Shown piece after piece: positions 1 to 34,788 of a stretch of DNA of 34,788 nt. How positions within the stretch are numbered: the stretch's first letter is position 1; the number at the start of each line of letters is the position of its first letter. The notes under the pieces were generated by a model. That model searched no databases. It was not told where the DNA came from and saw only the letters and a list, made by a program, of their open reading frames with translations. The position numbers were made by a program, and so were the translations under genes. Origin of the DNA: an uncultured Myxococcales bacterium (GTDB lineage Bacteria; Myxococcota_A; Polyangia; Palsa-1104; JAEUJZ01). The stretch spans positions 1-34,788 of the forward strand of contig CALMML010000420.1 in NCBI GenBank assembly GCA_937868485.1. Reading direction: 5' to 3'.

Positions 1-28
1 GAGAGAGAATTAAGAAATTTTCGTCTGA

Positions 29-1036
29 ATGTATTTGGTCCTTTACACGGACCTAGACGGGGATGGGAAGCAGGATTTGGTGTATACGCAGCGGGGGGCA
101 AACTCGATTGCTGTGCGTCTTGGTGTGGGAGATGGCACGTTTCCCAACGTGGCGACCTACGCATCGGGAGGGACGACTCCTGTTGAGCTGGCGTTGGCAG
201 ACTTTAACAACGACAACAAGCTCGACGTTGCAGTGGCGAACTTGAACGGAGGCGGAGTCGGAATCCTGCTTGGGAATGGAAACGGAACGTTCCAAGCGGC
301 CAAGATGATCGCGGCGGCGACTCCGCACGGACTGGCTGTGGGCGATGTGAATGGCGACGGAAAGATGGATGTCCTGGTGTCCAATCAGGTGAGCGCGGTC
401 AACGTGTTCATCGGAGATGGCGCGGGCGGACTGACGGCTGCCAATCCCGCAACGATTCCGGTGGGATCCGTGCCGTATGATCTGGCGCTCGGAGATCTGA
501 ACAACGACGGCAAGCTGGATGTGGTCGCCACAAACTTCAACGACAAGACGCTGAGCATCCGACTGGGAAACGGAAACGGAACGTTTAGCAACACCAGCAC
601 GTTGAACACCAACGCAGGTCCCATCGGCGTGCTGATCTCGGATCTGAATGCAGACAAGAACCTCGACATTGTGGTGGTCAATCAGACTGCGGGCAATGCG
701 TCGATCTTTCTGGGCGACGGAACCGGAGTGTTTGGGAATCCCTCTACGCTGAACTTGGGAAGCGGTCCGCGTCAGGTGTGGGTGGCCGATATGAACCGAG
801 ACGGACTGCTGGATCTGACCTTTTCCAACAGCAGCAGCAGCAATGTTGGTGTCTACCTTGGGAACGGACAAGGCAGCTTTACCGGCGCCACGGGAGCGAC
901 TCTGTTCGGTGTCGGTAGCACTCCGTTTGGGGTGACTGCCGGTGATCTGAACGGAGACGGAAACCGTGATCTGGTCGTTGCAGACTCGGGGTCATCGACG
1001 CTATCGGTGCTGCTGGCAACAGAGCTGTGCAAGTAA
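29..1036 (+). CDS. FG-GAP/VCBS repeat protein, N-terminus apparently missing
   Basis: The 335-residue product consists almost entirely of seven repeats of about 45-47 residues. Each has a calcium-loop-like D-x-[DN]-x-[DN]-G/N-x-x-D core (for example DLDGDGKQDL, DVNGDGKMDV, DLNGDGNRDL) followed by a beta strand and an LGxGxGxF turn. This is the pattern of FG-GAP/VCBS beta-propeller repeats, usually found on exported or surface proteins. The first repeat begins only about seven residues after the ATG, and there is no signal peptide. In-frame stops stand directly upstream (TAA at 11-13, TGA at 26-28). The gene may therefore be the 3' part of a longer reading frame broken near position 28, or the real 5' part may lie in another frame beyond the window edge. 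The repeats make the family assignment firm; the start is doubtful. The ligand is unknown. Confidence 0.65.
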   Translation: MYLVLYTDLDGDGKQDLVYTQRGANSIAVRLGVGDGTFPNVATYASGGTTPVELALADFNNDNKLDVAVANLNGGGVGILLGNGNGTFQAAKMIAAATPHGLAVGDVNGDGKMDVLVSNQVSAVNVFIGDGAGGLTAANPATIPVGSVPYDLALGDLNNDGKLDVVATNFNDKTLSIRLGNGNGTFSNTSTLNTNAGPIGVLISDLNADKNLDIVVVNQTAGNASIFLGDGTGVFGNPSTLNLGSGPRQVWVADMNRDGLLDLTFSNSSSSNVGVYLGNGQGSFTGATGATLFGVGSTPFGVTAGDLNGDGNRDLVVADSGSSTLSVLLATELCK

Positions 1037-1098
1037 TGACTGCAAAGGGCTTGCATCTACGCGAGTCCCTGTCTGTTTGCTGTGTAGCCTGACTTCTT

Positions 1099-1110
1099 GA
1101 CTACGTAGTC
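1099..1110. promoter_or_regulatory. 12-bp perfect palindrome, possible operator
   Basis: GACTAC is followed directly by its reverse complement GTAGTC in the 235-bp gap between the VCBS gene and the lipase/acyl-CoA synthetase fusion gene. It has no loop, so it suits a dimeric DNA-binding protein better than a terminator. A pyrimidine-rich stretch follows. Function is inferred only from symmetry and position. Confidence 0.25.
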
Positions 1111-1271
1111 GTTCTTTCCTTCTGCCATTTTCGTCGCTGATTCTTGATGACAGAGCCTTCCTCTTGCGGGGAGGGCGGGTGCTTCCGTATTCGTCGGAAG
1201 AAGTTGTCGTATTGCGAAGTACTTGCGATATCATGACGACCCGCTGCCTCTTTTGCAGGGACAAAACCGAC

Positions 1272-4200
1272 ATGGGAATCGCGCAGAGACTCCGTAGCCG
1301 CATTCGTCATACCCAGACCAGCTTGATGAATACCGCCAAGCTGATGAGTGGGAATCGCTTCACTGCGCCGTATCACACTCCGTTTCAAGTCGTACTGGAA
1401 ACAGAGACGTATTCCCTTCGTCACTACACGAGCAGTAGGAATCCTTCGGGATCGTGTGTGCTGCTGGTTCCTCCGCTGATGGTGACGGCAGAGATCTATG
1501 ACATGGCACCGGATCTGAGCGCGGTGCTGTGGCTGCTTGCGCAAGGACATGATGTGTGGGGTGTTGACTTTGGGAGTCCACATGCCACACCGCAGGGTCT
1601 GGAAAAGACGCTCACTGATCACGTTGTCGCGGTCAGCTCTGCGGTGGATGAACTGGTGAAGCAGCGCGGCGGATCGGTTCACTTGATTGGCTATTCCCAA
1701 GGTGGAATGTTCATCTATCAAGCGGCTGCGTTCCGTCGCTGTAAGGACATTGCATCGCTCATTACGATGGGCAGTCCGGTGGACATCCTGCGCAACTTTC
1801 CGATTCCTGTTCACAGCGGAGTCCTGTCGAATCTGTTACACGCAGCGGAAGAGTGGGTGCGCGTTCCGCTGGAGAGTCTGCCGTTTCTGCCAGGTTGGAT
1901 CACAAGCTGGGGTTTCAAGCTGCTGAGCCCGCGACAGGAGCTGCGTCACCTGCTGATGATGCTGCGCTTTTTGGATGATGAGGAAGCGCTGAAAAAGCTG
2001 GAGCCGACGCGACGTTTTCTCGGTGGTGAGGGCTTTATTGCGTGGCCAGGTCCTGCGCTGCGAACATTTGTCGATGACTTTGTGGTTCACAACCGGATGA
2101 TGTCTGGTGGCTTTGTGATCGCAGGACAGACTGTGTCGCTTGCGGATCTGTCGGTTCCGATTCTGTACTTTCGCGGCAGTCGCGATGACTTTGCCAGGCC
2201 GCGCAGTGTGTCCGCGATTGAGCGTGTGGTTCCGCATGACGAAGTGTTTGGGCGGACGATTGATGCTGGACACTTGGGTCTGGTGGTGGGAACCAGAGCC
2301 CGTGAGGAAGTCTGGACCACCGTCGACAAATGGCTGGATTATCGGGACCGCAGCGGACCGAAGCCGATGTCGATAGGAAGGCTGCTTCCTATCGGTCACA
2401 GTCCACATCCGACGCCAAATCAGGATGCGAAAGCGGCGGATTCCGCAGGGATGTCGCGCCCAGAATCGGATCAGGAAGCAGAGACAGATCCGCTGAACAT
2501 GCGGGTCTTGTCTGCAGCTCCGCGCGCGCTGTGGCGAAAGGCTGGAGACATTGCGCTGGATGTCACAAGTGGAGCACGCTGGCTGCGCTGGCAGCTTCCG
2601 CGCGTGGTCGATCTGCTGCGCTTTTGGGACAGCGCCCCGATGTCGATGGCAGCGACGCTGGCAGCGCAAGCCAAAGCGATTCCTGATCGAACATTTTTTC
2701 TGTGGGAAGGTCGCGCATATTCCTATGCCGCAGCGGATCGGCGCGTGACCCAGATTGCAGCGGCGCTGTACGCCAGCGGAGTTCGCACCGGACAGACAGT
2801 GGGACTCCTGATGGACAATCATCCCGACTGTCTAACGGCACTGGTTGCGCTCAGTCGCTTGGGTGCGGTTCCGGCTCTGCTCAATCCTTCGACGCGCGGT
2901 GCGGCGCTTCGGCATGCACTGGACGTGACGAAGGTGCGTGATCTGATCGCGCTGTCGAGCAGTTCAGACCTTGCAGAGACGTTCGGTGTACGCAGGCTCT
3001 TGATTGGTGGGGTCGCTGGATCGCAGCGGGATCCTCTGCGTGACAAGGACGCTGTGATCGATCTGGAAGCGATTCATGCGGACTTTCCGTCTTCTGTGCA
3101 GCCAAACGCGGGTCGCGCCAGTGACATCGCCTGCTTGATGTTTACGTCGGGAACCACGGGAAAGCCGAAGGCGGTCAAGATCTCCAATCGACGCTGGCTG
3201 ATGGCTGCGATTGCTGCTAGCTCGGGCTGTGATCTGACGCCAAATGACACGGTGTACTGCTGCCTTCCGCTGCATCACGGAACCGGACTCCTGCTCGCTG
3301 CGGGTGGTGCGCTGCTGGGTGGTTGTCGCTTGGCGATTGCGCCGCGCTTTTCGGTTCGCGGCTTTTGGGAAGACATCCGGCGTAACGGTGTGACCGTGGT
3401 ATTTTACGTCGGAGAGCTGTGTCGTTACTTGGTGTCTGCTCCGCCTTCTCCGCTGGAACGAAGTCACGCGGTTCGGCTGTTTGTGGGCAACGGAATGCGC
3501 GCAGATGTCTGGCGCGAGCTGCTGCGTCGCTTCGGTCGTGTCAGCGTGCTTGAGTTCTACGCAGCGACGGAAGGAAACGCGGTGATGACCAACCTAACCG
3601 GCGAAAAGATCGGCTCGGTGGGTCGGGTTCCGCTTGGACTGGTGCGAACGCTGGTGGTGAAGTATGAACCCGAGACAGAGTCCTATCCGCGCACCCCGGA
3701 TGGATTCCTGATTCCTGCGGAGACCAATCAGCCGGGCATGCTGCTCGTCGAGATTCAGAAACAGAATCCGCTGTCGCGCTTTGATGGCTACACCGATGCA
3801 GCGGCGACCGAAGCGAAGATCCTGCGTAGTGTCTTGCAAGCGGGAGACGCTTGGTTTTGTAGCGGAGATCTGATGCGCGAAGACGAAGACGGAGACTTTT
3901 GGTTCGTCGATCGCGTCGGGGATACCTTTCGCTGGAAAGGCGAAAATGTCTCGACAGAGCAGGTCGCAGCCGTCCTGTCCGAGCTTCCGTTTGTCGAGAT
4001 CTCAACGGTCTACGGGGTGCGCATTGCGGGTCAGGAAGGACGGGCCGGAATGGCTGCGATCAAGCTACGAGAAGGACACTCCTTTGATCCCGCTGCGTTG
4101 TTTGTCTGCGTCGAAAAACACCTGATTGAGGCCGCGCGACCGCGCTTTGTTCGCTTGGTGTTCGATCTGCAAATGACAGAGACGCTGAAGATCCAAAAAC

Positions 4201-4328
4201 AGCCGCTGCTGGCGGACGGAATCGATCTGGGTCGCATCGGCGAGCTGTATGTGTATGACAAGGGCGCGCGCAGCTATCGGAACGTGCAGGAGGAATCGCA
4301 GCTTGAGGCTCTTTTGCCGTCGCTGTAG
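1272..4328 (+). CDS. Lipase-like alpha/beta hydrolase fused to long-chain acyl-CoA synthetase
   Basis: This is a fusion of two enzymes (1018 residues from this start). The N-terminal 360 residues form a PhaC/lipase-like alpha/beta hydrolase with the nucleophile elbow GYSQGG (Ser142), a likely acid in GSRDDFA (Asp305/306) and His334 in DAGHLG. After a linker, the C-terminal half is an ANL adenylating enzyme with the phosphate loop FTSGTTGKPK (624-633), YAATEG (763-768), the SGD motif and DRVGDTFRWKGENVS (880-894), close to FATP-type long-chain acyl-CoA synthetases. By family knowledge the synthetase makes acyl-AMP and then acyl-CoA. The same architecture occurs in mycobacterial Rv1683, tied to triacylglycerol turnover, so coupled release and activation of fatty acids is a reasonable inference. 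The frame is open up to 1164, but the ATG at 1272 has AGGGA ten bases upstream. An earlier ATG lies at 1233. Confidence 0.85.
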   Translation: MGIAQRLRSRIRHTQTSLMNTAKLMSGNRFTAPYHTPFQVVLETETYSLRHYTSSRNPSGSCVLLVPPLMVTAEIYDMAPDLSAVLWLLAQGHDVWGVDFGSPHATPQGLEKTLTDHVVAVSSAVDELVKQRGGSVHLIGYSQGGMFIYQAAAFRRCKDIASLITMGSPVDILRNFPIPVHSGVLSNLLHAAEEWVRVPLESLPFLPGWITSWGFKLLSPRQELRHLLMMLRFLDDEEALKKLEPTRRFLGGEGFIAWPGPALRTFVDDFVVHNRMMSGGFVIAGQTVSLADLSVPILYFRGSRDDFARPRSVSAIERVVPHDEVFGRTIDAGHLGLVVGTRAREEVWTTVDKWLDYRDRSGPKPMSIGRLLPIGHSPHPTPNQDAKAADSAGMSRPESDQEAETDPLNMRVLSAAPRALWRKAGDIALDVTSGARWLRWQLPRVVDLLRFWDSAPMSMAATLAAQAKAIPDRTFFLWEGRAYSYAAADRRVTQIAAALYASGVRTGQTVGLLMDNHPDCLTALVALSRLGAVPALLNPSTRGAALRHALDVTKVRDLIALSSSSDLAETFGVRRLLIGGVAGSQRDPLRDKDAVIDLEAIHADFPSSVQPNAGRASDIACLMFTSGTTGKPKAVKISNRRWLMAAIAASSGCDLTPNDTVYCCLPLHHGTGLLLAAGGALLGGCRLAIAPRFSVRGFWEDIRRNGVTVVFYVGELCRYLVSAPPSPLERSHAVRLFVGNGMRADVWRELLRRFGRVSVLEFYAATEGNAVMTNLTGEKIGSVGRVPLGLVRTLVVKYEPETESYPRTPDGFLIPAETNQPGMLLVEIQKQNPLSRFDGYTDAAATEAKILRSVLQAGDAWFCSGDLMREDEDGDFWFVDRVGDTFRWKGENVSTEQVAAVLSELPFVEISTVYGVRIAGQEGRAGMAAIKLREGHSFDPAALFVCVEKHLIEAARPRFVRLVFDLQMTETLKIQKQPLLADGIDLGRIGELYVYDKGARSYRNVQEESQLEALLPSL

Positions 4329-4364
4329 CGCCATCGTGGTCGTGCTGCGCGGACTGGCTCGGTC

Positions 4365-5717
4365 GTGCTACGATCACTCGTTGTGATGCTGACGATCACG
4401 CTTCCTTTGCAAGTGGCGCTGGGCTGTGTGATGACTCCGCCTGCGACGCCGCCAGCGCTTGTGACCGCAGTGACTGCGCGCTGTATGCAGGATCTGCGTC
4501 AGCCGCTGTGGACGCTACATGATCCAGCGATGGCGGTGCTGACCGCGCAAGGCTCGCTGGCACTTCCCAGTCTGCGCAGCTGTGTGATGACAGAGTCCGT
4601 GGATGAAGCGCGTGCGCGCTGTGTTCGGGCGCTGGGAATGCAAGACGGTGAGGATGTGAAACAGACGATCTTCACGGTGCTTGGCCAGCCTGATCTGACA
4701 GACAGCACGGTGTCTGCGCTCGCGTCGGTGGTGGCCGCCAAAGGACTGCGTGATGCACTGCCTCTGCTTCATCGTTTTGTTCGGGGGGATGACTTCGCAA
4801 GTCACAGTGTGGCGATGGCGATGTTTCAGCTCGATCCGCACGACTATGTGAAGCTTCCTTCTGCGCAGCAAGTGGCCTATGCCGTGGGAATCGCGGACAG
4901 TCCGTTTCTGAAGACACATCGGATGTACTCCGCTGCGTTTGCGAGTACAGCTCCGCGCTTGGCAGAGATCTTGGTCGATCATCTGCGGCTTGGACGGGTG
5001 TCGCTTGCAGGAAAAGAAGTGCTGATGATTCGCTGGCTGCATCTTGTGGGACAGCTGGCCTCGTCGGTGCATGCGAAAGCGGTGCTGGAGATCGCGCTGT
5101 TTGACGGATCGGAAGCGGCGCGCGCATCGGTGCTGGGACTGCTGGCAGAGTGGAACTCTCCCCTTGGCATTCCGCTGGCCGTAGAGATCTTCCGTGATGC
5201 GCTCAGTCAGCCCACGTTTGCGCGATCCGCTGTGATTGATCAGGCGGGGCGTTATCTGCGTCGGCTCAGCGCTGCGCAGCAACCGGACGCGCGGGCGGCG
5301 CTGTCTGCGCTGTGGAAGGAAAGCGGAGCCAGCTCTCCGTTAGGAATCGCAGCAGGAACCGGAGCCTTGGCAGCAGCAGGAGTCCCTGTGCAGATTCCTG
5401 ATCGTGTCCGCAAAGGTGTTCGCTGTCAGCTGGTGTGGTCGTATCGGAGCATGACTCCTACTCCGGCTGCGATCGAGGTGGCGGAGCTTGTGGACTCACC
5501 TTGTGCGCACGATATGACGATTCTGCTCGACACTCCCGATCGGCAGCTGACCGACGGGCTGATTGCGTTTTTGCGCTTTCCGCCCCCGGACCCAGATCTG
5601 TTTACAGCGGCGCGCACGGCGCTGGCGTGGCAGTGCGGAAGACGGCTCAAGCTGTCGATGTGTCGTCACGCAGCGTGGTATCTGCGCGGCGTTCCGCTTC
5701 CGTCTCATCCCGATTAG
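4365..5717 (+). CDS. Putative lipoprotein, helical-repeat (HEAT-like) protein of unknown function
   Basis: The product (450 residues from the GTG start, 443 from the ATG at 4386) begins with a short hydrophobic stretch ending in VALGC. This resembles a lipoprotein signal peptide, although the lipobox is not ideal. The rest is alanine/leucine-rich and predominantly helical, with repeated segments such as [30 protein letters not shown] and [12 protein letters not shown] that look like HEAT-type repeats. I do not recognise a specific family. It starts 36 bases after the lipase/acyl-CoA synthetase gene on the same strand, so the two may be cotranscribed. There is no clear ribosome binding site before either start. 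Membrane attachment is inference. Confidence 0.6.
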
Positions 5718-5739
5718 GAAGCGCTCTTTCTACGTTTGC

Positions 5740-5768
5740 GAAAAACCTGAGGAAGCGCGCGGTTTTTC
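5740..5768 (+). terminator. Possible hairpin terminator after the helical-repeat gene
   Basis: An 8-bp inverted repeat (GAAAAACC at 5740-5747, GGTTTTTC at 5761-5768) encloses a 13-base loop shortly after the upstream stop codon. The right arm supplies a run of five T. The stem is AT-rich on the outer side, which is weak for an intrinsic terminator, so this is tentative. Confidence 0.3.
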
Positions 5769-5794
5769 TTCGCCAGGCTCAAAAGTCGGCAGGG

Positions 5795-5800
5795 TATAAT
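5795..5800 (+). promoter_or_regulatory. Candidate -10 box for the moxR-DUF58-tgpA operon
   Basis: An exact TATAAT hexamer stands in the 185-bp gap before the MoxR gene, just after the possible terminator. No convincing -35 box is seen 16-18 bases upstream, so it may need an activator. TATAAT is rare by chance in this GC-rich region. Confidence 0.4.
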
Positions 5801-5902
5801 GACTTAACCCGTAAGGTCACCTTGGGCTCGACGATAAACACTGTAGGCACCGTCCCAGGTGCAGCTCCGCGCGCGGCGGCAGTCAAGGCTGCGTATTCCA
5901 CG

Positions 5903-6834
<932 letters not shown>

Positions 6835-6838
<4 letters not shown>

Positions 6839-7932
6839 GCCTGCGCTTCCTCACCCGTCTGCGCGGCGTACGCCTGACCCGCGATGGGTGGTGGTTCTGC
6901 ACCGCTGGGATCTGTCTGTTCTTCGTCGCGCTCAACAGTGGAAACAACCTGCTCTATCTGCTGCTGTCGATGCTGATCGCGCTGATGATCGCGTCGCTGG
7001 TGCTGGCTGAAGCGTCGCTGCGCGGAGTCATTCCCAAGCGTCAGCCGCCGCCTCGTCTGCATGCCGGAACGCCGTTTTTGATGGGCATTGCGCTGCGCAA
7101 TGAAAAGCAGAAGCTGCCATCGTTTTCAATCGAAGTAGAAGATCTGTGCGACGACAAAGTGGTGGACAAGCGCTGCTACTTTTTGAAGATTCCGTCGGGA
7201 CGCACGCAGCAGACCGCCTATCGACATACGCTGCCTCGACGCGGACGCTATGTCTTTTCGGCGTTTCGGATTTCGACCAAGTTTCCGTTTGCGCTGTTTC
7301 GTTCGTCGCGCTACGTCGAGCATCGATCCGAGCTGCTGGTCTATCCGGCGCTGATTCAGCTGGAGCACTGGCCCAAAGCGCTGACGCAAGCCGTCGGAGA
7401 TCAGTCGATCTCGCGGCTGGGACGACGTGGCAGCTTTCATGCGCTGCGCGAATATCGCCAAGGTGACGATCCGCGTGAGATTCACTGGCGCAGCTCGGCG
7501 CGTCGTCAGCGACTGATGGTGCGCGAGCATGAGATCGAGGCGGTTCAGCAGGTGACGCTCTATATCGACAACGCGCTTCCCGTCGACAAGCTGCGCGATC
7601 CCGAGGAGCTGGCTAAGCTGGAAAAGGTGATCTCGTGGGGCGCATCGCTCGGCGCGTTTTACCTGGACCATGGCTACGCGGTGCGACTGTGTGTGCGCAG
7701 CGTCGAGCCAGCGCTGCCGCTTTTGTGGAGCCCAGCGAGCCTGCAAAAGCTGCTGACGACGCTGGCTGTGCTTCCGACCGTCGGTCCTGACGTGCCGTTT
7801 CAGACGCCTCCGCCGCTGCCGCGCACTTCTGGCATGCCGATTTCGTCGCACGGCGATAGCTTGGTGGTGATTCGATCGGGCGCGCAGGTTCCGCGTGAAA
7901 AACACATGGGTCACGTCGTGGAGGCGTCATGA
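6835..7932 (+). CDS. DUF58 domain-containing membrane protein
   Basis: The 365-residue product has two hydrophobic segments near the N-terminus (about 20-34 and 38-60), a beta-rich middle, and the DUF58 signature around residues 202-233 ([20 protein letters not shown]). DUF58 proteins are regularly encoded between a MoxR ATPase and a transglutaminase-like membrane protein. The biochemical role is not established; involvement in envelope biology is inferred from partners. Start and stop overlap the neighbouring genes by four bases at both ends, so the three genes form one translationally coupled unit. Confidence 0.9.
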
Positions 7933-10088
7933 GGTTTGCAGCGACGCACAAAGCGGTGTCGTACCTGATGGTCACGACGGCGTTTGTGATGTTGATGCTG
8001 ACCGGCGAGCTGCCGCTGTGGCTGGACGCTGTGACGCTGCTTCTCATCGGTGGTTCGTACTTTTTCGATCCGCAGCAGCATCCGCTGATGCTCGGGCGGG
8101 CGTACAACTATTCGCTGTATGCGCTGGTGACGGTGGTGTCGCTGCTTCTGCTCGGGAATGCGGCGAGCGCGGATGCGTTCTGGGACGGTGGCCTGCGGGT
8201 GCTGTGTCTGCTGCTCGTCTGTAAGCTGTGGCAGCGACGACACAACGGCGATTACTTGCAAGCCTACGTCGTCAGCTTCGTGATGCTACTCGGCGCGACG
8301 TTTGTCGAAAGCAGCATGGTCTACGCGATCCTGTTGTTCGTGTACGTCGTGGCGGTGATCTGGACGCTGACGCTGTTTCATCTTCGTCGCGAGATGGAAG
8401 AAAACTATCTGCTCAAGCACCTGCCGGGCCGTCACGGTCAAGCGGCAGAGAGCGAGCGCGTCGAGGTCGAGCGCATCCTCAACTCGCGTCGCGTCGTCGG
8501 TCCGCCGTTTTTGCTGACGACCGCCGGGGCTGGGCTTGTGACGTTTGTGCTGGCGCTGATCGTGTTTGTGCTGCTGCCGCGCTTTCACGTCACCGTCGAT
8601 CTGCCGTTTCATCGGCGCATGCTGCCCTCGACGGGATTTTCCGATCGCTTGGAGCTGGGCAGTCACGGACTGTTGCGAGACAACCCGCGCGTGGTGATGC
8701 GCGTCGAGCTGCCCGGTCAGCGTCCGCCTGCAAGCCTTCGTCTGCGCGGCGTTTCGTTTGCGCACTATCACCACGGTCGCTGGACACAGAAGCGTCAGGG
8801 CGAGCAGCTTCTGACGGTGCAGCATGGCGTCGCGGCGATGGATGCAAGTGGCGTGGACTCCGTACGTGGTCGGGTTCAGCGCGCTGAGGTGTATCTGGAG
8901 CCGCTCGATGCCGATGCTCTGTTTACGCCTTCGCCGGGCAAGACGCTGTCGCTGCTGCTTCCCGAGTCGTTTGGTGGGCTGTCGGGGCTCCAGCTGGCGA
9001 CGACCAGCGACGGACAGGTCGTGGCGCATGGACGACGCTCGCCGCTGCATTACACCGTGCTGTCGCTGCCCGACGTGCTGTCCGATTCGCAGACGGACGA
9101 TGTCGCGCTGTATCGCGAGCTGTCACCGGAGCTGCGTCTTCGGCTGCGCTCACTGGCGCTACAGATCGTCGGAGATGCCAATTCCAGCGCCGAGCGCGCC
9201 GAGCGGCTGAGTCGCTATCTTTCGCAGAACTTTGCCTACACCACGCGGCTGTGGAAGCCGTCGCAGGAAGAGCCGCTGTTTGACTTTTTGCTGACGGAAA
9301 AGCGCGGACACTGTGAATACTTTGCGACGGCGCTGGCGGTGCTCTTGCGCAGCCTCGATATCCCGAGTCGCACCGTCAACGGCTACCTAACCGCCGAGTG
9401 GAACAGCTTTGGCCAGTTCTTCGTCGTCCGTCAGCAGCACGCGCACTCGTGGGTCGAAGCGCAGCTGCCGGGACAAGGCTGGGTGATCTTCGATCCGACG
9501 CCGCCGCAGAACAGCTCGCCGCGCCTGCCGGTGCTGTTTAAGCTTCGTCAGTTCTTCGACGGGCTGGACATGGACTTTGGCAAGTATGTGCTGGAATACG
9601 ATGTTCTGGCGCAGCAGCGTCTGAGCGATCGGATGTCGTCGCTGTTTCCTCGCAAAGCCCAGCCGGGCCGCGCCGCGAGTCCAGATTCCGACGTGCAGCT
9701 GGCGAGCTGGCGACGGATTGCGGTGATGCTGCTCGGGCTGACGACGCTGGCTGTGCTGTTGTGGCTGGTGCTGCGACGGCTGCGAACCGCGCAGGTACAG
9801 CCATCGCGCGATGTGACCGAGGGAAAAGGACTGCTCCGGCAGGCGCTGGTGACGCTCCGAAGGCGCGGCTTTGTGCGAGGGCAGGGCGAGACGCTCCAGA
9901 TGCTGTCGCAGCGGCTTGTGGATGCGAGCGATCCGTGTGCGCCGCCGTTTGCCAAGCTCGTCGAGCTGTACTACGCGCACCGCTTCGGCGACCTGCCCCT
10001 CGATCGCGTCGAGGTAAGCAGGCTGCTTCGAGAGATCGTGACGCTGGCCAAGCAGCATCCTCCGCGCGCGTCGTCGTTACCGAGTTAG
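7929..10088 (+). CDS. TgpA-like transglutaminase domain membrane protein (DUF3488/DUF4129)
   Basis: The 719-residue protein begins with several transmembrane helices (first 190 residues), followed by a soluble region and a transglutaminase-like core. The predicted triad is visible: Cys462 in KRGHCEYFA, His506 in QHAHSWVEA and Asp522 in VIFDPTP. A last membrane helix (about 597-619) and a cytoplasmic DUF4129-like tail complete the TgpA layout (DUF3488-transglutaminase-DUF4129). Pseudomonas TgpA is an inner-membrane protein with a periplasmic catalytic domain; its physiological substrate is unclear. It is the last gene of the MoxR-DUF58 operon and starts at an ATGA overlap. Its 3' end overlaps that of the convergent ettA gene by 12 bases. 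Confidence 0.9.
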
Positions 10089-11753
10089 CTTGCGATACTT
10101 CAGACGGTGCGGCTGATCGGCGTCTTTGCCCAGGCGTCGACGGCGATCTTGCTCGTAGTCGCGACAGTTTCCTTCAAACCACACCACCTTGCTGTCGCCT
10201 TCAAACGCCAGCATGTGCGTCGCAATTCGGTCGAGGAACCAGCGATCGTGGCTGATCACCACCGCGCAGCCCGCAAAGCCCAGCAGCGCTTCTTCGAGCG
10301 CGCGCAGCGTATCGACATCCAGATCGTTGGTTGGTTCGTCGAGCAGCAGCAAGTTTCCGCCGCTGCGTAGCATCTTGGCCAGGTGAACGCGGTTGCGCTC
10401 GCCGCCCGACAGCTGCTTGACCAGCTTTTGCTGATCCGAGCCTCGGAAGCCGAACTGTCCGACGTAGGCGCGCGACTGAAGCTTGCGCTTGCCCATCTCG
10501 AAGTTTTCGACGCCGCCGGAAATTTCTTCCCACACCGTCGTGTCACCCTTGAGCGAGTCGCGGCTCTGATCGACGTAAGCCAGCTTGACGGTCTCACCGA
10601 CGATGAGCTTGCCCTTGTCCGGCTTTTCCTGACCGACGATCATGCGAAACAGCGTGCTCTTACCGGCGCCGTTTGCTCCGATCACACCGACGATGCCACC
10701 GCGCGGCAGCCGGAACGACAGGTCTTCAAACAGGATGCGATCGCCATACGCTTTCTGAACGCGTTCCGCGATGACGACGTTGTCACCCAGGCGCGGCGCG
10801 GGCGGAATCGAGATCTCGGCGACTTCGATGCGCGCTTCCTGCGATTGTTGCAGCAGATCTTCGTAAGCAGCCAAACGCGCTTTGCTCTTGGCTTGACGCG
10901 CTTTCGGAGACTGACGAACCCACTCCAGCTCGCGAGCCAGCGTCTTTTGTCGCGCCGATTCCTGCTTTTCTTCGACCGCCAGCCGCTTCTGCTTCTGATC
11001 GAGCCACGACGAGTAGTTGCCTTGCCACGGAATGCCGTGACCGCGATCCAGCTCCAGAATCCAGCCTGCGACGTTGTCGAGGAAGTAGCGATCGTGCGTG
11101 ATCGCCACGACGGTGCCGGGGAACTCGGCCAAGAAGCGCTCCAGCCACGCCACCGAGTCCGAGTCGAGATGGTTCGTCGGTTCGTCGAGCAGCAGCATGT
11201 CCGGGTTTTCAAGCAGCACGCGACACAGCGCCACGCGACGACGCTCACCACCGGACAGCACCTTCACATCTTGCTCGGGCGGAGGCAGCCGCAGCGCATC
11301 CATCGCGATCTCAAGCTGACGCTCGGTGTCCCACGCGCCTTTGGACTCAATCTCATCTTGGATGCGGCCATGCTCGGCGATGACCTTGTCCATCTCAGCG
11401 GCGGGCAGATCTTCCCCGAGCCGCATCGACAGCTCCTCGAACTGCTTGAGCAGATCGAGCCTGTCTTTGACCGCCAGCGCGACGTTTTCGTAGACGTTCT
11501 TCGTCGGGTCTAGCTCGGGTTCTTGCGCCAGATAGCCGATGCGAATGCCGTCGGCGGGACGCGCTTCGCCTTGGAACTCCTGATCGACGCCCGCCATGAT
11601 GCGAAGCAGCGAGCTTTTGCCCGATCCGTTCGAGCCAATGACACCGATCTTGGCGCCCGGCAAAAACGACAGCCAGATGCCTTTGAGGATCTCGCGCTGC
11701 GGTGGCACCACCTTGCGCAGGTTCTGCATCGTAAAGATGTATTGAGCGGCCAT
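10077..11753 (-). CDS. ettA: Energy-dependent translational throttle protein EttA (ABC-F ATPase)
   Basis: The 558-residue length and sequence match EttA. There are two ABC domains: Walker A GSNGSGKS (40-47) with signature LSGGERRR (166-173), and Walker A GANGAGKS (359-366) with signature LSGGERNR (448-455). Both carry LLLDEPTN Walker B motifs. The charged linker between them (about 250-310) is the ABC-F tRNA-interaction region, and the C-terminus ends in the characteristic [12 protein letters not shown]. EttA binds the ribosomal E site and gates entry into elongation according to ATP/ADP ratio. No membrane segments are present. The ATG is preceded by GAGAGGGAAAC, a good ribosome binding site. 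The stop overlaps the convergent tgpA-like gene by 12 bases. Confidence 0.95.
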
Positions 11754-11811
11754 GTTTCCCTCTCGAAAATCTTGGGTGCGAAAGCTTCTGAAGCTGCTTC
11801 GGGTCTGGGTA

Positions 11812-11826
11812 CGCAGCCGGGCTGCG
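11812..11826. promoter_or_regulatory. 15-bp palindrome between tetR-type gene and ettA
   Basis: CGCAGCC and GGCTGCG are separated by one base in the 90-bp gap between the end of the TetR-type gene and the start of ettA, both on the minus strand. It could be a protein-binding site for ettA control or a GC-rich hairpin ending the regulator transcript; no T run follows on the minus strand. Confidence 0.3.
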
Positions 11827-11843
11827 ATGGACGGTCTAACGGG

Positions 11844-12617
11844 TCAGGTGCGGGCCAGCATTCCGCTGAGGCTGTAGGACAAGATCTCGCGACACACGCG
11901 GCGCAGCGTCTCGGCATCGGATTCGCGACGAACGATCCACTGGAGCGCGACTTCTTTTAAGCCTCCGAGCGCGGCTTGCGACACGATCTCGGGATCGATC
12001 GCTCCGAGCAGTCCCATCGCACAGCCCTTGACGAGCGCGCCCTGGAGCAGCATCCGCAAGCGCTCGTAAAACTCGTTCATTTTGCGGTCGGCTTCGCCAT
12101 CCAGACCTTCTGCCATGAGCAGCACGATCCGTGTCATGTCGCGATTTTCCGACAGCACCGTCATCACCCGCAGCAGGTTGTCTTCGATCTGCTGAAGCGG
12201 TGGCGCGGCGGTTCCACTGACATCGACCAGCGTCACCACACTGCGAATGCTCGTGAGAAAGCTGTCGACCAGCGCATCAAACATCGCGCGCTTGCCATCG
12301 AAGTGAAGATACAGCGTGCCGCGTGCCACACCGGCTGCATCCAAGATGTCTTGAATGGAAGTCTGGTGATAGCGCCGCTCCGCAAACAGCCGTCGAGCCA
12401 CCGTCAAAAGCTGCGCAGATCGTTCCTGCCGGAGCCTCAGCGCGCGTGCAACGCGACCATCGACCGGTTCTGCACCGACCGCGGGTCCGCTACGTTCTTC
12501 AGAAAGAACCACAGCGGGTTCTGGCGAAGCATGCTCAGGCTTGGGCACGGGCGGCATGGTAGCAGCACTTTGTTCCTTGTCGCGGCCCTTGTCGCGCATA
12601 TTCGCGATGGGTGGCAT
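11844..12617 (-). CDS. TetR/AcrR family transcriptional regulator
   Basis: The protein (257 residues from this start) has a typical TetR helix-turn-helix: LLTVARRLFAERRYHQTSI, then QDILDAAGVARGTLYLHF (described in two pieces), at about residues 69-116. A C-terminal helical ligand/dimer domain follows. A low-complexity Pro/Glu/Ala extension precedes the DNA-binding domain, so the start is uncertain: ATGs at 12617, 12599 and 12557 are all possible and none has a clear Shine-Dalgarno sequence. TetR proteins usually repress a nearby gene or themselves until they bind a small ligand. The divergent TIGR04563/hydrolase cluster and the downstream ettA are the nearest candidate targets. Its ligand cannot be told from sequence. 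Confidence 0.88.
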   Translation of the reverse strand: MPPIANMRDKGRDKEQSAATMPPVPKPEHASPEPAVVLSEERSGPAVGAEPVDGRVARALRLRQERSAQLLTVARRLFAERRYHQTSIQDILDAAGVARGTLYLHFDGKRAMFDALVDSFLTSIRSVVTLVDVSGTAAPPLQQIEDNLLRVMTVLSENRDMTRIVLLMAEGLDGEADRKMNEFYERLRMLLQGALVKGCAMGLLGAIDPEIVSQAALGGLKEVALQWIVRRESDAETLRRVCREILSYSLSGMLART

Positions 12618-12665
12618 TGGGAACGAAGCGCGCCACAAGGTAATCGAATAACCTAGCGATACCGC

Positions 12666-12695
12666 TTGACAATCTAGACGCGCATGGAAGATGAT
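12666..12695 (+). promoter_or_regulatory. Candidate sigma70-type promoter for the TIGR04563/hydrolase cluster
   Basis: A perfect TTGACA (12666-12671) is followed after 18 bases by GATGAT (12690-12695), a weak -10. The same site reads TTGTCA on the minus strand (12667-12672) with TATTCG 16 bases further, so one locus may serve both the regulator and the divergent cluster. Only the -35 match is strong. Confidence 0.35.
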
Positions 12696-12852
12696 ATTTC
12701 CTGTGAAGTGGCTAACTTGATCCGCAGTAGCTAAACAACCTGCCCGCACATCGGGTAGGGTGGAAAGCAGGGATCGAGGTCAGCCGAAGCGAACGCAAGA
12801 TTGGCAACCTAAACAAGCAGTGGGATCGTAAACCCCCTACATGGAGGCCGCT

Positions 12853-13059
12853 ATGGCTGGTTCTGACAAGAGGAAACAGAGTCTGTACTTCCCCGAGGAC
12901 ATGCTGAAGGAAATCCAGGAGGAGGCGACCCGCCAGGATCGCTCCCTGTCGTGGATTGTCCAGAAGGCGTGGAAAATTGCTCGCAACGAGATTCGCAGGT
13001 ATCCCTCGGTGAATGAAATCGAGGGAGGAGAAGACGACGAGCGGGGCAGCAAGGAATAA
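12853..13059 (+). CDS. Small ribbon-helix-helix-like protein, TIGR04563 type
   Basis: A 68-residue basic/acidic protein starts with MAGSDKRKQSLYFPEDML and continues with KEIQEEATRQDRSLSWIVQ and KAWKIARNEIR. The SLYFPEDML strand followed by two helices (RSLSWIVQKAW) is what I recall of the TIGR04563 family of small proteins in Deltaproteobacteria. It also fits a ribbon-helix-helix DNA-binding fold. The ATG at 12853 is chosen over that at 12841 because GGAGG (12843-12847) lies five bases before it. The downstream hydrolase gene begins 47 bases before this gene ends, in another frame, suggesting coupled expression. Function is unknown; a regulatory role is inference. Confidence 0.8.
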   Translation: MAGSDKRKQSLYFPEDMLKEIQEEATRQDRSLSWIVQKAWKIARNEIRRYPSVNEIEGGEDDERGSKE

Positions 13060-13978
13060 CGACGAGCCCAAGCGGGATGATAAGTCCCGCGCGAGTCGTG
13101 GAAAGCGGCGCAGCGGCTTTGCAGTAAGCCGTGATGGCGCCGCTATTTTTTTTGAGGTACTCGGTCAGCCTCACCCGGCTCCGACGCTGATTCTGTGCGA
13201 CGGACTTGGCTGTGACGGCTACGTCTGGAAGTACCTGCAGTGGGCGCTGGCGGATACCTATCGCATCGTTCACATGAACTACCGAGGTCACGGTCAGACT
13301 CCTCTGCCTGCGGACTTTGGTCAGGTTCACATCGCGGACTTTGCAGCCGATGTCCTGTCCGTCATGGACGCAAGCGAAACCGAGCGAGCTGTCATCGTCG
13401 GTCACTCACTGGGCGTTCAGATTGCGCTCGAGATCTATCGTCAAGCGCGCGAGCGGTGTCTTTCACTCATCCTCATCTGTGGCAGCTATCGCAATCCGCT
13501 GCGCACGTTCAAAGGCAAAGAGACGCTCGGGGAGCTGCTTCCGCTCATCCAAATGGCGGTGAGCAAAGTGCCAAGGCTCGTCGGTGCGTTCTGGAAGCGT
13601 CTGCTTCCGCTCGATCTGTCGTTTCAGATCGCCAAGCACTTTGAGCTAAACGGCGAGCTGGTTCATCGCGAAGACTTTGTGCCGTATTTGGAAGCGCTGT
13701 CGCGCATGGATCCTCGGATGTTTGTGGCGACGATGGCGGCGGCTGCGCAGCATGATGCGCAAGATGTCCTGACGGACATTTCGGTTCCTACGCTGCTTGT
13801 GACCGCGCGGCATGACACCTTTACTCCGATGGCGCTGTCGCTGGAGATGCAGGAAAAAATCGCCGGTTCCGAGCTGCACATCGTCGAAGCGGGCACGCAC
13901 ACCGCACCGATCGAGCGGCCCGCCGAAGTGACCCAAGTGGTGCAGCGCTTTTTAGAGCGTCGGGTGTTTGCGCCGTGA
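13013..13978 (+). CDS. Alpha/beta fold hydrolase
   Basis: The 321-residue protein has a charged N-terminal extension (about 35 residues) and then a standard alpha/beta hydrolase core. It shows an oxyanion-loop region (CDGLGCDGYVW, 62-72), nucleophile Ser132 in VGHSLG, acid Asp268 in ARHDTFTP and catalytic His296 in AGTHTAP. Such enzymes hydrolyse esters, lactones or related bonds; the substrate cannot be read from the motifs. No ATG, GTG or TTG occurs in frame between 13013 and the core, so the start must lie inside the preceding small gene. The stop overlaps the next gene by four bases (GTGA). No signal peptide is present, so it is probably cytoplasmic. Confidence 0.85.
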   Translation: MKSREEKTTSGAARNNDEPKRDDKSRASRGKRRSGFAVSRDGAAIFFEVLGQPHPAPTLILCDGLGCDGYVWKYLQWALADTYRIVHMNYRGHGQTPLPADFGQVHIADFAADVLSVMDASETERAVIVGHSLGVQIALEIYRQARERCLSLILICGSYRNPLRTFKGKETLGELLPLIQMAVSKVPRLVGAFWKRLLPLDLSFQIAKHFELNGELVHREDFVPYLEALSRMDPRMFVATMAAAAQHDAQDVLTDISVPTLLVTARHDTFTPMALSLEMQEKIAGSELHIVEAGTHTAPIERPAEVTQVVQRFLERRVFAP

Positions 13979-14571
13979 ACGATCCCAACCTGCCCGTCGC
14001 TCCTGAAGGTGCGCTGACGCCGCGTGTGCACTGGGTCAACACCCTGCTTTTGTGGCTGATGCGCATTGGCATCGTCGCGATGATCATTGCGACCGGCGTC
14101 TACATGTCGATTCGCGACAAGCCATCCGCCGAGCAGCAAGAGCTGATTCGCTACGTCGAGATCAACATTCCGGCGCTCGAGTATCACGAGACACCGATCC
14201 TGTCGCAGCTTGATCTGCTGCTGCGCGACAAGTCACTGCAACCAGCGGACGCGCGCAAAAAGCTGGCGGATGAGCTGATGCCCGCGCTGGTTCGGCTGCG
14301 CAAAGTGGCCGACGGTCCGGTCGATGTGGCGAAGACGCCAGCGGTGAGGCAGCTCGCCGAGGAATATCGTCAGAGCGTCGAAGAGCTGATCAATGTATGC
14401 CGCACTACGATTCGCGTGATCGATGATCCCAAGCTGAGCGATCGCGAAGGCTACAAGCAGGTGCTGTCGTCTCTTCAGCGTGCGATCGAGCAGAACCACA
14501 AGTGGCGCGCGCATGTGTCGGAAACGACGGATCGGCTCGGGCTTGCCAAAGGTCGGCTCAAGCGAAAGTAG
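13975..14571 (+). CDS. Hypothetical single-pass membrane protein
   Basis: The 198-residue product starts at a GTG that overlaps the stop of the hydrolase (GTGA). It has one clear transmembrane helix (about residues 22-45, LLLWLMRIGIVAMIIATGVY) and a helical, charged C-terminal part with no recognised motif. The N-terminal 20 residues precede the membrane segment. The overlap places it in the same operon as the hydrolase, possibly as its membrane partner. I do not recognise a family. Confidence 0.7.
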   Translation: MNDPNLPVAPEGALTPRVHWVNTLLLWLMRIGIVAMIIATGVYMSIRDKPSAEQQELIRYVEINIPALEYHETPILSQLDLLLRDKSLQPADARKKLADELMPALVRLRKVADGPVDVAKTPAVRQLAEEYRQSVEELINVCRTTIRVIDDPKLSDREGYKQVLSSLQRAIEQNHKWRAHVSETTDRLGLAKGRLKRK

Positions 14572-14633
14572 GCGGTGCGGCGGGACGTGGCGGGCTTGGC
14601 GCGGCGGGCTTGGGGACGGATTCGCGACGTGCG

Positions 14634-15368
14634 CTACGGCTTGGGACAGCCCCACTGGCTACACGTCCCGAGGTTGCTACAGCCCCACTGGTTGCAGCTT
14701 CCTCGCGGTGACTGCCAGCAGCCCCACTGATTGCAGCCGCCGTGATCGCTACAGCCCCACTGATTGCAGCCTCCCGCCGGAGCATTCCAGCAGCCCCACT
14801 GATTGCAGCCGCCAACGTCGCGACAGCCCCACTGATTGCAGCTTCCGACCGGAGAGTTCCAGCAGCCCCACTGATTGCAGCCGCCGCCGTTTTTCCAGCA
14901 GCCCCACTGATTGCAGCCGCCGGGACGAGGACCGAAGCCATCGTGACCGGGTCTGTGGCGAGGCGGAGGTGGCTGCCAGCCGCCACTTGTTTCATTGCCA
15001 GACTCGCTTGCGCTGGGGCCTCCGAAGCAGCGGACGGTTCCCCACGCGCTCGGCTCGGCATCGCACAGCAGAGAGAGTCGCTGCGGAATGCGGCGTCCAA
15101 CGATGGCACGCATGCAAGCGATCGTCGCGTCACTGGTTGGAATGCGATCGCAGGCGGCGGCGGCCAGCCAGTCCACAAATTGACCTTCGATGATGCGTAG
15201 ACAAGCTTCCTCGCCGCTGACGGTGGGAAGTCTTCTGCATACGATAGCGGGATCTTTGGGCTCAAGAGCCTGCGCCGCTCCGACAAACAGCGAACAAAGT
15301 AGCGCGAGCGCAGCGATCGCCTGAGCGAACACACGGGAAGCTGCAGCGCGTAGTGGCGTCCTGTTCAT
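14634..15368 (-). CDS. Secreted Cys-rich protein with eight CNQWGC repeats
   Basis: The 244-residue protein has a Sec signal peptide (MNRTPLRAAASRVFAQAIA and ALALLCSLFVGAAQA, then LEPKDP). A roughly 100-residue cysteine-containing helical domain follows (CRRLP, CLRIIEGQFVDWL, CDRIP, CMRAIVGRRIP, CDAEP), then a Gly/Pro/His linker. The C-terminal third holds eight copies of C-N-Q-W-G-C, the last being C-S-Q-W-G-C. Spacers alternate between a long form with a Trp after the motif (WNSPVGS, WNAPAGG, WQSPRGS) and a short form (RDVGG, SDHGG, SNLGT). The ATG at 15368 has AAGGAG eight bases upstream and begins the signal peptide. I know no named family. Paired cysteines at fixed spacing suggest disulfides, metal binding or modification. 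It lies 90 bases downstream of the methyltransferase-like gene on the same strand. Confidence 0.75.
   Translation of the reverse strand: MNRTPLRAAASRVFAQAIAALALLCSLFVGAAQALEPKDPAIVCRRLPTVSGEEACLRIIEGQFVDWLAAAACDRIPTSDATIACMRAIVGRRIPQRLSLLCDAEPSAWGTVRCFGGPSASESGNETSGGWQPPPPRHRPGHDGFGPRPGGCNQWGCWKNGGGCNQWGCWNSPVGSCNQWGCRDVGGCNQWGCWNAPAGGCNQWGCSDHGGCNQWGCWQSPRGSCNQWGCSNLGTCSQWGCPKP
14647..14916. repeat. Eight coding 18-bp repeats in a 33/39-nt alternating array
   Basis: The unit CAGCCCCACTGATTGCAG (plus strand) begins at 14647, 14680, 14719, 14752, 14791, 14824, 14863 and 14899. Steps are 33, 39, 33, 39, 33, 39 and 36 bases, so the true unit is a 72-base (24-codon) dimer. The first two copies are diverged in their last bases. 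All steps are multiples of three and all copies encode C-[NS]-Q-W-G-C in the minus-strand gene. Confidence 0.9.
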
Positions 15369-15458
15369 GTCTCCGGCTCCTTGTAAAAACAGTACGCTGC
15401 CAGCGGGCGATTTGTTCACTGCACAGACCGCTGCTGGCAGATCGGGGCTGTTCGGGGA

Positions 15459-17747
15459 CTACGCGGGGGACACGCCGAGCGCATGCGCCAGACGACACAG
15501 TGCGATGAGTAGGTGCGCGTCTTCGATGCGATCGCGCTCGGAGAGAAGCTGCGACAGACGAACGAACGCCAGCGCACTGTGCGGCAGGCTCGCTGCATCG
15601 ACTTCCGCGAGCATCGGATAGACCACTTCGGGCGTCGCTCCGATCGACGGATAGTACTTTCCACCGAGCGGCAGAACGCGCAGCGCCCGGACGCCAAAGT
15701 GCCCGAGCAGGTTGCGCGAGACTTCCTCTTCCGCGTCACTGCGCGTCGTGATCGTCTTGGGCAGTCGCCAGGCTGGACAGGTAATCAGCCCCGAGCGCTT
15801 TGCTTCGGTCTGAAGCTGCACGGCGGGAAGATCGCGACGCTCGACGCCCACCACGATCTCTTCACCGAGCTTGGCCACCGGCACGAGCGACACCGTGCTG
15901 AGGCTGTAGGTTCGCGGTGCGCACAGCTCCAGCGTGGTGTGACGCACGATCTGATCACTGCAATCCAGCTCTTCGACGTGTGCGGTGTGCAGCGCCAAGA
16001 AGCCGGGACGAGCATCGGGCTGCGTCATCGGCTCGAACACCGCGACATCGGGCAGCGTCAGCACCTGCGTCGCCGACTGCGGAACAAAGTCCGTCGGCTG
16101 CTGCGTTTGTAAGGACAGCTCGACGCCAATCCACGGACCCAGCGACTCACCGAGCGTCCACAGCAGGTGATACAGGTTGAGCTCCAGCCGTGCGTCTTGC
16201 AGTCCGCCAACCTGCGCGGCCCGCAAAAGCTGCGAGGCCACAAACGGCTGAACGCGACCCGCAGTGGTAAACGACGTGTAGTTGGGGACTTCGTCGGGAA
16301 GCTGCGACAACACCTGTTCGGGCTGCGACAGCTCACACAGCCAGGACGTCACGCGCTCGCTCAGCCCGCCCGGCGAGGTGTAGTAGCACAGCCCGCGCGA
16401 CACTGACTGGATCGCGTGGCGCGGCACACTGGCGCGATCGGACAGAAGCTGCGCGATGTCGGGCTGCGTCGCTTCCTTGTCACGGCGCAGCGCTTGCGCG
16501 GTCAGTGTCTCGGTCAGATAGCCTGCAACCTGCGCGCCGTCTAGGCTGGGACTATCGAGCTGCGTCGTCGCCAACGGCCTTGGAAAGCCATGCTTGGCCA
16601 GCACCAGCACTCGGCCCGCAGCGCGAAACCACGGAATCACATCCAGCACTGGATTGGGTCGCTCGGCGAGCTGAAAGATCTGTCCGGTCTTTTGGTGACG
16701 CAGCGTGTGCATCGTCAAAAACTGCGGCGTCACGAGCGGCTCGGTGCGAACGCGCAGTCGCACGCCATGTCGCGGCGCCACCTTTTCACCGACGATCAGA
16801 TGGTTGGTCGGAGGCAGCGGCAGCGGCTCTCCGCGTAGATCAAACAGCGCACAGCGACCGCGCAGCCGATGTTCGATGATCCACGGGTTGTGAAGCTCGA
16901 CGGACAAGACGATGCGCAGATCGTGACGACGGAACGCGGACTCGAAGTCCACTTGGCGATAGAACAGATACTCTTCGCGACACTCGGCGTCCCAGTCGCT
17001 GCGATAGTCTTTGTGAAGCAAAAACTCGGCGGCGGCGCGACCGCTGACCACAAAGCGCTTCCAGCCCGGCTTGGGCGAGGCAAGCTCTGCAAACGGCACC
17101 GGCGTATCGGGATTGGCACTGCTGCGAAACTGCGCACAAAACCGAGGAAACAGCGCGGCGGTCGACAGCGATGCAATCGGTCCGTCGGGCTCGCCATCGT
17201 GACTCGGCAGATCCAGCCAGACTTGGTCGGGATAGCGCGGCACCACAAAGTCACGGACGATCAGCACGCCACCTTGGCGCAGCGCGGCGGCTTGATGAAG
17301 CAGGGCGCGCTCGACTTCACGCAGGGAAAAGTCATTGAAGCTGGTCAGGTGATGCCAGACCGAAGAGTTGAGGATCCCGTCGAGACTTCCCGGCGGAAAC
17401 AGCGGATCGGCGATGTCTCCCTGCTGATAGCGAAGGTTGTGACGAACATGGTGGGCTTGCGCGTGTGCAACCGCTGGAGGCGCAATGTCTACACCGATCA
17501 CTTGTAAGCCATCAAACAAATTGGCCAGATCGAACGACCCTGAACCAGAGCCGCAGCCCATGTCGACTAGCGTGCCACTTGGTGGAAAAAAAGCGGTCGT
17601 GAGCGCCACTTTTTGCTGCATCGACTTGTCCATCCCCGCGTAATACGAGGCGTAGGCGTCGTCGCCACCGCGCGCTTGGGCTTGATAGCTTGGGGCTGTG
17701 GCAAGGGATGGGTCGGATGCGTCGGCTGTGGGCTGTTGGTCGCTCAT
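15459..17747 (-). CDS. Class I SAM methyltransferase fused to a long, Nudix-like C-terminal region
   Basis: The 762-residue protein has an N-terminal Rossmann methyltransferase domain: motif I LVDMGCGSGSGSFDLA (60-75), acidic Asp87 in VIGVDIAP, and a motif IV/post region LDGILNSSVWHHL. After about residue 250 it turns beta-rich with no exact family match that I know. Segments near the end read like degenerate Nudix folds: VPVAKLGEEIVVGVERRDLP, PAWRLPK, then RNLLGHFGV (678-686) at the position of REUxEExGU, and LGGKYYPSIGATPEVVYPML. The catalytic glutamates of the Nudix box are absent, so a hydrolase activity is unlikely. The substrate is unknown. It is divergent from the sensor gene at 17821 and upstream of the CNQWGC repeat gene. 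There is no clear ribosome binding site. Confidence 0.75.
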   Translation of the reverse strand: MSDQQPTADASDPSLATAPSYQAQARGGDDAYASYYAGMDKSMQQKVALTTAFFPPSGTLVDMGCGSGSGSFDLANLFDGLQVIGVDIAPPAVAHAQAHHVRHNLRYQQGDIADPLFPPGSLDGILNSSVWHHLTSFNDFSLREVERALLHQAAALRQGGVLIVRDFVVPRYPDQVWLDLPSHDGEPDGPIASLSTAALFPRFCAQFRSSANPDTPVPFAELASPKPGWKRFVVSGRAAAEFLLHKDYRSDWDAECREEYLFYRQVDFESAFRRHDLRIVLSVELHNPWIIEHRLRGRCALFDLRGEPLPLPPTNHLIVGEKVAPRHGVRLRVRTEPLVTPQFLTMHTLRHQKTGQIFQLAERPNPVLDVIPWFRAAGRVLVLAKHGFPRPLATTQLDSPSLDGAQVAGYLTETLTAQALRRDKEATQPDIAQLLSDRASVPRHAIQSVSRGLCYYTSPGGLSERVTSWLCELSQPEQVLSQLPDEVPNYTSFTTAGRVQPFVASQLLRAAQVGGLQDARLELNLYHLLWTLGESLGPWIGVELSLQTQQPTDFVPQSATQVLTLPDVAVFEPMTQPDARPGFLALHTAHVEELDCSDQIVRHTTLELCAPRTYSLSTVSLVPVAKLGEEIVVGVERRDLPAVQLQTEAKRSGLITCPAWRLPKTITTRSDAEEEVSRNLLGHFGVRALRVLPLGGKYYPSIGATPEVVYPMLAEVDAASLPHSALAFVRLSQLLSERDRIEDAHLLIALCRLAHALGVSPA

Positions 17748-17760
17748 GGTTTGCGTCGAT

Positions 17761-17780
17761 TTAGTAATTCAAATTACTAA
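17761..17780. promoter_or_regulatory. Perfect 9-bp inverted repeat, probable operator in a divergent promoter region
   Basis: TTAGTAATT (17761-17769) and AATTACTAA (17772-17780) are perfect reverse complements separated by CA. The site lies in the 73-bp gap between two divergent starts (17747 minus, 17821 plus), where it must overlap one or both promoters. Its size and symmetry suit a dimeric regulator of TetR or MarR type. It is strikingly AT-rich for this region, and I saw no second copy in the window. Confidence 0.65.
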
Positions 17781-17820
17781 CGTCTGTATTCGAAGGGGAA
17801 ACTTTTGTACGCTGGACTAG

Positions 17821-19902
17821 ATGGGCGAGACCACAAGCTCAGAGCGCCAATCATCGTCGGGGGCCGCTTCGACATCCGGGGGTCAGCGGGTGGAAGCGCC
17901 ACCACGGCGACTGGCGCTGCGAACCTGGCTTATCGCACTGGTGGCGGCGATGATCTGTGGTCTTCCGGCGCTGTGGCTTCAGCAGCAGCAGGCTCGGCAA
18001 GCGGCGCAGGTGCTGGTGGAAAGCCAGGCCAAGCTGGGCAGCGAAGCGATGAGCCATCACTTTGCACTGCGACGAGACAGTCGGGCCGCTGCGTTTTCTG
18101 CCGTCGCTGCCAAGCCGAGATCGCAGGACTCGGGTCGTCCGGTCTGGACGCAGCTTGCGCAAGATGCCAGAGCAGCCGGTGCCGATCTGGCGGCAGTGAT
18201 TGATGAAGGCGGCGCGCTGCTGGCGCAAGATGGCGTCGGTGCTGTGGCGCTGGCTGGGACGACGGCGCGCGGGACGGTGGTTCCAGGTGGTTCGCTCCTT
18301 GCCGTCGGTGGACAGCTTGTCGAAGCGTTTCGGATTCCGATCGCGGTCGATGGCAAGCCGGGATTTCTGATCGCAGGCTGTCGGATTCTGCCCGAGACAC
18401 TGCGTCAAGATGCCGAGCCGCTCGGAATTGGGGTGGCGATCGCGCTGGACGGAACGTTTGTGACGAACCTGCCTGCGGATGCGCTGAGCAGCGGTCGCTG
18501 GGGCGATGACCCGCGAGAGACGCTGCACAACCTGACGGTGCGCTATCACCTGCGGGCGACGCCGCTGTCGCAAGGTCGGCTGCTCGTCGCGGTGCCGCTT
18601 GTGGGCGTGCAGCGCTGGTCGGGTGAGCAGTTCCAAAATGCGCTGATGCTCGTCGGACTGATGCTGAGCGCGGTGCTGCTGCTCGCGGTGGCGGTGCAGA
18701 TCTGGGTGATCTCACCGATGCAGCGTCTGGCGGATGCAGCGACGCGGGTATCGGGCGGAGCGTTTGCGCGGGGTCGCGGCATGCTCAAGCAGTTTCTGGA
18801 ACGCAACGATGAGTTTGCGACGGTGGGACGCGCGCTCGAGATGGCGGTTCAGCGGCTTCAGTCGATGCTCACGACCAGCCAGCGACTGATCGAAGACATT
18901 GATACGACGGTGGCCACAATTGAGCGCGTGGGCAGCAGCCTGACCAGCGCGGCGCAGACCCAAGACGAGCGGAGCAAAGAAGTCGCAGCGGCGGTGATTC
19001 CGATTCATCGTGCGATTGAGCGCCTGACCCGTCAGATGGTGGAAGTTCGCAATGCCGTCGTGCAGATCTCGCTTGCGTGGTCAAATGCCGATCAGGCGCA
19101 GTCGCAGGTGCTGGCGGCGGCTCGACGGGCGGATACGCTGCTTCACAACCCAGAGTCGGGGGATGCGCGCAGCTATCGAACCGCGACGGTGACGCAGCAA
19201 GTTCAGCTCATTACGCAGACGCTGACCGAAGAACGGGAAGCGCTCAATCGGATTCGCGAGCAGCTAACGGTGCTACGAGCCACCGTCGATGGCGCGATGG
19301 ACAGCGTCGGATCGGATGACACGAGCGGCGCGGGCATCGGTCGATCGATGAACGACATCTCGCGGCTGGCTCGTCAGCAGACGTCCGATGCGGATGCGCT
19401 CAAAGCCACGGTTGAACACCTGCGCAAAGACAGTGAAAAGCTGTCGCTGCTGATTCAGGCGATCCAAAGTCGAAGCTCGGAAGATCTGGCGACCTCGAGT
19501 GGAACGTGGGGCATTGGCTCGCGCAGTCGAACGACGAGCGATCGGGGTACGCGCGGCTCGATGTCGAGTGCTCCACCGTCGGGAAGTCGATCGCTGACGG
19601 GCACTTCCAGCCTGGCGCTGCGTCCTGTGGCACCGGGTCCGCTGCCATCGTCCAAGCTATCGGGTCCAACGGCTTCGACGAGCGGCGAGCGCAAAGTCGG
19701 ACAGCAAAGCAGTGCGCACAGTCCGCGTGCATCGATTTCGGGATCGTCGCCCAGCCTCAAGCCGGTGGGATCGAACTCGTCGCCGAGCAATCGTCCTGTG
19801 GTGCTGAGCAGCGAGGCGCGCACGTCGGGATCGTTTCCGCTGAGCGGATTCAAAGCGAGCAGCAAGCCTCCGACGGACAGTGGTCCCAAGAGCGGCGACT
19901 AA
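17821..19902 (+). CDS. Two-TM sensor protein with HAMP domain and coiled coil, methyl-accepting-like
   Basis: The 693-residue protein has a Ser-rich cytoplasmic N-terminus and a first membrane helix (about 33-53). A likely periplasmic sensing domain of some 220 residues follows (cache-like content: AVIDEGGALLAQDG, VAIALDGTFVTNLP). A second helix (274-297) leads into a HAMP-like segment (VISPMQRLADAATRVSGGAF) and a long coiled coil to about 550. This is the layout of methyl-accepting chemotaxis receptors, but I do not see the conserved signalling hairpin that contacts CheA/CheW. Instead the protein ends in about 140 residues of low-complexity Ser/Thr/Pro/Gly sequence. No kinase or cyclase domain is present. 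It is transcribed divergently from the methyltransferase-like gene across the palindromic site. How its signal is passed on is unknown. Confidence 0.75.
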   Translation: MGETTSSERQSSSGAASTSGGQRVEAPPRRLALRTWLIALVAAMICGLPALWLQQQQARQAAQVLVESQAKLGSEAMSHHFALRRDSRAAAFSAVAAKPRSQDSGRPVWTQLAQDARAAGADLAAVIDEGGALLAQDGVGAVALAGTTARGTVVPGGSLLAVGGQLVEAFRIPIAVDGKPGFLIAGCRILPETLRQDAEPLGIGVAIALDGTFVTNLPADALSSGRWGDDPRETLHNLTVRYHLRATPLSQGRLLVAVPLVGVQRWSGEQFQNALMLVGLMLSAVLLLAVAVQIWVISPMQRLADAATRVSGGAFARGRGMLKQFLERNDEFATVGRALEMAVQRLQSMLTTSQRLIEDIDTTVATIERVGSSLTSAAQTQDERSKEVAAAVIPIHRAIERLTRQMVEVRNAVVQISLAWSNADQAQSQVLAAARRADTLLHNPESGDARSYRTATVTQQVQLITQTLTEEREALNRIREQLTVLRATVDGAMDSVGSDDTSGAGIGRSMNDISRLARQQTSDADALKATVEHLRKDSEKLSLLIQAIQSRSSEDLATSSGTWGIGSRSRTTSDRGTRGSMSSAPPSGSRSLTGTSSLALRPVAPGPLPSSKLSGPTASTSGERKVGQQSSAHSPRASISGSSPSLKPVGSNSSPSNRPVVLSSEARTSGSFPLSGFKASSKPPTDSGPKSGD

Positions 19903-19959
19903 TCGCGCCAGATTTCGCGCGGACCGCTGCGTGCCGGACGTGCGCTGGGTGACGATGCG

Positions 19960-20709
19960 CTAGCGACTGGCGAAGATTCGACCGGACGGAAGCTCGATCG
20001 CGGACAGATAGCCGTTTTTCCCGCACGCGGTGTCGAGTCCGATCAGATCGCCGCGCATCCAGACATCGCTTGGATCGTCGAGGATTTTGCCAAACCAGCT
20101 CAAGTGATCGACGGGAAGCTCTTTGGTGAGCGTGTGACCGAAGCACAAGCGCTTGCCTTTGTAGCCTCGGTAAAAGTCCGGTTCTCGACACCACAGAAGG
20201 TTGCGCTTGCGACCGTCTTTGGGATGCAGCCAGGTTTCGCCTTCTCCGTCGAGACCCGCGTGAACGTAGATCGCGTGCTCGTCTTCGTAATACAGCGGCA
20301 GCGAATCCATCCAGTCGTGAATCCACGTCGGAAACCACTTGGTTGGCTGAAGCAGCATCGCGGCCTGTTCCATCTCGGACGCGCTCGCGCAGTCAGTCAG
20401 TGCGCGCAGCGTCTGAAAACAGCCATTTTCGGGACGCAGCAAAAAGCCCGGCTCAGGATGCTTGAGCGATCGCAGCCACGCTTCTTCATGGTTGCCGAGC
20501 AGCGGCACCACTTTGGCCGGGACATGTTGATGCAGCGTCGAGACTCGCTCGATCACGCGCTTTGACTCGAGTCCGCGATCCAGATAGTCACCCAAAAACA
20601 CCAGCGTATCGTCGCTGTGTAGCGTCGGCAGTCGATCCAGAAGGCGTTCGAGGTGCGATATCTCCCCGTGGATGTCTCCAATCGCGAACGTGCGGCGCAT
20701 CGACTTCAT
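19960..20709 (-). CDS. PPP-like calcineurin-type phosphoesterase
   Basis: The 249-residue protein shows the full phosphoprotein-phosphatase metal motif set: GDIHG (11-15), GDYLDRG (40-46), GNHE (72-75), the VHAGLDG histidine, and GHT near the end. Bacterial relatives include serine/threonine protein phosphatases of the lambda/PrpA type and bis(5'-nucleosyl)-tetraphosphatases of the ApaH type. The short length and the WCREPDF segment fit the first group, but sequence alone does not fix the substrate. No signal peptide is present. The start may be the ATG at 20709 or at 20700; neither has a strong ribosome binding site. It precedes the convergent sensor gene by 57 bases. Confidence 0.88.
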   Translation of the reverse strand: MKSMRRTFAIGDIHGEISHLERLLDRLPTLHSDDTLVFLGDYLDRGLESKRVIERVSTLHQHVPAKVVPLLGNHEEAWLRSLKHPEPGFLLRPENGCFQTLRALTDCASASEMEQAAMLLQPTKWFPTWIHDWMDSLPLYYEDEHAIYVHAGLDGEGETWLHPKDGRKRNLLWCREPDFYRGYKGKRLCFGHTLTKELPVDHLSWFGKILDDPSDVWMRGDLIGLDTACGKNGYLSAIELPSGRIFASR

Positions 20710-20765
20710 CGTAAACCAGTGCGGGCTGCCTCGTCACCTGCTGTCCAGCGACGGCGGCTCTCGGG

Positions 20766-21197
20766 TTATTGCGCGGTTGCGATCGGTAGACCTGCTGCTT
20801 TCCAACCCGAAATTCCGTCGGCGATGTGACGAACGTCGCGATATCCAGCGGCTTTTAGGATCTCCAGCGCTTGATGGCTGCGTCCGCCGGCTGCGCAGTA
20901 CAGGACCACGGTTCGGTTTTTGTCGATTTCGCCCAGCCTGGCTTCGATTTCACCGATCGGAATGTGCTTGGAGCCCGCGATAAAGCCACGCTCTCGCTCG
21001 GACAGGGTTCGTACGTCGACAAGCTGCACCGCGAGCTGTCCGCTCGGATCCGGCTTGAGCAGTGCCTGCGCCTTGTCGGTGGTCAGGTTTTCTTCCTGCG
21101 CGGGCAGGGTGGTCGTTACGGCTCGGCTCTCCGTCGAGCTTTTGTTACAGCCCGCCAGCATCGACAGGGCAATGAAGACAAGCGCACGCTGGGTCAT
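20766..21197 (-). CDS. Rhodanese-domain lipoprotein
   Basis: The 143-residue protein begins with a lipoprotein signal peptide whose lipobox LAGC places the lipidated cysteine at residue 17. A single rhodanese domain follows, with the DVR motif (61-63) and an active-site loop CAAGGRS starting at Cys101. Rhodaneses transfer sulfane sulfur through a cysteine persulfide; the exact donor and acceptor are unknown. The protein should be anchored to a membrane and face the periplasm. The ATG follows AGAGAGGAATCCG, a convincing ribosome binding site. It lies between the phosphatase gene (56 bases downstream) and the TPR-like gene (57 bases upstream), all on the minus strand. Confidence 0.92.
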   Translation of the reverse strand: MTQRALVFIALSMLAGCNKSSTESRAVTTTLPAQEENLTTDKAQALLKPDPSGQLAVQLVDVRTLSERERGFIAGSKHIPIGEIEARLGEIDKNRTVVLYCAAGGRSHQALEILKAAGYRDVRHIADGISGWKAAGLPIATAQ

Positions 21198-21254
21198 CGG
21201 ATTCCTCTCTGAGAGGCCGGCGCATCGTCCGGCACAGCGAAAAGGGACAAGTCG

Positions 21255-22814
21255 TTAGGCAACCGTTCGCAGTCGTCGAATCAGCCAGCGCACCTCGGGA
21301 GCCGTCGGATCTTGCATTCGATCGCGCAGCTCTAGCTCGTCGCTCAGGTGTGTGATGGCTTCGTTGTGACGCAGGCTCTGCACCCGAGGCCGATTCGACA
21401 GAAGCGTCACCGCCAGCAGATGCAGGCTGTCGGCTTCTCCCCACTGATAGCCGCACTCACTGGCCATCGCCAGCGCCAAGGCATCGCGCGCATCACGCTC
21501 TGCCGCTTGGGGATTGCTGCGTCGAAGCTGAAGCTGACCGCGCAAGTTGAGCAGATCGATTCGATAGCAGGCCAGCGACAGCTCTTCCGACAGCGCCAAG
21601 GCCGTTCCGAGCGCCGCCGCCGCCGCTTCGTAGTTGGTCAGATCCATGTGCAGCCGAGCTTGTTCGCGACCGGCTGCGACCAGCACTTCAGCGGCGCCAC
21701 TGTGGTTTGCAAACTGCATCGCTTGCGCAATCGCTTGGGCTGCGGCTTCGTGTTCTCCGTCGCGACGCAGTGCATCGGCCAAGAGCACCGCCGTCTCTGC
21801 TTCCGCGAGCGTGTCGTGAAGCTGCTCGGCGCGCTCCGCACAGCTTGTCAGCCACTTGCGCGCGTCGGTGACATCTTGAATCCGCAGCGCACGGGCCGCC
21901 GAAAGCAGGCTCAGACGAAGCGGCCACGGCTCCACCGTCTGACCCACTTCCCGCAGCAGCGAGCGCGCTTTTTGTAAGTGCAGCAGACACAGCGACGCGT
22001 CACCCTTGAGCAGCGCCAGCATCGCTTGTTCCGTCGCTGCCGCTGATTGCTGCGTCAGATCTGGTGACAGCGCCTGTGCTTTTTGAGCCAGCGACGAAGC
22101 CAGCTTCAAGCGACCGGCCAGCCGATGAATCTGCGCTTGCCGAAGCCACAGCCCCGGAAGCATCTCGGGATGATACGGCCACTTTCGCTCTGTCGTGACG
22201 AGCGCCGCGTCCAGCTGTCCCGTCATCCGCAGCGCCTCGGTTTCCCACCACAACAGCTGGGCATAGCGCGCTTGCCAGTCGGGATCAGCCGCCGACAGCG
22301 GTGCGACCAGCGGATACAGCCGTCGAATCAGCTCCAGCAGCAGCCGAGATCGTCCCAGTCGACAGCCCAGGTGCGCAAAGCCGCCGAGTCGCTCGCTCAA
22401 GATGCTGTACGCGAGCAGCGGCGCGTCCGACGCGATGTGCCGGTCAAACTCGGTCAGCAGCCCAGAAACCGTCGGCTCGTCGCTCGGAAGCGGCGCGGTC
22501 GCATGGCTTGGCTCTGTCACGGTTTGGTGCGACGACAGCGTATCTTGCGGCGGCACCAGCATCGCCAGACCCAGCTTCTGCGCTTGTTGCGACAGCGACT
22601 CGTCACGTAGCAGACCAGCGGCCAGCTCGGTGAGCTGCTTGTGTTCGATCAGGTGTTCCAGCAACAGCTCGATGCGCTCATGCGGATCAAGCTGCGCGGG
22701 TGCCACCTGCCACAGCGGCACATCCAGTCCTGCACAGATCACACCAAGCTGCGCCGGAGAGCACAGCGACAGCAGGTGCTCGGACAGCCATGCAATGAGC
22801 GGCTCGATCTGCAT
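21255..22814 (-). CDS. TPR-like helical protein with a possible effector-associated (death-fold-like) N-terminus
   Basis: The 519-residue protein is almost wholly alpha-helical. Residues from about 150 onward form tandem helix pairs resembling tetratricopeptide repeats (LWLRQAQIHRLAGRLKLASSLAQKAQAL; LLADALRRDGEHEAAAQAIAQAM; LNLRGQLQLRRSNPQAAERDARDAL, given here by position 215-490). The N-terminal 15-70 region (SPAQLGVICAGLDVP ... LLEHLIEHKQLTELAAGLL) follows the hydrophobic pattern of effector-associated domains: eELrxLCxxLgV, then a helix ending RgrLxeL. That comparison is from memory and is inference. The start codon shares one base with the stop of the receiver-kinase gene upstream (TGATG), so the two products are translated together and probably act in one pathway. 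There is no signal peptide. Confidence 0.75.
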   Translation of the reverse strand: MQIEPLIAWLSEHLLSLCSPAQLGVICAGLDVPLWQVAPAQLDPHERIELLLEHLIEHKQLTELAAGLLRDESLSQQAQKLGLAMLVPPQDTLSSHQTVTEPSHATAPLPSDEPTVSGLLTEFDRHIASDAPLLAYSILSERLGGFAHLGCRLGRSRLLLELIRRLYPLVAPLSAADPDWQARYAQLLWWETEALRMTGQLDAALVTTERKWPYHPEMLPGLWLRQAQIHRLAGRLKLASSLAQKAQALSPDLTQQSAAATEQAMLALLKGDASLCLLHLQKARSLLREVGQTVEPWPLRLSLLSAARALRIQDVTDARKWLTSCAERAEQLHDTLAEAETAVLLADALRRDGEHEAAAQAIAQAMQFANHSGAAEVLVAAGREQARLHMDLTNYEAAAAALGTALALSEELSLACYRIDLLNLRGQLQLRRSNPQAAERDARDALALAMASECGYQWGEADSLHLLAVTLLSNRPRVQSLRHNEAITHLSDELELRDRMQDPTAPEVRWLIRRLRTVA

Positions 22815-24160
22815 CAGGCCACCCTCGGAAGAACGATCGTGACGCGCGTGCCAGCGGTCTTGACCCCGGCGGGGCGCTCTGCGTCAGCGGGAAGCGGCGA
22901 CTCAAGCAGGAGCTGTCCGCCATGTTGTCCGACGATGCTGCGACAGATGCCCAGGCCCAGCCCGGTGCCGCGATCGCCTTTGGTGGTGAAAAAGGGTTCA
23001 AAAATACGAGGCATGATGTCGCTGGGAATGCCGTCGCCATAATCGTCGATTTGAACGCGAACCATGGCCGGCTTGTGGTTGTGCGAGGTCGTCGAAAGTG
23101 GATCGGACAGCACGCGCACGCTGATGCTGCTGCCCGGCTTGGTTGCGTCGAGCGCATTGCGCAGCAGGTTCAAAAACACCTGCACCAGCTTGTCGCGATT
23201 GAGGTTGGCGACCGCCAGATTCGACAGCTCTTTGGCAATCGTTCGCTGTCGGAACTCGAAGTCGAAGCGCAGGATCGACAGCGCTTCATGGATCGAGTTC
23301 ACCACCGGCTCCGGCGACAGCGAAAGACGTGGATGAATCGCGAGCGGATCTTCCTGCGGAGGCAGGTTGCCGTGCACCCGCGAAAAGTCGCGGATTTCCC
23401 CGACCAGACCACCGAGCCGCGCGCGCGCCGTCAGGATCGCCGACGTAAACAGCTTCACTTCGGGATCGTCGGGATAGCGATCGCGGATCATCTCTGCGTA
23501 GCTCAGCACCGACAGCTGATTGCCGATCTCGTGCGCAATGCCCGACGCGACACGTCCGACCGCAGCCATTCGCTCGCTCTCTAACAGTCGCTCTTGTGCC
23601 GAGTGAATCTGCCGCAGCGCTTGGGACAGCGCGCTGTTGTTGTGCTGCATCGCTGACAGCGTTCGCTTGAGCTGCACCACCATGTCGCCGCGCTCGATGG
23701 CATTGCGAATCGTGAGCAGCAGCGTCTCGTGATCCCACGGCTTTTCAATGCACTGAAAGATGCCGCCTTCGTTGATCGCGCGCAGCATCGTCTGCTTGTC
23801 GGCGTGGCTCGTGAGCAGCACGCGCACCGTATCGGGCGACTGACTGCGCACTTTGGCCAAAAACGTGATGCCGTCTATCTCGCGCAGCGCTTGTTCACAC
23901 AGGATCAGCGGCGGAGACACCGGCTCCGTTCGCAGCGCCGACAGAGCCAGGCTCGGACTACGAAACGTCTTCACCAGGTACGTCGGATTTTCGCTGAGCG
24001 CGCTGCTCAGTCGCGTCACTTCTTGCGGATCGTCGTCGCTCACCAGATAGATGAGGTGCGGATACAGGCTCCCGTCGCTTGGTCCGCTGTGGGCGTGGCT
24101 TCCGCTTGCCGAGTCGCTGCGACCGGCTGTTCCGTCTGAGGTTCCAGGTGGAGGCAGCAT
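22814..24160 (-). CDS. Receiver-histidine kinase hybrid with Glu at the phosphoacceptor position
   Basis: From the ATG at 24160 the product is 448 residues; an ATG at 24211 would add 17. After a Gly/Ser-rich start comes a receiver domain with acidic pocket DDD (42-44), LLTS (T/S switch) and EKPW (Lys140). The phosphoacceptor position reads LILCEQAL, with Glu89 where Asp is expected. A coiled coil leads to the dimerisation helix with His210 in GIAHEIGNQLSVL. A complete HATPase domain follows: NLLRNALDA (N box), DDYGDGI (G1) and FFTTKGDRGTGLGLGI (F/G2). It is a soluble kinase. Glu may mimic phosphorylation, so the receiver could be a locked or dimerising input. The gene is coupled to the TPR-like gene downstream. 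Confidence 0.9.
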   Translation of the reverse strand: MLPPPGTSDGTAGRSDSASGSHAHSGPSDGSLYPHLIYLVSDDDPQEVTRLSSALSENPTYLVKTFRSPSLALSALRTEPVSPPLILCEQALREIDGITFLAKVRSQSPDTVRVLLTSHADKQTMLRAINEGGIFQCIEKPWDHETLLLTIRNAIERGDMVVQLKRTLSAMQHNNSALSQALRQIHSAQERLLESERMAAVGRVASGIAHEIGNQLSVLSYAEMIRDRYPDDPEVKLFTSAILTARARLGGLVGEIRDFSRVHGNLPPQEDPLAIHPRLSLSPEPVVNSIHEALSILRFDFEFRQRTIAKELSNLAVANLNRDKLVQVFLNLLRNALDATKPGSSISVRVLSDPLSTTSHNHKPAMVRVQIDDYGDGIPSDIMPRIFEPFFTTKGDRGTGLGLGICRSIVGQHGGQLLLESPLPADAERPAGVKTAGTRVTIVLPRVA

Positions 24161-24439
24161 GCGCGCGGCAGCATAGCGCTTTTGTTTTTCGAGTAGAAGC
24201 ACTCCGCACATCGTCTGCGCCGGAACACTTCAGTCACCTGCCTTCGCGCGCTGCGATTGCAAAGTGATTCTGACAAGCCCAGTTGAAGCCGAGTGCGCGA
24301 TGGCGGCGGCCAGACCAGCAAACGCGAGCGCTGTCACCGTCAGGGTTTGCTCGCGGGTCTGGGTTCGCTTGTGCATCGTCGTGCTTGGTACATCACTTGC
24401 TTTGAACAGCGTCCGACTGGGGAACTTGGGTACATCATC

Positions 24440-25042
24440 ATGAACGCACTACGGACTTCCTGTTCTTGGATCGCGGGTTTCTTCTGTTTCGTTTCTATCA
24501 GCATTGCCAGCGCATCGTCAGAGCCTTCGCCTTCAGCACTGCTGCCGTGTGAGGCACTGACCGATTGTCGGAACATGCTGATTACAGCGCGTAGATATGA
24601 AAAGAAACAGCAGAACCATAGCGCGTTACAGCTATATGTCAGCGCGTACAAAGAATACCTCGATCCGCGTATCTATTTTTATATCGGTAGGATTCAGAGC
24701 AAGCAGAAGAAGTACAAAGAAGCGATGGACAGCTTGCTGGTCTATATCGACTCGCACCTGGACGAAAAGACGTGCTCGCTCATGAAGAATGCGCGGGCCC
24801 TTCACAGCGACGCAGCACGCAGAGAGCGTCGGGCGGTTCAGCCGGTTCAGCCGGCTCAGCCGATTCAGCCGATTCAGCCGCTTCAGACGGTTCAGGCGGC
24901 TCGGGCGGTTCAGTCGGTTCAGACGGCTCGGGCGGTTCGATCGGTGGTTGCCGTTGGTCGCTTCAGCGAGCAGTTTCGGGTGGCGCGTCGTCCGCGCTGG
25001 CTCGGCCCGCATCCGCGAGATGGCGAAGGCGCGGGCAAGTAG
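24440..25042 (+). CDS. Small exported TPR-like protein with repetitive C-terminus
   Basis: The 200-residue product from the ATG at 24440 begins with a signal peptide (TSCSWIAGFFCFVSISIASASS). A helical stretch resembling one or two TPR units follows (LITARRYEKKQQNHSALQ, YVSAYKEYLDPRIYFYIGR, KQKKYKEAMDSLLVYID). The last 80 residues contain a degenerate x-V-Q/x-A-R triplet series made by 9-bp DNA repeats. The frame is open further upstream, but only this start gives a signal peptide. Base composition from 24440 to about 24780 is visibly more AT-rich than neighbouring genes. The gene is divergent from the histidine kinase across a 279-bp gap. No function can be assigned. Confidence 0.65.
   Translation: MNALRTSCSWIAGFFCFVSISIASASSEPSPSALLPCEALTDCRNMLITARRYEKKQQNHSALQLYVSAYKEYLDPRIYFYIGRIQSKQKKYKEAMDSLLVYIDSHLDEKTCSLMKNARALHSDAARRERRAVQPVQPAQPIQPIQPLQTVQAARAVQSVQTARAVRSVVAVGRFSEQFRVARRPRWLGPHPRDGEGAGK
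24834..24941 (+). repeat. Twelve degenerate 9-bp tandem repeats
   Basis: Twelve consecutive copies of CGGTTCAGC-like units run through the 3' part of the small TPR-like gene. Variants include CGATTCAGC and CGGCTCGGG. The period of nine keeps the reading frame and gives three-residue repeats such as QPV, QPI and QAA. All frames are open here, as expected for a simple repeat. Confidence 0.85.
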
Positions 25043-25127
25043 CTCGTCTGAAGCGTCGATCCGGTTGGTCGTGTGAGCCTTCGGCTGGGTAGGCCGGTGT
25101 ACCCAAAGCGCGGACATCACCTTCCCA

Positions 25128-25143
25128 AACCACCGCTGTGGTT
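25128..25143. other. Hairpin-forming inverted repeat before the reductase gene
   Basis: AACCAC and GTGGTT enclose the four-base loop CGCT, about 40 bases before the flavoprotein start. It may end the upstream transcript or mark a regulatory site. No T run follows. Confidence 0.3.
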
Positions 25144-25184
25144 GTGCTAGAGTGCCGCCCCGATTAAGCCGGAGAACATAATCC

Positions 25185-26267
25185 ATGAAGATCGCAATCG
25201 TCGGTGCGGGCCCAGGCGGCTCGACCTGTGCTCTGCAGCTTGCTCGTCAACATCGCCATGAAGTCACGCTGCTTGATCGCGACGAGTTTCCTCGACCGAA
25301 GACCTGTGGCAGTGGCTTGGGACCGCGCTGCCTTCAGCTGTTTCAAGAAATTGGCTTGGCGGACACGCTGGAACCAAAGGCGCAGAAGATTCACGGTCTG
25401 CGCTTTGTCGGTCCGGGTGGCAATGAAGCGGTGCTTAGCTCGAACAAGGTGGAAGCGTGGATCATTGCGCGCTCCGATTTCGACGCAGAGATCGCGTTCG
25501 CTGCCGAGCGAGCCGGTGCCAAGTTTGTCCAAGGCTTCAACGCCAAGCGCCTTTTGCGCGATCCATCGGGTCGTATCGTCGGAATCTCTGACGGAAAGAC
25601 CGAAGTGGAAGCGGATCTGGTGATCTTTGCCGACGGTGCTCACTCGCGCTTTTCGATCGACAAGCGTCCGAAGCGACAGATCGCGGCGATCATGGCTTGG
25701 TACGAAGGCGTTCCGTATCAGCCCGGCATCTTGGAAATGTACTTCGACAAGCGCGTCAAGCCCTGGTACGGCTGGCTGTTCCCCGAGACGGAGACGCGCG
25801 TAAACGTCGGCATCTGCTACGACCCGAACGATCCGGCGGACCCGAAGCGGCTGCTCGACGATGTGATTGCAACCCACGTCGGCGACCGTCTGAAGAACGC
25901 CCAGCAAGTCGGCAAGTACAAAGGCCATCCGATCGTCTACACCGAGGGTGTGGGTCCGATTACGTCGCCGGGCGCAATCTGGATCGGAGAGTCAGCACGT
26001 CTGACCAACGCAGCGACGGGAGAAGGCATCTCGTATGCGATGCGCTCGGCAGTGGTGGCGGCGGATGTGATCAGCCGTCACGATCGCGCCGACTCGACGC
26101 TGCTGATGGAATACCAGCAGGCGACGACGAAGCACTTTGCGCTGCCGCTCAAGACAGCGGTGGGCTTTATGAACTTCGTGAACACGCCAGCGTTTGGTGT
26201 GGCTTCGTCGCTGATCACGAGCCGCGCGGTCAAAGGCGCGATGCGCTATCTGCTGGCCAACGCCTAA
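25185..26267 (+). CDS. Geranylgeranyl reductase family FAD-dependent oxidoreductase
   Basis: The 360-residue protein begins with a dinucleotide-binding fold (MKIAIVGAGPGGSTCALQLA, GxGxxG at 7-12) and the family loop RPKTCGSGLGPRCL (38-50). The second FAD motif reads WIGESARLTNAATGEGISYA (about 266-285), then a helical tail. It belongs to the geranylgeranyl-reductase/halogenase-like flavoprotein superfamily, whose members reduce isoprenoid chains of lipids, quinones or chlorophyll; the substrate here is open. In most relatives the second motif begins GDAA, whereas here it is GESA, a conservative Asp to Glu change at an FAD-contacting position. GGAGAA precedes the ATG by about nine bases. The gene ends 18 bases from the convergent caspase-like gene. 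Confidence 0.88.
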   Translation: MKIAIVGAGPGGSTCALQLARQHRHEVTLLDRDEFPRPKTCGSGLGPRCLQLFQEIGLADTLEPKAQKIHGLRFVGPGGNEAVLSSNKVEAWIIARSDFDAEIAFAAERAGAKFVQGFNAKRLLRDPSGRIVGISDGKTEVEADLVIFADGAHSRFSIDKRPKRQIAAIMAWYEGVPYQPGILEMYFDKRVKPWYGWLFPETETRVNVGICYDPNDPADPKRLLDDVIATHVGDRLKNAQQVGKYKGHPIVYTEGVGPITSPGAIWIGESARLTNAATGEGISYAMRSAVVAADVISRHDRADSTLLMEYQQATTKHFALPLKTAVGFMNFVNTPAFGVASSLITSRAVKGAMRYLLANA

Positions 26268-26285
26268 TCTGCGACGGAACCTGGC

Positions 26286-27806
26286 TTACGGCTTGGGCAC
26301 AAATCCAAGGACGCTGGCCAGGTTTGCTCCATCACTGTTCGTCGTCGCTGAGCCGGTCTGATAGGCCCGCTTGGGGGCAACCGACATGCGCGCCGCTGGA
26401 TCGCCGAGCAGGATGTAGCCCGCCAGGTCTTGACGCAGCATCCACAGGTGCCCAAGGCGTGCTTTGTTGGCATCGGACGCTGCATCGCCGCTGGCTGCTC
26501 GATCGTACAGCGCGGTAAGCTCCGTGTTGACTTCGTCGAAGGCCCGACTGAGCGCTTGCAGAGCGAGCCCGCAGCGACTGCCTTTGAGCAGCTCTGCGAC
26601 GATCTGCACAAACTTGCCCGGACGCTGCACCGCGCTGCCGGTGTCCAGGTCGAGGAAGCTGTACGTCCACGCGAGGTCGATGTGACCGAAGAACGCGAGC
26701 GGACCGTGCGGATTGGCGAGCGCAGCTTGCGGCAGTGCGGCGACAAACGGTGGCTCTCCGTCTTTGGGCAGTCCGTCGAGCACTTTGCTGGCAGCCCCCG
26801 CGTACTGACCGGCTTTGGACAGCGCTTCGAGCCAGTGACGATACGCGCTCTGCGACGGAGTTCCCGCCCCGTAACAGGCCAGCATGAACCAGACTCCGCC
26901 CGGCAAAAACGCCGTGTCGCGAACATCTGATCCCAGCAGCAGTCCGTCGGTGCCAAAGCTCATCGCACCTTGCTCGCTGCGCTGCCGGTCCTTGGTCTTC
27001 CAGCCTGTACGCGGCGATCCGGCCCCGTGGCTGAGCGTAAACAGCACCGTCGGATCGTCTGGAGTAATCAGCTGAAGCAGCTCATCTCTCGTCGGAATCG
27101 TGCGATCGCCCGCGTCGATCAGCTCACGCGCTGGCAGCTTTCGTTCCATCACCTTCCGTCGAGCCAGCGTCACACCCGGCGTAATCAGCGAGTCAAAGCC
27201 AGCTCGCGTGGCGCGGGTTCCATCGTGAACCGTGTAAAACAGACCTCGTCCCGCGCTCGTCGGTGGACCGGCCTCTTCGGCGCGTAGCAGCTTGTCGATG
27301 TAGGCGCGATAGTCGTCGTCGCGATCGAACGCGAGCCGTCCCACCAGCTCGCTTGCGCCTTGAACCTGCTGAATGCTCAGCGCGACTTGATCCAGGTTGC
27401 CCAAGATGAGCTGATAAAACGGCTGCTCATCTTCCGTCGTGCTTCCGTCGGCATAGTTTCGCTTGCGCCACTGCATCGCATCGGCTTGATCGGCCTTCGC
27501 GGGTGCGACGTAGACTTTGACCGGAACGCCTTGCTGCTCCTGTCGTCGCTGAATCAGCGGTGCAGCCAGGTCGAGCAGCTTCTTTCCGTCGTCTCCCTCG
27601 GGAATGATCACCGACCAGCCTTGCGCTTCGAGAGAGTTTTGATCCCCCGAGCGATCGCGCAGGTGATCCGGCTGTAGACCGCGCGCTGGACGCTTGGTTT
27701 CCGTCGTCGCTTCGGCTTGGAGATCTTCGCGCAGCGTCGGCGTTCGGTCTTCCGCATCACACAGCAGCAGGTTCAGACCTGGATCGCGTAGTCCCGGACC
27801 GCTCAT
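26286..27806 (-). CDS. Caspase-like (CHAT/C25-type) cysteine protease
   Basis: From the ATG at 27806 the product is 506 residues with no signal peptide. The N-terminal region carries motifs I associate with a bacterial caspase-fold family: QGWSVIIPEGDDG, FYQLILGNLDQVALSIQQV and VGRLAFDRDDDYRAYIDKLL (about 62-173). The catalytic dyad is visible as His260 in LFTLSHGAG and Cys311 in WFMLACYGAGTP. GPLAFFGHIDLAWTYSF (368-384) and a terminal YILLGDPAARM match the same family. Cleavage of a protein substrate is expected; none is known. The start overlaps the stop of the metallophosphoesterase gene (ATGA), implying a fixed expression ratio. The open frame continues upstream, but this is antisense-free overlap with the partner gene and not used. 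Confidence 0.85.
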   Translation of the reverse strand: MSGPGLRDPGLNLLLCDAEDRTPTLREDLQAEATTETKRPARGLQPDHLRDRSGDQNSLEAQGWSVIIPEGDDGKKLLDLAAPLIQRRQEQQGVPVKVYVAPAKADQADAMQWRKRNYADGSTTEDEQPFYQLILGNLDQVALSIQQVQGASELVGRLAFDRDDDYRAYIDKLLRAEEAGPPTSAGRGLFYTVHDGTRATRAGFDSLITPGVTLARRKVMERKLPARELIDAGDRTIPTRDELLQLITPDDPTVLFTLSHGAGSPRTGWKTKDRQRSEQGAMSFGTDGLLLGSDVRDTAFLPGGVWFMLACYGAGTPSQSAYRHWLEALSKAGQYAGAASKVLDGLPKDGEPPFVAALPQAALANPHGPLAFFGHIDLAWTYSFLDLDTGSAVQRPGKFVQIVAELLKGSRCGLALQALSRAFDEVNTELTALYDRAASGDAASDANKARLGHLWMLRQDLAGYILLGDPAARMSVAPKRAYQTGSATTNSDGANLASVLGFVPKP

Positions 27807-29200
27807 GGCTTGGCCTCGTGCGGGGGAATGTGTCCGTGCGCGCGCGTGAGAAGCTGTCCCGACGGATCCACTTCGATCAGCTGAAGGCTTGCGCCGCCCG
27901 TCGGACTCGGCTCGATGATCGCGGCGGTACAGCGCGTCAGGATCGGCACCATCTGGCCTTTGGCGGGATCCAGCTGCGGATTTTTGCGTGCCAAGGTCAG
28001 AAAGTCTGTCCATTCCTCGTCGCTGGCATCGGGCGCAGGCAGGCTGATCAGGCGAATCCACGTTCCAGTGTTCAGGTACGTAAGTCCGTCTTGCTGCTGA
28101 AACCGCGCCGCGTGCGAGTGACCGAACACCACCGCCGACACGCCGTATTTGTGGGCCAGACGCTTGGCTTCGTTCCACTCGGTTTCGTCGGGAGCCAGCG
28201 CAAAAAACTGCTGTCCAGCCGCCCCGGTGAGCTTGCGCTGCGCTTTGGCATACGCAGCAAGTCCCGCCTTGGCCAGCTTGAGCGTTAGCGATGACAGCGT
28301 CTCGGAATCAAACGCAAACGACTCGGGCTGATCGGTCCCGTCGGACAGGATCGCAGCCAGCGTCTCTTGTTCTTCGGCAGTTAGGTGCGCCGCGTCCAGG
28401 GCGCGGGCCAGTCCCAGGTCGTCTTCTTCGTCGGAACCAAACGTCGTGGGCGAGTGCTTCGACTGACGAAGCTGCAGCAGCAGATCCACCGTCGAGCCTT
28501 TGAAGACTTCCTTCACCGCTTGCGGACTCACGGCCAGCGCTGTCAGCACACCGCCTTGAAAGTCCGGCTTGATGAGATCAATCAGCTTCAGTCCGTACGC
28601 TCGCTTGAGCGGGTTCATGATCGTCTTGACCAGCTTCGAGCCTGGTGCGTAGCGAAAGTCTTCGGCGTGGGCAGACGGAGGCGCTCCGGGTCCGGGCAGG
28701 TGCGGATAATCGACCTTGTTCCACTCGTCGTTTTGTTCGCCGTGCGTGATCAAGATGCGCGCCCCACCAGCGTCGATGATCGCAGGCTCGTTGCCGCGCT
28801 GAAACTGGAGCTTCGCACGCACCGCATCGGGCTGTCCCAGGTGGGCCCGCAGCGTCGCTTGGACGCCGGGAAGCGCCAGCTCAATGTCATGGTTGCCGAG
28901 CCGAAACACCACGCTTGCACCCGCTGCCAGCACGTCTCCGATGGCATGCAGCACGCCTTGCGTCACCGGGTTTTGGCAGATCTGCGTCGCTTGCTCAACC
29001 GCGCGAGCTTCCGAAAGCTCCAGCGGATCTTCGTTCATCAGAAAGTCCACGCCGTCGCCGTTGCAGATCACCGTGTGTCCCGGTGCGGCAAACCGTCGGA
29101 GCAGGCTCGGCAAGGTCTCGCCACCCGCAAAGATGTCGTAGGAACCGCCGTTGCCCAGGTGCAAATCGCTGACAATCAACGTCTTGGCCAAACCAGACAT
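27803..29200 (-). CDS. Calcineurin-like metallophosphoesterase
   Basis: The 465-residue protein begins with the metal-binding SDLHLGNG (about 11-18), followed by NGDGVDF, LGNHDIEL, ITHGEQND and, far downstream, VFGHSHAA. This order of GD/GNHD/GHxH motifs defines a two-metal phosphoesterase; the opening resembles LpxH-like enzymes. A long insertion of about 170 residues, rich in acidic residues and helices, separates the GNHD/THGE part from the final GHSH motif. That is unusual and could bind a partner. There is no signal peptide. GGAGG stands six bases before the ATG. It is the first gene of the operon with the caspase-like protease; the substrate may be a nucleotide or lipid phosphodiester. 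Confidence 0.88.
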   Translation of the reverse strand: MSGLAKTLIVSDLHLGNGGSYDIFAGGETLPSLLRRFAAPGHTVICNGDGVDFLMNEDPLELSEARAVEQATQICQNPVTQGVLHAIGDVLAAGASVVFRLGNHDIELALPGVQATLRAHLGQPDAVRAKLQFQRGNEPAIIDAGGARILITHGEQNDEWNKVDYPHLPGPGAPPSAHAEDFRYAPGSKLVKTIMNPLKRAYGLKLIDLIKPDFQGGVLTALAVSPQAVKEVFKGSTVDLLLQLRQSKHSPTTFGSDEEDDLGLARALDAAHLTAEEQETLAAILSDGTDQPESFAFDSETLSSLTLKLAKAGLAAYAKAQRKLTGAAGQQFFALAPDETEWNEAKRLAHKYGVSAVVFGHSHAARFQQQDGLTYLNTGTWIRLISLPAPDASDEEWTDFLTLARKNPQLDPAKGQMVPILTRCTAAIIEPSPTGGASLQLIEVDPSGQLLTRAHGHIPPHEAKP

Positions 29201-29400
29201 GTGAGCCTCCGCTGGCTGTGAGTCCGTGCGCCCCCCACGGGCTGCTGCCGACGACTACACTGCGCCGGACAGTATATCTGAGACGGAAACGCTCCTGTTA
29301 GAATGTATTTCGCATTACAGATTTCAGTTCTTTACACAGGAAGTCGCACGGCCTTGTGCGGAATCATTCATGCATTGGGCGCAGACCCAAGAGGGGAACG

Positions 29401-30162
29401 ATGCACCACAGCAGCGGGGATCGAGACGCGGAAGACATCTTCAGCTTGTCGGCGTTGGAGCGGGCGGAGCTTCAGTCAAACTACGATCTGACCGAAGGCG
29501 CAGAGACCGAAGGTCCGCTGTCGTTTGATGAGCCTCCACCGTCGGTGTTAAAGCCGACCGAGCTGGGATCGAAGATCGTCGCGGTGGGACGGAAACTGCT
29601 CGATAAGCCGGTACGCGAAGACGCGGGCACCAATGCCGACAAAGACGGGCTGATTCGTTCTTTTTTCATCGAAGGCATTCCGTGGAAAGCCAGCTACTGG
29701 GACGACTGGGTGAAGAATCATCCGCAGAGTCCGGTGGCTCGGCCCGAGTGGTGCGCCGCGTTTGCCTGTTACTGCGTTCGCACGGGCTATGCCCAAGCGG
29801 GTCTGTCGAGCAAGCTGCCCAAGGTGCTGAGCGCGTCCACGTCGGCGCTGCGAGAGCAGTTCATCAAGCTCGGGCGCTTCATTCATCGCGACGAGCTGTT
29901 CGACGCTGAAGGCAAGATTCGTTCGGGCGCCAAGCTACCGAGCCCCGGCGACATCGTGCTGTGGCAAGGACACACTGGGCTGCTGTCTGATCTGACCTCC
30001 GACGGAACGTATTACACGCTGGAAGGCAACACCAAGCCGAAGCGAGAGGCGGTTCCGGGTGTCTATCTTTTGCCCAACTCGTCGACGCGCAAGATCGAGC
30101 GAGACGGCAAGCTGGTCTATTCGCTGACCGGCTTTTGTCAGCTTGTCTCCGTCGATGGCTGA
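29401..30162 (+). CDS. CHAP-domain cysteine hydrolase without signal peptide
   Basis: The 253-residue product begins MHHSSGDRDAEDIF after a strong ribosome binding site (GAGGGGAACG). It has an N-terminal disordered acidic part, then a CHAP/NlpC-like core: Cys118 in RPEWCAAFACYC, His191 in PGDIVLWQGHTGLL and a third polar residue around LEGN (208-210). CHAP enzymes are amidases or peptidases that cut peptidoglycan peptides or glutathionylspermidine. No Sec signal or membrane helix is visible, so the protein is either cytoplasmic or exported by a non-Sec route, as for phage lysins or secretion-system effectors. It is divergent from the metallophosphoesterase/caspase-like operon across 200 bp. 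No adjacent immunity-like gene is apparent. Confidence 0.82.
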   Translation: MHHSSGDRDAEDIFSLSALERAELQSNYDLTEGAETEGPLSFDEPPPSVLKPTELGSKIVAVGRKLLDKPVREDAGTNADKDGLIRSFFIEGIPWKASYWDDWVKNHPQSPVARPEWCAAFACYCVRTGYAQAGLSSKLPKVLSASTSALREQFIKLGRFIHRDELFDAEGKIRSGAKLPSPGDIVLWQGHTGLLSDLTSDGTYYTLEGNTKPKREAVPGVYLLPNSSTRKIERDGKLVYSLTGFCQLVSVDG

Positions 30163-30292
30163 GCGCGTTCCCTGACGGCGGCGTGTCCGCTGGCCTGACC
30201 TTCACGTTCTTTCTCCGATTGGGCAGTCAAACCCGCTGCGAACACTCGGGATTTCGCAGCGATCTCGACCGTGATTGGCGTCAACAAACCGC

Positions 30293-30321
30293 TTGAGAGC
30301 GCAGAGCGTCCACGCTACGTT
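30293..30321 (+). promoter_or_regulatory. Candidate sigma70-type promoter of the large lipoprotein gene
   Basis: TTGAGA (30293-30298) is followed after 17 bases by TACGTT (30316-30321). The -35 is one base from consensus and the spacing is ideal; the -10 is weak. The start codon lies 48 bases further on. Confidence 0.35.
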
Positions 30322-30369
30322 CCGCTCGTTCTCGTCGTTTTTTCTCTCGAAAAACTCTCGGAGGTAGCC

Positions 30370-33300
30370 ATGTCCGGTTCGACACCCGGTAATGCTCGTT
30401 TGGCGCTCTTGCGTGTTCCGAAGCTTGCTTGGCGACGGGTCGCTGCGATCCTCGGCGTAAGCTTCATCGTTGCCTGTAGCAGCAGCGGTGGCAGTGGCGG
30501 CTGCGGCGGACTCACCAAGCTCTCTGGTGGATATCCCGTCGACAAACGCATCGACAACGCGGTTCAGCTTCGCATCACCAAGGGCTTTTTCGACTTCCTG
30601 GAAACCAACGGCAAAGCGCTGGTCGATAAGTTCTTGCCGTCGGGCGGAGAGATCGCCGTTCCGTCGAGCTGCGGCGGTGACACCGAGATCTGCTGCGGCC
30701 AGATGTGCAAGGTCAAGCTGGAGTATTCCTCGCTGAAGTTTGAGCCGACCCCGCCGACGACGACGAAAGCGACGCTGCGGGCCAAGATCAAGACGATGGA
30801 GGACTTCAAGATCAAGACCAAGGCGGGCTTTGTCACCATCGACTGCAAGCTGTCGCTCGACACCGCGCGCAAGGGCAAGCAAGACGTTGGCATCACGATG
30901 GCTGCCGTCGCCAACGTCAGCGCCGCGACCAAGCTGACCAGCATCGACTTCGACGACAAGAGCGTCGACATCCTGGATCTGGACAGCGACGACATCGACA
31001 TCAAAGGCAACATCCTGTGCGGCACGGTGAACCTGCTCAAGGGCCTGTTCATCGGTCAGCTCAAGGATCAGCTGAAAAAGCAGCTGGCGGGTCCGCTCGA
31101 CTCGGTGCTGTGTCAAAAGTGCGCTGCGAAGACGGACTGTTCGTCGCTGGCCAATCAAGGCTGCGTCAACAACTTCTGTATGCGCGACGGAACGTGCCTT
31201 CAGCTGCTCGGTCTGGAAGGAAGGATGGATCTGGGGAGCTCGCTCGGACCGTTTTCCCCGGCGGCCAAGGCAGCTGGCATTGACATGATCGTCGCTGCGG
31301 GTAACTACGCGACGGTGGAAGCGCTGCCAAACGCAGGTCTGTCGATGGGCATGCTCGGTGGAACCAGCTCGTCGGCGAGCAGTGCTTGTGTGCCGCGTCG
31401 TCCGGCTCCGACGGGACCAGCACCGGGCAAGAGCACCGCGTTTGCGGGCAACACCGCGCCGAACGGCAAGCCGTATCACGTCGGTGCGGGCATCTCGACG
31501 CTGGAGCTGAACTCGCTTGGCTACACGCTGTATGACACCGGCGGTCTGTGCTTGGATGTTGGCTCGGCGCAAGTCGAGATGCTGTCGTCGGGCCTTCTGT
31601 CGGCGCTGATTCCGTCGATCAACGACCTGACGCGCGGGGTGAACTCGGCGATCAAGATCGTCGGACGTCCGCAGCAGCCACCGACGTTTGTGCTCGGCAA
31701 AGGAACCTACAAGACCGACGCGATGGGCAAAAAGATCATCGACGATCCGCTGCTGCATCTGGTGGTGAAGGACATGGCGCTCGACTTCTACGTGTTCCTC
31801 GACGAGCGGTATGTGCGCTTTATGCGTCAGACGGTGGATCTGGATCTGCCCGTCGGTCTGGATGTCGATGCGATGAGCCAGATCGTTCCGGTGCTCGGAG
31901 ACATTGGCCAAGCCGTCGGAAATGTTCGTGTCACCGATAGCGCGCTGCTCAAGGAATCGCCGACGCAGCTTGCGCGCCTGTTCCCGAGCCTTTTGCCGGT
32001 TTTGGCGGGCTCGCTGTCGTCGCTGGACCCGATCAAGCTGCCGGACATCATGGGCCTTCAGCTTTCCCCGATTCAAATCACCAGCACCGCCGATACCACC
32101 GGCAAGCTGTCGCTGCTTGGACTGTTCTTGTCGATCAAGCTGTCGACGATGCCGCTGGCAGGAGAAGACATGACGCTACTTGCGCAAGGAACCGACGAGC
32201 CGACTGAGACTTTTGCCCAGCTTGAGTCCGTGACGGTACCGGCGGCGGAAGCACTGGCTGTGACCGCCGAGGTTCAGCAGTCGACCCGCGTCGTGGTCCG
32301 TGTGGATGCCAGCAGCCACGTAAGCGGCGATCGCGAGTGGCAGTACCGCATCGACGGTGGCTTCTGGCGACCGTTTGACAACCAGCACCAGATCATCATC
32401 GAGGAGCCGGAGCTTCGTCTCGCTGGCAAGCACAACATCGAAGTGCGCGCGCGCGTCGCGGGTCAGCCTGGAACGCTCGATCCCAGCCCGGCCAAGCTGG
32501 AGTTTACGGTCGAGCCCGTCGCCAGCAGTGCAAAGGTTTCGCCGTCAGCGAAGGCCAAGTCGGTCCGTTCTGCGTCGCAGGTGGAACAAGTGACGGACGC
32601 GGCGACGGGCTGCTCGATGAGCCGTGCAGAGACGGGACGCGGCACGCTGATTGCGGTGCTGATGCTGCTCGTCGGACTGTTGTCGCGACGCCGACTCGCG
32701 CAGGTTGGAACGCTGCTGCTCGTCGGTCTGGTGGGCGTGAGCGGCTGCAACAAGACCAGCGATGGCAACGGCACCGACGGTGACATGACGCCGGGTGAAG
32801 TGAAGAAGCCCAAGATCGAGTTTGCGCCGAACGACGAGATGGGTCGCTATCAGAGCGTCGCAGTCTCGTCGGACAAGCTGATGATCAGCGCCTACAACGC
32901 GACGTTTGGGGATCTGGCGTTTACCGAGATGACGATGCCGAGCAACCAGTCGACGTGGCTGCCGGTCGATGGACTTCCGACGGGAGATCCCGACAGCACC
33001 GATCCTGCCGCGTATCGCAGCGGGTATGCCGATGCGGCGGACGATGTCGGTCGCTTCACGTCGCTCCAGATCAAGCAAAGTGGCAATCCGCTCGTCGCGT
33101 ACCAGGATGTGACCAACAGCGCGCTCAAGCTGGCGACCCGCAGCGGCGACAAGTGGAGCACGCTGGTCGTCGCTGATTCGAGCGAAGGGCAGGGCGTTGG
33201 CTCGTTTGCTCAGCTTCTGCTCGACGGCAGCGATCTGGCGACGGTGTCGTACATGATCGCTGGCGCCAAGAAGATGGACGGCAAGGTGTTTGCGCAGCTT

Positions 33301-34146
33301 GTCGTCGCGCAGGCTTCCGGCGCAGAGCCGCAGAGCGGTGCCGACTTCACCAAGAAAGTCGTCGAGGAAGTACAGGTTTCGTGCGCCGGTCTGTGCGGCA
33401 GCGGCGAAGCCTGCGTCTACGTCGATCCGGCGGTCAAAGACAAGCTCAAGACCGTCTGCAAAAAGAATGAGTCGAGCTGCACCCCAAGCTGCAAGAGCGC
33501 GCAGGCTTGCGTCGCTGGCAAGTGTGTCGATGCCCTGAGCACCCCGGCGCTGGATCTGCCGCAAGGCACCGGTCTGTTTGCGCGCCTGGTCCAAGGCTCA
33601 AGCGGCAAGTTCGTGGTGTTCTACAACCGCTCGACGGGCGCGCTGAAGATGGCGAACCTGGCGGACTGGAAGGTCACGACGATCGAGGGCGGCGACGGCA
33701 AAGTCGATACGGGTCGTCACATTGGCGCGGCGGTGGGTCCAGACGGAACGCTGCACATTGCGTACTCAAACAGCGACGGGCAGCTCTACTATCGCAACGT
33801 CAAGGGAACCACCGTCAGCAAGGCCGAGCTGGTCGACGATGGCAACCGAGGCACTGCGATGGTGACGGACTATCACCAAGTGGGCGCGGGCGCGACGCTC
33901 ATCGTCGACGATGTTGGTCCGGTGATTGCGTATCAGGACTCGACGGCGGGCACGCTGGAAGTTGCTCGCAAGGTGGCGTCGTGGAGCCGCAAGACGGTCG
34001 GCGCTGAGCCCGGAATCAACCGAGGCTACTACCCGCAGATCTTCAAGTTCGGTGGCAAGTGGTGGGTGTCCGACGTGGTCTATGACCGTGCGGCGGACGC
34101 GCTCAGCTCGCTGCGCTTTACCGACCTGTCGACGACCACGCCGTAG
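30370..34146 (+). CDS. Large lipoprotein, apparent fusion of two surface proteins
   Basis: The ATG follows GGAGGTAGCC, a near-perfect ribosome binding site, giving 1258 residues. A signal peptide ends in the lipobox FIVAC and is followed by a Ser/Gly-rich tether. Part one (to about 745) is a beta/alpha domain protein of unknown family with many cysteines (CCGQMCKVKL, CQKCAAKTDCSS) and a late Ig-like segment (REWQYRIDGGFWRPFD). It closes with GCSMSRAETG, a hydrophobic stretch and RRR (748-775), very like a MYXO-CTERM anchor. Directly after, LAQVGTLLLVGLVGVSGC (776-793) is a second lipoprotein signal. Part two resembles a beta-propeller with a Cys-rich insert (CKSAQACVAGKCV). A TTG at 32680 or ATG at 32662 could start part two separately. 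The function is unknown. Confidence 0.8.
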   Translation: MSGSTPGNARLALLRVPKLAWRRVAAILGVSFIVACSSSGGSGGCGGLTKLSGGYPVDKRIDNAVQLRITKGFFDFLETNGKALVDKFLPSGGEIAVPSSCGGDTEICCGQMCKVKLEYSSLKFEPTPPTTTKATLRAKIKTMEDFKIKTKAGFVTIDCKLSLDTARKGKQDVGITMAAVANVSAATKLTSIDFDDKSVDILDLDSDDIDIKGNILCGTVNLLKGLFIGQLKDQLKKQLAGPLDSVLCQKCAAKTDCSSLANQGCVNNFCMRDGTCLQLLGLEGRMDLGSSLGPFSPAAKAAGIDMIVAAGNYATVEALPNAGLSMGMLGGTSSSASSACVPRRPAPTGPAPGKSTAFAGNTAPNGKPYHVGAGISTLELNSLGYTLYDTGGLCLDVGSAQVEMLSSGLLSALIPSINDLTRGVNSAIKIVGRPQQPPTFVLGKGTYKTDAMGKKIIDDPLLHLVVKDMALDFYVFLDERYVRFMRQTVDLDLPVGLDVDAMSQIVPVLGDIGQAVGNVRVTDSALLKESPTQLARLFPSLLPVLAGSLSSLDPIKLPDIMGLQLSPIQITSTADTTGKLSLLGLFLSIKLSTMPLAGEDMTLLAQGTDEPTETFAQLESVTVPAAEALAVTAEVQQSTRVVVRVDASSHVSGDREWQYRIDGGFWRPFDNQHQIIIEEPELRLAGKHNIEVRARVAGQPGTLDPSPAKLEFTVEPVASSAKVSPSAKAKSVRSASQVEQVTDAATGCSMSRAETGRGTLIAVLMLLVGLLSRRRLAQVGTLLLVGLVGVSGCNKTSDGNGTDGDMTPGEVKKPKIEFAPNDEMGRYQSVAVSSDKLMISAYNATFGDLAFTEMTMPSNQSTWLPVDGLPTGDPDSTDPAAYRSGYADAADDVGRFTSLQIKQSGNPLVAYQDVTNSALKLATRSGDKWSTLVVADSSEGQGVGSFAQLLLDGSDLATVSYMIAGAKKMDGKVFAQLVVAQASGAEPQSGADFTKKVVEEVQVSCAGLCGSGEACVYVDPAVKDKLKTVCKKNESSCTPSCKSAQACVAGKCVDALSTPALDLPQGTGLFARLVQGSSGKFVVFYNRSTGALKMANLADWKVTTIEGGDGKVDTGRHIGAAVGPDGTLHIAYSNSDGQLYYRNVKGTTVSKAELVDDGNRGTAMVTDYHQVGAGATLIVDDVGPVIAYQDSTAGTLEVARKVASWSRKTVGAEPGINRGYYPQIFKFGGKWWVSDVVYDRAADALSSLRFTDLSTTTP

Positions 34147-34242
34147 CGTTCCGAGGGTCGCTCGCTGCGGCCCGCTTCCGCTCACCTCTCCCTCGCTCGT
34201 TTTTCGCAGCTCCGCTTTTTTCCCCGCACATCCTTTGTCCGC

Positions 34243-34258
34243 CGCCGCCTGGGCGGCG
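34243..34258. other. GC-rich inverted repeat between convergent genes
   Basis: CGCCGCC and GGCGGCG are separated by two bases in the 163-bp gap between the large lipoprotein gene and the convergent esterase gene. It could form a hairpin that stops transcription in both directions, although no T run is present. Confidence 0.3.
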
Positions 34259-34260
34259 CG

Positions 34261-34290
34261 TCATGTTTCATGATGTTTCACGATGTTTCA
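34261..34290. repeat. Three tandem 10-bp repeats
   Basis: Three consecutive decamers share the core GTTTCA: tcatgtttca, tgatgtttca, cgatgtttca. A 10-bp period places the copies on the same helix face. The array lies between two convergent gene ends, so a regulatory role is not obvious. Confidence 0.6.
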
Positions 34291-34309
34291 GACCACACGG
34301 ACGGATTGG

Positions 34310-34788
34310 CTACTGCGACTTGGCCGGATACAGCCAGCGCAGCGCTTGAAACACAGCCGGATGTGTCACCGTTGCGTGATCTTCTTGTGGAAAATAGTCA
34401 AAATAGACACGAACGGACTTGCTCTTGGTTTGTTTTAGCTTATCAGCCAATAGATTGGCATCGACTTCCATGACATGATGATCCAGACCTGGCGTCAGTC
34501 CTTCTTTGCCCACGCCGATGTAGATGCTGGTGGGCTGTGTGAAGCTCTCTTGCAATAGAATGGGATTGGCTTTTAGTAAGTCACCATCATTCCACCACAG
34601 GCTGGGACTGATGATGACATAGTGCTGAAACAGGCTGGGTCTAGAAAACAGGATCTCCGTCGTGACAAGTCCGCCCAGCGACTGACCGATCAGCGTCTTG
34701 TGCGCGGTTGTCTTGTACTTTTTGTTTACGTAGGGAAGCAGCTCACTCTCGATAAAGGCGATGAAGGATGCCGATCCACCGGAGCTGG
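34310..34788 (-). CDS. Esterase-family alpha/beta hydrolase, 5' end beyond the window
   Basis: Translation of the minus strand from the window edge gives 158 residues ending in a TAG at 34312-34310. The visible part holds SELLPYVNKKYKTT, the nucleophile elbow LIGQSLGGL, IISPSLWWND, and a C-terminal ...EDHATVTHPAVFQALRWLY that should hold the catalytic His. This matches the esterase D/IroE/Fes-like group of alpha/beta hydrolases, which cleave small esters including siderophore esters; the substrate is unresolved. An internal ATG at 34555 lies after the nucleophile and is not the start. The segment looks more AT-rich than the large lipoprotein gene next to it. The N-terminus and any signal peptide lie outside the window. 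Confidence 0.85.
   Translation of the reverse strand, partial: SSGGSASFIAFIESELLPYVNKKYKTTAHKTLIGQSLGGLVTTEILFSRPSLFQHYVIISPSLWWNDGDLLKANPILLQESFTQPTSIYIGVGKEGLTPGLDHHVMEVDANLLADKLKQTKSKSVRVYFDYFPQEDHATVTHPAVFQALRWLYPAKSQ

Follow-up and report, generated by a model that had tools for sequence, protein, structure and literature searches.

A conserved fused precursor in Myxococcota, with MYXO-CTERM-like and lipoprotein signals back to back, as a candidate envelope polyprotein

The window, the whole stretch of 34,788 nucleotides analysed here, derives from an uncultured Myxococcales bacterium whose genome is a draft assembly of 6.36 Mb in 514 contigs. It carries a gene for a fused precursor (30370..34146, +) in which a likely ATG start at 30370 opens a frame of 1258 residues, closed by a stop codon at 34144-34146; homologous fused frames number 113. 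From its N terminus the protein has a lipoprotein signal and a long half predicted to be extracytoplasmic, then a MYXO-CTERM-like segment, a second lipoprotein signal and an all-beta half. Elsewhere in the window (5435-10088) lies a compact operon, unrelated to the fused gene, of a MoxR-like AAA ATPase, a DUF58 protein and a TgpA-type transglutaminase.

With its start at ATG 30370, the protein itself also opens with a lipoprotein signal, which the first-pass annotation had missed. This signal peptide (residues 1–35; 30370..30474, +) has the lipobox FIVA/C, residues 1–36 reading MSGSTPGNARLALLRVPKLAWRRVAAILGVSFIVAC, and a lipobox-like signal is found in 102 of the 103 homologues with a complete N terminus. 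Cys36 (30475..30477, +), the predicted lipidated N terminus of the N-half, is invariant in an alignment of 47 full-length homologues (A1; about 30% identity to the window protein), partly by construction, since this residue helped to decide which start codon was chosen.

The junction between the two halves lies within the same uninterrupted frame, in which 32605-32694 encodes TGCSMSRAETGRGTLIAVLMLLVGLLSRRR and is followed directly by LAQVGTLLLVGLVGVSGC (32695-32748); GC3 is even over the junction (0.80 for residues 740–800). The first of these segments (32605..32694, +) is a MYXO-CTERM-like signal composed of a GC motif, a transmembrane helix (TM1) and RRR. Its sequence, GCSMSR...TLIAVLMLLVGLLSRRR, fits the MYXO-CTERM pattern of Cys motif, transmembrane helix and Arg cluster, and scores 15.0 bits with TIGR03901, under the 20-bit cut-off of that model; of 97 homologous junctions, the model picks up 77 at E<=0.1, the strongest at 9e-10. 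Cys748 (32611..32613, +), the predicted site of lipidation and myxosortase cleavage, is conserved in at least 90% of A1, as is Arg773. The RRR cluster (residues 773–775; 32686..32694, +) is predicted from Arg773 conservation, loop charge and the position of split sites to be cytoplasmic and shared, closing TM1 as a stop-transfer element and at once providing the second signal with its n-region. The h-region and lipobox (VSG/C) of this internal lipoprotein signal follow at 32695..32745 (+), a lipobox-type signal being present in 113 of 113 fused homologues. They lead to Cys793 (32746..32748, +), the predicted lipidated N terminus of the C-half, which is invariant in A1.

Residues 1–36 and 773–793 both fit the SPII pattern of positive n-region, h-region and lipobox with Cys. 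The second lipoprotein signal is internal in the fused protein and N-terminal in split orthologues; conversely, the MYXO-CTERM segment is followed by 483 residues in the fused protein and is terminal in split and N-only orthologues. Among the 25 MYXO-CTERM matches inspected in the same genome, a stop follows within 13 residues in 23 and within 41 residues in one doubtful case, and the window gene, with its 483 residues, is the sole one with a long extension. The earlier description of this locus as a MYXO-CTERM-like anchor running at once into a lipoprotein signal in one frame is borne out by the sequence and by all 113 fused homologues.

Profile comparison makes a BPI-like double TULIP domain the probable identity of the N-half (30475..32245, +; boundaries approximate). 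Profile A2 of this half matches human BPI (1bp1/1ewf) with an overall E value of 3.5e-5 in two collinear stretches, each weak alone, which correspond in order to TULIP-N and TULIP-C. Paired motifs include vRvtqsGLdfl with VRISQKGLDYA of BPI, and vGiGvseefLd with LGLSDYFFNTA. Single members match the Pfam LBP_BPI_CETP N and C families and JHBP, all of them TULIP families (best E 2.8e-4, PF01273). No member tested passes the Pfam gathering score for BPI/LBP/CETP, none exceeding the cut-off in six genomes; membership of that family is therefore likely, but unproven. No Pfam or NCBIfam model scored over cut-off with the window protein, and the AlphaFold2 model of the N-half, built from a single sequence, has a pLDDT of 35.6, too low for use. 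The fold alone would suggest that this half takes part in handling lipids at the cell envelope.

The C-half (32746..34143, +) is an all-beta domain, probably a beta-propeller. This assignment draws on a weak BNR_4 match in one member, on a consensus with repeated YxDxT/ALKxA motifs and on a low-confidence, all-beta AlphaFold2 model from two sequences (pLDDT 34.5). Two other candidates were set aside: a WWE match, sub-threshold and rare among homologues, was attributed to chance, and the PDB matches of the C-half profile, which are designed TIM barrels, were taken as spurious. One family (f32; L151, L154 and L184) has a second C-half-like protein with its own lipoprotein-like N terminus directly downstream of the fused gene.

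Matches to the protein were found in 57 genomes when 96 relatives were searched, and then in 148 when 284 genomes of the phylum were covered. Of 132 loci read in detail, 113 have both halves in one frame, and each of these shows the same junction of TM1, a basic loop and a second transmembrane segment (TM2) ending in a small residue and Cys; five of the 113 frames were missed by the parser and checked by eye, and L098 and L123 were left out as frameshifted copies. The identical arrangement in 113 of 113 fused homologues places the junction far beyond chance. The MYXO-CTERM Cys is kept in 112 of them and the basic cluster in all, the net charge of the loop being positive in 108 of 108. A1 contains 17 invariant columns, Cys793 and Cys36 among them; it is the source of the evidence on cysteine invariance, because in A5 and at the termini of A2 and A3 the cysteines are invariant through the way those alignments were built. 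Between the conserved Cys and Arg points residues vary and hydrophobicity stays, and divergence is fastest just before the junction (38% of residues 701–745 changed relative to L003, against 5% in the N-half), a combination that is the pattern of processed signals and unlike that expected of a structural hairpin.

L093 (G051), alone among the fused homologues in lacking the MYXO-CTERM Cys, keeps the lipobox and sits on a long branch; its genome still encodes a myxosortase, as well as another paralogue, L094, of normal form. In five families (L211, L216, L217, L220, L223, L224 and L228) an unclassified lipoprotein of ~340 residues precedes the fused gene on the same strand, and in most of these a PfkB kinase and a nucleoside-phosphorylase-like gene stand before it. 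The window does not have this neighbourhood.

Looking for orthologues encoded as two separate genes, as the first-pass annotation had proposed, gave a divided result: split, N-only and C-only loci do occur and are rare, whereas the form found in 113 frames is the fused one. In the split orthologues the break always falls within the cytoplasmic Arg loop, as a TGATG overlap (L080), an ATGA overlap (L092), a GTG overlap (L206) or an 18-nt gap (L159). The N-only genes L090, L156 and L210 end in a true terminal MYXO-CTERM, and the C-only gene L111 starts as an ordinary lipoprotein, MRSPRRLLSSSLVGLFVGLIAAC. Since nature has split the gene in this loop, the parts work as two proteins. When the six scored split or N-only rows were placed on a tree of 121 N-halves, six changes were needed to account for them, so that they represent separate events nested in fused clades; the fused form is likely to be the ancestral state.

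The enzymes that the two signals call for are encoded in the same genome. A myxosortase gene at 19710-20381 of contig C112 scores 100.6 bits with Mrt_core (cut-off 100), LspA and Lgt are both present, and a myxosortase exceeds the cut-off in 14 of 14 relatives tested. MrtX cleaves TraA at its MYXO-CTERM in a Cys-dependent manner, both in M. xanthus and in E. coli (PMC11980579). In one genome (G046, contig C123) a myxosortase gene diverges from the N-only BPI-like gene L090 with its terminal MYXO-CTERM, about 110 bp apart (2545-5010, -, and 5121-5930, +), an adjacency that links the enzyme with a probable substrate. The window genome has two Lgt genes (C254:10026-10904 and C382:18130-18897), of which one adjoins LspA and the other lies about 2 kb from a MYXO-CTERM gene, and relatives contain up to 8 Lgt matches. 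It may be an additional Lgt that lipidates the cysteines of MYXO-CTERM signals.

Taken as a whole, the architecture probably encodes one precursor that gives rise to two separate lipid-anchored envelope proteins, the hairpin between them being cut out by myxosortase and LspA. The first lipoprotein signal would start export and yield a lipidated N terminus, and the N-half, a probable BPI-like lipid-binding TULIP, would cross the membrane until the MYXO-CTERM helix halts transfer with RRR still on the cytoplasmic side. This Arg cluster would then double as n-region of the second lipoprotein signal and export of the C-half would restart, so that the chain would thread out, in and out again. Cleavage by myxosortase at Cys748 and by signal peptidase II (LspA) before Cys793 would therefore remove the intervening hairpin. 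The predicted products, possibly located at the cell surface and made in 1:1 ratio, are the N-half, held by an anchor at each end, and the C-half as a lipoprotein. This scheme assumes that Lgt, LspA and myxosortase can act on signals within a polytopic precursor. Counting against it are the MYXO-CTERM score of the window protein, which lies under the cut-off, and L093, which has no MYXO Cys in a genome with a myxosortase; the conserved cysteines could also carry lipid while one of the two sites stays uncut. The earlier suggestion that envelope proteases cut the polypeptide in its middle to give two anchored proteins thus gains support from both conserved cysteines, from orthologues split in the loop and from the presence of the enzymes.

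Four other accounts of the junction have to be weighed. The precursor might stay uncleaved as a two-domain membrane protein, with the junction as a helical hairpin holding both extracytoplasmic halves in the inner membrane. The continuous conserved frame would suit this, and a basic-loop hairpin is a legitimate anchor; however, such a hairpin needs neither a Cys before TM1 nor an invariant Cys in lipobox context at the end of TM2, the transmembrane residues are free to vary while the cysteines stay, and the split orthologues are separately anchored proteins. We consider this account unlikely. A finding named beforehand as adverse, namely continuous orthologues in which the junction is a simple transmembrane pair, was encountered in its first part only: the orthologues are continuous, but the junction is no simple pair, because both signal cysteines are kept. 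A single cut, by LspA or myxosortase alone, would leave one half with a transmembrane anchor. It agrees with the low MYXO-CTERM score of the window protein and with L093, which lacks the MYXO Cys but has a lipobox, and cleavage of the second signal would by itself separate the halves. The near-universal MYXO Cys (absent from a single fused homologue) and the ordinary terminal MYXO-CTERM signals of N-only orthologues speak against it, and it appears quite improbable.

Translation might also begin within the gene, for instance at TTG 32680 (32680..32682, +), and yield the C-half as a second product, the in-frame overlap being incidental. This codon, which the first-pass annotation put forward as an ideal lipoprotein start, would yield MSRRRLAQVGTLLLVGLVGVSGC, a good lipoprotein signal. 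It is, however, CTC in L003 and CTG in L004, the nearest relatives, and has no Shine-Dalgarno-like sequence. Loop starts occur at about chance frequency: of 108 genes, 37 have an ATG in the loop (31 would be expected, judging by other regions of these genes) and 2 have a start with a Shine-Dalgarno-like sequence (5.6 expected). The junction shows no excess of conservation at synonymous sites over other regions, and the open frame is retained across the phylum, which makes an internal start very improbable. An assembly error, for which the draft state of the assembly (514 contigs) could be invoked, or a recent loss of the stop codon between two genes, both raised at the outset, has practically no likelihood. 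The same fused frame occurs in a related MAG contig (L002; 88% identity over the downstream part), at 113 loci and in the single-contig genomes G254, G228, G167 and G102. Its presence in single-contig genomes and across the phylum excludes an assembly error, and a fusion that is phylum-wide and apparently ancestral does not stem from two adjacent genes that lately lost a stop; a sequencing error at the junction was likewise ruled out by L002 and the 113 homologues.

Processing of one precursor into two lipid-anchored proteins is therefore the reading preferred here. In its wider form, which we hold to be somewhat better than evenly likely, the family represents an ancient, phylum-wide class of envelope polyprotein, in which two unrelated intramembrane proteases acting on lipid-modified Cys excise an intramembrane hairpin and leave a doubly tethered BPI-like protein and a partner lipoprotein in 1:1 ratio. 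If this is true, lipoprotein and sortase-like signals work back to back in one chain and 'C-terminal' or 'N-terminal' anchors need not be terminal, so that annotation expecting anchors at protein ends misreads such proteins. The family would also provide a natural substrate for assaying myxosortase and LspA on one polypeptide, and a test of the lipidation of the MYXO-CTERM Cys, a step to which work on myxosortase assigned no known enzyme. As a bacterial TULIP family of BPI-like type, it may, in addition, be relevant to how eukaryotic lipid-transfer proteins and TULIPs arose.

A conserved phylum-wide junction of MYXO-CTERM and lipobox was not found in the literature searched, the founding myxosortase survey aside, and searches on bacterial polyproteins and on midcut/XrtH yielded nothing pertinent. 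Internal MYXO-CTERM signals have been described as rare, and for one of them, in MXAN_5598 of Myxococcus xanthus, cleavage was proposed, together with a possible two-gene fusion (PMC11980579). MXAN_5598 resembles the window protein in having a MYXO-CTERM in the middle of the ORF and an N-terminal part proposed to be processed and anchored. It differs in that an adhesin stands before an outer-membrane beta-barrel and OmpA domains, as a single case in one genome (PMC11980579), whereas the window family has a lipoprotein signal directly after the MYXO-CTERM, BPI-like and all-beta halves and a phylum-wide, apparently ancestral fusion. In TraA and TraB, too, a MYXO-CTERM protein is directly followed by another exported component of its pathway, but the two are separate overlapping ORFs (PMC11980579), an arrangement like that of the rare split orthologues. 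The midcut-by-XrtH proteins (NCBIfam NF033207), judged by the name of the model, share a sorting signal cut in mid-protein, but belong to an exosortase system; NF033207 weakly matches 5 of 97 junctions. FbcH, the cytochrome b/c1 precursor of Bradyrhizobium, is a bacterial envelope polyprotein that signal peptidase divides at an internal signal, by one type I cut after a polytopic protein, in contrast to the two lipid-linked signals back to back of the window family. As for the N-half, the lipid-binding fold is known in bacteria from the TULIP families YceB, P47, OrfX2, DUF4403, DUF2140 and DUF2993, of which YceB has an N-terminal lipoprotein-type location (PMC6791001). The window family, which is not named in that survey (PMC6791001), differs from the families surveyed in that its profile matches BPI itself over both TULIP domains.
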